From Actinopolymorpha singaporensis (lineage in GTDB: Bacteria > Actinomycetota > Actinomycetes > Propionibacteriales > Actinopolymorphaceae): a stretch of DNA of 64,000 bases. Below the pieces are notes generated by a model, which ran no database searches, was not told the origin of the DNA, and saw only the letters and a list, made by a program, of their open reading frames with translations. Location of the stretch: contig NZ_LT629732.1 in assembly GCF_900104745.1 (NCBI RefSeq), positions 4,079,981-4,143,980 of the forward strand, written 5' to 3'. Position numbers and translations under genes: made by a program. Positions 1-64,000 of this stretch are shown here, piece by piece. Position 1 is the first letter of the stretch, and each line of letters starts with the position of its first letter.

Positions 1-1057
1 GTACGTCCACCTGCTCGTCCCAGAACGAGAAGTCGAAGACGCCCTCGCCCTGGTTCTCGACCGTTTCCCAGGTGACGTACAGCTCGACGCTGGTGAAACC
101 GAGCCGGCTCACCCGATCCGCGTCGGCGTCGGTGAGCGGGGCGGACATCCCCAGGCACAGCTCCACCTCCCGGCTCATGCGAAGGTTCACGCCGTCCAGG
201 TCCGGCGTGCCGTTCTGGTCCGCGGTGCGTTCGGCCGCGAGCGTGATGGTGGGCCTTGGTGCCTCGGTGCGCGGCTCGTCCAGGTCTGCGACGCACCGGA
301 AGCCCATGCCGTTGCCGCCGACGCCGCCGAACACCCGCAGCCGTCGGCTGACCCGAAGGTCCCAGGCAGTGCTGTAGTACGCGCCACCGCGCAGGACCCG
401 CCGCATCCCCCAGCCCTCGTCGGGTGCGTCCAGGCTCACCTGCTGGTCGGGGTAGTCGTGGAACCAGTTGGCGCACCATTCCCACACGTTGCCGGCCAGG
501 TCGTACAGACCGAAGCGGTTCGGTGGGAAGGAGCACACGGGCGCGGTGTAGCGGTGGCCGGTGCTGTGCCGCCAGTCGCGCCACGGATGTTCGGACTCCC
601 TGGTCGCATACTGAGCGCGGCGGCCTCCCGGCTCCTCCTGCCCCCACGGATACCGCGCGCCCGGGATGCCGCCGCGCGCCGCGTACTCCCATTCGGCCTC
701 CGTCGGCAGCCGCTTGCCGGCCCAGGCCGCGTAGTCGGACGCGTCCTGGAACGACACGTTGACGACCGGGTGGTCGGGGCGCGTGGAGAACGAGTTCGGG
801 AGCCGTTCCCAGCGGGGTGAGTCCGGGTGAGCGCGGCCGGTGGCTGCACAGAACTCACCGAACTGCCGGTTGGTGACCGGATGGAGGTCCATCGCGAACG
901 CGCGTACCTCCACGTCGTGGACGGGACCCTCCTCGCGTCCGCCGTCGGCCGCCCCCATGGCGAACCTGCCACCGGGTAGCTCCACCATGTTCGGCGGCGA
1001 TGCCGAACCGGACGCAGGGCTCGATGTCAACGTCGGCTTGCCGGTTGTCCCGTCCAT
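1..1057 (-). CDS. SUMF1/FGE-type domain fused to a glycosidase-like barrel (3' end cut by window edge)
   Basis: The reading frame opens at an ATG 5 nt after the permease stop and runs off the left edge with 352 codons visible. Residues of about 20-245 form a formylglycine-generating-enzyme/SUMF1 fold, with an RLPTEAEWEYAARGG block, GLYDLAGNVWEW, RVLRGGAYYS and a closing GFRCV. The cysteine pair that true formylglycine-generating enzymes carry just after the RGG block is missing (AYYSTAWDLRVSRR), so sulfatase activation is unlikely. After a linker, the frame continues without a stop into GFTSVELYVTWETVENQGEG and FDFSFWDEQ, the pattern of the first beta-alpha unit of a GH42/GH-A type glycosidase barrel. 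It is last in an operon with a sugar ABC importer, which suggests it processes the imported glycan. The exact glycosidase family is inferred and not certain. Confidence 0.75.
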   Translation of the reverse strand, partial: MDGTTGKPTLTSSPASGSASPPNMVELPGGRFAMGAADGGREEGPVHDVEVRAFAMDLHPVTNRQFGEFCAATGRAHPDSPRWERLPNSFSTRPDHPVVNVSFQDASDYAAWAGKRLPTEAEWEYAARGGIPGARYPWGQEEPGGRRAQYATRESEHPWRDWRHSTGHRYTAPVCSFPPNRFGLYDLAGNVWEWCANWFHDYPDQQVSLDAPDEGWGMRRVLRGGAYYSTAWDLRVSRRLRVFGGVGGNGMGFRCVADLDEPRTEAPRPTITLAAERTADQNGTPDLDGVNLRMSREVELCLGMSAPLTDADADRVSRLGFTSVELYVTWETVENQGEGVFDFSFWDEQVDV

Positions 1058-1062
1058 GATGA

Positions 1063-2064
1063 TCAGCCCTTCACGGCGCCGAGGATGATGCCTTTGACGA
1101 AGTACCGCTGGAGGAACGGGTAGGCGAGCAGGATCGGGACCGTGGAGAAGATGATGGTCGCCGCCCTGATGTTGTCCGCGGAGATCACCATCCGCTGCAG
1201 GTCCTGGGTGGGGGCGTTCATGCCGCCCATGCCGAGCATGCTCTGGTCGATGATGATCGAACGCATGACCACCTGGAGCGGCCACTTCGAGCTGTCGGTG
1301 AGGAAGAACAGCCCGGTGAAGAAGTCGTTCCAGTGCGCCACACCGTAGAAGAGCCCGATCGTGGCCAGCACGGGTTTGGACAACGGCAGCACGATGTGCC
1401 ACAGCACCTGCAGGTCCGAGGCGCCGTCTATACGGGCGGACTCCTCGATCTCGGCCGGGATGCTCCAGAAGAAGTTCCGCATCAGGATGAGATTGAACGG
1501 TGACACCAGTCCGGAGAAGACCAGCACCCACACGTTGTTGATCAGCCCGATGTTCTTCAGCAGCAGGTACGTCGGGATGAGGCCCGCGCCGAACAGCATC
1601 GGGACGATCACGATCCACATCAGGAGCCGGTAGCCCGGGATGTAGGTCTTCGACAGGCCGTACGCCGCGGTGGTCGTGAAGAACAGGTTCAGGCTCGTAC
1701 CGACGAGCGTGGCGAACACCGTCACTCCGAACGACCGCATGAGCACCGGAGTCTCGAAGATGTAGTGGTAGGCCTCGGCCGTGAGGTTTCTCGGCAGCAG
1801 CATCAGCGGGTCGGCGGCGATCGACGCGCTCGAACTCATCGACTTGGCCAGGATGTTGACCATCGGCAGCAGGGTGACCAGGCCGAGGACGATGAGTACG
1901 ACATGGATGATCGTGTCGGCCCATCGGGGGTTGCGGTCGAGTTGGGCCCGCCGCGCCGGACTCGTGATCTGGTCGCCGCTCACGAGTTCGGGGTCGGAGG
2001 GGTCTGTGCCCGGTGAGTCCGGCCCGGCCGTCCGCGTGGGTGGTTGTTCTGAGCTGGTCACCAT
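1063..2064 (-). CDS. Sugar ABC transporter permease, LplC/YtcP type
   Basis: This is an inner-membrane permease of 333 residues with six predicted membrane segments and a roughly 45-residue polar N-terminal extension rich in Pro, Asp and Thr. The EAA loop that contacts the ATPase is visible (EESARIDGASDLQVLWHIVLP). The protein ends with the FVKGIILGAVKG tail typical of the LplC/YtcP group of carbohydrate permeases. The chosen ATG overlaps the end of the upstream permease by 7 nt, so translation is probably coupled. No ATPase is encoded in this operon. That is usual for this family, which commonly shares one MsmX-like ATPase encoded elsewhere. The substrate is probably an oligosaccharide or uronide, judged from the family and not from the residues. 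Confidence 0.88.
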   Translation of the reverse strand: MVTSSEQPPTRTAGPDSPGTDPSDPELVSGDQITSPARRAQLDRNPRWADTIIHVVLIVLGLVTLLPMVNILAKSMSSSASIAADPLMLLPRNLTAEAYHYIFETPVLMRSFGVTVFATLVGTSLNLFFTTTAAYGLSKTYIPGYRLLMWIVIVPMLFGAGLIPTYLLLKNIGLINNVWVLVFSGLVSPFNLILMRNFFWSIPAEIEESARIDGASDLQVLWHIVLPLSKPVLATIGLFYGVAHWNDFFTGLFFLTDSSKWPLQVVMRSIIIDQSMLGMGGMNAPTQDLQRMVISADNIRAATIIFSTVPILLAYPFLQRYFVKGIILGAVKG

Positions 2065-3005
2065 ATCGATCGCTGTCCCATCCTGCGCAGCACGTGGTTC
2101 GCGGTCACGATCATCACCATGCCGACGACACCCTTGAACAACCCGACGGCGGTCGCGGTCTCGAACTGCGCGTCCAGTAGGCCGATCCGGTACACGTAGG
2201 TGTCGATGATGTCCCCGACGTCCAGCACCGCGCCGTTGTAGAGCTGGAAGATCTGGTCGAAGCCTGCGTCGAGCAGGTTGCCGAGGGACAGGACCAGGAG
2301 TACGGCCATCACCGGTCGAAGGCCCGGCAGTGTCACGTGCCAGATCTGACGCAGCTTGCCCGCGCCGTCCACACGCGCGGCTTCGTACAACTGCGCGTCG
2401 ATCCCGGACAGCGCGGCGAGGTAGATGATCGCTCCCCAGCCGAACTCCTTCATGATGCCGGTCAGCACCACCACCGATCGGAAGGTGTCGGGATTGGTGA
2501 GGAAGTTGACCCGGTGCCCGCCGGCGTCGAGCAGCAGGGTGTTGAGAAGTCCACTCGGCCCGAGGATGTTGATGACGATGCCGGCGAACACCACCCAGGA
2601 AAGGAAGTGCGGGAAGTACGTGACGGTCTGGATGCTGCGCTTGAACCACCGGGTGCGCACCTCGTTCAGCAGCAACGCGAAGATCAGCGGCACCGGGAAG
2701 CCGAAGACGATCCGGTAGGTACTGATGAGCAGCGTGTTGCGGACGAGCTGGGGAAACTTCTCCGACGACAAGACCGCCCTGAAGTTGTCCAGGCCCACCC
2801 ATGGGCTGTTCCACATCCCGCCGAAGACCCTGAAGTCCTTGAACGCGATCTGCAGGCCGATCATCGGAAGATAGGCGAAGACCACGAAGTAGACGATGGT
2901 GGGCAGGATGAGCAGGTAGATGGTGCGGTACTGCCAGATCCGGGCGGCCGTGGAGCGGCGAACGGGCCGGGGTGCGGCGACCCGCTCAGCCACGCGGGTG
3001 CTCAT
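2058..3005 (-). CDS. Sugar ABC transporter permease, LplB/YteP type
   Basis: This is a 315-residue MalF-like permease. It opens with a short cytoplasmic arm and the segment TIYLLILPTIVYFVVFAYLP, and has about six membrane spans. Its EAA loop (YEAARVDGAGKLRQIWHVTLPG) docks the shared ATPase. The ATG overlaps the stop of the solute-binding-protein gene as ATGA, and its own 3' end overlaps the second permease, so the three genes form one tightly coupled leftward operon. The LplB-LplC-lipoprotein set matches importers of plant or microbial polysaccharide fragments. No frameshift or missing segment is seen. Confidence 0.9.
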   Translation of the reverse strand: MSTRVAERVAAPRPVRRSTAARIWQYRTIYLLILPTIVYFVVFAYLPMIGLQIAFKDFRVFGGMWNSPWVGLDNFRAVLSSEKFPQLVRNTLLISTYRIVFGFPVPLIFALLLNEVRTRWFKRSIQTVTYFPHFLSWVVFAGIVINILGPSGLLNTLLLDAGGHRVNFLTNPDTFRSVVVLTGIMKEFGWGAIIYLAALSGIDAQLYEAARVDGAGKLRQIWHVTLPGLRPVMAVLLVLSLGNLLDAGFDQIFQLYNGAVLDVGDIIDTYVYRIGLLDAQFETATAVGLFKGVVGMVMIVTANHVLRRMGQRSIW

Positions 3006-4534
3006 AGGGAGGCGTACTGCGGCTTGGACTTGTCCTTCTGCAGTCGGTTGACCTCCGCGATGATCTTGTCGCCACCCGCGGCCCGCCACTTGTCCACGGC
3101 CCGCAACCAGTCCTGCCGGGTCGCCTTGTGGTTGATGATGGTGCTCTGCGTCGGCTTCTGCAGGAGGTCCTCGAACAGCTGCGTTCCCTTCTTCACCTCG
3201 GTGGGGGACATGATCGTCGGATCGCGGTAGTCGGCGTAGGCCTTGGCGGTGTACTCGTCGAACTTCCCCCTGATGTAGTCGAACCGGTCGGCGACGCCGG
3301 AACCCTCGAAGCCGATCCTCATCGCTTCCCAGTCCAGCTTCTCGCTGTAGGGATCGAGGAAGTGGAGTGGCTCCAGTTGAGGGCCCTGGTACGCCTTGTT
3401 CCGCTCGTTGTCCGGGATGGGCACCTTCCGGCCCTTGTCGACCTTGTAGGTCCTGCCCTCCACGCCCCAGCGGCGGAAGGTGGACCCGTCGGTGAGAGTC
3501 CAGTTGAGGAACCGGAAGAAGCCGTCGGGGTCCTTGATCTTGGCCGACACGTAGAAGCCGCGGTCCATCGGGAAGACCACCCGGTTTCCGCCCAGCTCAC
3601 CCAGCGGGGACACGACCCCCACCCGGGCATTCGGGACCACCTCGCGAAGGTCGGTGGAGATTCCGGGGAACGCGAGCCAGTTCTCGATCGCCATCACCGT
3701 CTTGCCGGCCTTGAACTTGTCGGTGGAGAAGTTCGGCTCCTTGTTGACGCCGTAGTCGGGGTCGAGCAGGCCCTTCCTGTGCAGGTCCTGCAGCCAGAAG
3801 TAGAGGTCGATCTCCTTGTCCTTCATGAACCACGGGACGAGCCGGCCGCGGTCGTCGGCAGCGGGCTCCCAGCCGTTCTTGGCGACGCCGAACGACGTGG
3901 CCAGTTCCTTCGCGTGCCACTCGTACCCCATCGTGAACGGCACGAGCTTCGGGAACTTGCTCTTCAGCGTGGTGAGAGTGGTGACGAACTCCTGCAGCGT
4001 CTTCGGCTCGGGCAGGTTCGCCTGTTCGAACAGGTCCTGGCGGTAGAAGAGGAAGAACGGCACCTGAGGCCAGATCAGATTGGGTATGAAGTACGTGTCG
4101 CCGTGGGTGTCCTTGAGGGTCTTCCAGATGGAGTCCGGAACGGCCTTGCGGAGCGCGGGGTATTTCTCGAGGTAGTCGTCGATCGGCAGGAAGGCGCCCT
4201 CGTCCTGCGCTTCCTTCCAGGTTCCGCTCACCGGGCCAGAGCCCCAGATGACGTCCGGGATGTCGCCAGAGGCCAGGACCGTGTTCACCTTCGTGTCGTA
4301 GTCGATCACGGGGATGATCTGGACCTTGATGTCGACGTGGGCCTTGTTTTCCAGCGTCCGTTCGTACGCGCCGTTCTTGGTGTACGTCGCCGGACCCCAG
4401 GTGGGCCGCAGATAGCTGAAGGTCGTGACCCCACCCGAACTGCCGCCTCCACCGCCGCTTCCGTTCGAGCTGCACGCACTGACCGAAACGCTTCCCAGCA
4501 GCGCGCCGGCAAGAAACTGACGTCGTCTGAGCAT
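3002..4534 (-). CDS. Extracellular solute-binding lipoprotein, family 1 (LplA/YtcQ type)
   Basis: This is the substrate receptor of the importer, 510 residues long and predicted to be a lipid-anchored exported protein. The N-terminus has basic residues (MLRRRQFLAG), a hydrophobic stretch and the lipobox SVSAC, followed by a Ser/Gly-rich linker. The body has family-1 features such as GDIPDVIWGSG, LPIDDYLEKYP, and FYRQDLFEQANLPEPKTLQE. An upstream in-frame start exists, but the ATG used here has a clear AGGAGAT ribosome site 6 nt before it and puts the signal peptide at the N-terminus. The gene is first in the operon and diverges from a GntR/LacI-type repressor, so its expression is probably induced by the transported sugar. 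Confidence 0.92.
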   Translation of the reverse strand: MLRRRQFLAGALLGSVSVSACSSNGSGGGGGSSGGVTTFSYLRPTWGPATYTKNGAYERTLENKAHVDIKVQIIPVIDYDTKVNTVLASGDIPDVIWGSGPVSGTWKEAQDEGAFLPIDDYLEKYPALRKAVPDSIWKTLKDTHGDTYFIPNLIWPQVPFFLFYRQDLFEQANLPEPKTLQEFVTTLTTLKSKFPKLVPFTMGYEWHAKELATSFGVAKNGWEPAADDRGRLVPWFMKDKEIDLYFWLQDLHRKGLLDPDYGVNKEPNFSTDKFKAGKTVMAIENWLAFPGISTDLREVVPNARVGVVSPLGELGGNRVVFPMDRGFYVSAKIKDPDGFFRFLNWTLTDGSTFRRWGVEGRTYKVDKGRKVPIPDNERNKAYQGPQLEPLHFLDPYSEKLDWEAMRIGFEGSGVADRFDYIRGKFDEYTAKAYADYRDPTIMSPTEVKKGTQLFEDLLQKPTQSTIINHKATRQDWLRAVDKWRAAGGDKIIAEVNRLQKDKSKPQYASL

Positions 4535-4688
4535 GTCGGATCTCCTAGCGGTGGGCCGGACCGTGCACATGCGGGTGAGACGTGGCGATGACTGGACCAG
4601 CTGGTCGGAGAGGCTGCGCAGATACAGGCAGATGCGGGGCGCAGACCGCGGTCCAGGTGGCTCGAAACGTAATAATCAGAATGTCGAC

Positions 4689-4747
4689 GTGTCAACGACG
4701 GCGTCCGATCTTGCCCGCCGGCTGACTCGCGTTCCCAACGTTGACAC
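4689..4747. promoter_or_regulatory. Divergent promoter/operator with 9-bp inverted repeat
   Basis: GTGTCAACG at 4689-4697 is the exact reverse complement of CGTTGACAC at 4739-4747, with 41 bp between. Each arm carries a TTGACA hexamer, one facing left towards the ABC operon and one facing right towards the regulator, 40 bp from its ATG. The arms could be two -35 elements, two operator sites, or both. No convincing -10 at ideal spacing was found on either strand. Confidence 0.45.
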
Positions 4748-4786
4748 TATGAACGATGTCGAGAATCACACCTTCAGAAGGACACG

Positions 4787-5959
4787 ATGACGGCACATGA
4801 CAACACAGGGCGGGTCCTCCTCTACGAGGCGGTGAAGGCATCCCTGCGTGCGGCCATCGCGAAGGGGGAGTACGTTCCGGGGGCGCTGTTCGTCACCGAG
4901 CGCAAGGTCTGTGAGGAGTACGGCGTCAGCAAGACGACTGCCGTACGCGCCCTCAACGACCTCGTCGCCGAAGGCGTCCTCGTCCGCCGGCAGGGAAGCG
5001 GGACCTACGTCGCCGAACCACAGACGTCGTCTCCGCCGACTCCCCGGGCGAGCAGAGGATCCGGCAACCGTCACCCGACCATCGCCTGCGTCCTGCAGGG
5101 CCACGGCGGGGGGCACGTGAACCAACTGCTCGGGGGAGTGGAGGCCACCTGCTCGGCGCTCGGCTTCCGCGTGCTCCTGGCGTACTCCGAGAACGACTCC
5201 GAGCTCGAGGCGCGGGCGCTGTACCGGGCACTGGACGACGACGTGGACGGCATCGTGCTCTACCCCGCGGAGGGGCACGCCCACGCCGACCTGTTCGCCG
5301 AAATCCGGCACCGGAACGTCCCGCTGGTCATGGTCGACCGTTACCGGCCGGACGTGCCCACGGACGCGGTAACCGCCGACAACCTGGCGGTCGGCTATCA
5401 GGTCACCCAGGAACTACTCGCTCTCGGCCACCGGAGAATCCTCACGTTGTGGAACGAGGTCGACTGTACGAGTGTCCGGGACCGGTTGACCGGACACCTG
5501 CAGGCCCTCCGCCACAACGACGTGCCGATCCGCCCCGACCTCACTGTCCTGCGCAGGTACTCCGGCCGCCCAGGCTCGGGCGCGACGGGAACCCTCGAAG
5601 CTCTGCTGTCCCACCCCGAACCTCCGACGGTGCTGTTGTGCGGTAACGGTTACACGCTCGCGCAGGCTGTGGAGGACGTGGTGGCCCTCGGCATGGAGAT
5701 CCCGGGCGAACTCGACCTCGCCGGAATGGACGACTCCGGGCCGTTCGACATACTGCCGCTCACAGCGGTGGCGGCGACGCTCCCGTCACGGCAACTCGGA
5801 GCCGAGGCCATGCGGCTGCTCCACTCCCGGATCGGTAGTCCCGAGCCGTACCGCGACGTGCGGCATGTCGTACTGCCGATCGCCGTTCGTACGAGGGAGT
5901 CCGCACCCGGTCACCTGCGGGTGCACCAACGAACGACGAGAGTGCCGCCCGAAGAGTGA
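4787..5959 (+). CDS. GntR-N / LacI-C hybrid transcriptional regulator (AraR-like)
   Basis: This is a 390-residue DNA-binding regulator. Residues 1-75 are a GntR winged helix (YVPGALFVTERKVCEEYGVSKTTAVRALNDLVAEGVLVRRQGSGTYV). From about residue 95 it has a LacI-type periplasmic-binding fold with GVEATCSALGFRVLLAYSEN, DGIVLYPAEG, and VDRYRPDVPTDAVTADN. This architecture is that of AraR and relatives, which are repressors released by a sugar. The ATG has AGAAGGA upstream. It faces away from the LplABC-type importer, so it probably senses the imported sugar and controls both directions, and possibly the downstream catabolic genes. Confidence 0.9.
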   Translation: MTAHDNTGRVLLYEAVKASLRAAIAKGEYVPGALFVTERKVCEEYGVSKTTAVRALNDLVAEGVLVRRQGSGTYVAEPQTSSPPTPRASRGSGNRHPTIACVLQGHGGGHVNQLLGGVEATCSALGFRVLLAYSENDSELEARALYRALDDDVDGIVLYPAEGHAHADLFAEIRHRNVPLVMVDRYRPDVPTDAVTADNLAVGYQVTQELLALGHRRILTLWNEVDCTSVRDRLTGHLQALRHNDVPIRPDLTVLRRYSGRPGSGATGTLEALLSHPEPPTVLLCGNGYTLAQAVEDVVALGMEIPGELDLAGMDDSGPFDILPLTAVAATLPSRQLGAEAMRLLHSRIGSPEPYRDVRHVVLPIAVRTRESAPGHLRVHQRTTRVPPEE

Positions 5960-6020
5960 TCGCAGTCGGTCGTCAAGACCTTGATGGCTCCGTACCACCT
6001 GGATACGATCTTCGGGATAT

Positions 6021-6047
6021 CGGAGCTGTCTCCGTTATTTCGTACGG
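6021..6047. promoter_or_regulatory. Short palindrome CGGAG-CTGT-CTCCG upstream of the Gfo/Idh/MocA operon
   Basis: CGGAG at 6021-6025 and CTCCG at 6030-6034 form a perfect 5-bp inverted repeat, immediately followed by TTATTTCGTACGG at 6035-6047. It lies about 50 bp before the start of the oxidoreductase gene and 60 bp after the regulator stop. It may be an operator or a weak terminator of the regulator gene. Confidence 0.25.
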
Positions 6048-6084
6048 TCGTGCCTTCTCCCTCTCAGGTCGAGGACGGTGAGCC

Positions 6085-7110
6085 ATGGCAGTCGAGGGCC
6101 CGGTACGCCTCGCGCTCATCGGCCTCGGCTCGATCGGCTTGGCTGCACATCTCCCGGCAATGCTGAGGTCGGACGCTGTCCAGCTGGTGGGCATGGCCGA
6201 TCCTTCGAGGGAGCGCCGGGCCGTCGCCACCACCCGTGCGCCTGGTGTGCCGATGTACACAGACGCGACGGCGCTGTGCGGTGCGGAAGGTGTCGACGGC
6301 GTGGTCCTGGCGACGCCGCCATGGGTGACCACCGGACTGGCGGAGCGGTTTCTGCGAGCTGAGCAGTTCGTCCTGGCGGAGAAGCCGATCGCCGTGTCGA
6401 CGGCCGAGGCTCGACCACTGACCACCTTGTCGACCGAGCGGCAACGGCGGCTTCAGGTCGGGCTGACCTACCGACACGATCCAGCACTGGCGCGGTTGCG
6501 GGAGTGGGTTCGAACAGGACCGCTTCACGGTCCGCTGCTGATCCGTGCTCACATCTATGACGAACGTCTGGATGCGAACGACCCCGAGCACTCGGCCCGC
6601 GTCCACCAGACGCTGCGCCACGGTCCTCCGGTGCTGCACGAAGGAGCCCACGTGTTCGACTGGCTGGCGTTCCTGCTGGACGGTGCGAGCCCGCGGGTGT
6701 CCGACGCCTGGTCCGTGCGCACCGATCCGGACGTTGCCTCGCCGAACCTCAACGGGGCAAGACTGACCTACGAGTGCGGAACGACCGCCCTTGTGGAGTT
6801 CGGCTGGCTGACGTGCGAGCTTCCACGGTGTGAGCTCACGATCCTCGGACAGCACGGTTATGCCGTCCTCGACGGCTTCACCTTCCGCCTGACGCTTACC
6901 TCCGACGGCGAGACGAAGGTGTACGACGACCCGGCCGACCGGACCGAGCGCTGTTTCGACCGTCAGCTCGGCGCGTTCGTGGAACTGGTGAGCGGACGGG
7001 GCGATCGGGCGGTACCTGGGCTGCCCGAGGGGCTCACCGCGCTGGAGCTGAGTGAGCGGATCGCGGGCGCGGCGTCGGTGTTCACGATTCCCCGAAGGGA
7101 GCGCACGTGA
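6085..7110 (+). CDS. Gfo/Idh/MocA family NAD(P)-dependent oxidoreductase
   Basis: This is a cytoplasmic sugar or cyclitol dehydrogenase-type protein of 341 residues. The N-terminal Rossmann fold is seen as ALIGLGSIGLAAHLPAM, and the family EKP motif is intact (LAEKPIAVST, Lys100), so a redox role is plausible. The C-terminal alpha/beta domain contains the conserved GPPVLHEGAHVFDW segment with candidate catalytic histidines. It is the first gene of a rightward operon and its stop overlaps the GTG of the next gene. Followed by an amidohydrolase and an MLE-type enolase, it could oxidise a sugar to a lactone that the neighbours open or rearrange. The substrate cannot be read from the sequence. 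Confidence 0.88.
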   Translation: MAVEGPVRLALIGLGSIGLAAHLPAMLRSDAVQLVGMADPSRERRAVATTRAPGVPMYTDATALCGAEGVDGVVLATPPWVTTGLAERFLRAEQFVLAEKPIAVSTAEARPLTTLSTERQRRLQVGLTYRHDPALARLREWVRTGPLHGPLLIRAHIYDERLDANDPEHSARVHQTLRHGPPVLHEGAHVFDWLAFLLDGASPRVSDAWSVRTDPDVASPNLNGARLTYECGTTALVEFGWLTCELPRCELTILGQHGYAVLDGFTFRLTLTSDGETKVYDDPADRTERCFDRQLGAFVELVSGRGDRAVPGLPEGLTALELSERIAGAASVFTIPRRERT

Positions 7111-7886
7111 TCGACTTTCACACCCACACACCGGCCTGGAAGACCGCGACCTGGTTGGCAGGCGCGTCGTTCGGTGCCCGGGAGTTCGTGGAGTTCATGG
7201 ACTCCGCGGGGATCGACGCCGCCGTGGTGCTGAGCCACGACGGACTCTTCAATCCCACTCCTGAGGCGAACGACGAGGTGGCCGCGTTCGTTGCGGAGTA
7301 TCCGGACCGGATGGCGGCGTTCGGCACCGTCAGTCCCCGCCAGAGTGGTGCGGTGCCGGAGGTCGAGCGCTGCTTCAGCCAGCTGCACATGCGAGGGCTC
7401 AAGCTGCACCCGTGGCTGCAGGGATTCTCCATGCACGAGCCCGCACTCGACCCGATCTGCGAGGTGGTCGCCGGGGCGGGAGGAATCCTGCTGAGCCACG
7501 ACGGCACACCGCCGTACTCCACGCCGCTGCAGATCGCGGCCCTGGCTCGAAGGCACCCGAACCTCCCCGTGGTGCTGGGGCACGGCGGCCTCCACGACTG
7601 CTGGCGGGAGGCCCTCGCCGCCACGGTGGAGACGCCGAACCTCTACCTGTGCATCTGTGGGACCCCGCCGTACGCGGCCCGCCGGATCCTGGCCGAGGCG
7701 CCGTCCGGGAAGGTCCTCTTCGGCACCGACGCCGGCCTGTCCGACAAGGCGAGCCAGGACTACGCGGTAGCCCGGGTCCGCGAGATCGAGGGCTGGGGGA
7801 TCACGCCGGCTCAGCGACGATCGATGCTGGAAGATGCTCCGCGAACGCTGCTGGGAGATCGAGGACCGCTACGGGGCAGGGCATGA
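7107..7886 (+). CDS. Amidohydrolase family 2 metal-dependent hydrolase
   Basis: This is a compact 259-residue TIM-barrel hydrolase of the amidohydrolase_2 group, which includes sugar lactonases and aromatic decarboxylases. The metal ligands are in place: HxH near the N-terminus (FHTHTP, His5 and His7), His131 in LLSHDGT, His159 in LGHGG and Asp208 in FGTDAG. The GTG start overlaps the previous stop (GTGA), and the 3' end overlaps the next gene as ATGA. It is a clear relative of the gene at 9893-10651, with matching GTPP and LARR segments, but retains all ligands. Lactone hydrolysis is the best guess given a dehydrogenase upstream. Confidence 0.85.
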   Translation: MIDFHTHTPAWKTATWLAGASFGAREFVEFMDSAGIDAAVVLSHDGLFNPTPEANDEVAAFVAEYPDRMAAFGTVSPRQSGAVPEVERCFSQLHMRGLKLHPWLQGFSMHEPALDPICEVVAGAGGILLSHDGTPPYSTPLQIAALARRHPNLPVVLGHGGLHDCWREALAATVETPNLYLCICGTPPYAARRILAEAPSGKVLFGTDAGLSDKASQDYAVARVREIEGWGITPAQRRSMLEDAPRTLLGDRGPLRGRA

Positions 7887-8989
7887 CCGACACCATTGTC
7901 GCGGTTCACACCGCACTCGTGAGCATGCCGGCACATCCCGACCTTGTCGTCCGCGGTGCGAAGGGCGCTCACGAGCGGTCCGACTTCTGCCTGGTGAGGG
8001 TCATCACCAGTGCCGGAGTCGAGGGATACGGCGAAGTCAGTTGTACCCCTCTGTGGAGCGGCGAGGACGGGCCGACTGCCCAGCATTTCGTACGGACCGT
8101 ACTGGCGCCGGCCCTCCTGGGTCGTCCCTTGGTGCCGGTGGCTGCGTTGGAGCAGGCGATGGATCGGGTTCTCGCGCGCAACCCGTTCACCAGGGCCGGC
8201 GTGTCGACCGCGTTGTGGGATGCCCACGCCCGAACCCTTGGCGTGCCGCTCGCCGTCGTGCTGGGCGGCCCACTACGTACCGAAGTGCCCATCAAACTCT
8301 CACTGTCCGGTGACGGCGAGCGCCTCGAGCAGGTGCACGCCAAGGCGGTGCAGGCCGGTTTCGCGGCGTTCAAGGTCAAGGTCGGCCTCGGCGTCGAGGG
8401 GGACGTCGCCAGGGTCGCGCACGCGAGGCGGCTGGTCGGCGCGGGCCCGTTCCTCGGGATGGATGCCAACGGAGGCTGGTCCCGGGGAGAGGCACGCACC
8501 GCGCTTCGCCGGCTGCATGACCAGGACGTCGCCTTCGTCGAGCAGCCCGTCGACGCCAACGATCTCGAAGGCATGGCGGCGCTTCGGGCCGAGGGCCTCC
8601 CGGTGGTGGCCGACGAGTCGATCTTCGACCTGGCCGACCTTCGCCGGGTGATCCGGCAGGACGCCGCGGACGTCGTCAGCGTGTATGTCGGGAAAGCCGG
8701 TGGGCCTGGCCGAGCGGTGGAGCTGGGCACGATCGCGCACGCGTTCGGCCTGGCTTCGTTGCTGGGCTCCAACGGCGAACTCGGCCTCGGCGCCGCCGCG
8801 CAGGCTCACGTCGCCGCGGCACTTCCGGGCCTGACCACGGCCTTCCCGTCCGACATCATCGGCGCGCATTACTACGCGGACGACATCCTCGCCGAACCGC
8901 TGCCGAGTAACGGACGGCGCGTGTGCCTACCGCCAGGCCCCGGGCTCGGCGTTCAGCTCCGTGAGGACGTGCTCGTCCGGTTCCGCTGA
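7883..8989 (+). CDS. Enolase-superfamily protein, muconate-lactonizing-enzyme subgroup
   Basis: This is a 368-residue mandelate racemase/muconate lactonizing family protein. Visible active-site residues are the KxK pair Lys164 and Lys166 (FKVKVG), metal ligands Asp194 (MDANGGW), Glu220 (VEQPV) and Asp244 (VADES), and a lysine at Lys271 (YVGKAGG) on the opposite side of the barrel. That lysine-lysine layout is the MLE subgroup pattern (cycloisomerases, epimerases, racemases); mandelate-racemase-type acid-sugar dehydratases use a His-Asp dyad there instead. The ATG overlaps the amidohydrolase stop. Longer in-frame starts upstream lie inside that gene and are not used. In context it may interconvert lactone and open acid forms of an oxidised sugar. 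Confidence 0.85.
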   Translation: MTDTIVAVHTALVSMPAHPDLVVRGAKGAHERSDFCLVRVITSAGVEGYGEVSCTPLWSGEDGPTAQHFVRTVLAPALLGRPLVPVAALEQAMDRVLARNPFTRAGVSTALWDAHARTLGVPLAVVLGGPLRTEVPIKLSLSGDGERLEQVHAKAVQAGFAAFKVKVGLGVEGDVARVAHARRLVGAGPFLGMDANGGWSRGEARTALRRLHDQDVAFVEQPVDANDLEGMAALRAEGLPVVADESIFDLADLRRVIRQDAADVVSVYVGKAGGPGRAVELGTIAHAFGLASLLGSNGELGLGAAAQAHVAAALPGLTTAFPSDIIGAHYYADDILAEPLPSNGRRVCLPPGPGLGVQLREDVLVRFR

Positions 8990-9023
8990 CCTCGGCCACG
9001 ACCCAGAAGGGGACGCAGCTGCG

Positions 9024-9896
9024 ATGATCGTCGACGTTCACAACCACACTCCGACCCACCGCGACCCGGTACCCGACAGCGAGCGCCTGTCCTTCGAGGG
9101 CTGGCGTTCGGACCGGTCGGTCGTGACCACGAACAGCTGGGACGACTTCGACCGGCAGCAGACCGACGCGGACATCACCATCGTGTTCAACATCGCGGTC
9201 GACGACCCGTTGCGTGCGACGGGTCTTCCGTATCGGCCTGAGCGGACGAACGATGCCACGGCGGAGTTCGTCGCGGCAGCGCCGGACCGGCGGATCGGCT
9301 TCATGTCTGTCAACCCCCTCTTGCCGACGGTGTTCCAAGAAGTGGAACGCTGCCGCGACCTGAACCTCGTGGGCGTGAAGCTCGGGCCCAACTACCAGGA
9401 CTTCGACCCACTCTGTGACGAGGCGCGTCGTCTGTACGCCTACTGCGAACGGGAAGGTCTGCCCATCCTCTTCCACCAGGGGACCTCGCCCATCCAGGAA
9501 GCGCCGTTGCGGTACACCCACCCGCTCGTGATGGACGAGATTGCGTTGGCGTACCCCGAACTCAGGGTGGTGATGGCGCACATGGGGCATCCCTTCGTAC
9601 GTGAGACAGTCGCGGTCATCCGCAAGCATCCGCACGTGTACGCCGACGTGTCGTCGGTGTACCTGCGTCCGTGGCTGGCGTGGGAGGCGCTGACGTTCGC
9701 CGGCGAATGGGGTGTGCCGCACAAGCTGCTGTTCGGTTCGGACTATCCGATCTCCACCTCCGGTGAGGCGATGGCGGCCCTGCGACGTGTCAACGACATC
9801 GTCGAGGGCACGAAGCTTCCGCGGGTGCCTGACGACTCGATCGAACGGATCATCCACGCAGATGCCCTGTCGGCGCTCGGATTGGAGACGCGGTGA
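9024..9896 (+). CDS. Amidohydrolase family 2 hydrolase
   Basis: This is the second TIM-barrel amidohydrolase in the operon, 290 residues. Ligands are complete: His6 and His8 in DVHNHTP, His151 in LFHQGT, His186 in MAHMGHP and Asp240 in GSDYP. The GVKLGPNYQDFDP segment is typical of the LigI/decarboxylase-like branch of amidohydrolase_2. Longer in-frame starts exist, but the ATG chosen has AGAAGGGGA upstream and starts directly with the metal-binding strand. It lies 34 nt after the enolase and overlaps the following gene by GTGA, so all five genes probably form one transcript. Its reaction is unknown; hydrolysis or decarboxylation of a small acid is likely. Confidence 0.84.
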   Translation: MIVDVHNHTPTHRDPVPDSERLSFEGWRSDRSVVTTNSWDDFDRQQTDADITIVFNIAVDDPLRATGLPYRPERTNDATAEFVAAAPDRRIGFMSVNPLLPTVFQEVERCRDLNLVGVKLGPNYQDFDPLCDEARRLYAYCEREGLPILFHQGTSPIQEAPLRYTHPLVMDEIALAYPELRVVMAHMGHPFVRETVAVIRKHPHVYADVSSVYLRPWLAWEALTFAGEWGVPHKLLFGSDYPISTSGEAMAALRRVNDIVEGTKLPRVPDDSIERIIHADALSALGLETR

Positions 9897-10651
9897 TCAT
9901 CGACGCGCACGTGCGGCTTGGAACAGGGCGGGAAGTCGACCTGACCGTCGAGCAACTCCTGGCGACGATGGACACGCTGGGAATCGACCACGCGCTCGTC
10001 GCGCCTGACGAACGTTGCACGGCATACGACAACCGTGAAGGCAACGAGGCGGTGTGCAGCGCCGCGGAGGCGTCGGGTGGACGGCTTGCTGCCTACGCAG
10101 TAGCAAATCCCTGGCGCGGCCGCTCTGCCTTGGACGAGCTCGCCCGCGCGAAGGACGCCGGCGCGGTCGCCCTGGCGGTGGATCCGGTACTTCAGGGTTT
10201 CGACGTGCTCGACGGGCTGCTCGACCCGCTGCTCGCGTTCGCGGGGGAGCAGGGCTGGTTCGTCTACATCCGTACGGGAACCCCACCGACTGCGCTCCCG
10301 CTCCCGGCAGCCACCCTCGCCCGCCGCTATCCGGAGCTGCGCTTCCTCATGGGCAGGAGTGGCGCGACCGACTTCTGGATCGACGCGGCACCCGCCCTGC
10401 GCCACGCGCCGAATCTCCACGCCGACACCGCGTACGCGCCGTGGGACACCGTTCTCAGCGAGTTCGCGCGCGACGAACAGATCGGAGCGGGTCGATGTGT
10501 CTTCACCACGGACGCGCCCTACACGGTGCCGCGGGCGGAAACGGCCCGGATCCTCGACTGGGTGACCATAGATGACACGCAGCGTGCCGAGGTCCTGGCC
10601 GGATCCGCGATGCGGCTGCTCGGCGCGAACCTCCCGGCAGGCTGGGCATGA
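9893..10651 (+). CDS. Amidohydrolase-family protein lacking the metal-binding histidines
   Basis: This is a 252-residue paralogue of the amidohydrolase at 7107-7886, matching it through GTPP, LARR and the barrel strands. The ligand positions differ. The N-terminal HxH is HVR (DAHVRL, Arg8), the strand-5 histidine is Arg127 (YIRTGT), and the strand-6 histidine is Arg155 (MGRSG). Only Asp207 (FTTDAP) is kept. Loss of three ligands in otherwise intact sequence argues against ordinary metal-dependent hydrolysis. It may be metal-free, a binding subunit of one of its neighbours, or a decarboxylase-like variant. The GTG start overlaps the previous stop. It is the last gene of the operon; the 54 bp to the convergent gene show no clear terminator. 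Confidence 0.8.
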   Translation: MIIDAHVRLGTGREVDLTVEQLLATMDTLGIDHALVAPDERCTAYDNREGNEAVCSAAEASGGRLAAYAVANPWRGRSALDELARAKDAGAVALAVDPVLQGFDVLDGLLDPLLAFAGEQGWFVYIRTGTPPTALPLPAATLARRYPELRFLMGRSGATDFWIDAAPALRHAPNLHADTAYAPWDTVLSEFARDEQIGAGRCVFTTDAPYTVPRAETARILDWVTIDDTQRAEVLAGSAMRLLGANLPAGWA

Positions 10652-10705
10652 CAGACGTGAGGTGGACAACGGCGCCCACGGAACACGACTGGCTGACGGG
10701 GAAGC

Positions 10706-12451
10706 TCAGCAGGTCTCCACGGCGATCTCGTGGGGAGACGCCCGGTCGTGGTCGACCCTGATCGGGATCAGGCTGGAAGGCCATCCGAAGACATCGAGGC
10801 CGGTCACCGGGACGGCCTCGGTGTCCACGGTGGCTCTGGTCACCCGGTCGGATGCGACCGGCAACATGATGGTCAACGCACCGGCGGGGGACCTGCCGGT
10901 CACTCGGCAACGAAGAACGCCGTCTGTGCACGTGGCGTCGCTGATGCGGGCCCGGTCCCGCGCTACCACGAAGTCGGCCCACTCAAAGGCGCTCCAGATC
11001 GGCATTCCGAGCTCACGAGCGGCCTGCCAGCACAGCTCCATGTAGGTCCGGGAGTAGGTGAAGAACGACACCGGATGGGAGAGCATGGACAGCGGGCTGT
11101 AGTAGCGAGTGACCTTCTCCTCCATCAGCTTCCGGGTGAGGGAGGCCTGTCCACGTGGGTCGGCCGAGAGCAGGCCCTTGACGGCGAGGTCGTCGTAGGC
11201 CTGGGTGGACTGCTGGAAGCAGTCCACGACGGTGCCGTCGACGTCGACGAACCTCATCGGACGCGCGGACCCGGTGAGGTACTTCAACCACGAAGGTCCG
11301 GCACCGACGGAGTTCAGGTCCATGCGGACACCGAGTTCGGCATAGACCTTCGGCACGTCGACGTAGCCCTTCCAGGCAAGGCAGTGGTTGCGATTGGTAG
11401 TCGGGACGCCGCCGTAGTGGCGATCGAAGTCCGCGAGGTCCTTACGCACCAGGTCGACGATCACCTCTTCGGGATCCTCGCCACCGTAGGAGGGGTCGGA
11501 GGGGTCGTGGTGGACGCCGAACGAGTGCCCGCGGGCGCGCCATTCCGCGACCTTCTCAGGGGAGGCCACGGTCTCCCTGGACGTACCCGACATGAGGTAG
11601 ACGGTGATCTTCCCGCCGTGAGCATCGACCGCACCGAGCAGTGCGTCGAAATGTTCCGATGCCGACCAGTCGTCGTCGGAGTCGAGAACGAGAACGCTCC
11701 GGTGGGCGGGCTCTGGGTAGTACCACATGCGAGGTTGTGGAAGAGTCGCCACCTGGTTGACCGCGTTGACCAGCATCGCGGCATGAAGATCGGCCTGGGG
11801 CAGGTGCCAGCACCCGGAGTCCGCGTAGCCGGTCAGCAGGTCCTGGATGCGGTAGGGCTCGCCTGCGCCGAGCCCCCGTCCGCCCACCCGGTTCGGGTCG
11901 CCCTGCCGGATCAACGCCACGGCCTGGGCCAGGTCGTAGGTGAAGACGACGACACGCCCGTCTCCGAACGGCAGCTCGATGATCGCGGGAAATGACGTCG
12001 GCGTGCCGACGTCGGCGTACAGGCGTGCTACCTCCACGGCTTCCGCCGGCAGGGCTTCGGGTGCGTAGGAGTCCGCGGGTACGTGGGTCTCGATCGCCTC
12101 CTGGGGCAACGCGTTCGCGATCGGGCTGGTGCCGAGGGGGCGGAGGTAGGCCGGCGCCACCATGGTCGACGCTGGCGCCAGCCCGAAGGCGCGGGCCAGG
12201 TAGTAGGAGGGCCGGACGAGTACCAGTCGTCCACCACCCTTGGCGAAGGCGCGCAGTCTGTCGGTCTGCTCCCTGGAAGGACGCGACCGCGCGACCACAA
12301 CGGTCGCGAACTTCGTAAGGTCGTGGAGTCGCGGGCTGGTCAGGCCGACGATCTCGAGGTCCGCGAGGCCCTCTGCACGGAGGATCTCCGCCAGGTAGCG
12401 GCCGAACTTCCCGACGTCCTGTTCGTCGGCAACGACCACGGCGACAGTCAT
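10706..12451 (-). CDS. Two-domain protein: glutamine-amidotransferase-like N-terminus and polysaccharide-deacetylase-like C-terminus
   Basis: This is a 581-residue protein without a signal peptide. Residues of about 1-215 look like a class I glutamine-amidotransferase/ThuA-like alpha/beta fold (LTKFATVVVARSRPSREQ, KGGGRLVLVRPSYY, DGRVVVFTYDLAQAVALIRQG), which in glycan enzymes often serves as a trimerisation or accessory domain. From about residue 250 a NodB-like barrel is suggested by SVLVLDSDDDWSASEHFDALLG, where aspartates sit at the usual metal position, and by GHSFGVHHDPSD with two nearby histidines. A short beta-rich tail follows. It is third in a leftward operon, with an ATGA-type overlap to the upstream oxidoreductase. 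Role unknown; carbohydrate de-N-acetylation or related hydrolysis is possible. Confidence 0.75.
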   Translation of the reverse strand: MTVAVVVADEQDVGKFGRYLAEILRAEGLADLEIVGLTSPRLHDLTKFATVVVARSRPSREQTDRLRAFAKGGGRLVLVRPSYYLARAFGLAPASTMVAPAYLRPLGTSPIANALPQEAIETHVPADSYAPEALPAEAVEVARLYADVGTPTSFPAIIELPFGDGRVVVFTYDLAQAVALIRQGDPNRVGGRGLGAGEPYRIQDLLTGYADSGCWHLPQADLHAAMLVNAVNQVATLPQPRMWYYPEPAHRSVLVLDSDDDWSASEHFDALLGAVDAHGGKITVYLMSGTSRETVASPEKVAEWRARGHSFGVHHDPSDPSYGGEDPEEVIVDLVRKDLADFDRHYGGVPTTNRNHCLAWKGYVDVPKVYAELGVRMDLNSVGAGPSWLKYLTGSARPMRFVDVDGTVVDCFQQSTQAYDDLAVKGLLSADPRGQASLTRKLMEEKVTRYYSPLSMLSHPVSFFTYSRTYMELCWQAARELGMPIWSAFEWADFVVARDRARISDATCTDGVLRCRVTGRSPAGALTIMLPVASDRVTRATVDTEAVPVTGLDVFGWPSSLIPIRVDHDRASPHEIAVETC

Positions 12452-13611
12452 GGCGCCTGTCCCACCGCACGGGCCGGGCCGGGCCGGAAGTCCGGGACCT
12501 CGAGCAGGCCGCTGCCGGCCGCCATCGACTGGGCGGCCAACACGGCCGGGGCGGCCGTGTCCACTGCTTGATAGATGTCGAAAGGCGGCTGGCGGCCTGC
12601 GAACACGGCGTCTCGGAAAGAGATGTGGGTGTAGTAGTCCGCGTCACCGTGGCCACTGCCGCGTGCCTCGACTGGAGCGTCGGTGCGTTCGTACCGCCAG
12701 TCGACGTCCGCGAGGTCGTGCATCTGCGCGTCCGCCAACCACACCTTCGGTCGATCGCGGTTGGTGCGAGACCACTCGACCCGCCCACCTGTCCCGATGA
12801 GCTGGTACCAGTGCCAGTTACCGGGCGGATGTGGCTGGGCGAAGCTCGCTGCCATCCGCAGGATGGTCCCCTTCCCGGTCCGCATCAGCGCGACCTGCAT
12901 GTCGGCCTGGGCGATCCGGGGGTTCGCGGCGCTCGGTGACCCGGTGCTCATCCCCACCACTTCGGTGACACGGTCGTCGAGGATCCGCAGCATCGGGCTC
13001 AACTCGTGTGGCAGGTAGTGGATCGGCGGCATCTGCTGCGCCCATGTGGGGACCGCATCCGGATGGTCGGGGATACTGTCCGGCCCCATCAGCTCACCGG
13101 ATCGGGGATCCTGGAACATGCCCTCGGTGTAATGGTGGAAGTACTGCCCCTCGGCGAGCGTGACGTGGCCGAGGCGGCCGGAGGACACGAGGCCGCGCCA
13201 GGCGTCGACGAAGCCCCAGTACCGCGTCTGCTCGGCCAGTTGGTAGGTCAGGCCGCTCCGCTCGACCGCGAGCACGAGCCGCCAGCAGTCGTCGACGCTG
13301 TAGGCAGCCGGCACTTCCGCGTGGACGTGCTTTCCCGCCTCGAGGGCCCGTGCGGCGAGCCGGCCCTGGTCCCGGCTCCTGATCGTGAGCGCCACCGCAT
13401 CGACGGTGGGATCCTGGAATACGTCGTCGTAGTCGCTGTACGCGTGTACGGATGTCGGGTCGCCGACGCGAGACAGTGCGGCCTGGTGCAGAGCCTCGAT
13501 CCGATCGCACACAGCCGTGATCCGGTATCCCGGGATGCGCGCCAGCAGCGGGATCCACGTCCCGAGGGCCCGTGGACCGAGACCGACGACGCCGACGCGG
13601 ATCTCGTCCAT
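12448..13611 (-). CDS. Gfo/Idh/MocA family protein, EVP variant
   Basis: This is a 387-residue oxidoreductase-fold protein. The Rossmann start reads VGVVGLGPRALGTWIPLL. The usual catalytic EKP motif is replaced by EVP (KHVHAEVPAAYSVDDCW, Val100), so the standard lysine is absent. I believe this is a recurrent subgroup of the family, resembling NAD-using glycosidases such as GH109, and not random decay, since the rest is intact (YHYTEGMFQDPRSGEL, LPHELSPMLRILDDRVTEV, GSGHGDADYYTHISF). It overlaps both neighbours through ATGA junctions, placing it in the same leftward operon as the TIM-barrel and NodB-like proteins. It could be an NAD-dependent glycoside-cleaving or epimerising enzyme. Confidence 0.82.
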   Translation of the reverse strand: MDEIRVGVVGLGPRALGTWIPLLARIPGYRITAVCDRIEALHQAALSRVGDPTSVHAYSDYDDVFQDPTVDAVALTIRSRDQGRLAARALEAGKHVHAEVPAAYSVDDCWRLVLAVERSGLTYQLAEQTRYWGFVDAWRGLVSSGRLGHVTLAEGQYFHHYTEGMFQDPRSGELMGPDSIPDHPDAVPTWAQQMPPIHYLPHELSPMLRILDDRVTEVVGMSTGSPSAANPRIAQADMQVALMRTGKGTILRMAASFAQPHPPGNWHWYQLIGTGGRVEWSRTNRDRPKVWLADAQMHDLADVDWRYERTDAPVEARGSGHGDADYYTHISFRDAVFAGRQPPFDIYQAVDTAAPAVLAAQSMAAGSGLLEVPDFRPGPARAVGQAP

Positions 13612-15044
13612 CAGATGTTGGCCGACTCGCCTGCGTGGGCGTGGTACTCAGCGGCCACTGCGGCGAAGGAGTGCTGCGGACGGTCGGGAACGAAGATGTC
13701 GATGCTGGGGACCGGAACGCCGTGGCTGGAGTCGAGTGTCCAGGCATCAGTGGTTTCGAACCCCGGATTGTCGACGGTGAAGCCCAGCGTCTCGATGTGG
13801 TCGAATCCCACGTCGACGGGGAAGATCTCGTCCCCTCCGCGAGCCTGGTGAAGGCGGAACGCCAAGGTGGCGCTCGTCCTGCCGCGCAGCCGTTCGGTCA
13901 CGTCGATCGGCCCGTGGAGCGTGGAACACTGCTGCCACAGCGCGAAGCCATGGTGGCGGACGTCTTCGGACCAGATCACCTCACCGTCGAGCAGCACCTG
14001 CTTGACATGCTTACCGGCGCCGCCGACCAGTCCGCTGAAGATGTCGTTGTGCCAGAACGACAGTTCGTGCCGTGGCGCGTCCGGGTCGACCCGGACGACC
14101 TGTGAAGCCTGGGCGTACGCCCCCTCCTGCGTGCGGACAGGCGGGACGAGAAGACTCAGGCGGCCGTTTCCGTACATCGCCTTGTTGGTCGAGGAGATGG
14201 TCGGGGCGTCGTCGAGTTGGAGACCGTATGCCGTGACCCCTGCGATCCTGCCTGCCCGGGCGTACTCGAGCCCGGCGCGAACCGCCGAGGCACAGTAGTC
14301 GGGGGTGGGTTCGTTCCACGCGTCCAGGAAGCGGCCGGTGTACACGAGCAGAACCACATCGAGGTTCCAGGGCCGCACGGCGGCGCGGATCTCGTCCAGG
14401 CATGGTCCGACGCTGTCCGCGACGATGGTGTTGAGGTTCCGCCCGTCCAGGAACGGATAGAGCACGAGGTCGAGATAGGGGCCGTACTTCGCGAGGAACC
14501 CCGGATCGGTCGCCGCGTGGAAGTAGGTGCAGAGGTAGAACGCCAGATCGGGGTTGATGTCCTGGGCCACCTTGCGCAGCAGCGCCACATAGTCGGTCGT
14601 GAAGGTTTCCTGGTTGAACTCGAAATCGTCGATGCCCCACGCCTTCACGTTGGGATGCGCGACGGAGAGCTCGGCACAGGCGCGGGCCCAGGCCACGTAG
14701 TCCATCACGTAGGGCCTTGAGGCGCGGCCCCCGTCGCGGGAGGTCTCGCTGGGTGGAACGAGATAGACCCAGACGTCGATACCCGCATCCGCGGCGGCCG
14801 GGGCGAACTCGAGCCGCAGGTCGTCCCAGTCCGTAGGGGAGTCCCATATCCCGTAGATGTAGGTGTTGGCCCCGAGGGCCAGCAGCTTCCGGATCATCGC
14901 GGGCGTGTCGACGTGGCGGTAGCCGTCCGTGCGTGGAGATGGCTCACGCAGCATCGCTCCGACGGTGTTACCTCCGCACTGGGAGGCTCTGATGCCGCCG
15001 GCCGGGATCAGGCCGGACAGTCGTGAGTTGCCTACCTCGGTCAT
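13611..15044 (-). CDS. Unclassified TIM-barrel (glycosidase-like) protein
   Basis: This is a 477-residue cytoplasmic protein that I cannot assign to a named family. The first two-thirds read like a (beta/alpha)8 barrel acting on glycans: TPAMIRKLLALGANTYIYGIW, VKAWGIDDFEFNQETF with acidic residues at a strand end, DLAFYLCTYFHA, YLDLVLYPFLDGRN, NLDVVLLVYTGRFLDAW. The last third (about residue 330 on) is a beta-rich segment with VKQVLLDGEVIWSEDV, like the carbohydrate-binding tail of many glycosidases. The ATG chosen has an excellent CAGGAGGT site 6 nt upstream; an ATG 30 nt earlier lacks one. It is the first gene of the leftward operon. Confidence 0.8.
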   Translation of the reverse strand: MTEVGNSRLSGLIPAGGIRASQCGGNTVGAMLREPSPRTDGYRHVDTPAMIRKLLALGANTYIYGIWDSPTDWDDLRLEFAPAAADAGIDVWVYLVPPSETSRDGGRASRPYVMDYVAWARACAELSVAHPNVKAWGIDDFEFNQETFTTDYVALLRKVAQDINPDLAFYLCTYFHAATDPGFLAKYGPYLDLVLYPFLDGRNLNTIVADSVGPCLDEIRAAVRPWNLDVVLLVYTGRFLDAWNEPTPDYCASAVRAGLEYARAGRIAGVTAYGLQLDDAPTISSTNKAMYGNGRLSLLVPPVRTQEGAYAQASQVVRVDPDAPRHELSFWHNDIFSGLVGGAGKHVKQVLLDGEVIWSEDVRHHGFALWQQCSTLHGPIDVTERLRGRTSATLAFRLHQARGGDEIFPVDVGFDHIETLGFTVDNPGFETTDAWTLDSSHGVPVPSIDIFVPDRPQHSFAAVAAEYHAHAGESANI

Positions 15045-15082
15045 GCCGACCTCCTGGCACGGGCGGCTCGTCATCCAACGGG

Positions 15083-15273
15083 ATTTCGTAGATGCAACTC
15101 AATTCTTGAAGGATGTTAGAGACAGTACGTAGACCAGGCAAGGGTCCTCCTGCATCGAAAACGTGGTGCAGGCCCGGTTGCGGCACCTTGGAAGATTCGG
15201 CCCGGTCGAAGGCTGTGCAGGCGGCCATCGTGGAGGTAACATCTCGCATCTCGTAGATGTATCTGACATCTCG
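15083..15273. promoter_or_regulatory. Divergent control region with repeated ATCTCG/ATTTCGTAGATG elements
   Basis: This region between two divergent operons has ATTTCGTAGATG at 15083-15094. It also has a cluster of three direct CATCTCG copies at 15240-15246, 15247-15253 and 15267-15273. Within the cluster, CATCT-CGT-AGATG (15247-15259) is a perfect palindrome, and ACATCT (15239-15244) pairs with AGATGT (15255-15260). A related element precedes the IclR gene at 21746-21765. These are probable operator sites, most simply for that IclR protein. Confidence 0.45.
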
Positions 15274-15397
15274 AATGATCGTTCCGGCCACTCACGTTCA
15301 GGCCGCACTGCCTGCCGGCAGGCCTTTGGCAGGCGTCGTGGAGTAGGTGAACCGGCTTGGACGCAACGCTCCGCCCGGGACACGAGGAGGGCTCACG

Positions 15398-17368
15398 GTG
15401 GCATCGAGGATCACCCGCAGGGACCTGCTACGCGCCGGCGGCGTAGCCACACTTGGCGCCTGCACACTTACCGGCTGCTCGTTCCTGTCCACGAATCCCG
15501 ACAAGGGACCTGGGCCGGCGGTTGCGGCGAAGGGGACCAAGGAAGCCCCCATGCTCGCTGCCCAGGTGAAGGCGGGCAAACTCCCGAAACTGACGGAGCG
15601 GCTCCCGAAGGATCCCATGGTGGTGAAGCCGCAGAGCCAACTCGGCAGCTTCGGTGGGACGATGCAGCGCGGACAGATCGACCTGAACAACGACGGCCTG
15701 CAGTACATGGGGTGGGCAGGCCTCGTCGAGTGGACTCCCACCACTCCGCCGAACCCCGGCCCGGGCCTCGCGAAGTCATGGGAGATCGAGGACGGCGGAC
15801 GCGCGTACGTTTTCCATCTACGCGATGGTGTCCGATGGTCGGACGGCAAGCCCTTCACGACCGACGACATCATGTACGTCTACGAGCACGTCTACTCGAA
15901 CAAGGAACTCGCTCCGGTCTTCCCTGCCTGGCTGTCTCCAGGAGGTAAGCCCGCGAGATTCGTCCAGGTGGACAAGAAGACCTTCCGAATCGAGTTCGCG
16001 GCACCGAACGGACTCCTGCTGAAGTACATGTCCTTCGTGGGCACCTTCGTCGGCGCCAACCCGTTCCTCCAGCCCAAGCACTACATGAGCAGGTTCCATC
16101 CCGACATCGCCGGGAAGGAGGCGGTCCAGTCGGCCCTGAAGAAGGAGAACTTCTCGGCCTGGGTCGACTTCTACCACTCCAGGCACGACCACTGGAGGAA
16201 CCCGGACCTTCCGGTGCTCGGGCCGTGGCGCATCACCAGGCCGGCGAAGGGCAACAACGCCACGGCGGAGAGGAACCCCTACTACTGGAAGGTGGACCCC
16301 GAGGGCCGGCAGCTGCCCTACATCGACCGGGCCGTCTACACCTTCCTCGACCAGGAGGCCTTCGGACTGCGCGCGGCCAACGGACAGGTGGACCTCGCGG
16401 CCTGGGACCTCAGCTACCAGTCCGCTCCGATGTTGATCAAGAACCAGAAGGACAAGGGCTTTCGCTTCCTGCGCTGGAAGCCCGACGGGTTGTTCCACGC
16501 GGTCAACCTGAACCAGAGCCACCCCGACCCGGTGCTGCGCGAACTGTTCCAGGACATCAACTTCCGAGCCGGTGTCTCCCATGCCATCAACCGCGAGGAG
16601 ATGCGGGACTCGCTGTTCTCCGGCCAGGGATCCTTCCAGCAGCCGTGCGCCCAACCGGAGGACCCGTACTTCGTCAGGGGCATGGGCCAGCGCTTCGTCG
16701 AGTTCGACGAGGCCAAGGCCAACGAGTACCTGGACAAGGCCGGACTCACCAGACGTGGCAGCAACGGCATGCGGCTGCGCCCCGACGGGAAACCGATGAA
16801 GCTCGTCGCCCAGACCTTCACCATCGGCGTCGGTGTGCCGACCGTCAGCATTCTCGAGTTCGTGAAGCGCTACTGGGCCAAGGTCGGCATCGACATGGCG
16901 ATCAAGAACATCTCGTCCGAGCTCTGGTACGCCAGCATCTGGCATGGCGACTTCGACCTGAACTGCTATGTTCCGGCCGGTTACCTGTGGGACATCGACT
17001 CGCTGTGGTACATCCCGACAAGCGGCCTCACCTACTGGGCTCCGAAGTACGGCAACTGGTACTCCGATCCCAAGGGCAAGTTCTCGATGAAGCCGGAAGG
17101 GGAGATCAGGCAGCTGCAGGTGCTGTACGACGAGCTTGTCCAACAGGCCGACGACGACCGGCGCCTCGCGATCGGCCGGGAGATCCTGAGGTTGCACGAC
17201 AAGAACGTCTGGATCATCAACACCGTCCAGTCGGCGTTCGCCCCCGTCGTCGTGAGCGACGACCTGGGTAACGTACGCGAAGACGCGGTGGCGAGCTACC
17301 GAACGCTGTACGAAGCGGCGACCGATCTGTCCCAGCTCTATTTCAGGCACCCCGAACGGCACACCTGA
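15398..17368 (+). CDS. ABC transporter substrate-binding protein, family 5 (Tat lipoprotein)
   Basis: This is an exported receptor of an oligopeptide/oligosaccharide importer, 656 residues. The N-terminus has a twin-arginine-like motif (SRITRRDLLRAGG), a hydrophobic core and the lipobox LTGC, so it is probably a folded-export lipoprotein. Family-5 hallmarks are GLAKSWEIEDGGRAYVFHLR, DGVRWSDGKPFTTDDIMYVYE and DINFRAGVSHAINREEM. A GTG start is chosen because CGAGGAGG lies 8-9 nt upstream and the signal then begins the protein; an upstream in-frame start at 15347 would bury it. It is longer than typical DppA (about 530), like the large sugar-type members. First gene of a five-gene transporter operon. 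Confidence 0.9.
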   Translation: MASRITRRDLLRAGGVATLGACTLTGCSFLSTNPDKGPGPAVAAKGTKEAPMLAAQVKAGKLPKLTERLPKDPMVVKPQSQLGSFGGTMQRGQIDLNNDGLQYMGWAGLVEWTPTTPPNPGPGLAKSWEIEDGGRAYVFHLRDGVRWSDGKPFTTDDIMYVYEHVYSNKELAPVFPAWLSPGGKPARFVQVDKKTFRIEFAAPNGLLLKYMSFVGTFVGANPFLQPKHYMSRFHPDIAGKEAVQSALKKENFSAWVDFYHSRHDHWRNPDLPVLGPWRITRPAKGNNATAERNPYYWKVDPEGRQLPYIDRAVYTFLDQEAFGLRAANGQVDLAAWDLSYQSAPMLIKNQKDKGFRFLRWKPDGLFHAVNLNQSHPDPVLRELFQDINFRAGVSHAINREEMRDSLFSGQGSFQQPCAQPEDPYFVRGMGQRFVEFDEAKANEYLDKAGLTRRGSNGMRLRPDGKPMKLVAQTFTIGVGVPTVSILEFVKRYWAKVGIDMAIKNISSELWYASIWHGDFDLNCYVPAGYLWDIDSLWYIPTSGLTYWAPKYGNWYSDPKGKFSMKPEGEIRQLQVLYDELVQQADDDRRLAIGREILRLHDKNVWIINTVQSAFAPVVVSDDLGNVREDAVASYRTLYEAATDLSQLYFRHPERHT

Positions 17369-17370
17369 GC

Positions 17371-18363
17371 ATGGGGCGCTACCTGCTCCGCCGGTTCGCC
17401 TACATGATCCCGACGGTGTTCCTGATCTCGTTGGTGTCGTTCGCGATCATTCAGCTACCGCCCGGTGACTACCTGACCACCGTCGTGGCCAACCTGTCGC
17501 GCACCGGGCAGACCGTCGACCCGGCGCAGCTCGCGGCGTTGAAGCAGCGTTACGCACTCGACCAGCCGTTGGTCGCGCAGTACGCCAAGTGGATCAGCAA
17601 CATCGTCCTGCACGGGGACTTCGGACAGTCCTTCGAGCACGGCCGCTCGGTCGCCTCGCTCCTGGCCGAGCGGCTGCCGCTCACCCTCGCGCTCGGGATC
17701 GCGACCTTCCTCTTCACGTGGGCCGTAGCGCTCCCGGCAGGAATCTACTCGGCGGTGCGGAAGTACTCGGTGGGCGACTACCTCATGACAGCGATCGCCT
17801 TCGTGGGCATCGCCGTCCCGGGGTTTCTGTTGGCGCTCACCGTCGCGTACATCCAGTTCCGCTACTTCGACAAGAGCGTCGGCGGTCTGCTGTCCCCGGA
17901 CTACGTCGACGCTCGATGGAACCTCGGGAAGATTCTCGACCTGCTGGACCACCTGTGGCTGCCGATCGTCGTACTCTCACTCGGGGGTATCGGCGGCACG
18001 ATCCGCGTGCTCCGGGCCAACCTGCTGGACGAACTCCGCAAGCCCTACGTCGTCACCGGCAGGGCCCGCGGGCTGTCCGAACGCAAGCTGATCGCGAACT
18101 ATCCGGTCCGGGTGGCATTGAACCCCTTCATCGCCACGATCGGCTGGCTCATCCCCGCCCTCTTCGACGGCGAGGTGCTCGTGGCGACCGTACTGGGACT
18201 GCAGACGACCGGCCCGCTGCTGCTCGGCGCCCTGCAGAGCCAGGACATGTACCTCGCCGGAAGCATCATCTTCATCGCCTGCGTCCTCACCGTGATAGGA
18301 ACCCTGATCTCGGACATCCTTCTCGCACTCGTCGATCCACGAATCCGTGAGGGTCAGTACTAG
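17371..18363 (+). CDS. ABC transporter permease, DppB/OppB type
   Basis: This is a 330-residue inner-membrane permease starting 2 nt after the receptor gene. It has the classic DppB opening (YLLRRFAYMIPTVFLISLVSFAIIQLPPGDY), the LKQRYALDQPLVAQYAKWISN periplasmic segment, about six spans, and a coupling loop around YVVTGRARGLSERKLIANYPVRVALNP. It forms the membrane channel with the next gene. Family-5 systems of this kind carry peptides, nickel or oligosaccharides; the sugar-enzyme neighbourhood favours oligosaccharides. Confidence 0.92.
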   Translation: MGRYLLRRFAYMIPTVFLISLVSFAIIQLPPGDYLTTVVANLSRTGQTVDPAQLAALKQRYALDQPLVAQYAKWISNIVLHGDFGQSFEHGRSVASLLAERLPLTLALGIATFLFTWAVALPAGIYSAVRKYSVGDYLMTAIAFVGIAVPGFLLALTVAYIQFRYFDKSVGGLLSPDYVDARWNLGKILDLLDHLWLPIVVLSLGGIGGTIRVLRANLLDELRKPYVVTGRARGLSERKLIANYPVRVALNPFIATIGWLIPALFDGEVLVATVLGLQTTGPLLLGALQSQDMYLAGSIIFIACVLTVIGTLISDILLALVDPRIREGQY

Positions 18364-18380
18364 GAACAGGAGGGAGGGCC

Positions 18381-19505
18381 ATGACCGCCGTGACAGACGG
18401 GCCCCCGGCGACCGGACAGACGTCGAGTGAGATCTATGTCGCTTCTCAACGCAAGCTGATCTGGTGGCGCTTCCGGAAGAACCGGTTGGCTGTCGCCGGC
18501 GCGGTCGTTCTGGGCCTCGTCTACCTCCTGGCCGCCTTCTGTGAGTTCTGGGCGCCGGCCACACCGGACACCTATCGTGCGACCTACAGCTACGCGCCTC
18601 CGCAGCGGATCCACGTGTCGTTCCAGGGCGGCCTGCACTTCTTCGTCGACGACTACAGGTCACAGGTAAGCCGCAAGACGCTGCTGCGTGAGTTCACACC
18701 CGATCCCAACCAGCGGGTCGCCCTCCGCTTCTTCCCCCACGGAGAGAAGTACAAGCTGTGGGGCGTCTTTCCCACCACGGTTCACTTCTTCGGGCCCGTG
18801 CAGCCCGGGCGCCCGCTCTACCTCCTCGGCGCCGACGAGCAGGGACGTGACCTACTGACCAGGCTGATCTACGGGAGCCGGGTCTCGATGTCGGTCGGCC
18901 TGATCGGAGTGGGTCTCGGACTCGTGCTGGGCACCGCCCTCGGCGGAGTCTCCGGCTACTTCGGCGGGGTCACCGACACGTTGATCCAACGGATCATCGA
19001 GTTCATCATGTCGGTGCCGACCCTGCCCTTGTGGCTCGGCCTGGCGGCGGCCGTGCCACCAGGCTGGGGTCCGATCAAGACGTACTTCGCGATCACCCTG
19101 ATCCTCTCGCTGATCGGCTGGACCGGCCTGGCCCGGGTGATCCGCAGCCGCTTCCTGCAGATCAGGTCCGAGGACTACGTTCTCGCGGCGGAGTTGGACG
19201 GTGTGCGGCGGTCACGAATCATCGGCCGCCACATGCTGCCGGCGTTCACCAGCCACATCATCGCAACCCTCACCCTGTCCATCCCGGGCATGATCCTCGG
19301 CGAGACCGCGCTGTCGTTCCTCGGTCTGGGCCTGCAGCCACCCGTGGTCAGCTGGGGAGTTCTCCTGCAGGACGCACAGAACATCAGGGTTCTATCGACA
19401 GCACCGTGGTTGCTGTTGTCGGGGGCCGCCGTCGTGATCGCGGTCGTGGCGCTCAACTTCCTGGGCGACGGCCTACGCGACGCCGCCGACCCCTACGACA
19501 GCTGA
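18381..19505 (+). CDS. ABC transporter permease, DppC/OppC type
   Basis: This is the partner permease, 374 residues, with a good ribosome site (CAGGAGGGAGG) ahead of its ATG. The N-terminal span is followed by an unusually long periplasmic region of about 130 residues before the main membrane domain (YLLGADEQGRDLLTRLIYGSRVSMSVGLIGVGLGLVLG). The coupling loop DYVLAAELDGVRRSRIIGRHMLP is intact, and the C-terminal FLGDGLRDAADPYDS matches the family end. Long inserts of this type are seen in oligosaccharide-type family-5 permeases. Confidence 0.92.
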   Translation: MTAVTDGPPATGQTSSEIYVASQRKLIWWRFRKNRLAVAGAVVLGLVYLLAAFCEFWAPATPDTYRATYSYAPPQRIHVSFQGGLHFFVDDYRSQVSRKTLLREFTPDPNQRVALRFFPHGEKYKLWGVFPTTVHFFGPVQPGRPLYLLGADEQGRDLLTRLIYGSRVSMSVGLIGVGLGLVLGTALGGVSGYFGGVTDTLIQRIIEFIMSVPTLPLWLGLAAAVPPGWGPIKTYFAITLILSLIGWTGLARVIRSRFLQIRSEDYVLAAELDGVRRSRIIGRHMLPAFTSHIIATLTLSIPGMILGETALSFLGLGLQPPVVSWGVLLQDAQNIRVLSTAPWLLLSGAAVVIAVVALNFLGDGLRDAADPYDS

Positions 19506-19514
19506 GGAGGGTGA

Positions 19515-20648
19515 ATGCCAGGCGAAGTTCCGCCGCTGCTGAGTGTTCGAGGCCTGCGAACCGGCTTCGACCTCGACGAGGGACATGTACGCGCGGTCGA
19601 CGGCGTCGACCTCACGGTGCGAAGCGGCCACACGTTGTGCGTCGTGGGTGAGTCGGGCTGCGGGAAGAGCATCACCGCCAGGTCGATCCTCCAGCTGGTG
19701 GAACGTCCAGGCCGAATCATCGAGGGTCAGGTGCTCTACCGACTCGGTCAGGACCACCGTCTCCTGAAGGCTCCGCACCCTTCTCGACAGGATCGCGCCG
19801 CGGTGCGTGCCGCCACCGACGGCATGCTCGACCTGACGCGCCTCGATCCGAAGGGAACCGCGATCCGGGCTGTCCGTGGCAGCGAGATCGCGATGATCTT
19901 CCAGGAGCCGATGGTCTCGCTGAGTCCTGTCCACACGATCGGGCACCAGATCGCGGAAAACATCCGCACCCACGAGGAGGTGACCAAGAAGGAAGCGCGG
20001 GAGCGGACCATCGACGAACTCCGAAGAGTCGGCATCCCGCGACCGGAGCGTAGGTTCGACTCCTACACCTTCCAGCTCTCCGGTGGTATGCGACAGCGCG
20101 CGATGATCGCGATGGCACTGGCGTGTCGACCGAAGCTACTCATCGCCGACGAACCCACCACAGCCCTCGACGTCACCACCCAGGCTCAGATCCTCGAACT
20201 CATTCAGGAACTACAGGAGCAGTTCGACATGGCGGTGATGCTGATCACGCACGATCTGGGAGTGGTGGCCGAGGTTGCCGACGAGGTGGCCGTCATGTAC
20301 CTCGGCCTCGTCGTCGAGCAGTGCGGTGTCGACGACCTCTTCCACGATCCGCGGCATCCGTACACGAAGGCGCTTCTGGACTCGATCCCGACGGTGGGCC
20401 CCAGGGCCAAACGCAGACTCACGGCGATTCGCGGCATGGTCCCGCATCCGTACGACCGGCCGGTGGGGTGCCCTTTCCACACTCGCTGCGTTTCCGCGAT
20501 GCCGGGTGTGTGCGATGCCGTCGTACCGCCCACGCAGGCGGTCACCGGACCCGACGGGACCGTGGACCGCGCGGTCCGATGCCTGCTGTACGACTCCGCC
20601 GAGTCGGTGCGGAGAGGGCCGATCACGGCGGGGGAGGCAGGGCGATGA
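19515..20648 (+). CDS. ABC transporter ATPase, DppD/OppD type
   Basis: This is a 377-residue nucleotide-binding subunit. Walker A GESGCGKS, signature [16 protein letters not shown], Walker [17 protein letters not shown] and the H-loop ITHDLG are all present. It carries the C-terminal oligopeptide/dipeptide extension with the family Cys cluster ([18 protein letters not shown]). An insert of about 25 residues with [21 protein letters not shown] lies between Walker A and the Q-loop. The ATG follows the permease by 9 nt, and the stop overlaps the next ATG as ATGA. Confidence 0.93.
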
Positions 20649-21727
20649 CCGCGCTGGAAGAGCACTCGAACAAGGGGCGGGGGGCCGGCTCGGGCGGGCC
20701 CGACACGGACGACGAGGCTCTGCTCGCGGTCAGGAACCTCTCGATGAGCTTCCACGTGTCGCGTGGCTTCCTCGGTATGGGTGGTGGGATGACCGTCAAC
20801 GCGGTCACCGAGGTCGACCTCACGATCCGGCGGGGGGAGACGCTGGGCCTGGTGGGGGAGTCAGGCTGCGGCAAGACGACGCTGGGGCGCTGCGTCCTGC
20901 GAGCCTACAGGCCGACATCGGGCAGCCTGGCGTACCGACGCGAGGACGGGAACGTGGTCGACCTTGCCCGGCTGAACCGAAGCGAACTCCATCCCTACCG
21001 TCGGCAGATCCGCACCATCTTCCAGGATCCGAACTCCTCGCTCAACCCGCGGATGACGGTGCTCCAGATCGTCGGGGAGCCGTTGTTGGCCCATGGTCTG
21101 GCCAGGGGAGACGACCTCAGGGACCGGGTGGCGGAGACACTGCGGCTCGTGGGCCTGCGCCCGGAGTTCATGCGTCGGTATCCGCACGCGTTCTCAGGCG
21201 GCGAGCGTCAGCGCATCGGCATCGCGCGGGCGCTCATAACCCAGCCACGTCTGGTGGTCGCCGACGAGGCGGTCTCGGCCCTCGACGTGTCGGTTCGCAG
21301 CCAGATCCTCAATCTGCTCGAGGACCTGCAGGAGCAGTTCGGACTCACGTACATCTTCGTTTCACACGACCTGTCGGTGATCCAGCACCTGTGCGACCGC
21401 GTGGCGGTCATGTATCTCGGCCGCATCGTCGAGGAAGCTGTCACCGACGACCTGTTCTCCCGTCCACGTCACCCCTACACCGAGACGCTGTTGCGCGCCC
21501 TTCCACTGCCGGATCCGCGGCTTCGCGGCACCAAGAAGCGCATCCCGCTCCGAGGTGAGGTACCGGACCCCGCGCAACCACCTTCGGGATGCACCTTCCA
21601 CCCGCGCTGCCCGTACGCCGCGGACAGGTGCGATTCCGCGGAGCCGGAACTCGCGCCACTACGTGGCGACCGCGCGTCGCGTTGCCACTACTCCGACACC
21701 CTGCAACTCATGGGCGTCACCGCCTAG
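20645..21727 (+). CDS. ABC transporter ATPase, DppF/OppF type
   Basis: This is the second ATPase, 360 residues, completing the importer. Motifs are Walker [11 protein letters not shown]-loop [15 protein letters not shown], signature [15 protein letters not shown], Walker [17 protein letters not shown] and switch SHDLS. Walker B reads DEAVS in place of the common DEPTS/DEPVS, which is tolerated in several OppF proteins. The C-terminal extension has the cysteine pattern [15 protein letters not shown]. The start overlaps the preceding stop by ATGA. Fifty-six bp separate it from the IclR gene. Confidence 0.93.
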
Positions 21728-21745
21728 GCGACGGCCGCCACTACC

Positions 21746-21765
21746 ATTTCCGAGATACTGAAAAT
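21746..21765. promoter_or_regulatory. Imperfect palindrome before the IclR gene
   Basis: ATTTCCGAGATACTGAAAAT is an imperfect palindrome 18 bp before the regulator's GTG. Its reverse strand reads ATTTTCAGTATCTCGGAAAT and shares TATCTCG with the repeats at 15239-15273. It may be an autoregulatory site of the IclR protein. Confidence 0.35.
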
Positions 21766-21783
21766 AGCAACGAGGAGGGCCGC

Positions 21784-22590
21784 GTGGGCGCGGAACCAAA
21801 CCCCCGGGCGGCGTCCCCGTCGACGGATCGTGCGCTGCGGGTCCTGGAGACCCTGGTTCAGGCCGAGGGCTCACTGACCTTGACGATGCTCGCGCAGGAA
21901 GCCGGCGTACCGCTCGCAACCTGCGCCTCGATCGTGCAGACCTTCGAGGAGCGAGGCTACGCCAACCGGCAGGTCGTCGGCCGGAGCCACTTCTGGCAAC
22001 CGACGCTCAGGCTGTACGCGATGGCAACTCGCCTCGTCCGCAAGATCGACCCGACCAACGTCTCCCGCCAGCACCTTCGCTCACTGAGCGACAAGGTCGG
22101 CATGCCGGCCCACCTGGGTGCGCTGGACGGTGCGACGATCGTCTACGTCGCGAAGGCCGCGACACCGGGTTTCGTCCAGTTCGACACCTTTGTCGGGAAG
22201 GTCGCACCCTTCAACCTGACGGCCCTGGGCCGAGCGATCACCGCCTACCTGCCGGAGTCGGAGCTTGTGTCACTGCTTGACCACCTGGCTCCCGGCGCCG
22301 GTCCTCGAGCGCGGCGCCCGAGCGTTCGGGCTTTCCGGCGGGAGCTGGCCGAGACGCGCGAGCGCGGTTACGCCTTCGAGGACGAGGAGGAACAAGCCGA
22401 GATCAGCTGCGTGGCTGCCCCGGTGTTCGACGCCGGCGACCGGGTGGCGTACGCCGTCGGCGTCACCGGCTTCTCGAGCGAGTTCTCCGGTGCCAAGCTG
22501 CATACGGTCGCGGCCGCCGTCCGGCAGACGGCGAGTGCGATCTCCTCCGAACTCGGCTCCCTGGTTCCGCCACAGCGGACCCTCCGCTGA
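21784..22590 (+). CDS. IclR family transcriptional regulator
   Basis: This is a 268-residue regulator: an N-terminal winged helix (RALRVLETLVQAEGSLTLTMLAQEAGVPLATCASIVQTFEERGYANR) and a C-terminal IclR effector domain (HLGALDGATIVYVAKAATPG, VGKVAPFNLTALGRAITAYLP, EEEQAEISCVAAPVFDAGDRVAYAVGVTG). The GTG start has AACGAGGAGGG upstream. Position at the end of the importer operon and shared promoter elements suggest it controls the importer and the divergent TIM-barrel operon in response to a small acid or sugar derivative. Confidence 0.9.
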   Translation: MGAEPNPRAASPSTDRALRVLETLVQAEGSLTLTMLAQEAGVPLATCASIVQTFEERGYANRQVVGRSHFWQPTLRLYAMATRLVRKIDPTNVSRQHLRSLSDKVGMPAHLGALDGATIVYVAKAATPGFVQFDTFVGKVAPFNLTALGRAITAYLPESELVSLLDHLAPGAGPRARRPSVRAFRRELAETRERGYAFEDEEEQAEISCVAAPVFDAGDRVAYAVGVTGFSSEFSGAKLHTVAAAVRQTASAISSELGSLVPPQRTLR

Positions 22591-22677
22591 TCCGCAGCGA
22601 GGGCGAGGCCCGCCGGCACGGTCCACGCCACATGCTTTCGCCGCGGCGGGACACGACTTCTCCGTGGGCTCGATGTG

Positions 22678-22693
22678 TACGCAGATCTGCGTA
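22678..22693. promoter_or_regulatory. 16-bp perfect palindrome TACGCAGA/TCTGCGTA
   Basis: The palindrome is centred between 22685 and 22686, 91 bp upstream of the sensor-kinase start. The identical 16-bp core recurs at 24840-24855, ahead of the MMPL exporter. Its presence at both promoters makes it the likely binding site of the response regulator encoded between them, with autoregulation at this copy. Confidence 0.6.
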
Positions 22694-22783
22694 GCCAACG
22701 GGTGCCTGACCGCGCTTGTTGTCGTAGCCGGCTGCGCGGCTGGTAGGAGCTACGGGACGGTGCGGGAGCCCTAGGATCTCGGT

Positions 22784-24040
22784 ATGCAACGCCGAGTCGA
22801 GTCGTTCCGTGTGCCGGTCCTGGTACAAGACGCCTTGCTTGCCCTTTTCGTCACGGTCATGCAGGTTCAGGGCACGGTCGCCGTCGGTGCGGACAAGGTC
22901 TCGGCCCGGCCGCTCACCGATCTGGGCTACCTCGGATACGTGCTGTTGGTCGTGAGTGGTGTGGTGATCGCGTTCCGGCGACGGTGGCCGCTGGCGGTCT
23001 TCGTCACGGCTGCGTTGGCCAGCCTGGTCTACTACGGCTTCGACTTCCCGGATGCCCCTGGCTGGCTAGGCCTGTTCGTCGCCTTGTACACCCTCACCGC
23101 CTACGGAGACGGGCGCCGGTCGCTGCTGATCGCCGGCGGGGTCATCGCCGTGCTGGCCACGAGTTGGCTGGTCGCCGCGGCCGACATCGAACCCCGGGCC
23201 GCGATCGGCTGGGTGTTCTTCCGGATCGGAGCGTCGGTGATGAGCGCGGCTCTGGGTGAGTCGGTCCGATCCCGGCGGTTCATCGCGGCCGAGGCCCAGG
23301 CCCGGGCTGAGCGGGCTGAGCAGACTCGGGAGGAGGAAGCACGCGCCCGGGTCGACGCCGAGCGGCTGCGGATCGCGCGCGAGGTGCACGACACGGTCGC
23401 TCACGCCATCGCGATCATCAACATCCAGGCCGGCGTCACCGCACACGTGCTCGACAAGCGGCCGGAACGCGCGCGGGAGACGCTGGTGGCCATTGCGCAG
23501 ACCAGCTCCGAGGCGCTGCGGGAAATGCGGGCCATCCTTGGGGTGCTCCGGGACGCCAACGACGGGCGAGTGCCGCACCCGGGCCTGGGGCAGATCAACG
23601 AGCTCACCGCGAAGGCGCGTGAGGCCGGGCTGGACATAAAGCTCGAGGCGACCTCGCCAACCCCGCCACTGCCGAGCGCGGTCGGCAGTGCCGCTTACCG
23701 GATCCTGCAGGAATCGATCACCAACGTGATCCGCCACGTCGGCCCGACCAGGGTGACTGTTGCGCTGAACTACGGCATCGACGCCCTGGAACTCCGCGTG
23801 ATCAACGAGGCGTGTCGTCACGCCCCAGCCCATCAGTCCGCCGGCTCGCACCCGACAGCCCAGCTCCCGACCGACGATCGTGCCGGTGGCTCGGCCGAAG
23901 CACCGGGCCGTGGCATCCTCGGGATGCGCGAACGCTGCCAGTTGCTCGGCGGAGAGCTGGTCGCAGGGCGACGTCCGGACGGCGGGTTCGAGGTGCAGGC
24001 ACGACTGCCCCTGGCACCAAGCGGAACCTCCCACCTGTGA
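22784..24040 (+). CDS. Sensor histidine kinase, HisKA_3 (NarL/DesK-type)
   Basis: This is a 418-residue membrane sensor kinase. It has four or five N-terminal membrane spans with little extracytoplasmic sequence, then a coiled segment rich in Glu, Ala and Arg (EAQARAERAEQTREEEARARVDAERLR). The HisKA_3 phospho-acceptor is His202 (AREVHDTVAHAIAIINIQAG). The HATPase domain has ILQESITNVIRHV and GRGILGMRERCQLLGGELV, with a Pro/Ser/His-rich insertion of about 40 residues before the G-box. A sensor buried in the membrane often detects envelope stress or lipophilic compounds, which fits the MMPL exporter downstream. The stop overlaps the regulator's GTG. Confidence 0.92.
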   Translation: MQRRVESFRVPVLVQDALLALFVTVMQVQGTVAVGADKVSARPLTDLGYLGYVLLVVSGVVIAFRRRWPLAVFVTAALASLVYYGFDFPDAPGWLGLFVALYTLTAYGDGRRSLLIAGGVIAVLATSWLVAAADIEPRAAIGWVFFRIGASVMSAALGESVRSRRFIAAEAQARAERAEQTREEEARARVDAERLRIAREVHDTVAHAIAIINIQAGVTAHVLDKRPERARETLVAIAQTSSEALREMRAILGVLRDANDGRVPHPGLGQINELTAKAREAGLDIKLEATSPTPPLPSAVGSAAYRILQESITNVIRHVGPTRVTVALNYGIDALELRVINEACRHAPAHQSAGSHPTAQLPTDDRAGGSAEAPGRGILGMRERCQLLGGELVAGRRPDGGFEVQARLPLAPSGTSHL

Positions 24041-24729
24041 ACGCGGCAACCGCACCGCAAGGCAGGCCGATCAAGGTTCTCCTTGCCGACGACGAGCTGC
24101 TCGTGCGATCCGGTTTCAAGGTCCTTCTCGACCTCGAAGACGACATCACGGTGATAGCCGAAGCCACCAACGGCGCCGAAGCGGTCGAGCAGGCCCGCGC
24201 CACCCGACCCGACGTTGTGCTCATGGACATCCGCATGCCCAAGCTGGACGGAATCCAGGCCACAGAGCAGATCGGCAGGACACCCGGACTCCAACACGTC
24301 CACGTCCTGATCCTCACGACCTACGACACCGACGCGTACGTCTTCGAAGCACTGCAGGCCGGGGCCAGCGGCTTCCTGCTCAAGGACGCCGGACCGGCCG
24401 AACTCCTGCACGCCATCCGGGTCATCGCCGCCGGGGACGCACTGCTCGCACCACGGATCACCCGGCGCCTCATCGCCCAGTTCACCGCGCAACGAACAGC
24501 CACCCAGGCCGGACAGGACCGGCTCGCTACGCTGACCCAGCGCGAACGCGAGGTGCTCGCCCTGGTCGGACAGGGCCTGAGCAACGATGAGATCGGTGCC
24601 GAACTCTTCCTCAGCCCCGCCACCGCCCGCACCCACGTCAGCCACGCCATGGTCAAACTAGGTGCTCGCGACCGTGCTCAACTCGTCGTCATCGCCTACC
24701 AGACCGGACTCGTCAGCCCGTCGACCTAG
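24037..24729 (+). CDS. Response regulator, NarL/LuxR family
   Basis: This is a 230-residue two-domain regulator paired with the kinase. The receiver has the acidic pair (LLADDE), phospho-acceptor Asp64 (VVLMDIRMPKLDG) and the conserved lysine (GFLLKDAG). The LuxR helix-turn-helix is LTQREREVLALVGQGLSNDEIGAELFLSPATARTHVSHAMVKLGARDRAQLV. The GTG start is chosen for its GTGA overlap and because the receiver begins there; a longer frame enters the kinase gene. The most likely target is the 16-bp palindrome present upstream of both the kinase and the MMPL gene. Confidence 0.93.
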   Translation: MNAATAPQGRPIKVLLADDELLVRSGFKVLLDLEDDITVIAEATNGAEAVEQARATRPDVVLMDIRMPKLDGIQATEQIGRTPGLQHVHVLILTTYDTDAYVFEALQAGASGFLLKDAGPAELLHAIRVIAAGDALLAPRITRRLIAQFTAQRTATQAGQDRLATLTQREREVLALVGQGLSNDEIGAELFLSPATARTHVSHAMVKLGARDRAQLVVIAYQTGLVSPST

Positions 24730-24770
24730 GGCTTGCTTCCTGGCCGAAACCCTGCCGGAATCGACGGCCA

Positions 24771-24787
24771 GGACTCCTGTGGAGTCC
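24771..24787. terminator. Hairpin after the two-component operon
   Basis: GGACTCC at 24771-24777 and GGAGTCC at 24781-24787 pair perfectly across a TGT loop, 42 nt after the response-regulator stop. No T-tract follows, as is common in high-GC genomes. Confidence 0.45.
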
Positions 24788-24835
24788 CAGCACCCACCAG
24801 TCGCGCTACGACGACGGGCCTCCTCAGACACCGCT

Positions 24836-24859
24836 CGCCTACGCAGATCTGCGTAGGCG
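24836..24859. promoter_or_regulatory. 24-bp perfect palindrome upstream of the MMPL exporter
   Basis: The half-site CGCCTACGCAGA is followed directly by its exact reverse complement, centred between 24847 and 24848. The central 16 bp equal the palindrome at 22678-22693. The site is about 240 bp before the exporter start. It is the strongest candidate operator in the window for the adjacent LuxR-type response regulator. Confidence 0.65.
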
Positions 24860-25100
24860 CAGCCATCCGTCGTCGGAGGCGGTACCGACCCGACGGCGCA
24901 ACGATCGAGTGCATGAGGCTGCGTGCGGACGTTCCCTGCCCGCGTGACGGAGGTGACCCGCCGAGCGGGTCAGCGGGTGGGCAGATCCGCGCTGACGACA
25001 ACTGTGCTGGATGTTTCACGACCTCCTTCGTCTCTCGCTTCACAGAAGCCAACGGCACAAGGAGATCGGGCGCAACGGTCAAGGACTTGAGGAGAAACTG

Positions 25101-27278
25101 GTGACGACGACCGAGACCCACCCGAGGGACGGGGCCCTGGCGAGACTGGCCCGGTTCTGTTACCGGCGCCGCCGCCTGGTCCTCATGATCTGGATCGTGG
25201 GCGTGGCCGCCTTGGCGTTCGTCGGCTTCGGCTACGGTGCCGCCCCCGACAACGACTTCTCCGGCGGAAACACGAGCTCCGCCAAGGCGCAGACCCTGAT
25301 CGACAAGCACTTCCCCGAGCAGCAAGGGGACACGCTGACGCTGGCGATCAAGGCGGACAGGAGCGTCGACGATCCTTCCGTCCGGCAAAGGATCGAGAAG
25401 GTCATCGCCGACCTTGAGGCCTCGCCCATCACTGGGCCGGTCACCTCGCCATATCAGGACAAGAGCCTGGTGACGCCGGATCGCCACATCGCCCGTACGA
25501 TCATCCCGCTGACCGACAAGGACGTGGACACCTCCAAGGTCAAGCCACTGGTCGACACGGTCAAGGAAGCCTCCGGTGACGGCGTGACGCTGGCGCTGGG
25601 CGGAGACGAGGCAGCCAAGGCCGAGACACCCAAGCAGGGCCCGGCCGAAGGGGTCGGCGTACTGACAGCAGCGGTGATCCTGTTCATCGCCTTCGGGTCG
25701 CTGGTGGCAATGGGCCTGCCGATCGTGACCGCGTTGCTGGCGATCCTTGGTGGCATCGCCTCGATGAAGCTGGTGGGGTACGTCGTCCCCTCGCCGGACT
25801 TCACCGTGATCATGGCCGCGATGGTCGGGCTCGGTGTCGGCATCGACTACGCGTTGTTCATCGTGACGCGCTACAAGGACAACCTGCAGGACGGCGACGA
25901 GCCGGAGAACGCCACGGTCAAGGCCATCACAACCGCCGGTCACGCCGTGCTGTTCGCGGGCACGACCGTCGTGATCGCGTTGCTGGGCCTGATCGTCATG
26001 GGGCAGCGGCTGATGACCGGAGTGGCCGTCGCCACGTCCGTGATCGTGCTGGTGACGATGATCGCCGCGGTGACCCTGCTGCCGGCGTTCCTGGGCTTCA
26101 CCGGCCGCAGGATCAACTCGCTCCGGCTGCCCCGTCGCACCGTCCGCCGCGAGCCTGTCGGCGCCGCGTCCCAGGAACGCCGGGACCTCGCAGTGCGATG
26201 GGCCGGAGTGGTGCAGCGCAGGCCACTGGTCGCCGCGATGCTGGCCGGCGTGGCTCTGCTGGTGCTGGCCGCCCCCACGCTGTCGATGCGGCTGAGCCTT
26301 CCCGACGCCAGCGTCCAGCCCCACGACAGGAGCAGCTACGTCTCGTACAGGATCGTCTCCGAGGGCTTCGGTCCCGGCTTCAGCGCACCTCTGATCTTCG
26401 CCACGAAGCTCGACGCCGAGCACGCGGATCTGCGTCCCGTGGTCGAAGCGGTCAGCAGGACCAAGGGCATCGCCTACGTCACCCAGCCACGGGTCAGCAA
26501 GGACGGACAGGCCGCGACCTTCATGGCCTTTCCGAAGACCGGATATCAGGATGCGGCCACAGCGGACCTGGTGCACCGGCTCCGCGGTGACGTACTGCCC
26601 AAGGCGCCCAGCGGCGAAGGGATCTACATCGGCGGCCCGAACGCCGCCACGATCGACTACGCCGATCAGGTCAACTCGCGCCTGCCCCTGATGATCGCGG
26701 TCGTCATCGCGGTGTCCATGGTGCTGCTGACCGCGCTGGTCCGGTCGGTCACGATCGCGCTGCAGGCCGCTGTGATGAACCTGCTGTCGATCGGTGCCGC
26801 CTACGGTGTGATCGTCGCGGTGGTGCAGTGGGGCTGGTTCGGCTCGGCGCTCGGTTTCCCCACCGCGATGCCGATCACGACCTGGGTGCCGATGATGATC
26901 TTCCCGGTCCTGTTCGGCCTGTCCATGGACTACGAGGTCTTCCTGATCTCGCGGGTCCGGGAGGAGTACGAGCGCACCGGTGACACTCGAACGGCCGTCG
27001 CCGCCGGATTGGCCCGGACCGCCAAGCTCATCACCGCCGCGGCCGCCATCATGATCGCCGTCTTCACCACCTCCCTGCTGGGACCGGACGTCGCCGTCAA
27101 ACAGGGGGGCCTGGGTATGGCCGTCGCCGTGCTCATCGACGCCACCATCGTCCGGATGGTTCTTGTCCCCGCGGTGATGGAACTGTGCGGTAAGGCCAAC
27201 TGGTGGATGCCGGGGCGCCGGGCATCGAAGCCGACGCCGATCCCACCGGCCAGGGCCAGGGAAGAGGCCGGTGTCTGA
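25101..27278 (+). CDS. MMPL family RND transporter
   Basis: This is a 725-residue inner-membrane exporter. It shows the duplicated RND layout: a first span (RLVLMIWIVGVAALAFVGFGYG), an extracytoplasmic loop (SGGNTSSAKAQTLIDKHFPEQ), a membrane bundle with MVGLGVGIDYALFIVTRYKDNL, then a second loop and bundle ending with FGLSMDYEVFLISRVREEYERTGDTRTAVAAGLARTAK. The conserved GxxxDY motifs of the proton pathway are present twice. The GTG has GAGGAG upstream; an earlier frame start gives an implausible N-terminus. Such proteins export lipids, siderophores or drugs. The upstream palindrome shared with the two-component system suggests induction by that system. Confidence 0.92.
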   Translation: MTTTETHPRDGALARLARFCYRRRRLVLMIWIVGVAALAFVGFGYGAAPDNDFSGGNTSSAKAQTLIDKHFPEQQGDTLTLAIKADRSVDDPSVRQRIEKVIADLEASPITGPVTSPYQDKSLVTPDRHIARTIIPLTDKDVDTSKVKPLVDTVKEASGDGVTLALGGDEAAKAETPKQGPAEGVGVLTAAVILFIAFGSLVAMGLPIVTALLAILGGIASMKLVGYVVPSPDFTVIMAAMVGLGVGIDYALFIVTRYKDNLQDGDEPENATVKAITTAGHAVLFAGTTVVIALLGLIVMGQRLMTGVAVATSVIVLVTMIAAVTLLPAFLGFTGRRINSLRLPRRTVRREPVGAASQERRDLAVRWAGVVQRRPLVAAMLAGVALLVLAAPTLSMRLSLPDASVQPHDRSSYVSYRIVSEGFGPGFSAPLIFATKLDAEHADLRPVVEAVSRTKGIAYVTQPRVSKDGQAATFMAFPKTGYQDAATADLVHRLRGDVLPKAPSGEGIYIGGPNAATIDYADQVNSRLPLMIAVVIAVSMVLLTALVRSVTIALQAAVMNLLSIGAAYGVIVAVVQWGWFGSALGFPTAMPITTWVPMMIFPVLFGLSMDYEVFLISRVREEYERTGDTRTAVAAGLARTAKLITAAAAIMIAVFTTSLLGPDVAVKQGGLGMAVAVLIDATIVRMVLVPAVMELCGKANWWMPGRRASKPTPIPPARAREEAGV

Positions 27279-27291
27279 CCGGACCCGGACC

Positions 27292-27329
27292 CGGAGTGCG
27301 GGGAGCCTCGGGTGGTTCCCCGCACTCCG
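27292..27329. terminator. Strong bidirectional hairpin between MMPL and lacI-type genes
   Basis: CGGAGTGCGGGG at 27292-27303 pairs exactly with CCCCGCACTCCG at 27318-27329 (12 bp stem, 14 nt loop). It lies 13 nt after the exporter stop and downstream of the convergent LacI gene, so it can serve both. Confidence 0.7.
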
Positions 27330-27412
27330 AGCCCCGAACATGCATCACCGAGACGGGCGGTCGAGCGCCGCGAAGACAGGACCGCCATCGGACCCAAGAT
27401 CCGCAAGCCGAT

Positions 27413-28426
27413 CTACCTGTCACCAGCGTTGCTTGACGAGGCACCAGCTTCGTCACTGCGGTCGATCAGCGTCGAGGAAACTCGGGTGTGAGTGAAACCG
27501 GCGTTGTGGCTGGTCAATCGGCGGAAGAGCGTTTCCGCGGCGGCGCGGCCGATCTCTTCGATGTCCTGCATCACGACGGTGATGCCGCCGCGGATCACAT
27601 CGGCGAGTGGGAAGTCGTCGAACCCCGCGACTTCAATCGGATCAGCCGACGGCAACGCCCGAACAAGCGTGGTGGCCGACAGTGAACTCGCCGCGACGAG
27701 CGCGGTCGGCGGTGCCGGCGAGGACCGCCAGTAGTGCAGCTGCTTTCGCAGCTGGTCGACGTCCTGCTCCTGGCGAAAGACGATGCTTGGGTCGTCCTTG
27801 AGATCGCGGCGGGCAAGGGCGGCGCGGTATCCCTCGAAGCGTTCCTGTTGGGTGAACAGGTCAGCTGGGTCGCCAACGAAGCCGATGCGCCGGTGGCCAC
27901 GCCGGACCAGGAAGTCGACCAGGTCCCCTACGCCGCGCCGATTGTCGCAGAACACCGTGTCGGTTTCGACACCGTCGATCGGACGATCCACACAGACCAC
28001 GGGAACAGTACTGGACAGGCGTTGCAGAAATCGACTGCCGACACCGGTCGGCCACAGCAGGAGGCCGTCGACCTGGCGGGACAACAGTGACTCGATGACG
28101 CCTTGTTCAAGGCCCGGATCGTGGTGGGTGAGCGAGACCGTCAGCGTCGACTCGTGCTGGCTGGCCACCCGTTCGATCGCCCGTGCCAACCGTGCCTGGA
28201 CCGGCTCGGAGATGTCTTCGCACACATAACCGATCGACCGAGTGACGTGCTTGCGAAGCACCCGCGCAGCCGAGTTCGGTCGATAGTCCAATGCTTGGAT
28301 TGAGGCCTGCACGCGTGCCCGCATCGACTCGCTTACGGCCCGCTCGCTGTTCAATACCCGGGAGACCGTCTTGACCGCAACGCCAGCATGGCGTGCGACG
28401 TCGTGAATCGTCGGCCGTCCGGTCAT
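27413..28426 (-). CDS. LacI family transcriptional repressor
   Basis: This is a 337-residue repressor: an N-terminal LacI helix-turn-helix (PTIHDVARHAGVAVKTVSRVLNSERAVSESMRARV), the hinge (LDYRPNSAARVLRK), and a sugar-binding core (DGLLLWPTGVGS, VVCVDRPIDGVETDTVFCDN, RGHRRIGFVGDP, VAGFDDFPLADVIRGGITVV). The inner ATG is chosen because it has GGAGG just upstream and begins directly before the DNA-binding helix; an ATG 39 nt earlier is possible. It diverges from a GH32-like glycosidase gene, its probable target, with candidate sites in the shared intergenic region. Confidence 0.9.
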   Translation of the reverse strand: MTGRPTIHDVARHAGVAVKTVSRVLNSERAVSESMRARVQASIQALDYRPNSAARVLRKHVTRSIGYVCEDISEPVQARLARAIERVASQHESTLTVSLTHHDPGLEQGVIESLLSRQVDGLLLWPTGVGSRFLQRLSSTVPVVCVDRPIDGVETDTVFCDNRRGVGDLVDFLVRRGHRRIGFVGDPADLFTQQERFEGYRAALARRDLKDDPSIVFRQEQDVDQLRKQLHYWRSSPAPPTALVAASSLSATTLVRALPSADPIEVAGFDDFPLADVIRGGITVVMQDIEEIGRAAAETLFRRLTSHNAGFTHTRVSSTLIDRSDEAGASSSNAGDR

Positions 28427-28449
28427 CTTGCCTCCGTCTCCAGCAGATT

Positions 28450-28746
28450 GTGACACCGATGTCACCGACCCTCACCAGGTCAAACGCCAGCCCGAAAGCA
28501 TGATTCCACGATCGATGCCATCGCGACGACCCGTGTAAGCGCATCAAACTGTCCTACGATAGACAACGCTCTCGAAGCCAGGGAGGACTGGGCGACGTCG
28601 GTGCGTGGCCGACACGGCCGCGGTCGGGCTGCCGGCGGTGACCGCTGGGTGTGCCAGGGGGACCGTGACAACCCCCGAGACGGTGGCGTCGCGCTCCGCG
28701 GGGCGCTGATGGTGTCCTACCGCCGTGATCATCTTCATCGCTTTCA
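28450..28746. promoter_or_regulatory. lacI-GH32 intergenic region with candidate operators
   Basis: The 391-bp region between the divergent genes contains no gene. GTGACA-CCGA-TGTCAC (28450-28465) is a perfect inverted repeat 24 bp before the repressor start. TGTAAGCGCATCA (28534-28546) and, on the minus strand, TGAAAGCG (28739-28746) both resemble half of the TGWAARCG LacI-family operator. A TACGAT hexamer at 28555-28560 could be a -10 element. Confidence 0.35.
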
Positions 28747-28817
28747 ACGGAGTTCGTTGCCGGCTTGCGGACCGACATTTGATCGCCGTCGCCGAACGAG
28801 ACAAGGAGATCGAATCT

Positions 28818-30209
28818 ATGCCCCGGCTCTACTACCAGCACCCGGAGACCTGGTTCGGGGACTGTATGCCCGTCTTCGCCGATGGCGCGTACCAACTCTT
28901 CCACCAGCGGGACACCCGACAACCTGGCCCGTTCGGCGAACCGTTCGGATGGGCGCTCGCCCGGACCACCGACTTCGTCAGCTACACCGACCTGGGGGAA
29001 GTGGTGCTGCGAGGCGGCGACAAGGATCAAGATCAGTTCATCTTCGCGGGCAGCGTGTTCGAAGCGAACGGTCGCTATCACGCCTTCTACACCGGTTACA
29101 ACCGGGACCACGCGGCAGCGGGCAAGCCGGCCCAGGTATTGATGCATGCCGTCAGCGAGGACCTGGGGACGTGGACCAAGATCAACGGCGACCTGTTGCC
29201 GCCGCAGGAGGGCTATGACCCCGACAACTGGCGCGATCCGTTCGTGCTGCGGGATGACGAGAACGACCGATGGGTCATGATTCTCGGCGCCCGGAAGGGA
29301 TCCGACCTTCGCGCTGTCACCGGCCGTACGGTGTGGTTTACCTCGACCGACCTGGAATCCTGGGCCTTTCAGGGCGATTTCTGGGCACCGGATCTCTACA
29401 CCATGCACGAGATGCCGGACCTTTTCCGCATCGGGGATCGCTGGTACCTGCTGACCACTGAATACAGCGATCGCAGCAAGACCGTCTACCGCAGCAGCGA
29501 GAGCCTCCATGGTCCGTGGAGCGCGCCGGTGGATGACGGCATCGACGGTCGCGCCTACTACGCCGCGCGGTCGGCCTCAGACGGTGAGCATCGCTACCTT
29601 TTCGGTTGGGTCGCGACCAAGGAAGGCGAAACTGATCTTGGTGCATGGCAGTGGGGCGGAACGCTGGTGGTGCACGAGGTGTACCAGCGAGCAGATCACT
29701 CACTTGGGGTCCGTATCCCCGAGACCGTCCGGGCGGCACTGGGCCGGCCGGAGAGCTTGATCACCGACCCCGTGACTCTGGGGTCCCCGGATGGCCGGCA
29801 GGTCAGACGACTTGGTGAGCTACCGGCCGAGGACCCGTACGTGATCAGTCTGCGCATCACGCCGCAGTCCCCGCGTAGCTTTGCTCTCAGGCTGTTCGAG
29901 GACGACACCGCAACCGACGGCTATGCCTTCACCTTCCGCGCCGGGGAGCGCAGGATCGACTTCGACCGGATCCCGAACTATCCCTGGTACCGCTACGACA
30001 ATCGCGGCTCGGAGCGTCCGTTCACCGTCGAGCCGGGGCGGGGCTACGACATCGACGTCGTTGTGGACGGCACGATCGCGACCCTGTACGTCGACGGGGT
30101 GGCGCTGAACGTGCGCGCCTATGATCGGCCGGGTCGTTACCTGTCTGTGGACGTGGTGGACGGCACGGTCACCATCGCCCGGGCTGAGCTCGCAAGCCCG
30201 GGGGAGTAG
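28818..30209 (+). CDS. GH32-like glycoside hydrolase (beta-fructosidase clan)
   Basis: This is a 463-residue protein with no signal peptide, so probably an intracellular glycosidase. The five-bladed GH32/GH43 propeller pattern is seen: candidate nucleophile Asp15 in WFGDCMP (GH32 normally reads WMNDPNG), the transition-state Asp140 in NWRDPFV, and acid/base Glu198 in HEMPDLF (normally ECPDLF). A C-terminal beta-sandwich follows (about 350-463: RSFALRLFEDD, FDRIPNYPWYRYDN, YLSVDVVDGTVTIARAEL). The ATG has AAGGAGAT 7 nt upstream. It is controlled by a divergent LacI repressor but lacks its own transporter nearby. Sucrose or fructan breakdown is plausible, yet the unusual nucleophile motif leaves the substrate open. 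Confidence 0.82.
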   Translation: MPRLYYQHPETWFGDCMPVFADGAYQLFHQRDTRQPGPFGEPFGWALARTTDFVSYTDLGEVVLRGGDKDQDQFIFAGSVFEANGRYHAFYTGYNRDHAAAGKPAQVLMHAVSEDLGTWTKINGDLLPPQEGYDPDNWRDPFVLRDDENDRWVMILGARKGSDLRAVTGRTVWFTSTDLESWAFQGDFWAPDLYTMHEMPDLFRIGDRWYLLTTEYSDRSKTVYRSSESLHGPWSAPVDDGIDGRAYYAARSASDGEHRYLFGWVATKEGETDLGAWQWGGTLVVHEVYQRADHSLGVRIPETVRAALGRPESLITDPVTLGSPDGRQVRRLGELPAEDPYVISLRITPQSPRSFALRLFEDDTATDGYAFTFRAGERRIDFDRIPNYPWYRYDNRGSERPFTVEPGRGYDIDVVVDGTIATLYVDGVALNVRAYDRPGRYLSVDVVDGTVTIARAELASPGE

Positions 30210-30242
30210 GAAGCTGACGAACGCAAGGAGCACCGGGCATGA

Positions 30243-30365
30243 TCACAAGCCGCGGAACGGGCGTTGCGTCGCCTCGGCAAGGGTGACCAGCTGGCGTGGA
30301 AACGTGTCGCTGTGGCGATCGACGAACTGGCCGGCGAGCCGAGGCCGGACGGTTGCTATGTGCTG
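30243..30365 (+). pseudogene. Remnant of a RelE/ParE-type toxin gene
   Basis: With no start codon in frame (a TGA lies immediately upstream), this stretch translates as QAAERALRRLGKGDQ, then AWKRVAVAIDELAGEPRPDG. That matches the middle of RelE/ParE toxins (ALRRLPKDxQxxIxxAIDALAxDPRPPG). The frame then runs into the 3' end of the opposite methyltransferase. No antitoxin is seen. It is best read as a decayed toxin-antitoxin fragment at the boundary of the polysaccharide locus. Confidence 0.4.
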
Positions 30366-31093
30366 CAGGCGGGTTTGACGGCGACGCGGGCGCCACTGTC
30401 GTCGATCCGGATCAGGAACGGCATCGGAGGATGTTCCTCGAAGTACTCGTCCGTGGCTTCTGCCACGCCGTTCCACCAGGCGTAGTCATCCAGGATGAGC
30501 ACGCCCCCGGGTGCCAGTCGCGGGTAGAGGTGGCGCAGTTCGTGGCGGCTGGACTCGTACCAGTCCGTGTCCAGGCGTAACACGGCGATGGTCTCGGGCG
30601 CCTGGTCGGGAACCGTGTCCTCGACCCGGCCGGCGACGAAGTGGACGCGAGATGGCGGATATGCCACGCCACCCATGACGGCGCGTACGTCCTCAAGCGA
30701 AGCGCGTGCCTGCAGCAGGTCGGCCGCCCGGCCGGTCTCCGAGGCCAGGAGATCGGCGGCCGACTCGCCGGTCCAGCGGATGTCCCTTTCCGTGGGGCGG
30801 GGCATGCCCTCGAAGGTGTCGAACAAGTAGATCTCGCGGTCGAGGACGCCGAGGTCCAGCAACGTCCTGGCCACGGCCTGCATGCTGCCCCCGCGCCATA
30901 CCCCGCATTCGACGATCGCTCCCGGCACGCCCGACCGGACCATGTAGCGGATGGCATCTGCCAAGGCGTGGACCGCCTCGGGCGAGGTCATCGTGAACGG
31001 CTCGACCGCCCGGAAGAGTTCGACCGAGGACGACGGCAGGTCGGCAGGTTCCCGGGGCTGGATCTGGTTCAGTCGGTAACCCAGGCTGCGCAA
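30356..31093 (-). CDS. TylF/MycF-type sugar O-methyltransferase (start uncertain)
   Basis: This is a SAM-dependent methyltransferase of the macrocin O-methyltransferase group, which methylates sugar hydroxyls. Evidence: IVECGVWRGGSM in the SAM-binding loop, YLFDTFEGMPRPTERD, AVLRLDTDWYESSRHELRHLYPRLAPGGVLILDDYAWW with the paired metal-binding aspartates. The only listed start is a TTG at 31093 without a good ribosome site. The frame stays open and protein-like upstream (RQSPWVRSTIERAGNRL) to a TGA near 31206 but has no ATG or GTG there, so the true start is unresolved. It is last in a leftward operon of polysaccharide genes and probably decorates the surface glycan. Confidence 0.85.
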   Translation of the reverse strand: MRSLGYRLNQIQPREPADLPSSSVELFRAVEPFTMTSPEAVHALADAIRYMVRSGVPGAIVECGVWRGGSMQAVARTLLDLGVLDREIYLFDTFEGMPRPTERDIRWTGESAADLLASETGRAADLLQARASLEDVRAVMGGVAYPPSRVHFVAGRVEDTVPDQAPETIAVLRLDTDWYESSRHELRHLYPRLAPGGVLILDDYAWWNGVAEATDEYFEEHPPMPFLIRIDDSGARVAVKPACST

Positions 31094-31172
31094 GAGCCGG
31101 TTGCCGGCACGTTCGATCGTGGATCGAACCCAGGGCGACTGCCTGACCGGGCCCGACGTAGGGACGGCGTTG

Positions 31173-32006
31173 TCAACGATGGTGAGCTCCAGATGACGAG
31201 AGGCTCATCGTGTGAGCAGGAAGCCGGAACGAATGTCGTACGGGGTGGAAGGCCCGCCGTCCACCGGGTCGCTGCAACTCGGCGGTGATGGTCTCGTGCT
31301 GGATCGCAGTGGCGTTGGCGGCGAAGTACCTGTCCTCGACCGGATCGTCCCAGCTGCGACGGAAGCCGGTGTCGACGAGAGGGAACCCCAGCGACTGCAC
31401 GACAAGAGGCAGCCGAAGCTCGTCGTGACAGAGCTCAGGTGGATCGATCCGTGCGTACGCGTCCAGAAACGCCCGTGAAAAGGCCGGCCCGCAGCCGATA
31501 CATCCGAGTGGCTCGTCCTGGTAGCCCCATGTCAGCCGAGCGTATGACAGCAGTGACTCCCATTCTCGAAGTCCTTCGGGCGTCCGCAGCCACTCCCAGG
31601 ACCCGAGCAACCGCGGCAGCGGCGTCAGGCAGGTGAGCGCGACCGCGTCAGGTGGCACGTCGGCGTACACCCGATCCAGACTGTCGAGGAGCAGCAGGTC
31701 CCACTCGACGAGGTGCGCGACGTCGAAGTCCAGATGCCGCCCCACCTCGCGGTACCACGCCGCCAGGGCGAGGTCGCCGTGTTTCCAGTTCCATCGGCCT
31801 GGGCGAGGAGAGACGTACAGGCTGTCAAGCCCGAGGAGAGGTATGGCTCCGTACCGAAGGAGAGCTTGACGACCTCCAGGTCCTCCGCCATACAGGCCGT
31901 GCACCTGGAGCCCAGGGTTGAGGGAACGTAGCAGGGCCACACCCGAGCGGCAGATGAGCGGATTCCGGTCGAATCGGAAGACGACGATGCGGTTGACCAA
32001 GGTCAT
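31173..32006 (-). CDS. Putative glycosyltransferase
   Basis: This is a 277-residue protein I assign to glycosyltransferases on general fold and context only. It begins RIVVFRFDRNPLICRSGVALLRSLNPGLQVHGLYGG, has HLVEWDLLLLDSLDRVYADVP, where an acidic cluster could bind a nucleotide-sugar metal ion, and ends with CHDELRLPLVVQSLGFPLVDTGF. No signal or membrane span. The ATG overlaps the flippase stop as ATGA, so it is co-translated within the leftward part of the polysaccharide locus. The downstream methyltransferase probably acts on the same glycan. Confidence 0.65.
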   Translation of the reverse strand: MTLVNRIVVFRFDRNPLICRSGVALLRSLNPGLQVHGLYGGGPGGRQALLRYGAIPLLGLDSLYVSPRPGRWNWKHGDLALAAWYREVGRHLDFDVAHLVEWDLLLLDSLDRVYADVPPDAVALTCLTPLPRLLGSWEWLRTPEGLREWESLLSYARLTWGYQDEPLGCIGCGPAFSRAFLDAYARIDPPELCHDELRLPLVVQSLGFPLVDTGFRRSWDDPVEDRYFAANATAIQHETITAELQRPGGRRAFHPVRHSFRLPAHTMSLSSSGAHHR

Positions 32007-33526
32007 GCCACTTCCGGGCGTACGTCGTCGACTCGGCTGCCCCAGACTGCCCGCACCGAGGACAACGTCATGTCCAAGGTCTCGGTGACCAGGCGCCGGT
32101 TCAGTACGAGGACCAGGACGAGATATGCGGCCGCTGCCAGCGTGCCGCCGCACAAGCCCGCGACGAGATCCGACCCCAGAGCCCGGGTCGTGAACCAACC
32201 TGCCGCGCCCGCGGCGATGCCCGCGCTCACCGGGGCGGCGAGCTGACCAGTCAGCCGGACCTGTGTCCGGGCAGCCGTGGCTCGCCCCAGGACCACCGCC
32301 TCGACAAGGTTCGACGCCAGCCAGCCCATCCCCACGGCGACGACGCCGATCCACGGCAACGCCACGAGGACGACCAGGAACTGCACGAGTGTCTGGAGGA
32401 GGGATGCGCGGAGAACGGCCGCCGCGTCGCCGACCGCATACAGGTAGCCCTGGGTGGCGACCGACACCGACCCGCCTACGCAGAGCCCCAGGCAGGCGGC
32501 TGGGAGGACGGTGGCGGCGTCGCGCCATGGCACACCGAACAGGCCGGGGACCAGACCCGGTGCCGAGGCGGCCAACCCGGTGAGAACGAGCCCGCTGGCG
32601 ACGGTGGTCACACCGACAGCGCGCTCGATGAGCGGCCCGGGATCAGCTTTCTGCGCGAGCAGTTGCGACATGGTCGGGAACGAGACACGGAAGGTGGCGC
32701 CGAGGAGGAGATACGGCACCTCGAGCAGCCTTCTCGCTATCGTCACCAAACCCAGGGTCGATACGGTCGTCAGCGCCACGATGGCGGTGTTGAGTCCCTG
32801 ATCGCGCACGAGCTGGACAGCGGTCACCGCCTGGAAGCGGATCCCGAAGGCCATGAGGCCCCGTACCCGCTGCCATGCGAACCGAGGCGACGGGACTCCG
32901 ACCGGACTCGCCCACGCCATGGCGGCCACGCCGACAGCGGCGCGTACCGGCGCGGCACTGGCCATTCCCCACACTCCGGCGCCGGCCAGGACCCAGACGA
33001 TCGCCCACAGGTTGAACACGATCACCTGGGTCACCTCGACGATCGCCAGTCGGCGATAGGCCAGGGCGCGCTCGAGGACGATCCTGCCGGGGATCTGCAA
33101 CGCCAGGAACGGCGTGGAGGCAACGACGACCGCGGTCACCCACCCAGTCCGTCCGAACAACGGCGCCACGCCGGCAACTCCGGCTGCGAGCACGATCGCA
33201 ACGGAGACCTGCAGTCCGCTCAGGGCACGAAGGTCCGCACGGTCCGGTTGCTCCGGGCGCCGGATGAGTCCCGCGCCCAGCCCGCCGTCGGCGAACAGGT
33301 TCACGAACGTCACGAACGCCAGCCCGACGGCCACCGCGCCGAAATCTGTCGGCATCAGCAAACGGGCCAGCACCACCTGACCGATGAAGCCGACAAGCAT
33401 GATCCCGAGTCCGCGGGAGCCAACCACGAACAGCCCGGCCAGCGCGCGCTGCCTCAACCCGTCCCGGGCGAGCCCATCCTCCGCGTCCTGGCCCTGTGAC
33501 GTGCCCGGATGCTGCGCCGTGGTCAC
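32003..33526 (-). CDS. Polysaccharide flippase, Wzx/MOP family
   Basis: This is a 507-residue integral membrane protein with about 12-14 spans and the MOP/polysaccharide-export pattern at the N-terminus (RGLGIMLVGFIGQVVLARLLMPTDFGAVAVGLAFVTFVNLFADGGLGAGLIRRPE). Such flippases move lipid-linked oligosaccharide repeat units across the cytoplasmic membrane. The GTG start overlaps the upstream glycosyltransferase stop (GTGA); longer in-frame starts lie inside that gene. With a Wzy-like polymerase at 38 kb and several glycosyltransferases it completes a Wzx/Wzy-type assembly line. Confidence 0.88.
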   Translation of the reverse strand: MTTAQHPGTSQGQDAEDGLARDGLRQRALAGLFVVGSRGLGIMLVGFIGQVVLARLLMPTDFGAVAVGLAFVTFVNLFADGGLGAGLIRRPEQPDRADLRALSGLQVSVAIVLAAGVAGVAPLFGRTGWVTAVVVASTPFLALQIPGRIVLERALAYRRLAIVEVTQVIVFNLWAIVWVLAGAGVWGMASAAPVRAAVGVAAMAWASPVGVPSPRFAWQRVRGLMAFGIRFQAVTAVQLVRDQGLNTAIVALTTVSTLGLVTIARRLLEVPYLLLGATFRVSFPTMSQLLAQKADPGPLIERAVGVTTVASGLVLTGLAASAPGLVPGLFGVPWRDAATVLPAACLGLCVGGSVSVATQGYLYAVGDAAAVLRASLLQTLVQFLVVLVALPWIGVVAVGMGWLASNLVEAVVLGRATAARTQVRLTGQLAAPVSAGIAAGAAGWFTTRALGSDLVAGLCGGTLAAAAYLVLVLVLNRRLVTETLDMTLSSVRAVWGSRVDDVRPEVA

Positions 33527-34593
33527 GGTCGCACCCCGAAGGCACGCAGTCGGTCGGCCAGCCGTGTGCGGATCCCGAACGTGCCGAGTCGTCGGCGCGC
33601 GTCCGCCTTCACCCGGGCTTGCATGTCCGCGCGACGCAGGTCGACCGACGCCAGACGCCCCGGTCGCAGGCGCAGCGGAACGTGCCCAGGGTCGAGCCGG
33701 AGGGCGACGTCCGGTGCGAGCAGCAGCCGCGACAGAAGCGTGGAATAGACCGTCAGCCTGGTGGCCTGCAGCCAGGGCTTGGCCATCGTGTGATGCAGGA
33801 AATACGGCTGGGTGCGATCGGGATACGTACACGTCAGTGCCTGGATGTCAGTCAGCCGAAGCCCTGCGAACGGTGGATGCGGCGCCAGGCGATGCTCGCG
33901 AACGTCCAGTTCGTCGTCGTCCAGGGTGGCGCTCAGGACCGCGTTCACGACGTCCTGATCGGCGAAGTAGAAGGGGTCGGACAGGCGCGCCTTCCTGCCG
34001 TAGCGCGTACCCCGCATGCCCACCGTCACCTGTCCGTCGATCCAGCGGTCCAGCACCCGGGCATTGAGCGTTCGGGGAATCACGAACTGTCCGGCGTTGA
34101 GGTAGGCGCGTCGCCGCATCGACCTGAGCCCGAGCACCTCCGCCCACTCTGAGAAGAACCTGTCGTGGTTAGGGGGGTCGTTCACGAACCCGACGAGGCG
34201 ACCGGCCGCGGCGGCATCAATGAGGCCGGTCAGCGGCCGGACGGCGATGACGTCCGCGTCCAGTACGACCTGCACATCGGCGGGACGTAGCCGTGGCCCG
34301 TACGGCGCGAGGTGCACCGGCGGGACGTCAACCGGCGCAGGGAGCAGTTCGACGTGTCCGGAAAGGAGATCCCGCTGAGCATCGGCGAGGCCCGCATCGA
34401 CCAACCGGAACGGCGCGCGGTGGCCGAGCAGTCGCAGCGAGTTCAACAGTGCGACGGCTCCCGGAAAGTGCCGCGCGTCGGCGACACAGTAGAACGCGCA
34501 GGAAGGCGCGACGGGTCGCGATCTCGACCCGCTGGTATCGGCCGTCGCAGCGGGTCCGGCGGCGCCCTCGAGTCGTCGAGACGGAAACGTCAC
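33523..34593 (-). CDS. Putative GT-A type glycosyltransferase (DxD motif)
   Basis: This is a 356-residue protein with features of GT8-like enzymes: CAFYCVADARHFPGAVALLNSLRLLGHRAPFRLVDAGL at the nucleotide-binding start, the metal-binding DAD in VQVVLDADVIAVRPL, YLNAGQFVIPRTL, and a late HHTMAKPW that may supply the third metal ligand. No signal peptide. It is the first gene of the leftward half of the locus and diverges from the epimerase gene. It probably adds one sugar to the lipid-linked repeat. Exact family not settled. Confidence 0.72.
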   Translation of the reverse strand: MTFPSRRLEGAAGPAATADTSGSRSRPVAPSCAFYCVADARHFPGAVALLNSLRLLGHRAPFRLVDAGLADAQRDLLSGHVELLPAPVDVPPVHLAPYGPRLRPADVQVVLDADVIAVRPLTGLIDAAAAGRLVGFVNDPPNHDRFFSEWAEVLGLRSMRRRAYLNAGQFVIPRTLNARVLDRWIDGQVTVGMRGTRYGRKARLSDPFYFADQDVVNAVLSATLDDDELDVREHRLAPHPPFAGLRLTDIQALTCTYPDRTQPYFLHHTMAKPWLQATRLTVYSTLLSRLLLAPDVALRLDPGHVPLRLRPGRLASVDLRRADMQARVKADARRRLGTFGIRTRLADRLRAFGVRP

Positions 34594-34699
34594 GCTGTGG
34601 CTGTTTCCCGATAAACGCCGGGCCTATTCCGGGTGACCGACGTGATGGCGAGTCCACGTAAGTGTCAGGCAGCCGACGCGGGTCGGTCGGCGTGCGGAA

Positions 34700-34721
34700 G
34701 GTGAGGGAAATCTCCCTTACC
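34700..34721. promoter_or_regulatory. 22-bp near-perfect palindrome in the divergent polysaccharide promoter
   Basis: GGTGAGGGA at 34700-34708 and TCCCTTACC at 34713-34721 pair at eight of nine positions, with a G-T wobble at the ninth, around AATC. It lies 90 bp before the epimerase GTG and 107 bp before the divergent glycosyltransferase, a good position for an operator controlling the locus. Confidence 0.35.
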
Positions 34722-34811
34722 GCAATGGGCTTTTCCGCCCGTGCTGGCCGGTCGGTTTGCATGATCTCCCAGCGCGGTAGGACGAAACGCGGATGTGGTC
34801 AAGGGGGGACA

Positions 34812-35840
34812 GTGCGATATCTCGTCACGGGGGTGGCGGGCTTCCTCGGAAGTCACGTAGCAGAGGCGTTGCTGCCACATGCGACCGCTGTCACAGGAGT
34901 GGACTGCCTCACGGACTATTACCCGACTGCCATGAAGGAGAGAAATCTTCGGCGGCTGCTCGACAGCGAGAAGTTCACGTTCGTCGAGGCCGACCTGCGC
35001 CATGCCGACCTGTCGAGTCTGGTCGCGACCACCGATGTGGTGCTGCACCAGGCGGGCCAACCCGGAGTGCGGACGTCCTGGGGGGAGGACTTCGCCGCGT
35101 ACGTGGAGCACAACATCGTCGCGACACACCGGCTGCTCGAATGGTCACGGCAAGCGCACATCAAGAGGTTCGTGTACGCGTCGAGTTCGTCTGTGTACGG
35201 CAACGCTGACTCCTATCCCACCACCGAAGCGAGCCTGCCACGCCCGTTCAGCCCTTATGGCACGACAAAACTTGCTGCGGAGCATCTCTGCGGTGCGTAT
35301 GCCGAGAACTGGGGGCTCCCGACGGTGGCCCTGAGGTACTTCACCGTCTACGGTCCTCGGCAGCGTCCCGACATGGCGATACACCGGTTCATCCAGGCCG
35401 CGGCCGAGGGGCGCGACATCCACCTGTACGGCACAGGGGAGCAGGCGCGCGACTTCACCTACGTCGACGACGTGGTGCGTGCGAACCTCCTGGCTTCGTG
35501 GAAGCCGATTCGACCGGGCACGGTCCTGAACATAGCGGGCGGATCACACGTGTCGGTGAACATGCTCCTCGACAAGCTCGGTGACATCGTGGGGCGCCCG
35601 CTTACCGTAAGGCGAGGTGACACCTGTGCGGGGGACGTCGACAACACTCGCGCGGACTGCAGCAAGGCGGCTCTGTTGCTCGACTGGCGCCCGCTGATCG
35701 ACATGACGACCGGACTCACCAGACAGGTCGAGTGGCAGTTGGCGGCATATGGTACGGCCAAGGGGAGAGCCCGCCACGGATGGCAGGTGTCTGTGGCGCG
35801 GTCGGTGGCCGGGCCTCCGATGAGGACCGCCACGACATGA
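34812..35840 (+). CDS. NAD-dependent nucleotide-sugar epimerase (UDP-glucuronate/UDP-glucose 4-epimerase type)
   Basis: This is a 342-residue extended SDR enzyme. NAD-binding GVAGFLGSHV, the HQAGQPGVRTSW segment, SSSSVYG and the YGTTK catalytic Tyr/Lys are intact, as are LRYFTVYGPRQRPDMAIHRF and GTGEQARDFTYVDDVV, which are typical of UDP-glucuronate 4-epimerase and relatives. The GTG follows a GGGGGG tract; an in-frame ATG farther upstream has no support. It supplies an epimerised nucleotide sugar (galactose or galacturonic acid type) for the glycosyltransferases. The stop overlaps the next ATG. Confidence 0.9.
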   Translation: MRYLVTGVAGFLGSHVAEALLPHATAVTGVDCLTDYYPTAMKERNLRRLLDSEKFTFVEADLRHADLSSLVATTDVVLHQAGQPGVRTSWGEDFAAYVEHNIVATHRLLEWSRQAHIKRFVYASSSSVYGNADSYPTTEASLPRPFSPYGTTKLAAEHLCGAYAENWGLPTVALRYFTVYGPRQRPDMAIHRFIQAAAEGRDIHLYGTGEQARDFTYVDDVVRANLLASWKPIRPGTVLNIAGGSHVSVNMLLDKLGDIVGRPLTVRRGDTCAGDVDNTRADCSKAALLLDWRPLIDMTTGLTRQVEWQLAAYGTAKGRARHGWQVSVARSVAGPPMRTATT

Positions 35841-37579
35841 CACGGGCACCAATCGTCCTCCATGTCGCCGCGGTCGAATACACGGCGACGAAACTACTTG
35901 TGCCCCAACTGTGTGACCTGCGTGCCCGCGGTTTCGACGCGAGGCTGGCGTGCGCGCCCGACGGGCCGGAGTTCGATCGCAGTTTGGCGCCATTCCAGCC
36001 GATCTCCCTCTCGTTCCCACGTTCCCCACGTCCGGCGTCGATGGCAGCTGCCTGCGCCCGGCTGGTACGAATCCTGCGCGACCTGCAACCCGATCTCCTG
36101 CATCTGCACGCACCGGCGGCGGCACTACCTACCCGGATGATGCCGCGGTGGCTCATACCGAGGCGCACGCGGGTTCTGTACACGGTGCATGGTTTCGCCC
36201 ACGTCTGGGACGGGCGTGGATGGCGCGATCGCGCCCTCGAACGGGTGGAGCGGATGCTCGCACCTCATACCGACATGCTGCTCTTCCAGTCGACGGAGGA
36301 CCTCGACCAGACCCGCTCCCACGGGTATCGAACTCAGCTGCGTTACCTCGGAAACGGAGTAGAGGACCAGTGGTTCGCCATCCCGTCTCGACAGGCACCA
36401 TCGCGGCCCTTCCGGTTGCTGTTCGTCGGGAGACTGATCAAGGAAAAGGGCCTCCTCGACCTGTTCGACGCGCTCGTCGCGGTACCGGATGTTCACCTCA
36501 CGGTCGCCGGCGCCGAGCTTCCGACGGATCGCGACGGCGTCGAGGAAGTGCTCCGGGAACGCGCTTCTGGCACCGCACTCTCCGGACGGGTGACCTTCGT
36601 GGGCATGGTCGACAAGGCGCAGATGCAAAGTTTGGTGGCCGGCAGCGACGCGCTGGTCCTGCCCAGTTACCGGGAAGGCGTCCCCCGCTCGCTCATCGAG
36701 GGTTTCGCCGCCGGTCGTCCAGCCGTGGCGACAGCTGTTCGCGGGTGCCGCGAGCTGGTCGAGGACGGAGTCACCGGGTTCCTGGTGCCGCCTGGTCGCC
36801 CGGATCGGCTGGTGCAGGCGCTACGTGCGATGAGCGACCTGCCTGATCGTCGGTACCGCGAGATGTCTGCGGCTGCCCGAGCACTTGCCGAGGCCAGGTA
36901 TCGGGAGTCGCTCGTGTTCGGCCGGCTGGTCGACGCCTACGCCGAGTTGCTCGGACGACGGAGTGACTCAGCCGCGCTGCGCACCGGGGTAGTAGTCGAC
37001 GATGTCGCGAGGCGTGAGCTCGAGTTCGGAACGCCGGCCCAGGAAATACACCCCGGATGCGCAGTCGTTGGCGTACCTGCGCGGCACCATCCGGTCCAGG
37101 AAGCGCAGCCAGAAGAACACCGCCCGCACGATGCGGCCGGCATACTGCGATCGAGCGAGGCCCCGGGCGAGGTGGTCGACGCTCCAGAGCAACTGGGTCC
37201 CCGGTCCGGCGACCGGTCCGGCATCGATCTGGTCGAACCACCGGAACAGGTACCTGTGGCCGCTGGCGGTGAAACGGGTGAAGTCGTACGCGCCGGCATG
37301 CACGTGCTGGAGGAAGGGCGTCTCGGCATAGACGAGGCCGCCGTCGCCCAGCACGCGGTGAATCTCGGCCACGACCTGACCGGGATCGAGGACGTGCTCG
37401 AGGACCGCCTGGATGACGACGGCGTCGATGCACCCGTCGGCGAGGGGCAAGGCGTGCCCGTCAGCTATGGCGACCGTGAGATCGCTCGCGTAGAGGTCCA
37501 TTCCGATGACCTCGACATCCGCCCCGGATCGGTAGAGGGCATCCACCCCGTTACCAAGGGTGCCCCCGCCGATGACTAG
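35837..37579 (+). CDS. GT4-type glycosyltransferase with an anomalous antisense 3' extension
   Basis: The first ~375 codons are a normal GT-B glycosyltransferase: VLHVAAVEYTATKLLVPQL, DLLHLHAPAAALP, TVHGFAHVWDGRGW, FRLLFVGRLIKEKGLLDLFDA, DALVLPSYREGVPRSLIEGFAAGRPAVATAVRGCRELVEDG (with the family E-x7-E), ending near ELLGRRSD at about 36965. The frame has no stop there and stays open to 37579, running antisense through two-thirds of the convergent methyltransferase. The added ~200 residues look like non-coding translation. A TGA lies in another frame at 36962-36964, so a single-base indel would end the protein at the expected place. The functional 3' end is therefore uncertain. Confidence 0.75.
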   Translation: MTRAPIVLHVAAVEYTATKLLVPQLCDLRARGFDARLACAPDGPEFDRSLAPFQPISLSFPRSPRPASMAAACARLVRILRDLQPDLLHLHAPAAALPTRMMPRWLIPRRTRVLYTVHGFAHVWDGRGWRDRALERVERMLAPHTDMLLFQSTEDLDQTRSHGYRTQLRYLGNGVEDQWFAIPSRQAPSRPFRLLFVGRLIKEKGLLDLFDALVAVPDVHLTVAGAELPTDRDGVEEVLRERASGTALSGRVTFVGMVDKAQMQSLVAGSDALVLPSYREGVPRSLIEGFAAGRPAVATAVRGCRELVEDGVTGFLVPPGRPDRLVQALRAMSDLPDRRYREMSAAARALAEARYRESLVFGRLVDAYAELLGRRSDSAALRTGVVVDDVARRELEFGTPAQEIHPGCAVVGVPARHHPVQEAQPEEHRPHDAAGILRSSEAPGEVVDAPEQLGPRSGDRSGIDLVEPPEQVPVAAGGETGEVVRAGMHVLEEGRLGIDEAAVAQHAVNLGHDLTGIEDVLEDRLDDDGVDAPVGEGQGVPVSYGDREIARVEVHSDDLDIRPGSVEGIHPVTKGAPADD

Positions 37580-37942
37580 GACCCGGCCGCAGGGTTTCGG
37601 CATGAGCCCGATCAGCCTTGCGATGTTCTTCTCGGCGACGTGGTTGACGGGCTTCAAGACGCGTCGTAGGGGCGACGGGATCATGTCGACGCGTGACCGG
37701 TGCAGTTCGCGATGGGCGCGGCCGGAGGTGCGCACCCAGGCTGAAACCTCGTCGAGGGACAGCACGCTGCGCTCGAAATCGACCAGGACCGGCCAGTCGC
37801 TGACGACCGGGAAACTGCCCACTGCGGAGTACGGACAACCGACGGCCGTACACCGGAACGCCGCACCATCGGCGGCAACAGCGGATCGACATCGCGGGCA
37901 GACCAACAGCGGTCGCACGCGGCTCAGCGTCGCCAGCGCCAT
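36968..37942 (-). CDS. SAM-dependent methyltransferase with N-terminal zinc ribbon
   Basis: This is a 324-residue protein. Residues of about 10-40 form a Trm112-like zinc-ribbon (LLVCPRCRSAVAADGAAFRC then a further Cys). A class I methyltransferase domain follows: RVLVIGGGTLGNGVDAL, VEVIGMDLYASDLTVAIADGHALPLADGCIDAVVIQAVLEHVLDPGQVV, LGDGGLVYAETPFLQHVHAGAYDFTRFTASGHRYLF. The ATG has GGAAGGAG upstream. It reads against all neighbouring genes of this half of the locus and overlaps the 3' extension of the glycosyltransferase frame. It probably methylates a sugar or a carrier-linked intermediate. Confidence 0.85.
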   Translation of the reverse strand: MALATLSRVRPLLVCPRCRSAVAADGAAFRCTAVGCPYSAVGSFPVVSDWPVLVDFERSVLSLDEVSAWVRTSGRAHRELHRSRVDMIPSPLRRVLKPVNHVAEKNIARLIGLMPKPCGRVLVIGGGTLGNGVDALYRSGADVEVIGMDLYASDLTVAIADGHALPLADGCIDAVVIQAVLEHVLDPGQVVAEIHRVLGDGGLVYAETPFLQHVHAGAYDFTRFTASGHRYLFRWFDQIDAGPVAGPGTQLLWSVDHLARGLARSQYAGRIVRAVFFWLRFLDRMVPRRYANDCASGVYFLGRRSELELTPRDIVDYYPGAQRG

Positions 37943-38018
37943 GTGTGCTCCTTCCTACCGGTCAACACGTCCTACTCCTGACTGGCTCATACCCTTTGCA
38001 GCGGTCTGTTCCCCACGG

Positions 38019-39314
38019 ATGCGCGCCCTGGCCACCGCGTTTTCTCGCCGGCCTGATCGACGGCCCCGCGTGATGGTCATGTTGGTGCTGTTGGCCGCTG
38101 CCATGCCCTTCCGATTCCCGGTCTGGTACCCGACCTCGTTTCCGGTCATCAAGTCGGTGTCCATTCTCGACATGATGCTCGTGGTCGGTCTGACCGTGCT
38201 CTTGCTGGACCTGAAGCGCCGTCGACTCAACCTGGGCTATCGAGCCCTTGCCCTCCTCCTCGCCGTTCCGGTGCTGGTCTCCGCGCTCTCCCTGATGTGG
38301 AGCGACGATCGGATCGCGACGTTGCGTACCACCGTGAACTTCCTGGAGGCTTTCGTTGCTTACCTCTTCGTGACGCGTGAGCTGGCGGGCGTTGCCGTCG
38401 AGCGGGTCGTGGCATTCCTCCGCCGATACGTCTGGCTCGTGACCCTGCCGGCCGTGTTCCTCCTGCTGCACGTGCCGGGATTCGCGCCGTACGAGCCCGG
38501 GCTCTCACATCGGTCCGGCGACTATCTCTCCTACTACACCCGGCTCTCCCATCCGCTACTCGGCCGGTCGAACAACCTCGCCGCCGTTCTTGCCATCCTC
38601 GTCCCCGTTCTGTTGCACGTCGGGCACAGCCGGCGAGATCGGCTCACAACGCTCACCGGCCTGGTCGCGGCAGCAGCGGTGATCTGCACCTTCTCCCGCG
38701 GAGTCATGGTGGCGTTCGTGATCGCGGGCGTCGGTTGCGTTCTCTTGTTCCGCCGCCCGTTCGGCGGTTCTTGGAAACCGTTGATCGGCAAGGTGGTAGT
38801 AGGCGCGCTGAGCCTGGTCGCCGCCCCCATCGCGCTCTACGTGTTGAACCCGACCACGCACGAGTACTTCGCCGGTCGGCTGTCAGCGGCGAACATCCTG
38901 TCGAGAGCAGAGTTGTACCGTGCCGCATTCGAGAAGATCGAGGCCCAGCCACTTCTGGGCTACGGCGCGGGTGCCGTGCCCAAGGGCGACGCGGTGCTGA
39001 TTGTCGACGTGCACAACACGTACGTTCAGCAGATCCTGTACTACGGCGTGCCGCTCGGGGCGCTTGTCGGGATGGTTGTTCTCAGCCTGCCGCTCTTCTT
39101 CCTCCTGCGCCGCGGTCTGCATCCGCTTGCGGGGGCCGTCGGTTTCGGCGTTCTGGTCGACGTCATCAGCTTCGCGTTCGAGTCCAGCCTCGAGGGCACC
39201 GTACTGCGAGTGATCTTCTACCTTCATCTCGGGATGCTCGCCGGACTCCTGCGGTCGCCTGTTCCCGAGCAACGTCGGGAAGCGCCGCAGGGCGCCGCGG
39301 AGGTGATGTCGTAG
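38019..39314 (+). CDS. O-antigen polymerase/ligase-like membrane protein (Wzy_C)
   Basis: This is a 431-residue membrane protein with about ten to twelve spans. A large extracytoplasmic region contains APYEPGLSHRSGDYLSYYTRLSHPLLG, followed by the Wzy_C/RfaL hallmarks (FSRGVMVAFVIAGVG, AAFEKIEAQPLLGYGAGAVP, VDVHNTYVQQILYYG). It is the probable polymerase joining flipped repeat units outside the membrane. The start is uncertain: ATG at 38019 directly precedes the first basic/hydrophobic segment, but an in-frame ATG at 37941 overlapping the divergent methyltransferase start is also possible. The next gene begins immediately after its stop. Confidence 0.85.
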   Translation: MRALATAFSRRPDRRPRVMVMLVLLAAAMPFRFPVWYPTSFPVIKSVSILDMMLVVGLTVLLLDLKRRRLNLGYRALALLLAVPVLVSALSLMWSDDRIATLRTTVNFLEAFVAYLFVTRELAGVAVERVVAFLRRYVWLVTLPAVFLLLHVPGFAPYEPGLSHRSGDYLSYYTRLSHPLLGRSNNLAAVLAILVPVLLHVGHSRRDRLTTLTGLVAAAAVICTFSRGVMVAFVIAGVGCVLLFRRPFGGSWKPLIGKVVVGALSLVAAPIALYVLNPTTHEYFAGRLSAANILSRAELYRAAFEKIEAQPLLGYGAGAVPKGDAVLIVDVHNTYVQQILYYGVPLGALVGMVVLSLPLFFLLRRGLHPLAGAVGFGVLVDVISFAFESSLEGTVLRVIFYLHLGMLAGLLRSPVPEQRREAPQGAAEVMS

Positions 39315-40388
39315 ATGCGGCATGCAGTGACGCCCTATGGCCGCAGTGGAGGAAGTTCGCGGGTGCGTGTCCTTTCCTGGCTGGATCGACTCGTCGAACC
39401 GGTCGAAGTGCACAGCTACGTCGGACACCACAACGCGGCTCCACGCCACCTTCTGCGCCATCCGGGCCGTGTGCTCTCTGCCGAGCACGCTCTGCGACGG
39501 CTGGCGTCGCTGCGGCCAGATCGCCTTCTGCTGCATCGCGAGGCGTCACCACTGAGCCGAGGTGGTTTGGAGGCCGCACTCCTGACGAGGGCGGCCGTCG
39601 GTGTCTACGACTTCGACGACGCGCTCCATTGTGACTTTGGGGGGAGTGCTCCTTGGCGCAGGCTGGCTCCCAAGGCCCCCAAGGCTCTCGCGGCCGCTCG
39701 ATGTGCGGATCGCGTCATCGCTGGTAACGACATTCTCGCCGAGTGGGCGGTCCGGCACGCCACGGACGTCGTGGTGATACCAAGCTGCGTCGCCGTCGAG
39801 GACTACGCCACCAAGCAGTCCTACGGGCTGTCCGATCCGCCTCGTCTGGGGTGGATCGGCTCAGCGGACAACGAGCCTGTGCTGATGACGATCGCTCCGG
39901 CGCTCTGGGAAGTTCACCGCCGCTCTGGCGCGAGGCTCACTCTCATCGGGACGAGTCGGTCGACGCTGGGCTCGCTCGAGCAGATCGTCGACCGCGTGCC
40001 CTGGACCGAGCACACTCAACATTCCGTACTGGCAGAGATCGACATCGGGCTCATGCCCCTACACGACGACCCGTACAGCCGGGGCAAGTGTGGTTACAAG
40101 CTGCTCCAGTACGCGGCCGCGGGCGTCCCAGCTGTGGGCAGCCCGGTTGGTGCCAACGGGGCCGTTCTGGGCTCGCTCGGCTTCGTCGCTGCGAGATCGT
40201 TGCAGGATTGGACCGACGCTCTCCGCTCCCTCGTCGAGGGTCCGGACAGTGATCGGGCGACGGTGGGATGGCATGCGCTCGACCAGGTGGCGAAGAGGTA
40301 TTCGTACGACGCCTGGCTCGGTCGGTGGCAGCAGGCGACCGGATTCGGAGGAGATCGCGCACCCGCCCGGGCGGGGGGTGACCGGTGA
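39315..40388 (+). CDS. GT-B glycosyltransferase (group 1/GT4-like)
   Basis: This is a 357-residue glycosyltransferase. The acceptor half has RSGGSSRVRVLSWLDRLVEPVEVHSY and VGVYDFDDALHCDF; the nucleotide-sugar half has VIAGNDILAEWA, VVVIPSCVAVEDY, PRLGWIGSADNEPVL and IGLMPLHDDPYSRGKCGYKLLQYAAAGVPAVGSPVGANGAVL, the GT4 donor-binding loop with a lysine and glutamate-type pocket. It starts directly after the polymerase stop and overlaps the GT2 gene at its 3' end. Confidence 0.85.
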   Translation: MRHAVTPYGRSGGSSRVRVLSWLDRLVEPVEVHSYVGHHNAAPRHLLRHPGRVLSAEHALRRLASLRPDRLLLHREASPLSRGGLEAALLTRAAVGVYDFDDALHCDFGGSAPWRRLAPKAPKALAAARCADRVIAGNDILAEWAVRHATDVVVIPSCVAVEDYATKQSYGLSDPPRLGWIGSADNEPVLMTIAPALWEVHRRSGARLTLIGTSRSTLGSLEQIVDRVPWTEHTQHSVLAEIDIGLMPLHDDPYSRGKCGYKLLQYAAAGVPAVGSPVGANGAVLGSLGFVAARSLQDWTDALRSLVEGPDSDRATVGWHALDQVAKRYSYDAWLGRWQQATGFGGDRAPARAGGDR

Positions 40389-41317
40389 GCGAACGCCGTG
40401 TCGACGTCGTCGTCGTGAACTGGAACAGCGGCGACTGCCTTCGCGCGTGCATCGACTCACTCGCCGGGCCGACCGGACGGGGTCAGGTCGGAGACGTGGT
40501 CGTCGTCGACAATGCTTCGACCGACGGCTCGGCAGAGGGTCTTCCGAACTGGGTCAAGCTGGTGGCGAACCCGGGGAACATCGGCTTCGCCGCTGCCTGT
40601 AATCAAGGAGCCGACCACTGCGCGTCTGACTACCTGCTCTTCCTCAACCCGGACACCGTGGTCAGCGACGACACGATCCAGAGGGCAGCCGCGTTCCTCG
40701 ACAGCCGTGAAAACCTCGTGTACGGCATCTGTGGCGCGCTCGCGGTGAACCGTGACGGCAGTCCCGGACTCTGCGCCTCCCGATTCCCGACGCTCACGAA
40801 CGTGATGGCCGGTGTCCTCAGGCTCGACAGGGTCGTGCGCCGGTGGGCGCGCCATCTGCCGCCGGAGGCCCTTCGCCGCGGCGGCCCTGTGGACCAGGTC
40901 ATCGGCGCCTTCTTCGTCATCCGACGGGCCCTGTTCGGCCGACTGGGCGGATTCGACGAACGCTACTTCCTCTACTACGAGGAGGTGGACCTGAGCAAGA
41001 GGGCAAAGCTGCTGGGCTTCGGCTCGTACCTGATCGTCGACGCCACCTTCGAGCACATCGGGAACGTCAGTGCGAAGCGTTCCGGCGATCTGGCGCTGTA
41101 TCACTCGCTGCGCAGTCGATCGCTGTACGCCTTTCAGCACTGGCCGGCCTGGCAGGCGTACCTGCTGATCTTCTTCACGCTTGCTGTGGACTTACCGGCG
41201 AGGCTGCTTCGAGCTGTGGTGGCGAAGGAGCTCGGGGATCTTCCGCGGCTGGTCCGCGCGAGCAACTCATACCTGCGCTTCGTTCTCGGCCTCGACCGAT
41301 CAGCCGGCACGTCATGA
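40385..41317 (+). CDS. GT2 family glycosyltransferase
   Basis: This is a 310-residue GT-A enzyme, probably a rhamnosyl- or related transferase. Motifs: VDVVVVNWNSGDCLRACIDSL, VVVDNASTDGSAEGL, VANPGNIGFAAACNQGA, DYLLFLNPDTVVSDD, FFVIRRALFGRLGGFDERYFLYYEEVDLSKRAKLLGF, which is the ED-type catalytic segment. A hydrophobic stretch near the C-terminus (WQAYLLIFFTLAVDLP) may hold it to the membrane. The GTG overlaps the preceding stop and its stop overlaps the next ATG. Confidence 0.9.
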   Translation: MSERRVDVVVVNWNSGDCLRACIDSLAGPTGRGQVGDVVVVDNASTDGSAEGLPNWVKLVANPGNIGFAAACNQGADHCASDYLLFLNPDTVVSDDTIQRAAAFLDSRENLVYGICGALAVNRDGSPGLCASRFPTLTNVMAGVLRLDRVVRRWARHLPPEALRRGGPVDQVIGAFFVIRRALFGRLGGFDERYFLYYEEVDLSKRAKLLGFGSYLIVDATFEHIGNVSAKRSGDLALYHSLRSRSLYAFQHWPAWQAYLLIFFTLAVDLPARLLRAVVAKELGDLPRLVRASNSYLRFVLGLDRSAGTS

Positions 41318-42450
41318 CGACGGGAGGACGCAAGCGTGTCGTCATCGTCTGCCAGCTCGATGGCTTCGGCAACAGTGTGAAACCGGTCGAGATCCACCGG
41401 TACCTCACGTCCCGTGGCCACGAGGTGTGCCTGGTCGACACGTATCGACTCAGCCGCTCCTCTGCCCGGCCGGCCACACTCGCGGCGAGGTTGCCACGTC
41501 CTCGGCCGTACCATGTCGCGCTCTATGCGGTTGAGGTGGTCGGCAAGCTCACCAGACCGGTGGGAATTGCACGCCGCCGGCTGTCGTACCACCTGTTGCG
41601 GGCTGACTTCTGGTTGCGTCGCCGCATCCTCCGGTCGGGGCTGGCGTTGAACGACGTCGACCTGGTGATCTGTGAGACGCCCTACGACAGTGGCCTTCTC
41701 CTTGATGTCGCGAGTGCCGAGACGATGTACGACTGCCCTACGCCCTGGGCGGATGAGCTCCTCTACGAGGGTCGACTGACTCGCCGTCAGCACGCTCGTT
41801 TGCGCCAACTCGAGATCGACGTGCTCGAGAGTGTGGACCATCTCAGCTTTCATTGGGAGTCCTATGCGGACTATGCGAGGGAACACTACCGAATCCCTGG
41901 GAGCAATCTTGTCACGCTCAACTGGGGCTGTTCGCCCGCAGCGATCCGCGCACGACCCGCCAGTCCGGCCCGGGTCGTCTACTTCGGCTCCCTCAGCTCG
42001 AGGTTCGTCAACCTACCCTTGCTGTCGAGGTTGTCCCGAAGCTACCCGTACATCGACGTCTATGGAGGCCCGCCGCCGGACCCTGCTCTCGGGATCCGCT
42101 ACCGGGGATACGCGTCTCCGGATGTGCTCCGGGACTACCAGTTCGGGCTCATCACCTGCGTCGACGACCCGCTGCGTCGCGACGGGTTCTCCGCGAAGCA
42201 TCTGGACTATCTGGCTGCCGGCCTTCCTGTCCTGGTGCCGGCTTGGCGACGAAGCGCCGAGGCACTCGCCGGCTCGCTGCCCTATGACGAGAAGTCCTTT
42301 GCCGACATCGTGACACGGCACGTGGATCCTGTTGCGTGGCAGCGAGTCAGTGACGAGGCCTATGCACAGGCGGAGCGACTCAGGTGGGAGCACACGCTTC
42401 GACCACTGGATGCGCTACTCGATACCACTGCGGCTGCCGTGGGACCCTGA
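41314..42450 (+). CDS. Glycosyltransferase (GT-B-like)
   Basis: This is a 378-residue protein whose fold suggests a GT-B transferase: KRVVIVCQLDGFGNSVKPVEIHRYLTSRGHEVCLVDTYRL at the N-terminus, VDLVICETPYDSGLLLDVASAETMYDCPTPW in the middle, and a donor-binding half with RVVYFGSLSSRFVNLPLLSRL, YQFGLITCVDDPLRRDGFSAKHLDYLAAGLPVLVP. The lysine in SAKHLDY and the following acidic residue match the GT4 sugar-nucleotide pocket. The ATG overlaps the GT2 stop as ATGA. Confidence 0.82.
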   Translation: MTTGGRKRVVIVCQLDGFGNSVKPVEIHRYLTSRGHEVCLVDTYRLSRSSARPATLAARLPRPRPYHVALYAVEVVGKLTRPVGIARRRLSYHLLRADFWLRRRILRSGLALNDVDLVICETPYDSGLLLDVASAETMYDCPTPWADELLYEGRLTRRQHARLRQLEIDVLESVDHLSFHWESYADYAREHYRIPGSNLVTLNWGCSPAAIRARPASPARVVYFGSLSSRFVNLPLLSRLSRSYPYIDVYGGPPPDPALGIRYRGYASPDVLRDYQFGLITCVDDPLRRDGFSAKHLDYLAAGLPVLVPAWRRSAEALAGSLPYDEKSFADIVTRHVDPVAWQRVSDEAYAQAERLRWEHTLRPLDALLDTTAAAVGP

Positions 42451-42482
42451 ACCGTGCTCAGACCCTTTTGAAAGTGATCAAG

Positions 42483-43205
42483 ATGAATCTTCGCCATGTC
42501 CTGAAGCAGTCCGATGCGATGGTCGGACTGGTGCATGACTCGAGAAAGATGTTGAGGATCCCGGCCCTGGTCCGGCGGAGGAGGATCATCGACAACTATC
42601 TGGCCACCCACGGAATCAGGAGGCTCCAGATCGGCGCGGGCCGAACGTCCCTCGACGGCTGGTTGAGCACAGACATCTCTCCGGGCCCATACGGCAGCGT
42701 CTTTCTCGATGCGAGCAAAGCCTTTCCGTTTGACGACGCGGTGTTCGACACTGTCTACAGTGAGCACATGATCGAACACATCTCCTGGGATGATGGTTTG
42801 TTCATGCTGAGTGAGATCCGACGTGTCCTCAAGCCTGGCGGAGTGGTTCGGATCGCCACGCCGGACCTTGCGGTTCTCCTGAGCCTCTACGGCCGCGATC
42901 AAAGTGCCCTGGGTGAGAAATACGTCCGGTGGATCACTGACGAGTTTCTTCCACAAGTCGACGTGTACGACGCTTCGTTCGTGATCAACAACGCGTTCCG
43001 CAACTGGGGTCATCAGTTCCTCTACGATGGGAATTTGATGGAAATGGCGATGTCGAGGGCAGGATTCGCGGACATCAGGCGATGCTCTCCAGGTGAATCG
43101 AGCCATGCGGATCTGCGGGCGGTCGAGTCGCATGGCAAGCACGTTGCGGACGAGGAGATGGCAGCGTTCGAGACCATGGTCTACGAGGGGGCACGCCCAC
43201 GTTGA
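42483..43205 (+). CDS. SAM-dependent methyltransferase (class I)
   Basis: This is a 240-residue methyltransferase. LQIGAGRTSLDGWLSTDISPG is the SAM-binding loop, and FDDAVFDTVYSEHMIEHISWDDGLFMLSEIRRVLKPGGVVRIATPDL is typical of small polysaccharide-locus methyltransferases. An in-frame GTG nine bases earlier is an alternative start. It is the last gene of the rightward half of the locus and probably caps or decorates the glycan. Confidence 0.85.
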   Translation: MNLRHVLKQSDAMVGLVHDSRKMLRIPALVRRRRIIDNYLATHGIRRLQIGAGRTSLDGWLSTDISPGPYGSVFLDASKAFPFDDAVFDTVYSEHMIEHISWDDGLFMLSEIRRVLKPGGVVRIATPDLAVLLSLYGRDQSALGEKYVRWITDEFLPQVDVYDASFVINNAFRNWGHQFLYDGNLMEMAMSRAGFADIRRCSPGESSHADLRAVESHGKHVADEEMAAFETMVYEGARPR

Positions 43206-43444
43206 GGACTGCGTCGTCGTCCGCCTGGCGTGATGGTCTGCAGACGCGTCTGAAGTCGGCGGACGTACGCCCGGCGGCCTGCTGATCCGACTGTCCACGT
43301 CGCAGGCGTATGGGGCTTCTCCGGACAGGTATCCCAGGAGATCGGACAGTACGTCGCGGCTGGTCTTGGCAGGCGCTTCGGCCACGGCGATCCTCGTGCC
43401 GGGGAGTTCTCGCTGCCTGGCGTCAGCACACTGATCGGAGAACG
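43206..43444. other. Gap after the polysaccharide locus
   Basis: No assured gene in 239 bp. CAGACGCGTCTG (43241-43252) is a perfect 12-bp palindrome. A plus-strand frame without a start codon (from just after a TGA near 43253 to the TGA at 43445-43447) reads GVWGFSGQVSQEIGQYVAAG and could be the end of a lost gene; its codon use is weaker than that of neighbours. Confidence 0.3.
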
Positions 43445-43918
43445 ATGATGAGCAGTCCGTCCGACCACACCACACCGGCACTGGCACCGGCACCGGTAGC
43501 CGAACTCCATCTGCCGCTGAGTCGTGGTCGTGCGATGCTCCGGTTCACCGTGCACTACCTGGAAATGGTGGTGGCAATGGTTGTCGGCATGGTCGCTCTG
43601 GGTCCGGTGGAGTCACTGTTGGCCAGGGCCGTCGGCCAGCCGTACGCGCTGGACGGCACGACGGTGAGCATGCTGATGATGGCCGTGAACATGACGGTGC
43701 CGATGGCAGCGTGGATGCGGGTGCGCAGGCACCGGTGGCGGTTGACCGCGGAGATGTGCGCCGGTATGGACGTCCCGTTCCTGCTCGTACTTGTGCCGTA
43801 CTGGGCCGGTGTGATCAGCGAGACGGCGCTGATGATGGTCGGGCACACGGTGATGTTCGTGGGGATGGCGGCGGCGATGGTACTTCGCCGGCAGGAGTAC
43901 GTCGGCCACGGACACTGA
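43445..43918 (+). CDS. Methionine-rich four-span membrane protein
   Basis: This is a 157-residue protein I do not recognise. After a Pro/Ala-rich N-terminus there are about four hydrophobic segments with striking methionine content: HYLEMVVAMVVGMVALGPV, TVSMLMMAVNMTVPMAAWM, CAGMDVPFLLVLVPYWAGV and TALMMVGHTVMFVGMAAAM. Met and His spread through membrane helices can be a sign of copper or other soft-metal handling, but no defined motif is present. GGAGAA precedes the ATG. It is unlinked by overlap to its neighbours. Confidence 0.7.
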   Translation: MMSSPSDHTTPALAPAPVAELHLPLSRGRAMLRFTVHYLEMVVAMVVGMVALGPVESLLARAVGQPYALDGTTVSMLMMAVNMTVPMAAWMRVRRHRWRLTAEMCAGMDVPFLLVLVPYWAGVISETALMMVGHTVMFVGMAAAMVLRRQEYVGHGH

Positions 43919-43999
43919 CGCGCTACCGTGCCTCGACGCGGACATCCTCGTGACGCGGGTCATTCTGAAGCAGGCCAGCTCCTAGGGAAGAGGACGCCA

Positions 44000-44608
44000 A
44001 TGACCAAAGTGATCTGTAACCAGTCGATCTCGGCCGACGGCTACGCGGCCGGGCCCAACCAGACCGAGCAGCGCCCGTTCGGTGACGACGGCGGCGACGG
44101 CTGGGGCGACAAGCTGCACTCCTGGATGTTCGAAGCTTCCGAGGAGAACCGGACCGAGATCGATCAGATCGCGGCGCCCGGGGCATGCATCATGGGCCGC
44201 AACATGTTCGGTCCGGTGCGTGGGGAGTGGGATCGGGACTGGAAGGGCTGGTGGGGCGACAACCCGCCGTTCCACGCTCCCGTCTTCGTGCTCACCCACT
44301 ATCCGCGCGCGCCGCAACCGATGGACGGCGGCACGACGTACTACTTCGTCACCGACGGAATCGAGTCCGCACTCAAGCAGGCGCGCGAGGCTGCAGGGAA
44401 CGGCGATGTGATGATTCAGGGCGGTGCGAACACTATCGACCAGTACCTCGCCGCGGGCCTGATCGACGAGCTACGGCTGCACATCGTGCCCATCACGCTC
44501 GGCGCCGGCGCGCGGCTGTTCGACGGAGTCCCGCCGCTCGACCTGGAGCAGGTGGAGTCACGGTCAGCCACCTCGGTCACCCACGTGACCTATCGCGTGC
44601 TGCGCTGA
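44000..44608 (+). CDS. RibD C-terminal domain/dihydrofolate-reductase-like protein
   Basis: This is a 202-residue NADPH-binding reductase fold. MTKVICNQSISADGYAAGP is the standard N-terminal strand, GACIMGRNMFGPVRGEW the nucleotide-binding turn, and VMIQGGANTIDQYLAAGLIDELRLHIVPITLGAGARLF the conserved C-terminal block of stand-alone RibD-C proteins. These are common in actinobacteria; their substrates are mostly unknown. AGAGGA precedes the ATG. A second, less similar family member is at 45888-46436. Confidence 0.9.
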   Translation: MTKVICNQSISADGYAAGPNQTEQRPFGDDGGDGWGDKLHSWMFEASEENRTEIDQIAAPGACIMGRNMFGPVRGEWDRDWKGWWGDNPPFHAPVFVLTHYPRAPQPMDGGTTYYFVTDGIESALKQAREAAGNGDVMIQGGANTIDQYLAAGLIDELRLHIVPITLGAGARLFDGVPPLDLEQVESRSATSVTHVTYRVLR

Positions 44609-44700
44609 GCCGGAAGGCGCCGTTTCGCGCGCGTTCGTCCACACCACAGCAAGTGTCGAGGCCGATGCCGATCGCCTTTGTCACGGCTTCCGTCCCGCAG

Positions 44701-44733
44701 CACGAGAACTGCCCACCGTGGGCAGTTCTCGTG
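44701..44733. terminator. Perfect 15-bp hairpin
   Basis: CACGAGAACTGCCCA (44701-44715), CCG loop, and the exact reverse complement at 44719-44733 form an unusually long perfect stem, 92 nt after the reductase stop. It probably ends transcription from both sides; a mobile-repeat or regulatory role cannot be excluded. Confidence 0.5.
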
Positions 44734-44749
44734 GCCGCGTGGCAACGTC

Positions 44750-44998
44750 TCATCGAAGCGTCGGAGACGTTGGAGGTTGTCTCGTACGACCTCGCCGAGC
44801 ATGCCTTGTCCGCCAGACGTGCGCTGACGCGGCGACGACTGCAGCTGCGAGTCCGGAGCCCAGACCGATGAGCATGGCAATCCCACTCGTGTGGACCCGC
44901 ATGGCAAGCTCCCGCCGGCCAGGACTGAACAGGTCAGCGAATCCGATGGCGCTGTCGGGAGGCTGGTGGCCCAGTGATGCTCCCGCACCCCAGACCAC
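44750..44998 (-). CDS. Possible small membrane protein or remnant
   Basis: An 82-codon frame reads MVWGAGASLGHQPPDSAIGFADLFSPGRRELAMRVHTSG in two parts, then one hydrophobic span (GIAMLIGLGSGLAAAVVAAS) and a basic tail. It has protein-like character, but third-position GC falls off in the last 20 codons and no ribosome site is obvious. It could be the decayed end of a membrane protein. No function assigned. The rest of the 44609-45089 gap shows only the 44701 hairpin. Confidence 0.3.
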   Translation of the reverse strand: MVWGAGASLGHQPPDSAIGFADLFSPGRRELAMRVHTSGIAMLIGLGSGLAAAVVAASAHVWRTRHARRGRTRQPPTSPTLR

Positions 44999-45089
44999 GC
45001 CGTGGGGACGATTGCGTCACTCGACCCCACGAGCAGATTCCTGACCGAGCCCACCGTTGGGGCGCCGGAGCCCGTGGAATTGCACTCGA

Positions 45090-45590
45090 TCAGCGCGGGA
45101 TCTCCACGTTGGAGTAAAACGGCGCTGCGAAAGGGAGTTCGTCGCCGAGCCAGCATTGAAGGGCTTCGAACGTGGCGGTGTACAGGCCAGCCTCGTAGGC
45201 GGACGGGGTGACCCACCAGCTCACGTCGACGTCGTGGCGCAGCATTTCCACCGTCAGTTGTCGACGCACGCCCAGGGGATACAGGTACACGCATCCGATG
45301 TATCCGTGGTGGGGATTGGTGAGCACGTAGGTGTAGGACTTGTCATCACGAAACTCGGCTTCGTGCCAGACCAGGTCCACGTAGTTGCCTTCGAGGGTGA
45401 CAGGCCGGGTGGGCCAGGACCCGCCGCGTGTGCGCCGGATCAACTCCAGACTGGTGTTGATCCCGGCCACGTCGGCTTCGAGGTCGTCGCGGGTGATGGC
45501 GTGAGCGTGGACTCGTTCATGATCGAGGGTCCGTGGCACTACGACTCCGGGGGCGATAGCGAGCTTCTTGGTCAGTCCGGCGATGTCCAT
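45090..45590 (-). CDS. GNAT-like N-acetyltransferase
   Basis: This is a 166-residue protein. The second half has the GNAT core pattern: VDLVWHEAEFRDDKSYTYVLTNPHHGYIGCVYLYPLG, then VDVSWWVTPSAYEAGLYTATFEALQCWL. The latter corresponds to beta strand 4, the CoA-binding turn and helix 3 in diverged form. The N-terminal 45 residues are extended. It stands alone on the minus strand. Substrate unknown. Confidence 0.75.
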   Translation of the reverse strand: MDIAGLTKKLAIAPGVVVPRTLDHERVHAHAITRDDLEADVAGINTSLELIRRTRGGSWPTRPVTLEGNYVDLVWHEAEFRDDKSYTYVLTNPHHGYIGCVYLYPLGVRRQLTVEMLRHDVDVSWWVTPSAYEAGLYTATFEALQCWLGDELPFAAPFYSNVEIPR

Positions 45591-45836
45591 GTCGTCTCCG
45601 GTTCCGTTGGTCCTCGCAGGCGCGGTGGATGCTTGGCGCGCTGGCTGGGTCGTCAGATGGTGCCGCGTCTGATCGCTGCGTCGATGAGGTCGAGCATGCC
45701 CTTGGCCCCGCGGCGGAGGCTTCCTCGTCGGCCGGCCCTGGCCAGCTGAGGAACTCCTAGGATTGCTCGGACATGATGCCTTCTTCCGACTCGGTTCGGA
45801 CGGGTTCGGGAGGGCCTCGACGCTGCTGTCCGTCGC

Positions 45837-45868
45837 GGACTGGGGCGCGGCACGCCGCGCCCCAGTCC
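45837..45868. terminator. Strong GC hairpin downstream of the second RibD-C gene
   Basis: GGACTGGGGCGCGGC (45837-45851) and its exact complement (45854-45868) form a 14-15-bp stem with a tiny CACG-type loop, 20 nt past the stop of the leftward gene. The remaining 45591-45836 stretch shows no supported gene. Confidence 0.65.
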
Positions 45869-45887
45869 ACCGGCCGGCACCCGCAAG

Positions 45888-46436
45888 CTACGCGTCGGGG
45901 TTGCGGAGGGTGAGTACGACGACTCCGGAGTCGAGGGTCCGGTTGGCCGTCAGCTTGAGCTTCTTGTTGAGCCCCTGGTCGATGATGAGGTCACTCTGGT
46001 CGCCGACTCCGGCCAAGTGGGGATGAACCCACAGATGCAGCTCGGTGAGAAGGTTCGCACGCAGGAGCGTCTTGGCCAGCGGCCCGTAGCCGTGCATCAG
46101 TATCGAGGCGCCACCCTGAGCACGCAGTTTGTGCACCTGCTCGATGAGATCGCCGGCGAGAACCGTCGTGTTCTGCCAGGTGGGCTCGGTGAGGGTCGTG
46201 GAGACGACGTACTTGGGGATGGCGTTGATCGTCTCGGCGTACTCCCCGTCTCTTCCGGGCCAGGCGCCGGCGTAGACCTCATAGGTCTTGCGGCCCATCA
46301 GCATCGCGTCGGCGGCGCGGAGCTGTTCCAGCGCCAGAGCGTTCGATTCATCGTCCACGTAATCGAAGTGCCACCTGTCCATGTGGTTCACGACTCCGTC
46401 GAGGCTGACGAACGTCGAGCTGATGATGTTCCGCAT
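45888..46436 (-). CDS. RibD C-terminal domain/dihydrofolate-reductase-like protein
   Basis: This is a 182-residue stand-alone reductase-fold protein. Motifs: MRNIISSTFVSLDGVVNHM, ADAMLMGRKTYEVYAGAWPG, KYVVSTTLTEPTWQNTTVLAGD, ASILMHGYGPLAKTLLRANLLTELHLWVHPHLAG. The ATG is chosen over longer in-frame starts because GAGAGGAA precedes it and the canonical N-terminal strand starts there. The strong hairpin immediately downstream suggests a single-gene unit. Confidence 0.9.
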   Translation of the reverse strand: MRNIISSTFVSLDGVVNHMDRWHFDYVDDESNALALEQLRAADAMLMGRKTYEVYAGAWPGRDGEYAETINAIPKYVVSTTLTEPTWQNTTVLAGDLIEQVHKLRAQGGASILMHGYGPLAKTLLRANLLTELHLWVHPHLAGVGDQSDLIIDQGLNKKLKLTANRTLDSGVVVLTLRNPDA

Positions 46437-46663
46437 GGAGTTCCTCTCGTTGCGCTGTGTGGCCGGCAGCGACGCGCCTGCTCGTCGCCGGAGACTTCGG
46501 GGAGATGCTCCTCGATCCGACACCTTGGCCGAGCGAATTGGCGGGACGAAGTCCGGAAACCTGGGCATTCCGTCTGGACTCGCGGGTGGTTGGACACGGA
46601 CACCACGTCGAGCCTCGGGGGTGGTCTGTCCCGTGAAGGAGATGCCGGTCCGAACAGGAAGGC

Positions 46664-47512
46664 TCAGGGAACAGTTGCGCGGACCGTCGAGGTCAGGGTG
46701 TACCCGCCGACGTCGACACGAAGAATCTGTTCCGACGGAAGAGGCGAACCACCGGGCGTCCACACCACGTTGATCGCACGAGCGTCGCCCGGCCCGACAG
46801 GCCCGTTGTCGGGCCACCCGACCGTGAACTCGGGGCCGCCGGTGATCGTGAGCTTCGCCGACTTCAGGTCGAAGGTGTCCTGAGTGTTGTTGAACAAGGT
46901 GACGCTGCCGCTCACCGACCCTCCTACTGCGGCTTCGGCTTGAAGGAGGAGGACGCCGGGAACGAGAGCCAGTCTCTGCGTGGCTGCCTTCTCACCGGGT
47001 CCGAGCAAGACGTCGACGACCCTCTTCACCAGTTCACGAAATGTTTCTTCGCGGTATCCGACGACGAAAGCGATGACGAACAGAACAGCGGTCCCGCCGG
47101 CGGTGTAGTTCTCGTTTGATGCCGGGATCACGTCCGGGGCGATCCCCTTCAGAACGAATAGCAGAGCCAAGACGGCCACCGAGCCGGTGATCATGCCGAG
47201 GATCGGCCGTGCGAGATGCCAGTAGGCGAATCCAAGACCGTCCCATTCGCGACTGTGGCCGACAACGCCGACGACACTGATCGTCGAGCCTCCCAGCGCG
47301 CCGGCCCATGGAACCCAGAGGGGAACGACATGGTCCCAGTTGTAGGAAGGCGGGGCCGCCTGGCCTCGGGTGGCCGCCGTCATCAGGGCCACCAAGGCCA
47401 CGATCCACGCTACTTGGTAGACGAGGAAGGCCAGGGGCGACCATCGGGTTGGCCCGAGCTTGTAAATTGCCTTTCGTACGGCCTTGCGGAAAGGTCCAAG
47501 GCGTGCGTCCAT
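46664..47512 (-). CDS. Membrane protein with a C-terminal Ig-like domain
   Basis: This is a 282-residue protein of unknown function. Three to four membrane spans lie between residues 20 and 165 (SPLAFLVYQVAWIVALVALM, GALGGSTISVVGVVG, PILGMITGSVAVLALLFVL, GTAVLFVIAFVVGYREE). A cytoplasm-like linker (VKRVVDVLLGPGEKAATQRL) follows. The last ~90 residues form a beta-sandwich-like segment (GSVSGSVTLFNNTQDTFDLKSAKLTITGGPEFTVGWPDNGPVGPGDARAINVVWTP, quoted in parts of one domain) ending in TSTVRATVP. GGAGGAGAG precedes the ATG. The upstream 270 bp to the divergent FG-GAP gene and the downstream 227 bp show no further gene. Confidence 0.65.
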   Translation of the reverse strand: MDARLGPFRKAVRKAIYKLGPTRWSPLAFLVYQVAWIVALVALMTAATRGQAAPPSYNWDHVVPLWVPWAGALGGSTISVVGVVGHSREWDGLGFAYWHLARPILGMITGSVAVLALLFVLKGIAPDVIPASNENYTAGGTAVLFVIAFVVGYREETFRELVKRVVDVLLGPGEKAATQRLALVPGVLLLQAEAAVGGSVSGSVTLFNNTQDTFDLKSAKLTITGGPEFTVGWPDNGPVGPGDARAINVVWTPGGSPLPSEQILRVDVGGYTLTSTVRATVP

Positions 47513-47784
47513 CGGCCCTCTCCTCCTTGCCGCGCGTGCGCCAGCCCTCCCTGCGATGCGCATGACGCCGGCGCGACCTCGGATCGTGCACACAAGATGA
47601 TCTCGTGCCCGAGGCCTGTCAACGCCGCTCGCTCCTGAGCTGCCGCGGCCTGCATCGCCCCGGTGGATTCGGCAAGCGGTCATCGGTGACTTGTGACGAA
47701 ACGGGTTCGGCGCGCACGGCGGGAGCGCATGCTTGGTTGATCACGCGCGTCCTGCCACGCGAACTGCGCTGGAGGGGAGATCTC

Positions 47785-49443
47785 ATGCGTGCGTTTCCAG
47801 CCGTAGGGCTGCTTGCCCTCGCCGCCTGCATCACGTTCTGTGCTGCGCCTTCGGCTGTAGGTACAGGAAGAGCCGCCGCGGCGGTGACGGAGTGTGTGAC
47901 CTTGGCCTTGCCGAACCAGGACATGAACGGTACGCCCACCGGTGCCGACCACGGAGATGTCGTGGTCGGCGCACCAGGGGAGAACCACGCCGCCGGCGCG
48001 ATCCATGTCTTCCACGGCACTGACGGGGCCACCGCCGGTGACAGCGCCGGCAGGTACGAGGATCAGTGGACCAGCCAGGACACGCCCGGGGTTGCCGGCG
48101 GCTCGGAGCCGAACGACCGGTTCGGGGCGGCCGTAGTCACCGGTGATTTCAACGGTGACGAGTGTGCTGACGCCGCAGTCGGTGTCCCGGGTGAGGACGG
48201 TTCCGCTGGTGCAGTCAACGTGTTCTACGGTGCTCGCGGCACGGGGCTTCTCGTCGCCACTGCGAACACGATGCTGCTGGAGGGAACGGCGTCGATCCCT
48301 GGTCCGCGTCGCGCGGGTGAGCGTTTCGGTTCGGTGCTGGCGATCGGGGATCTCAACGACGACGGGATCACCGACCTGGCCATCGGCGCACCGGGCGATG
48401 TGGACAGCGGTGTCGCCGCGGGTGCGGTGTTCGTCGTCTACGGCGACGCAGCCGGGCTGAACGAGGGCCCCGCCCGTGCGGTGCGTCTGGCCCAGTCGTC
48501 CGCTCTCTTCCCGGGGGCCCCGGAGGTGTCGGACCGGTTCGGTGCCAGCCTCGCGGTCGGCGACTTCGCCGGAGATGGGATCGACGACCTGGCGATCGGT
48601 GTCCCCGGGGAGAACGCGAACTCCGGTGGTGTGGTCGTCGTACCGGGCAACCACGGTGGTGCTCTCACCGGCGCCGGATCGAGGTTCTGGTCCCAGAACA
48701 GCGCCGGCGTCGTCGGAGCCGCCGAACCCGATGACGGTTTCGGCACCGCCCTCGATGCTGGTGCTGTCACCCTGGACGGCCGCGAGGACCTGGTGGTCGG
48801 AATCCCAGGGGAGAACCGCAGCGGGGCCATCGCGATCCTGTTCGGATCGGCGACCGGGCTTACATCCACGGGGAACCAGTACTGGTCGCAGAACACCCCG
48901 AGTGTCACCGGAACTGCCGAGGCCGGGGACCAGTTCGGCTTCGCCGTCGCAGTAGGGCGAATCTCCGCCGGGACCGCGGAACATCCGAACGCTGAGGACG
49001 TCGCTGTCGGTGTTCCAGGCGACCGCGTCGGCGGTGTGCCGGCGGCCGGGGCGGTCCAGATCTTCTTCGATGTCCCCAACGGTCCTCCCAGCGCCACCGG
49101 AGACGCAGAAATGCTCGTCAGCCAGGACACCCCCCAGGTGCCAGGAGCCGCGGAGACCGGCGACAGGTTCGGCGCCTCCCTCGCCATCGTGAACCTGAGC
49201 ACCGACTACCCTGGCGACGGCCAGGACCTTCTGGTCGGGGCACCCGGCGAGACAGTCTCCGGTGTCCGCCACGCCGGTGTCTTCCACGACTTCATCGCCG
49301 GCGCGTTCCCCCGTGATCCGGTTGTCGTTCCCAACTGGAGGCAGTTCAACAAGGCCCTCTCAGCCGGCACCATCGAAGTCAAAGGACCCCTCGAGCCAGA
49401 AGGAGCCTTCGGCGCCGCTCTCGGCAACCCGGGCCGGCCCTGA
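47785..49443 (+). CDS. Secreted FG-GAP repeat (integrin-alpha-like) beta-propeller protein
   Basis: This is a 552-residue exported protein. The Sec signal is MRAFPAVGLLALAACITFCAAPSAVG; there is a Cys at the signal end but no clean lipobox. Seven FG-GAP units can be counted by their VGxPGE cores: DVVVGAPGENH, AAVGVPGEDG, LAIGAPGDVD, LAIGVPGENAN, LVVGIPGENRS, VAVGVPGDRVG, LLVGAPGETVSG. Several carry DxNxDGxxD calcium loops (DLNDDGITDL, DFAGDGIDDL). Seven repeats fit one closed propeller, so the protein is probably a complete single-domain extracellular binding protein. A good ribosome site (GGAGGGGAGA) supports the ATG. No sortase signal or membrane anchor is seen. Confidence 0.85.
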   Translation: MRAFPAVGLLALAACITFCAAPSAVGTGRAAAAVTECVTLALPNQDMNGTPTGADHGDVVVGAPGENHAAGAIHVFHGTDGATAGDSAGRYEDQWTSQDTPGVAGGSEPNDRFGAAVVTGDFNGDECADAAVGVPGEDGSAGAVNVFYGARGTGLLVATANTMLLEGTASIPGPRRAGERFGSVLAIGDLNDDGITDLAIGAPGDVDSGVAAGAVFVVYGDAAGLNEGPARAVRLAQSSALFPGAPEVSDRFGASLAVGDFAGDGIDDLAIGVPGENANSGGVVVVPGNHGGALTGAGSRFWSQNSAGVVGAAEPDDGFGTALDAGAVTLDGREDLVVGIPGENRSGAIAILFGSATGLTSTGNQYWSQNTPSVTGTAEAGDQFGFAVAVGRISAGTAEHPNAEDVAVGVPGDRVGGVPAAGAVQIFFDVPNGPPSATGDAEMLVSQDTPQVPGAAETGDRFGASLAIVNLSTDYPGDGQDLLVGAPGETVSGVRHAGVFHDFIAGAFPRDPVVVPNWRQFNKALSAGTIEVKGPLEPEGAFGAALGNPGRP

Positions 49444-49494
49444 GCCCAGCCGCAGCCAACCCTGCCGACGACAACCGCCGACCGGAAGCCTGCG

Positions 49495-49508
49495 GACGGC
49501 AAGCCGTC
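49495..49508. terminator. Short hairpin between convergent genes
   Basis: GACGGC (49495-49500), AA, GCCGTC (49503-49508) forms a tight stem between the FG-GAP gene and the convergent DoxX gene, overlapping the DoxX stop. Confidence 0.35.
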
Positions 49509-49881
49509 AGAAGCCGTACGGCCCGAGGCGCAGCACCGCCAGCACGGCGGGGATGATCGCCAGGGTGAGTGGTACGGCGAGATGTGCGGTTTCCCTGCGC
49601 CGCACGTGCACGACGACCGCCGCGGCCATCAGGACGGCGAGTCCGACGGCGGCGGCCGGACTCAGCATCTCCGCAACGCGCAGCGCAGGTGGCCCCACCA
49701 GCCCTACCGCACCCAGCACTTCGAGCAGGCCGATGAGCCTGACCTGCGAAGGAGTGAAGTCCGCGGCCCATCCGTAGCCCTTCGCGACGAGCGCCTCGCG
49801 CGAGAGAGCCAGCTTCGAAAAGCCCGACGCCGCGAAGACGAGGGCCAGCACGGATGCGACAGCCCACAGAGCGATGTTCAT
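49507..49881 (-). CDS. DoxX family membrane protein
   Basis: This is a 124-residue protein with four spans in the DoxX arrangement: NIALWAVASVLALVFAASGFSKL, FTPSQVRLIGLLEVLGAVGLV, AVGLAVLMAAAVVVHV and PLTLAIIPAVLAVLRL. The ATG has AAGGGGAA upstream. DoxX-like proteins are small quinone- or thiol-related membrane proteins with varied roles. The 228 bp up to the next gene hold no supported CDS. Confidence 0.85.
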   Translation of the reverse strand: MNIALWAVASVLALVFAASGFSKLALSREALVAKGYGWAADFTPSQVRLIGLLEVLGAVGLVGPPALRVAEMLSPAAAVGLAVLMAAAVVVHVRRRETAHLAVPLTLAIIPAVLAVLRLGPYGF

Positions 49882-50109
49882 CGAGTTCCCCTTCGTGAGT
49901 ACGACTGCTGCCGGCGCGCGGTCGAGGTGCGGGCAGCCCCTCACCTCGCGCGGCTGTCATCACGACGAGACTGGGGCGGGGAATGTCAGGATCCCGCCCG
50001 GGCACAGGCCCGCAGCCGAAGCTTCTGTGGTGGCGTCAGGGTATGGCCGCCAGGTCACGTTGACACCTGCCTGTCGGGCCGCCTCAGGCGATGGTGTCGG
50101 TGGCCGCGC

Positions 50110-51717
50110 TCAGTGCGTGTGTGTCGGCGCGGTCTGCACGTCGTCGGACTGCAGGTGGGAAGGCTCGCGCCGCCGAGGCAGCATCAGGGCGGGGACCAGG
50201 GTGAGTACCACGAGGGCCCAGGCGACCCAGTAGGTGCCTGCGAACGCCTGAGCCGCCTGGTCCAGGCCGTGGGTGATCAGCTCTGAGGGGAGCCTGAGGG
50301 AGGCGACCAGTTCGGGCCGGGTGTTGGACAGGATCCCCGCCTGGCTCTCCGTCAGTCCACCGTCGAGGCCCGCCATCGTCTCGGTGCCGGGGATGACCGG
50401 GGAGTCGTTGAGGTGGTTGGTGAGGACCACCGACATCACGGCCACGCCGACCGAGTTGGCCACCTGCTGGGTGATGTTCAGCAGAGTCGAGCCGCGTGCG
50501 ACCTCGTGGTGCTTGAGCGTCTTCAGCGCCGAGGTCATCAGGGGCATCATCGTCGCGCCCATGCCGAGGCCCATGACGAACAGTTCGGCGATCAGCAGGG
50601 CGTACGACGTGTCGGCGTGGATTTGCGTCAGGCCGAACATTCCGGCGACGAGGGCGACGAGCCCGAACGGGACGATCCGGCCCACCGGTATCCTGTCGGA
50701 GAGCCGACCGGCGATCGGCATGGTCAGCATGGCGCCGATTCCCTGTGGTGCAACGAGAAGCCCGGCGTGCAGCGTGCTCTCGCCCCTGATCTGCTGGTAG
50801 TAGGTCGGTACGAGGAGCAGCCCGCCGACGAATGCGGCAGAGAACAGGAAGACCGTCATCACCGAGACGGTGAGGTTGCGGTTCCGGAAGAGCCGAAGGT
50901 CCAGCAACGGATGCGCCGGCCGGAAGGTGTGGAACACGAAGCCGACGATCAGGACCACCCCGGTGAGCATCGAGACCCAGACACGTGGCGCGGTGAAGTC
51001 GCCGTTCTCCGCCGGCAGCGAGGAGATGCCGAACAGGAGGAGGGCAAGTCCAGGGGACATCATCAGCATGCCGAGGAAGTCGAAGGACTCCGACGGCTCC
51101 GGGCTGTCCTTGGGAAGGACGACCGCGGCGTAGACGAGCGCCGCCAGGCCGATCGGCAGGTTGATCAGGAAGATCCAGTGCCAGCTGGCGTTCTCGATCA
51201 GCCAACCGCCGAGGATCGGCCCGAGGATCGGCCCGAGCAGCAGCGGTACTCCGAGGATCGCCATGAGCCTGCCCATGCGACGAGGCCCGGCCGCCCGGGT
51301 CATGATCGTCATGCCAAGCGGCATCAGCATTCCGCCACCCAGTCCCTGCAGCACTCGGAAAGCGATCAGCATGTCGATGGAGCCGGCTATCGCACACAAC
51401 GCCGACCCGGCGGTGAACAGCGCGACCGCCACCATGTAGAGGCGTTTGGTGCCGAACCGGTCCGCGGCCCATCCGGTCAGGGGGATCACCGTGGCGAGCG
51501 CCAGGGTGTACGCCGTCACCGTCCATGCCACATGGGAGTACGACAGCGGCTCCTCGCGAGTGCCGAAGATGGTCTGGAACGTCGGCAGGGCCACGTTGAC
51601 CACAGTGATGTCGAGAATCGACATGATCGCCCCGAGGACCACGACACCGGCCACCTTCAGCACGTCAGCGTCGATCTTGTCGTTCTTCGGGGCCGCGTGG
51701 GCAGGCGACTGACTCAT
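50110..51717 (-). CDS. MFS multidrug exporter, DHA2 family (EmrB/QacA type)
   Basis: This is a 535-residue, 14-span drug:H+ antiporter. Typical motifs: LDITVVNVALPTF in the first span, GWAADRFGTKRLY loop (motif A), LQGLGGGMLMPLG and LGPILGPILGGWLIENASWHWIFLINLPIG (motif C region). The start is the ATG before SQSPAHAAPKND; an in-frame start 108 nt earlier is less likely. A 23-bp perfect palindrome lies 130 bp upstream, as for drug exporters controlled by TetR- or MarR-type repressors, but no such repressor gene is adjacent. Confidence 0.9.
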   Translation of the reverse strand: MSQSPAHAAPKNDKIDADVLKVAGVVVLGAIMSILDITVVNVALPTFQTIFGTREEPLSYSHVAWTVTAYTLALATVIPLTGWAADRFGTKRLYMVAVALFTAGSALCAIAGSIDMLIAFRVLQGLGGGMLMPLGMTIMTRAAGPRRMGRLMAILGVPLLLGPILGPILGGWLIENASWHWIFLINLPIGLAALVYAAVVLPKDSPEPSESFDFLGMLMMSPGLALLLFGISSLPAENGDFTAPRVWVSMLTGVVLIVGFVFHTFRPAHPLLDLRLFRNRNLTVSVMTVFLFSAAFVGGLLLVPTYYQQIRGESTLHAGLLVAPQGIGAMLTMPIAGRLSDRIPVGRIVPFGLVALVAGMFGLTQIHADTSYALLIAELFVMGLGMGATMMPLMTSALKTLKHHEVARGSTLLNITQQVANSVGVAVMSVVLTNHLNDSPVIPGTETMAGLDGGLTESQAGILSNTRPELVASLRLPSELITHGLDQAAQAFAGTYWVAWALVVLTLVPALMLPRRREPSHLQSDDVQTAPTHTH

Positions 51718-51846
51718 GAACTCTCTCTTCTGGAAATGATGTGTGCGGGCGAGGCCATCAGCGAGCGGACCTGGTTCGAAGCTTGATCGCGGCCTGCCGG
51801 TGAACGCCGGCCGTCCCGCTCTCAAGACGACGGTGTGCGTTGCTTT

Positions 51847-51869
51847 GTGACATCGCGCCGCGATGTCAC
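51847..51869. promoter_or_regulatory. 23-bp perfect palindrome (operator candidate)
   Basis: GTGACATCGCG, a central C, and the exact complement CGCGATGTCAC. It sits between the leftward exporter (130 bp away) and the rightward SnoaL-like fragment (22 bp away), the expected position of a TetR-family operator controlling both. Confidence 0.6.
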
Positions 51870-51891
51870 CTCCCGCGTGAGGTCAAACACG

Positions 51892-52030
51892 ATGACCGAT
51901 TCCCATGCAATCACAGATCGTGTGGGGCTCGAGGCGCTCCGCGCCGACTTCACCGATGCACCGATGATGCACGACCACGAAAGACTCGCGTCATCCTTCG
52001 TCGCTGGCGGCCGGCCGCTTGCCGGCCGGT
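51892..52030 (+). pseudogene. Truncated SnoaL/NTF2-like gene
   Basis: From an ATG, the frame reads ITDRVGLEALRADFTDAPMMHDHERLASSF, quoted here as one N-terminal helix pair, and then VAGGRPLAGRSSIAFW. This matches the opening of SnoaL-like polyketide-cyclase/NTF2 proteins (DRxEIxALRAEFTDAxMMxDxDRLASLF). The rest of the fold (about 100 residues) is missing; the following sequence is unrelated and the frame ends at 52185. It is probably a decayed partner of the adjacent exporter. Confidence 0.55.
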
Positions 52031-52111
52031 CGTCCATTGCCTTCTGGAGGCCCGGCGGCGTGAACGACACAAAGAATTTCCAGCGACCGCGCTTTCGTCA
52101 GGACGACGCCC

Positions 52112-52245
52112 ATGACCGACGGCATGAACTACGCCATGGCACTCGAGATTCTCAAAGCAGCGTGAGAAGGAACTCCTGCGGATGATGAAGGACAACCAAC
52201 GTCGCTCCCTGGCACGCCGGGCGCGGGCAGCGCGACCACGCTGAC
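52112..52245 (+). pseudogene. Small gene with a one-base frameshift
   Basis: From ATG 52112 the frame reads MTDGMNYAMALEILK and then stops at a TGA. Shifting by one base at the AAAGCAG site near 52156 continues as QREKELLRMMKDNQRRSLAR and on to an RRARAARPR end at the TGA 52243-52245. Joined, the two give a 43-residue basic helical protein of a kind seen as small conserved actinobacterial ORFs. It is either a real frameshift or a sequencing error. Confidence 0.45.
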
Positions 52246-52266
52246 GCTCGGCCGGCCGTTGGTCTG

Positions 52267-52809
52267 TCAACGTGTGCTCTTGAGGTATCGGTCCGACGAC
52301 AACTCGAACACCCGTACTCGCCGCCCGCAGGTGGGATTGACGGTCTCACGGAACGGATGCATCCCCACTTTGGTCATGATCCGTTCGGAGGCGTCGTTGC
52401 CCACCTGGGCGATGCTGATGATCCGATCCAGCCCTCGGTCTTCGAACCCGAACCGTACAGCGGCCGCAGCAGCCTCGGTGGCCAAGCCCCGTCCCCAGTG
52501 GGAACGTCCCAGCCGCCAGCCGGCCTCAACCGCCGGCAGTACCTCCGGCAGGAAGTGGGGTACCGAAAGGCCGGTGAACCCGGCCAGCTCGCCAGTGCAC
52601 CGGATCTCCACGGCGAACAGGCCGAAGCCCTGTGCCTCCCACTCGCTCTCCCATGCCTGGATCCCGTCGCGCGTCTGCTGTTCGTCACGGACGCTGCCGT
52701 CACGGATCCACCGCATGACCTCCGGGTCGGCATTGACGGCAGCCATGGGCGCAACGTCTTCCTCCCGCCAGCGACGCAGGATCAAACGGGGAGTCTCGAG
52801 CGTGATCAT
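52267..52809 (-). CDS. GNAT family N-acetyltransferase (RimJ/RimL type)
   Basis: This is a 180-residue acetyltransferase. LETPRLILRRWREEDVAPMAAVNADPEVMRWI is the RimJ-like start, GFGLFAVEIRCTGELAGFTGLS the central sheet, GWRLGRSHWGRGLATEAAAAAVRFGFE the CoA-binding turn, and IISIAQVGNDASERIMTKVGM the closing segment. The inner ATG is used because it starts at the conserved strand. Substrate could be a ribosomal protein N-terminus, an amino acid or a small amine. Confidence 0.9.
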   Translation of the reverse strand: MITLETPRLILRRWREEDVAPMAAVNADPEVMRWIRDGSVRDEQQTRDGIQAWESEWEAQGFGLFAVEIRCTGELAGFTGLSVPHFLPEVLPAVEAGWRLGRSHWGRGLATEAAAAAVRFGFEDRGLDRIISIAQVGNDASERIMTKVGMHPFRETVNPTCGRRVRVFELSSDRYLKSTR

Positions 52810-52848
52810 CCGACCATTGTGGTCACGAACGGGCTCTGCGCCATCCTC

Positions 52849-52914
52849 GTTCAACGGAGAACGGCGGTGCGTTCAACGGAGAACGGCGGTGCGTTCAATG
52901 GAGAACGGCGGTGG
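52849..52914. repeat. Three 22-bp tandem repeats
   Basis: The unit GTTCAACGGAGAACGGCGGT plus GC occurs at 52849-52870, 52871-52892 and 52893-52914; the third differs at two positions. The array lies upstream of the acetyltransferase gene and downstream of the epimerase gene, so variable copy number could affect either. Confidence 0.8.
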
Positions 52915-52952
52915 CCGAAGCTTCTCGAACTGTGCCTGCTGCTCTGTTCAGC

Positions 52953-53885
52953 TCACGCCAGCACCTCTTTGAAGCCCTGCCGCCACGAGGGGTAGTGCGG
53001 CGTCCAGCCGAGCTCGCGCTTGGCCTTCGCGTTGGAGAAGCCACGCCCGGAGGTCATCATGACGACGGCCTGGTCCCCGGCCAGCAGGCGGGCAAGCCAC
53101 ACCGGCACGCGCCTCGGCTTCTTCGCCCCGGCGCACTCCGCCATGTACGGCAGCCACTGGCTGGCCGGTGCGGGCTCGTCGTCGACGACGTTGAATGTGC
53201 CGGTTGCCTTCTTCTCCACGGCAAGCACGGTTGCCGAGGCGGCGTCGTCGAGGTGGATCCAGGACATGTAGCCGGCGCCGTCGCCCACGAGCGGGTACTG
53301 CCGCTTGCGCAGGAGCGTGACCTGGTCGTCCATCGCACCGGGCCCGTAGAACGAGCCGTAACGCATCACCGCGCCACCTGCCTCCAGGACTTTGTCCTCG
53401 GCCTCTTTCAAGGCAAGCAGAAGGGGATGAGAGGCGGTGCCGGGCATGAGGTTGGGCGGGTCCGTCTCCGTCTTGACCCAGCCACCCCTGGGCTCGCCGT
53501 TCCAGCTGGCGTACCCCTGGGCGACGAAGTGGGGGACGCCGGCGGCCTGGGCAGCGGCAAGCAGGTTGTCGGTCCCCTCGGTGCGCAACCGGTTGGTGAT
53601 CGCGAACCACTTGTCGGGGTGCTTGATGTCCGGCTTGCCGGCATGCGTCATCGAGATCGCGGTCATCTGGTGCACGATCACGTCCGGTTGCGCCGACGCT
53701 ACCGCGGTACCGACCGACGCGGCGTCCAGACCATCCATCACGACGCCAGTGGCGCCCATCTCGTCGAGCAGACGCACCTTGGCCTTGCTCGTCGTTGTTG
53801 CAGTCACCCGATGGCCGCGAGCCACCAACCGGGGCACCAGTCGGCGCCCGAGCACACCGCTGCCGCCTGCCACGAAGACGTGCAT
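52953..53885 (-). CDS. NAD(P)-dependent epimerase/dehydratase-like SDR protein
   Basis: This is a 310-residue atypical extended SDR. The cofactor loop is FVAGGSGVLGRRLVPRLVARGH with GGSGxLG. The catalytic-region equivalent is VAQGYASWNG (the normal YxxxK is not evident), and MRYGSFYGPGAMDDQ, YMSWIHLDDAASATVLAV and GTFNVVDDEPA match the sugar-epimerase-like group. Start chosen at the ATG directly before the cofactor strand (GGAGAGA upstream); an ATG 66 nt earlier gives an extra tail. Substrate unknown. Confidence 0.85.
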   Translation of the reverse strand: MHVFVAGGSGVLGRRLVPRLVARGHRVTATTTSKAKVRLLDEMGATGVVMDGLDAASVGTAVASAQPDVIVHQMTAISMTHAGKPDIKHPDKWFAITNRLRTEGTDNLLAAAQAAGVPHFVAQGYASWNGEPRGGWVKTETDPPNLMPGTASHPLLLALKEAEDKVLEAGGAVMRYGSFYGPGAMDDQVTLLRKRQYPLVGDGAGYMSWIHLDDAASATVLAVEKKATGTFNVVDDEPAPASQWLPYMAECAGAKKPRRVPVWLARLLAGDQAVVMMTSGRGFSNAKAKRELGWTPHYPSWRQGFKEVLA

Positions 53886-53961
53886 TTCTGTCTCTCCTCT
53901 GCTGAAGCCCTTGCCGAACACGTGACGCTCGAAAGCCGCCTGTTGTGACATGCGGGACGGC

Positions 53962-55425
53962 TCAGGCTGCTCGGCTGAGCCGGTAGTCGGATCGCCTGGC
54001 GCGCCGGGTGCGGGCCCAGTACTCGAACGAGAAGCCCGGCCAGAGCGTGCGGTTGACGCCTTGATCGTCGAGATACCAGCTGGTGCAGCCGCCGGTACTC
54101 CACACCGCCCGGTCGAGGCGACGCCGGAGCATCGCGGTGAACCGTCGTTGTGCTGCGGCCTCGACCTCGACGACCTCGGCGCCGCTCCGCCGCAGCATCT
54201 GCAGGCAGCTCATGATGTGCCTGACCTGCGTCTCGATCATGAACACCACGGAGGTGTGCGCGAGACCGGTGTTGGGGCCGAGGAGCATGAACAGGTTCGG
54301 GAATCCCGCGACCGTGATCCCGTGGTACGCGGTCACGCCGTCGGCCCAGGCGTCCTGCAGGGTCAACCCGGCGCGGCCGACGATCCGCTGGTCGAGCAGC
54401 GCCGAGGTGACGCGGAAACCGGTGCCGTAGACGATGGCGTCGACGTCGTACGACGTGCCGTCGCGGGTGAGGATGCCGTGCTCGGTGATCTCGGTGATCG
54501 GGTTGGTGACGAGTTCGACGTTCGGGCAGGTGAGCGCCGGATAGTAGTCCGACGACAGCAGGATTCGCTTGCAGCCGATGGTGTAGTCGGGCGTCAGCCG
54601 GGACCGCAGCTCGGGGTCGGTGACCTGGCGCTGCAGGTGTCGCCGGGCCATCTCCTCCATCGGACCCATCAGCCTCGGGCTCACGGCGAAGCCCAGTCCG
54701 CGAAGCTCCAGCGCGAGGTAGATCGAGGCCCGGAAGGCCCGCATCGCGAGCGGTGCCGATCGGAACAGCCGGCGCCGGTCCGGCGTGATCTCGGCGTCGG
54801 GCCGGGGATGGATCCAGGCAGGTGTGCGCTGGAAGACCTGCATCCGGGCCACCTGCTCGGCGATCCGCGGGACGAACTGCACGGCACTGGCACCGGTGCC
54901 GATCACCGCGACCCGCTTGCCCGTCAGGTCGTAGCGGGAGTCCCACTCCGAGGAGTGGAACTGCCGGCCGGTGAACCTGTCGCGGCCCGGCACGTCGGGA
55001 TAGTTGGGTACGTGCAGTGCCCCGATCGCCGACACCAGCACCCGCGGCGTGAGCACCTCACCGTCGGCCGTCTCGACCCGCCAGCGCCCGGCGGAGTCGT
55101 CCCACCGCATCGACACCACGCGGACGCCGTAGCGAAGGTGCGGTTGGAGACCGTAGGTCCGTACGCACGAGCGCAGGTACTCCCAGATCTCCTCGCGCGG
55201 AGAGAACATCCGCGACCAGTCGGGGTTGAGCGCGAAGGAGTAGGAGTACAAGTGGGATGGCACGTCGCAGGCGCAGCCGGGATAGCCGTTGGCCCGCCAG
55301 GTGCCGCCGAGGTCCCGGTCCTTCTCGAGTACGACGAAGGAGTCCAGGCCTGCCCTCTTCAGCTGGATCGCCATGCCGATGCCGCCGAACCCCGCGCCGA
55401 CGATGACGATCTCCGGCGTGGCCAT
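53962..55425 (-). CDS. Flavin-containing Baeyer-Villiger-type monooxygenase
   Basis: This is a 487-residue FAD/NADPH monooxygenase. The first dinucleotide fold is EIVIVGAGFGGIGMAIQLKRAG, the BVMO fingerprint is FTGRQFHSSEW, the second fold is VAVIGTGASAVQFVPRIAEQV, and CDVPSHLYSYSFALNPDWS is the conserved substrate-side segment. BVMOs insert oxygen next to a ketone to give an ester or lactone. The ATG shares one base with the stop of the alpha/beta hydrolase gene, so the two are one operon: oxidation of a ketone followed by ester hydrolysis is a natural pair. Confidence 0.9.
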   Translation of the reverse strand: MATPEIVIVGAGFGGIGMAIQLKRAGLDSFVVLEKDRDLGGTWRANGYPGCACDVPSHLYSYSFALNPDWSRMFSPREEIWEYLRSCVRTYGLQPHLRYGVRVVSMRWDDSAGRWRVETADGEVLTPRVLVSAIGALHVPNYPDVPGRDRFTGRQFHSSEWDSRYDLTGKRVAVIGTGASAVQFVPRIAEQVARMQVFQRTPAWIHPRPDAEITPDRRRLFRSAPLAMRAFRASIYLALELRGLGFAVSPRLMGPMEEMARRHLQRQVTDPELRSRLTPDYTIGCKRILLSSDYYPALTCPNVELVTNPITEITEHGILTRDGTSYDVDAIVYGTGFRVTSALLDQRIVGRAGLTLQDAWADGVTAYHGITVAGFPNLFMLLGPNTGLAHTSVVFMIETQVRHIMSCLQMLRRSGAEVVEVEAAAQRRFTAMLRRRLDRAVWSTGGCTSWYLDDQGVNRTLWPGFSFEYWARTRRARRSDYRLSRAA

Positions 55426-56210
55426 CACCGCCTGTCCTCCGTCCCCGTCGTCTGGCAGATGACGGACGCGACCAGTTCCGGATCGTCGTTCATCGGAGAG
55501 TGGCCGCAGCCGGGCAGGTCGACGTGCCGGGCGTCGGGCAGCAGGGCACGGGCCCTGGCAGCCTGGCGGTGGAGGAGCAGTCGGTCGTGGGTGCCCCACG
55601 CCACCGTCACGGGACACCGGGGTTTGCCGCGCGGGGCGTAGTCGCGTCCGTGCCGCGCGACTGCCCGGAACGCCGGGCCGGACCGCATCGCGAGTGCGTC
55701 GGCGAGGACCAGCTCGGCCGTGAGCCGGTCGGGGCGTCCGACCAGAAGGCCGTACGCCAGCGTGCGGACCCGGGCCGAGCGGGCGGCGGCGCCCAGCACC
55801 GGGTCGGGCAGGAAGGCGACCGAACGAAGGGTGTGGAGCAGAGCGAGCGCCCAGCGGCGTTCCCAGGTGGTCCAGAAACCGGCCGGCGCCAGGGCAGTCG
55901 CGGACGCCACCTGGCCCGCGGCGGCGAGCTCCAACGCGAGCGCACCACCGAGACTGTTACCTGCGACGTGCGGGCGGTCGAGGCCGAGGTCGGCGGTGAA
56001 CTCCGCAACTGCCACGGAGAGGTCCTCGCGCCAGCGTGCACCGCCGCAGGCCGGTGACGCGCCGAACCCCGGAAGGTCGACCGCCACGACGTCGTGCCTC
56101 TCGGCGAGCAGCGGAACCACGGGGTCCCAGCCCTGCCGACGATGCCCCAGGCCGTGCAGCAGCACCAGCGGCGGGCCGCTGCCCTGCCGGTGGTAGGCCA
56201 GACTCACCAC
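55425..56210 (-). CDS. Alpha/beta hydrolase
   Basis: This is a 261-residue alpha/beta hydrolase. Oxyanion region LVLLHGLGHRRQGWDPV, strand 3 VVAVDLPGFGASP, nucleophile elbow GNSLGG, acid in AWGTHDRLLLH and the catalytic His in GCGHSPMNDDPE are all present, so it should be active. It sits directly upstream of the Baeyer-Villiger monooxygenase and probably hydrolyses the ester or lactone it forms. Confidence 0.9.
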   Translation of the reverse strand: MVSLAYHRQGSGPPLVLLHGLGHRRQGWDPVVPLLAERHDVVAVDLPGFGASPACGGARWREDLSVAVAEFTADLGLDRPHVAGNSLGGALALELAAAGQVASATALAPAGFWTTWERRWALALLHTLRSVAFLPDPVLGAAARSARVRTLAYGLLVGRPDRLTAELVLADALAMRSGPAFRAVARHGRDYAPRGKPRCPVTVAWGTHDRLLLHRQAARARALLPDARHVDLPGCGHSPMNDDPELVASVICQTTGTEDRR

Positions 56211-56296
56211 GGCCGCGCTCCGATCCCGTCCATGCTCGACGCTTTACCACGTTTCGTCACCGGGTGCGAGACAGGTGCGGTGGTTGTTGGAGCAGG

Positions 56297-56632
56297 TCAC
56301 GACGCGCGCCCGCTGGTGTCGAACGGTTGTCCCTTGGACCAGTGTCTGCTCTTCCTACGGTGTGCCTCGGTGGTGCCGCCCCACACCCCGTACGTCTCGG
56401 GCAGAGTCATCGCGTGGGCCCGGCATTGGCGGCGGACCGGGCAGCGTTCGCAGACAGCCAGTGCTGTTTGCTCCCTGGCGACGCGTTCGGCGGCGGTTTC
56501 GGATTCCCGGCCGTAGAACAACCCTGATGGCTGGCCCACACAGGCGGCGTACTCGTGCCAGCGGGTCCACGCCGCCGCGCGCCGTGCGGTGTTGTTTCGT
56601 CCGCCTGGCACGGCCCTTCTTCGGTTGGGCAT
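56297..56632 (-). CDS. WhiB-like Fe-S transcriptional regulator
   Basis: This is a 111-residue actinobacterial-type Wbl protein. Four conserved cysteines (31, 61, 64, 70; pattern C-x29-C-x2-C-x5-C) would bind a 4Fe-4S cluster, followed by the YGVWGG turn and a basic C-terminal stretch (EAHRRKSRHWSKG) for DNA contact. The inner ATG is chosen for its GAGGAG ribosome site 9 nt upstream. Such proteins link redox or nutrient state to gene control through the housekeeping sigma factor. Confidence 0.93.
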   Translation of the reverse strand: MPNRRRAVPGGRNNTARRAAAWTRWHEYAACVGQPSGLFYGRESETAAERVAREQTALAVCERCPVRRQCRAHAMTLPETYGVWGGTTEAHRRKSRHWSKGQPFDTSGRAS

Positions 56633-56980
56633 GCTTCGCACTCCTCGCCCGTGCATGGTGCGGGCAGCCGACGGGCACTCTGACCAGAACGACGACGGCT
56701 GGGCCGGATCGGTCAGGTCGGCAGGTCGGTGAAGGAGGATCGGCGAACCGGATCCGCGCGTGCTGCGGGTACGAAGGGTCGGGGCATGCCAGCCTCACAG
56801 CGATCGACTCTGCGGGGTGGCTGTCTCCTCAACCGTCACCGACCCTACTCGGGTGGAACGTCCCGGCATCACGCAGTACTAAATGGACCGCGACCACTTC
56901 ATGACGCCCCGGCGTCGCACACGCCAGGTGGGAAGCCGCTGGACCGGCTGATCGGCAACGGCGTCCTGACGCTGCTTCCG
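56633..56980. other. Non-coding stretch between whiB-like and VanZ-like genes
   Basis: I see no gene in these 348 bp. CTGACG (56966-56971) and CGTCAG (56979-56984) form a short hairpin overlapping the end of the VanZ-like gene, a possible terminator. The rest probably carries the WhiB promoter. Confidence 0.4.
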
Positions 56981-57700
56981 TCAGCGGGAGCGCGCCCGTA
57001 CGCCGCGTTCCCGCACATCGTCTTGCTCGGCCGACGGCACCTCTGCCGTGGTGCGCCACCAGTGGCGCGACGCCAGCCCGGCCAGTACGGCGCCGGCGGC
57101 GTTGACCAGTACGTCGTCCACGGAGGAGACCCGGTCCAGCCGCAGAACGTACTGGGCGGTCTCGACCAGGACGGAGCAGCCCACCCCGAGCGCCAGGACT
57201 CGGGGTACCGATGCCAGCGCTCGGAAACGCATCGGGGCGAAGAGCCCGAGTCCCGCGAAGATCAGGAGGTTGCCCCCGATTCCGAGCGGACCCATCGTGG
57301 CGAGGTCGCGCAGCGGGACCAGGCTCACCCGACCGGGAACGATGCCGGCCCCCGGGCCCGGCATCATGGTCATCCACACGAACGGCACCGTTGCGTAGAC
57401 CATGCCAACCTCAGCCAGCGACATCCGCCACGCAGACGTCACGCCCACGGCGCTTCGACGCCACGCCAGGAGCCATGTCACCAGCGCGGCCAACGGCAGC
57501 CCGACCACCATCATCAACACCACACCGTTCTCGGTGTCGAAGCAACCGTGCCACCGCCCGGCCATGCACGTCGGTGCGGCCATCATGAGCGGCCGCCGAA
57601 GGGCGAAAGTCGCGCCCGCAAGGCCGAGAACCGCCAGGCCGACGAGCACGATCGTGCGCGTACGGCGGACCGGCGCTGACGGGGCAGGGCTGTGGCTCAT
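56981..57700 (-). CDS. VanZ-like family membrane protein
   Basis: This is a 239-residue protein with about five spans. The VanZ-like core is visible as VPLRDLATMGPLGIGGNLLIFAGLGLFAPMRF, GVGCSVLVETAQYVLRLDRVSSVDDVLVNAAGAVLAGLA, with the ETxQ and SxDDVLxNxxGA motifs. VanZ proteins affect sensitivity to teicoplanin-like glycopeptides, but most family members have unknown roles. The start is uncertain: an ATG 30 nt upstream is equally possible. The tail is charged. Confidence 0.82.
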   Translation of the reverse strand: MSHSPAPSAPVRRTRTIVLVGLAVLGLAGATFALRRPLMMAAPTCMAGRWHGCFDTENGVVLMMVVGLPLAALVTWLLAWRRSAVGVTSAWRMSLAEVGMVYATVPFVWMTMMPGPGAGIVPGRVSLVPLRDLATMGPLGIGGNLLIFAGLGLFAPMRFRALASVPRVLALGVGCSVLVETAQYVLRLDRVSSVDDVLVNAAGAVLAGLASRHWWRTTAEVPSAEQDDVRERGVRARSR

Positions 57701-57919
57701 GCTCCCATTGGAAGCGGCAGGCCGTTGCATCGGCGTATGCGATTTTGGATACGCCCGCGATACCCCCGAACGCCGGACCTCGGTTTCGGTGTGTCGGACG
57801 ACGGAGTCGGCTTCACCGTCTGCACCATGGACGTGACGAGCAAACACTCCGAGGGCCGGGTTACCATGCGCCGTGGCCGGGAGCTGGGGGAGTGAGGACG
57901 CTGCCGCGGCGGTGACCGA

Positions 57920-59194
57920 ATGACGGCGCCGACGTGGAGCAGCGCGGCTGCGACGGCCTGGCTGAGCGCGCGGTCCGCGTGCTGGTCCGATCCCAGGTTG
58001 TCCGCCGTCGGCTGGGCTCTGATCGTGGCCTTGTTCGTGGCGACCGACACGAGCGGTGCCTGCAGCGAGGCGGCGCCGTGCACGATCGACCGGACCGACG
58101 TGGTCGGCGCGATCGTGGTCGTGGCGGCATTGGCGCACATCGGCTGGCTGGTGTGGATTCCTTACGTCGCATGGATCACCACTCCGGTGATTGTGGTGGT
58201 GTCGGCGGTGAGCCCGGGCGCCATTGTCGGCGAGGCCGCCTCGTGGGTGCTCTGGCTTGTCGTACCAGCAGCGGCCTGGACGCTGGCCACCCTGTGGTGG
58301 CAGCGGTCCGGGCGCGTTCGCCAGTTCGAGACCGTGGCACCTCTGGCGTCCGCGCTGGCAGTCCCGCCGGTTTCGAAGTGGGCATGGGACCGGCGGACGA
58401 TCCGGCTGCTCGTCGGGTTCGCAGCTCTGGCCGCTTCGGCCGGCCTCGTGGCCTACACCCTGCACTGGCAGGCTACGGAGGACGCCCATGTACGTGAGGC
58501 AACGCGGGTGCCGGGCACCGTGCTCGCCCATCTCGACGACGGCTACGCGCTGAAGGTACGGGTCAGCCCGCCCGGTTCAGATGTGCGGACGCTGGAGACC
58601 TTCGACGCGAGCGGGTATCCGGTCGGATCGCCAGTACACGTCCTCGTCGACGGATCCTGGGCACGCCTGGCCGCCGAACCGTTCGATCCGACCGGCTGGT
58701 ACATGCTCGCCGCCGGTGCCGCGCTGGTCGGGGCGACACTGGTGGGTACTGTTCTGGCGTGGCGCCGGCGGCTGGCCGTCCTCGCGAGCGGACCGGTGCC
58801 GGCCCTGACCGTGTGGGCAGGCCCGGCCCCCGACGGCCTCCTCACGTCTGACAGCCCGTGGGTTCGGCGGGCCGTGGTGTACGCGGCGGACGACGAGAAC
58901 ATGCGCCGCCCCCTGTTGGTGGTACCGGTGGAGGCGTACGACCTGCACGACGATGACCGGCCCGACGACGACCGGCCCGACGACGACCTCCCCGACGACG
59001 ACCTGCCCGAGAAGGACGACGAGCCAGGGCCGGCCATCCTCTTCGGCCTGCCAGGTGACGGCGCCGTCCTCGCGTTGCAGGTGGAGGGCGACGAGCCATT
59101 ACTTCTGTTGCCGACAGGTCCGGCGCGCAGGGCGGGCCGGCGGCACCGCGGCCGCGCCGTCGGCGAACGCCGCCCGCCGAATGCCTACCGGTGA
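57920..59194 (+). CDS. Membrane protein with an acidic DDDRP/DDDLP repeat
   Basis: This is a 424-residue protein of unknown function. Spans occur around residues 28-42, 60-85, 88-105, 108-125, 155-175 and 265-285. Between the last two is a soluble loop (VPGTVLAHLDDGYALKVRV, PVHVLVDGSWARLA). A cytoplasmic tail starts at about 290. Residues 344-363 are four tandem five-residue units (DDDRP/DDDLP) followed by EKDDEPGP, a highly acidic stretch that could bind cations or partners. The tail ends in a basic patch. No ribosome site of note. It converges with the next small gene. Confidence 0.65.
   Translation: MTAPTWSSAAATAWLSARSACWSDPRLSAVGWALIVALFVATDTSGACSEAAPCTIDRTDVVGAIVVVAALAHIGWLVWIPYVAWITTPVIVVVSAVSPGAIVGEAASWVLWLVVPAAAWTLATLWWQRSGRVRQFETVAPLASALAVPPVSKWAWDRRTIRLLVGFAALAASAGLVAYTLHWQATEDAHVREATRVPGTVLAHLDDGYALKVRVSPPGSDVRTLETFDASGYPVGSPVHVLVDGSWARLAAEPFDPTGWYMLAAGAALVGATLVGTVLAWRRRLAVLASGPVPALTVWAGPAPDGLLTSDSPWVRRAVVYAADDENMRRPLLVVPVEAYDLHDDDRPDDDRPDDDLPDDDLPEKDDEPGPAILFGLPGDGAVLALQVEGDEPLLLLPTGPARRAGRRHRGRAVGERRPPNAYR
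58949..59008. repeat. Four 15-bp in-frame tandem repeats
   Basis: Units at 58949, 58964, 58979 and 58994 follow GACGACGACCxxCCC. The first has T at its sixth base; the last two carry CT in place of CG. They encode the DDDRP/DDDLP motif of the surrounding gene. Confidence 0.85.
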
Positions 59195-59203
59195 CCGAGC
59201 CGC

Positions 59204-59491
59204 CTATCTTTGAGCCCGATGCGTCATCCCGTCGCCGTCGGACCGGGCAGCGCCTAGGCGTACCTCACCTTTCTCGGTGACCACGGCGGCGTTCAGCACC
59301 TGCGTCTCCAGCGCCGTCATCAGCGCTTTCGCAGCGGACTCAGGAATCCCCTCGGCGATCTTGATGACGTTGCCGAGCTCCACGCCGAACCACGCCACCA
59401 CGTCGCAACGATTCGCGCGGTGCCGGTCGATGCGCACTCTGCGTGCATGGTCGAGGTTGACGAGTTCACCGTCAGTGGCGCGTACCCACAT
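59204..59491 (-). CDS. Small conserved hypothetical protein
   Basis: This is a 95-residue cytoplasmic protein starting MWVRATDGELVNLDHARRVRIDR, with VVAWFGVELGNVIKIAEG and ALMTALETQVLNAA. The opening resembles small actinobacterial proteins that begin with a conserved W-V-x-x-x-D-G-x-L-V-N-L segment. An ATG with GAAGGGG upstream is preferred to a GTG three codons earlier. Role unknown. Its 3' end almost touches the convergent membrane-protein gene. Confidence 0.65.
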   Translation of the reverse strand: MWVRATDGELVNLDHARRVRIDRHRANRCDVVAWFGVELGNVIKIAEGIPESAAKALMTALETQVLNAAVVTEKGEVRLGAARSDGDGMTHRAQR

Positions 59492-59504
59492 AGTGCACAC
59501 CCCT

Positions 59505-59958
59505 TCACCGCCGATGCCGATGGTTCCTGAGGATCAGACGGTAGGCGCAATCGACGGGTCACGCCTCATGTATGACAGAACCGGCCGTGGGGTGCACGTG
59601 CGGTCCTGGAGTACGCCGCCACCGGCGACGTGGCCGACGGTCTGGCCCTGTTGCAGGAACACCGTGCCCCGGGGTCGAACTGCTGCGACTCCCCGCCTGG
59701 TGCACGCCTTCACCGCACCGGTCGGCTACCTCTTCCGCCCCTACATCGTCTACCGCTCGCGTTCGCCCCCGGGGCGCCAACCCGCTCCGGCTCCGCCCAC
59801 GCCGGCGATCGCAGGGAAGCGTCCGGGCCGCCCAAGGCATGCCCGGCAACCCCAGGTCGCATTCCAGCCTGCGTTGACGTCTTTCCGGACGGCCCGGAAT
59901 GTCAAGGCGCAGTTGCCTGCGTCGACGGGCGGCCCCACGCCGGTGTGGGGCAGTGCGG
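59505..59958. other. Gene-poor stretch with possible decayed coding
   Basis: No intact gene is supported. A plus-strand stretch near 59610-59670 reads LEYAATGDVADGLALLQEH and looks like a fragment of an old protein that then loses frame. A 31-bp element at 59897-59927 closely matches 63022-63052. Confidence 0.3.
59897..59927. repeat. 31-bp element matching part of the acetamidase gene
   Basis: GAATGTCAAGG begins and TGCGTCGACG ends this element; it agrees with 63022-63052 at 27 of 31 positions. Read on the minus strand it gives VDAGNCALTF, against VDARKRSLTF in the acetamidase, so it may derive from a related gene. Confidence 0.5.
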
Positions 59959-60177
59959 CTAGCGCTTCTGAAGCTTCGACACGAACGAACGGATTCTGGC
60001 CTGGTTGCGTGGGTCGCTGGCGGCCGCCTGCAGCCGGTCCTGCGCCTTCTTGACTGCCTGTTGGGTCCGCGGGTCCTTGGCGAGCCGCTGCGCCTTCGCC
60101 TGCGCGTTCGCGGCGAGCTTCTTGCCCTGCGGACTCCGGAAATACTGCAGGACCCGGTCGAGCAGCGATGTCGCCAC
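59959..60177 (-). CDS. Small basic helical protein
   Basis: This is a 72-residue Lys/Ala/Gln-rich protein (LLDRVLQYFRSPQGKKLAAN, AKDPRTQQAVKKAQDRLQAA, ARIRSFVSKLQKR), predicted as two or three helices. The GTG start has a strong AGAGGAGG site. Two related DPRxQ segments hint at an internal repeat. Such proteins are widespread in actinobacteria without known role; DNA binding or a membrane-surface role is possible. Confidence 0.75.
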   Translation of the reverse strand: MATSLLDRVLQYFRSPQGKKLAANAQAKAQRLAKDPRTQQAVKKAQDRLQAAASDPRNQARIRSFVSKLQKR

Positions 60178-60246
60178 AAATGCCTCCTCTGTCGGTGGGA
60201 CGTCTGGAGAACGCCTGGGGCGGCAACCAGGTTCCTCGGTCCCGGC

Positions 60247-61449
60247 TCAACGCATGACGCCGGTGTGCCCGAGAGAGTAGCGGCCCGGCTGTGGCCATAC
60301 GCACAGGCCGTGTGGCCCGCTGCCGACCTGGATCTTCGCCAGGAGGGCGCCGTCGGTGGTGGAGAGTGCGTAGGCCTCGCCGTTGTAGCGTCCGGACAGC
60401 CAGAAGATCCTGCCGTCGGGGGAGAGGTTTCCCATGTCGGGGCTTCCGCCGCCTGGTATCCGCCACTTGCCTACCAGGCGGTCGGTGGCGAAGTCCAGGA
60501 TCGAGATCGATCCTTCGTCGCGGTTGGTGACGAGGAGGCGGCGCGAGTCGCGGGTGATGTAGAGGCCGTGGGCGCCGAGGCCGGTGGGAAGGAAGTCCCT
60601 GACCCTGAAGGGGTTGCCGGTGGCGCGCCACAGCCCGTTCGCCGTCATGTCGGCGACGTAGAAGGTACGACCGTCGGGAGAGACCTTGACGTCCTGCGGC
60701 TTGGCGTCGGCGGGCAGTTTGATTCTCCCGACGATCCGCATCCTGGCAGTGTCGACCTTGAGCAGGTCGGAGGAGAACTCACAGCTCACGACGAAGTAGC
60801 GTCCGTCCGCGGAGAAGTCGGCGTGGTTGACTCCGGCGCAGTCGGCGGGAATCGAATGCTCGAGCCGCATCGTGTGCGGATCGCGGAAGTCGATCCGGTG
60901 CAGAAGTGAGGCCATGACGACGGCGTACCGCCCGTTCGGCGTGAAGTAGAGGTTGTACGGATCGTCCACGGGGACAGGCTTCCCGGCCTTTGTCGTACGC
61001 GGATCGATCGGTGTCAGCGAGTCGCCCACGTCGTTGTTGACCCAGAGAGTGCGAAGGTCCCAGCTGGGAACGACATGCTGGGGCTGGCTGCCGACCGGAA
61101 TGGTCTTGACCACCTTGAACGTCTTCGGGTCGATCACCGTGACCGTGTCGTCGTTGGTGTTGGGGACGTACACCCGGTACGGATCCTTCCGCACCTCCGG
61201 TGCGAGCCGGCCGGGCCGGTCCGCCGCCCACACGTCGTCGGCACGCAACGGTGGCGGCATGCCGGGCAGATAGGCCGAGGTGTGTGGCGCTGCGCCTGCC
61301 GCGGTGGCCGTGGTGGCGGGACGGGCCGCCCGGTCCGCGTTCGTGCTCTGCGTCGGGTGAACGGCCTCACCCGGGCTCCGGCAGGCGGCGGCCGTCGCTG
61401 CCAGGACGAGTACGGCGGCAAGAAGGTGCCCGACGCGGGGCCGGTTCAT
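60247..61449 (-). CDS. Lipoprotein with YVTN-type beta-propeller
   Basis: This is a 400-residue exported protein. The N-terminus has a hydrophobic signal and lipobox-like ATAAAC, then a Thr/Ala-rich linker. The rest is a propeller: YRVYVPNTNDDTVTVIDPKTFKVVKTIPVGSQPQHVV, PYNLYFTPNGRYAVVMASL, NHADFSADGRYFVVSCEFSSDLLKVD, PQDVKVSPDGRTFYVADM, GLYITRDSRRLLVTNRDEGSISILDF, MGNLSPDGRIFWLSGRYNGEAYALST (each a separate blade). The ATG overlaps the NodB-like gene stop as ATGA. It is probably a surface binding protein working with that enzyme. Confidence 0.85.
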   Translation of the reverse strand: MNRPRVGHLLAAVLVLAATAAACRSPGEAVHPTQSTNADRAARPATTATAAGAAPHTSAYLPGMPPPLRADDVWAADRPGRLAPEVRKDPYRVYVPNTNDDTVTVIDPKTFKVVKTIPVGSQPQHVVPSWDLRTLWVNNDVGDSLTPIDPRTTKAGKPVPVDDPYNLYFTPNGRYAVVMASLLHRIDFRDPHTMRLEHSIPADCAGVNHADFSADGRYFVVSCEFSSDLLKVDTARMRIVGRIKLPADAKPQDVKVSPDGRTFYVADMTANGLWRATGNPFRVRDFLPTGLGAHGLYITRDSRRLLVTNRDEGSISILDFATDRLVGKWRIPGGGSPDMGNLSPDGRIFWLSGRYNGEAYALSTTDGALLAKIQVGSGPHGLCVWPQPGRYSLGHTGVMR

Positions 61450-62255
61450 CGGAGCAACTCCGTGACCGTGACTGGTCGCAGGCCCCGGGCACGGAGTCCG
61501 CCGACGAGTGCCGGTAGTGCCCGGACCGTGCCGGGATGCCCAAGGTGCAGGCTCAGAATCGAACCCGGCCTGGCGAGCTCCACTCCGTTGCGGATGACCG
61601 TCGCCGCCCCGGGATCGAGGTAGTCCCGGGTGTCGACGTCGTAGGAGAGGCAGCTCCGGTAGCCGGCTCGTGCCGCGGCCGCACGGATCAGCGGGGTGGT
61701 GTACTGCGTGCCTGATGCGCGGAACCACCGGCCCGTGCTGCCAGTAAGGCGGTGCAACACCGCCGCGCAGCCGGCGATCTCGTCGTACGCCCGTGACTCG
61801 TCCAGTTGCCGCATGGGCAGGTGGTTCAGGGTGTGGTTGCCGAGCTCGTGGCCGCCACGTCGGATTCTGCCTGCCATCCCGGGGTTCTGGGCAAGCCAGG
61901 TGCCGACGGCCAGCACCGTCACCGGTGTGCCGGCGTGCTCGGCCGCCCGCAACAGTGCTTCTGCAGTCGTGGGATCGCCCGCTCCGTGGAACGTCAGCGC
62001 CACCCGGGGCAGCGATCGCGGACCGTGCCCGATCTCGACGACGGTGCGGGGCGGTTTGCCTGCCGGTGGCGCCGTCGTCGGAGCGTTCTGGACGACCGAT
62101 CCGTGGTCGGTGTGGGTTGGCGCCGGATGGGAGGTGGCCTGCGCGGACGGCGACGAGTGATCCTTCGTTCTCGCGGCAGCGCAGCCGCAGAGCAGAACGC
62201 CGGCGGCAGCGCCTGACACCGTACGCCAAAGAAGCCGGCGCCGCGGGATCGTCAC
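61446..62255 (-). CDS. Exported NodB-like polysaccharide deacetylase (lipoprotein)
   Basis: This is a 269-residue protein. An arginine-rich signal (MTIPRRRLLWRTVSGAAAG) leads to the lipobox LLCGC, then a disordered Ser/Thr/Pro/His linker to about residue 70. The NodB domain has VALTFHGAGD where TFDDG is usual, the metal-binding HxxxH in GGHELGNHTLNH, FRASGTQ in place of RxPxG, and LSLHLGHPG near the end. The shifted aspartate (HGAGD) is a variant I think is shared by an actinobacterial subgroup. It probably deacetylates a cell-wall or extracellular glycan. Confidence 0.85.
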   Translation of the reverse strand: MTIPRRRLLWRTVSGAAAGVLLCGCAAARTKDHSSPSAQATSHPAPTHTDHGSVVQNAPTTAPPAGKPPRTVVEIGHGPRSLPRVALTFHGAGDPTTAEALLRAAEHAGTPVTVLAVGTWLAQNPGMAGRIRRGGHELGNHTLNHLPMRQLDESRAYDEIAGCAAVLHRLTGSTGRWFRASGTQYTTPLIRAAAARAGYRSCLSYDVDTRDYLDPGAATVIRNGVELARPGSILSLHLGHPGTVRALPALVGGLRARGLRPVTVTELLR

Positions 62256-62418
62256 GCCTCAACGTTAGGGAGCAGGGTGCCGGCGGACTGCAGGACGGAC
62301 TATCCAAGGGCAATTGTCGAGGTGGTCACCGGGTCCGGGCACGGCCACCAGCGCCCGTCAGGTCGATCTGGCACCTCTGATCCCACGAGGGCGAACCCCC
62401 TATGGGCTCCTGACATCG

Positions 62419-63423
62419 CTACCCACGCAGCGCGGCCGCGGATTCGCGCAGGTGCCGGTGGACGCCGTCGTACGCCGCCGACGCCGGGAGGAGCCGCTTC
62501 GGGATCTTGACCACCGAGGAGTAGTTGGTGTCGACCACGTTGGCGATCGGCGCCAGCGCGGTCTGGCTGAGCAGCTGGTAGGCGTCCATCCGGTCCAGGC
62601 CGTAGAGCTCGCTCAGCCACTGCACCATCTCGACCTGCGCGATTCGCCAGGCGTCCTCGAGCGGGCGGCTCGACCCGACGGCGATGATCGCGTCGTCGTG
62701 CTCGATTCGCGGCCACACCGGCGCGCCGCCCTTGATCAGGTCGACGATCAGGGTGACGTTCATCGCGCCCTCGACCGCTGTCCCGCACGCCTCACCCTCG
62801 CCTTGGCGGTAGTGGCCGTCGCCTACCGAGAACAACGCACCCGGAACGTTGACGCCGAGGTAGCAGGTGGCGCCGGCACGCATCTCGGGGGTGTCCATGT
62901 TGCCGCCGAACCGCTCGGGTACGAGGGAGGAGCGTGCCTCGCGGCCTCCCGGTGCCACACCCACAGTGCCCAGCATGGGCTCCAGTGGCAGGTCGAGACG
63001 GAAGTCACTGCGCGCGGCCTCGAATGTCAAGGAGCGCTTGCGTGCGTCGACGTGGTAGACCCAGGTGACCTCGGGCAGCGGGTCCTGCAGCAGCGCGGTG
63101 CGGTCGGTGCCGGTCAGCCCGCCGAAGAAGGGGATCGTGGTCGAGACGCCCCAGTCACGGGCCGGCTCCAGGTCGACGAAGTGCAGGACGAGGGTGTCGC
63201 CGGGCTCCGCGCCCTCCACGAAGAAGGGCCCGGTCTGCGGGTTGACGAAGTTGATGTCCACGCAGGCCGACGGCAGGTCGGTGGTCTGCCGGATCCGGCC
63301 CGAGTAGGCGTCCTCGGTCCACAGCCGCATGGCCGTACCCGGACGTACGCGGAGGGCAGGCTCCGCGCCGCCGAACGTCCAGGCGTACTGCTCGAAGGTG
63401 GGGGTGTACTCGACCGTGTCCAT
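62419..63423 (-). CDS. Acetamidase/formamidase family protein
   Basis: This is a 334-residue cytoplasmic amidase of the FmdA/AmdA family. Motifs: VNPQTGPFFVEGAEPGDTLVLHFVDLEPARDWG, PLEPMLGTVGVAPG, GNMDTPEMRAGATCYLGVNVPGALFSVGDGHYRQGEGEACGTAVE (conserved metal-site GDGHxxQGEGE), and the AYQLLSQTAL helix. GGAAGGAG precedes the ATG. It would release ammonia from formamide, acetamide or a related small amide. It diverges from the DUF218 gene. Confidence 0.9.
   Translation of the reverse strand: MDTVEYTPTFEQYAWTFGGAEPALRVRPGTAMRLWTEDAYSGRIRQTTDLPSACVDINFVNPQTGPFFVEGAEPGDTLVLHFVDLEPARDWGVSTTIPFFGGLTGTDRTALLQDPLPEVTWVYHVDARKRSLTFEAARSDFRLDLPLEPMLGTVGVAPGGREARSSLVPERFGGNMDTPEMRAGATCYLGVNVPGALFSVGDGHYRQGEGEACGTAVEGAMNVTLIVDLIKGGAPVWPRIEHDDAIIAVGSSRPLEDAWRIAQVEMVQWLSELYGLDRMDAYQLLSQTALAPIANVVDTNYSSVVKIPKRLLPASAAYDGVHRHLRESAAALRG
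63022..63052. repeat. Copy of the 31-bp element inside the acetamidase gene
   Basis: This stretch encodes VDARKRSLTF on the minus strand and matches 59897-59927 at 27 of 31 bases. Confidence 0.5.
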
Positions 63424-63508
63424 ACCGTGGTCTCCTTCCACGTGGTCCGTCCGCGCGCGACCGGCCCATCGTAGGAGGCGACCTCCCTGTCCGTCATAGG
63501 CTCGGACG

Positions 63509-64000
63509 GTGCGAGATGGTTCGACGGCGGAGAGCATCAACGCTCTGGTGCGGTTCTGCGCGCGACGCGACGTGGATGCGCTGACTCCCGCACTCGTCGG
63601 CGCTCGGGCCGACGTCGCGATCCTGTTCGGAGGGAGCATCCTCGCCGGCGCGGACGTGTTCGCGGACGCCGTTCGGGCGGAGGTCGCGTCCTTCTACCTG
63701 ATCGTCGGTGGCGAGGGACACAGCACGGACGCGCTGCGACGCCGCCTGCACGATCGCACGTCGTGGCCGGACGTCGACGATCTCACCGAGGCCGCGCTGT
63801 TCGACCGGTACCTACGGGAACAGCACGGGCTCGTGGTGGACGCCCTCGAGGAGGAATCCACCAACTGCGGCAACAACGTGACCAACGCGCTGGCACTGCT
63901 GGACGCCCGCGGCATCAGGCACGACCGGATCGTGCTTGTTCAGGACGCCACCATGCAGCAGCGCATGGACGCCGGCTTTCGCCGGCATGTTCGGCCGACC
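63509..64000 (+). CDS. DUF218 (YdcF/ElyC-like) protein, 3' end beyond the window
   Basis: A frame with no stop runs from GTG 63509 to the window edge (164 codons). The fold matches DUF218: RADVAILFGGSILAGADVFADAV, VASFYLIVGGEGHSTDALR, LVVDALEEESTNCGNNVTNALALLDARGI with the family E-x-ESxNTxxN motif, and RIVLVQDATMQQRMDAGFRR. No signal or membrane span is seen in the visible part, so it resembles the cytoplasmic YdcF branch. Role unknown; YdcF binds S-adenosylmethionine. Confidence 0.8.
   Translation, partial: MRDGSTAESINALVRFCARRDVDALTPALVGARADVAILFGGSILAGADVFADAVRAEVASFYLIVGGEGHSTDALRRRLHDRTSWPDVDDLTEAALFDRYLREQHGLVVDALEEESTNCGNNVTNALALLDARGIRHDRIVLVQDATMQQRMDAGFRRHVRPT

Follow-up and report, generated by a model that had tools for sequence, protein, structure and literature searches.

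Gene C of Actinopolymorpha singaporensis (positions 9893-10651, forward strand, of the window, by which we mean the whole 64,000-nucleotide stretch that was analysed) encodes a 252-residue Amidohydro_2 paralogue without a complete metal site, and the sequence facts are firm: C belongs to a genuine and conserved subfamily that lacks the metal site within a known superfamily. Most described Amidohydro_2 enzymes depend on a bound metal. Because related bacteria retain the arginines found in C, the protein resembles a relative of the metal-dependent hydrolases that still works but has no metal site, and it looks like a functional branch, devoid of the metal site, of the ACMSD/5-carboxyvanillate-decarboxylase-like Amidohydro_2 barrels. 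In our leading reading, to which we give about one chance in two, C is an enzyme of catabolism that needs no metal and acts on an anionic intermediate, either a sugar acid or a lactone; the absence of metal, catalysis itself, the substrate and the step are what we infer.

The reading frame of C is intact and starts with a GTG that overlaps the stop codon of gene B. The product matches the Amidohydro_2 profile (PF04909, E 8e-20) with 72.2 bits against a curated cut-off of 26.4, which places it in the family, and is 29% identical across 237 residues to the product of gene A (7107-7886, forward strand; PF04909 E 2e-27), an intact paralogue whose residues H5, H7, K99, H101, H131, H159 and D208 are invariant in its orthologues. 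We set the residue register between the two proteins by flanking motifs. The beta-1 motif reads DFHTHTP in A and DAHVRLG in C, the beta-4 motif GLKLHPWLQGF and ALAVDPVLQGF, and the beta-8 motif FGTDAG and FTTDAP; LLSHDGTPPYSTP of A aligns with VYIRTGTPPTALP of C around residue 127, and VVLGHGGLHDCW with FLMGRSGATDFW around residue 155. This register bears out the initial annotation, which had placed Arg8, Arg127 and Arg155 of C at histidines of A (His7, His131 and His159, respectively) and had Asp207 retained (codon at 10511-10513). Its list of changed sites was incomplete, since on beta-4 K99 of A has become A95 and H101 has become D97 (10181-10183).

The accompanying claim that the metal-binding histidines were lost holds for positions 8 (codon at 9914-9916), at the second His of the HxH motif, and 127 (10271-10273), at the beta-5 His. 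It does not hold for H6 (9908-9910), the first His of HxH, which is retained, nor for position 155 (10355-10357), at the beta-6 His: judging by mononuclear members such as ACMSD, we take positions 8 and 127 to be the only metal ligands proper among the three and position 155 to be that of a catalytic or second-shell His. A complete site of the ACMSD/LigW type (HxH on beta-1, His on beta-5, His on beta-6 and Asp on beta-8) is absent from C and present in both A and the second intact Amidohydro_2 paralogue, gene B (9024-9896, forward strand; PF04909 E 1e-33). In B, H7, H9, K120, H152, H187 and D241 occur in 31/31 orthologues, and every orthologue of A or B that covers the positions has the full site. 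None of the three proteins matched an NCBIfam name.

To define the distribution of C we scanned genome contigs, which yielded 26 loci, all of them in actinobacteria, and searched 391 genomes of the window's order, where 11 besides the window's own had a match, a set that overlaps partly with the contig scan. In an alignment of 33 actinobacterial orthologues (49 to 91% identical) 73 columns are invariant; H6, R8, D97, R127 and D207 are each found in 33/33, and at position 155 25 orthologues have Arg and 8 have Lys. Because R8 and R127 occur in all 33 and Arg or Lys stands at 155 in all 33, the pattern is beyond chance, and no orthologue in the same context with His at these sites was found among them. 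R8 is encoded by four codons (CGG 20, CGC 9, AGG 3, CGA 1) and R127 by three (CGG 14, CGC 14, CGT 5). The dN/dS of C was 0.13 against a genome of the same genus (G011), 0.13 against Actinopolymorpha alba (L018) and 0.20 against G015, comparable to its neighbours A (0.08-0.14), B (0.07-0.16) and the enolase-superfamily, MLE-like gene (0.11-0.19), the last two being closest, and lower than Gfo (about 0.22).

These data bear on whether C is a decaying copy whose active site was lost by drift. A single A-to-G change suffices to turn His into Arg, and the orthologue of Fodinicola feengrottensis (L043:8001-8611) appears frameshifted, being split over two frames (8001-8399 and 8399-8611), which reflects either a frameshift or an assembly error. 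Drift is nonetheless contradicted by a dN/dS of 0.13-0.20, by R8 and R127 remaining invariant with varying codons across several orders, and by the 73 invariant columns. Ruled out by dN/dS, codon turnover and conservation in the orthologue survey, it retains almost no probability, and the residue changes in C are not decay. The initial annotation had named two outcomes that would refute it, orthologues in the same context with His at these sites and a high dN/dS, and neither occurred. The conserved arginines and the low dN/dS, a sign of purifying selection, thus support the earlier proposal of a new function.

An AlphaFold2 model of C, built on the 33-row alignment (mean pLDDT 93.4, pTM 0.92), is a distorted (beta/alpha)8 barrel that matches AHS structures. 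The top solved fold was 3cjp (Z 25.4 over 226 residues), followed by 3irs (25.1), human ACMSD (23.7), gamma-resorcylate decarboxylase (23.7), the COG3618 protein 4dlf (23.5) and the LigI-like 2ffi (22.3). In the predicted model the changed residues lie at or just past the C-terminal ends of strands. Invariant columns were enriched on the catalytic face (42/91 versus 35/153 elsewhere, p 2e-4), as were invariant polar residues (odds 5.2, p 4e-4), in a test that is approximate, with the face taken from the DSSP string and the limits of beta-8 estimated. This face carries 21 invariant polar residues. The second-best match, 3irs (BB4693), itself has non-ligand residues at the aligned beta-5 (MMTGG) and beta-8 (GTAYP) positions and may be a further AHS protein poor in metal ligands, here one whose structure is solved.

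Could the conserved pocket be a rebuilt metal site, in which H6, D97, D207 and perhaps E40 or D178 bind Ca, Mg or Mn? Every candidate ligand is invariant and D97 stands where A has its beta-4 His, but the basic R8, R127 and R/K155 in the former metal environment should disfavour a cation. We know of no AHS metal site of the H6/D97/D207 type, which we also count against this arrangement, and we consider it improbable.

By family and fold, C is closest to proteins of the ACMSD, LigW and gamma-resorcylate decarboxylase type and to 3CJP (CAC3332), with which it has in common the barrel (Z 22-25), the Pfam family, the top PDB sequence matches and the position of the beta-8 Asp. Unlike the ACMSD/LigW type, C is without the second His of HxH, the beta-5 His and the beta-6 His, and it is about 250 residues long compared with about 330 in the decarboxylases. 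LigI (2-pyrone-4,6-dicarboxylate lactonase), a COG3618 lactonase of the AHS, is metal-independent and uses its beta-8 Asp as a base; it retains HxH and the beta-5 His, which hold the lactone carbonyl. LigI and C have similar AHS barrels (Z 22-23.5 to 2ffi and 4dlf) and the same beta-8 Asp, D207 being present in 33/33 and presumably a general base, whereas R8 and R127 of C, again in 33/33, stand in place of the HxH and beta-5 His of LigI. Because LigI retains these histidines, it is no residue-level precedent for C. The profile search does not support placing C within LigI/COG3618: the C profile matched 3cjp and the LigW type but no COG3618 chain among PDB entries at E 0.1 or better, and the histidines that LigI retains are missing; by fold, 4dlf and 2ffi rank just slightly under the top matches.

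Gene C lies, as the initial annotation stated, in an operon, and the set of genes around it is conserved. In the window the operon begins with a GntR-type regulator that has a periplasmic-binding-protein-like sensor domain (4787-5959; PF00392, PF13377), followed on the same forward strand by a Gfo/Idh/MocA-family dehydrogenase (6085-7110; PF01408 E 6e-16), A, an enolase-superfamily, MLE/mandelate-racemase-like enzyme (7883-8989; PF13378 E 3e-52, PF02746) that scores under the cut-off of the muconate-cycloisomerase-like model, B and C. Loci of C orthologues carry a near-constant set of IclR regulator, Gfo/Idh, creatininase-family, A, enolase-superfamily, B, C and DHDPS-family genes, often joined by a MalFG-type sugar importer, and this set occurs in many actinobacteria. 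It most likely encodes a conserved catabolic pathway for the oxidation of a sugar or sugar acid. Our literature search found no paper on a protein like C or on the gene set.

The window's own version departs from this arrangement in several respects. The DHDPS-family and creatininase-like genes are missing from its operon (10651-10706), and in the same-genus genome G011 the DHDPS gene follows C immediately. A creatininase-like gene, 60% identical, is located elsewhere in the window's genome (G000:C1:4678128-4678856), and the top DHDPS match there is only 34% identical. An IclR-type regulator, the usual start of the set, is found 11 kb downstream (21784-22590). A protein of about 470-490 residues without a Pfam match (13611-15074, reverse strand) recurs beside the gene set in several genomes, among them L036 (211-1620), L061 and L063.

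We favour a metal-independent enzyme because the gene set resembles the Gli/Gci/KdgD route and because LigI works without metal. In the Agrobacterium galacturonate route, Gli acts as the isomerase of galactaro-1,5-lactone and Gci as the enzyme that opens it, with KdgD coming after them (PMC6353982); Gli is an AHS protein according to a title cited there. As in that system, which serves sugar-acid lactone metabolism, the conserved gene set of C brings together an AHS protein, an enzyme of the enolase superfamily, a dehydrogenase and a member of the DHDPS family (PMC6353982). Unlike it, the C operon has three AHS genes and a creatininase-like gene, and the likeness drawn here is one of gene set. 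In the proposed mechanism, R8, R127 and R/K155 would stand in for the metal as electrophile, gripping a carboxylate, lactone carbonyl or oxyanion, and D207 and H6, perhaps with D97 or E40, would serve as general acid-base. The reaction may be the hydrolysis or isomerisation of a lactone, or something comparable. C would then parallel LigI in principle, in needing no metal, through different residues. We count in favour of this enzyme the conserved residues, codon turnover, dN/dS, barrel model, face enrichment, gene set, co-occurrence of A and C, and relatives with the full set of histidines.

To examine how the site was lost, we turned to the nearest relatives outside C, L015_1395 (39% identical; site motifs HRH, KLH, YVHTG, MGHAG and GSDAP) and L045_1488. 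Both have the full site, and the ancestor of C was therefore, by sequence comparison, probably of the metal type. Searching with L015_1395 uncovered a second metal-site-less family, D (L081-L087, L104), in a single genus, where C occurs too. D proteins are 43-48% identical to C, with motifs DAHVAAG, GLKLAPS, YVVTGVPV, MGRSGRTDF and FSSDAPF; they have Ala8, Ala97 and Val127 against Arg, Asp and Arg in C, and retain H6, R155, D207 and the beta-4 Lys. Because D has Ala8 and Val127, Arg at 8 and 127 is not a requirement for the wider group as a whole, which speaks against the metal-independent enzyme. With ligand columns masked, the best tree groups C and D at 92/86 with L015_1395 outside, but AU tests rejected neither a C+L015 clade (p 0.55) nor a D+L015 clade (p 0.25). 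The metal site may therefore have been lost either once, with R155 common to C and D, or twice. The three changes need not have been independent, as the initial annotation had them: all fall on the branch leading to the C family, and sister family D has R155 as well.

D resembles C in having lost the same sites and in its gene neighbours. In D clusters (L106:6521-13543 and L107:4317-11386), an intact A-like paralogue follows immediately downstream of D; genes like those for Gfo and creatininase and for amidohydrolase B are also present, as is a DHDPS-family gene in L107. No enolase-superfamily gene was seen in a D cluster. The same 12 of the 391 genomes carry both A and C. In one of these (G080) both are distant, full-site versions, and the C-like gene adjoins the A-like gene, with an ABC importer and genes resembling nagA/nagB alongside. 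In three types of operon, then, an A-like gene is linked to a C-like one, and the trees of the two are compatible, although the order on the A side has weak support (83/53). The pair appears to predate the loss of the site, and the loss should therefore be traceable stepwise.

This linkage is what would be expected if C were a non-catalytic partner, forming a heteromer with A or sensing a metabolite, that stabilises or regulates A. The A-like gene has the full site in every pair, and D arrived at its loss by a different route (Ala/Val), which is what one would predict were binding or assembly all that matters. There is a precedent in the inactive dihydroorotase homologue, PyrC', needed for assembly of Pseudomonas aspartate transcarbamoylase (Schurr 1995, as cited in PMC4581275). 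PyrC' is, like C, an AHS paralogue kept by selection after losing its active site, and C is indeed an intact gene under selection with a lost metal site; PyrC' belongs to another AHS branch and has a partner of another fold, and the pocket face of C is conserved. A pure scaffold would need none of the 21 invariant polar residues on the catalytic face. The joint presence of A and C in 12 genomes is consistent with a partnership but not specific to it, since a shared pathway explains it equally well, and in the window two genes separate C from A. Distance correlations single out no link to A (A-C 0.72, B-C 0.76, C-Gfo 0.79); with every gene pair correlating alike, we discarded mirror-tree correlation as a sign of an A-C complex. 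On balance we regard a non-catalytic partner as unlikely, though it is the main competitor to the metal-independent enzyme.

A broader formulation, which we hold tentatively, is that C and D make up an undescribed amidohydrolase branch whose site was dismantled, C having become either a catalyst of metal-free carbonyl chemistry through an Arg cluster and Asp or an obligate ligand-binding partner of A. With full-site relatives (L015, L045), intact A and B, and the two outcomes C and D, how a family abandons its metal is directly testable. The Pfam name 'Amidohydrolase' is identical for intact and metal-site-less proteins. Two further Amidohydro_2 proteins have altered ligands: in L045_2201, which adjoins the full-site relative of C, Cys/Ser stand around the position of the beta-5 His, and in L051_1491 His replaces the beta-8 Asp.
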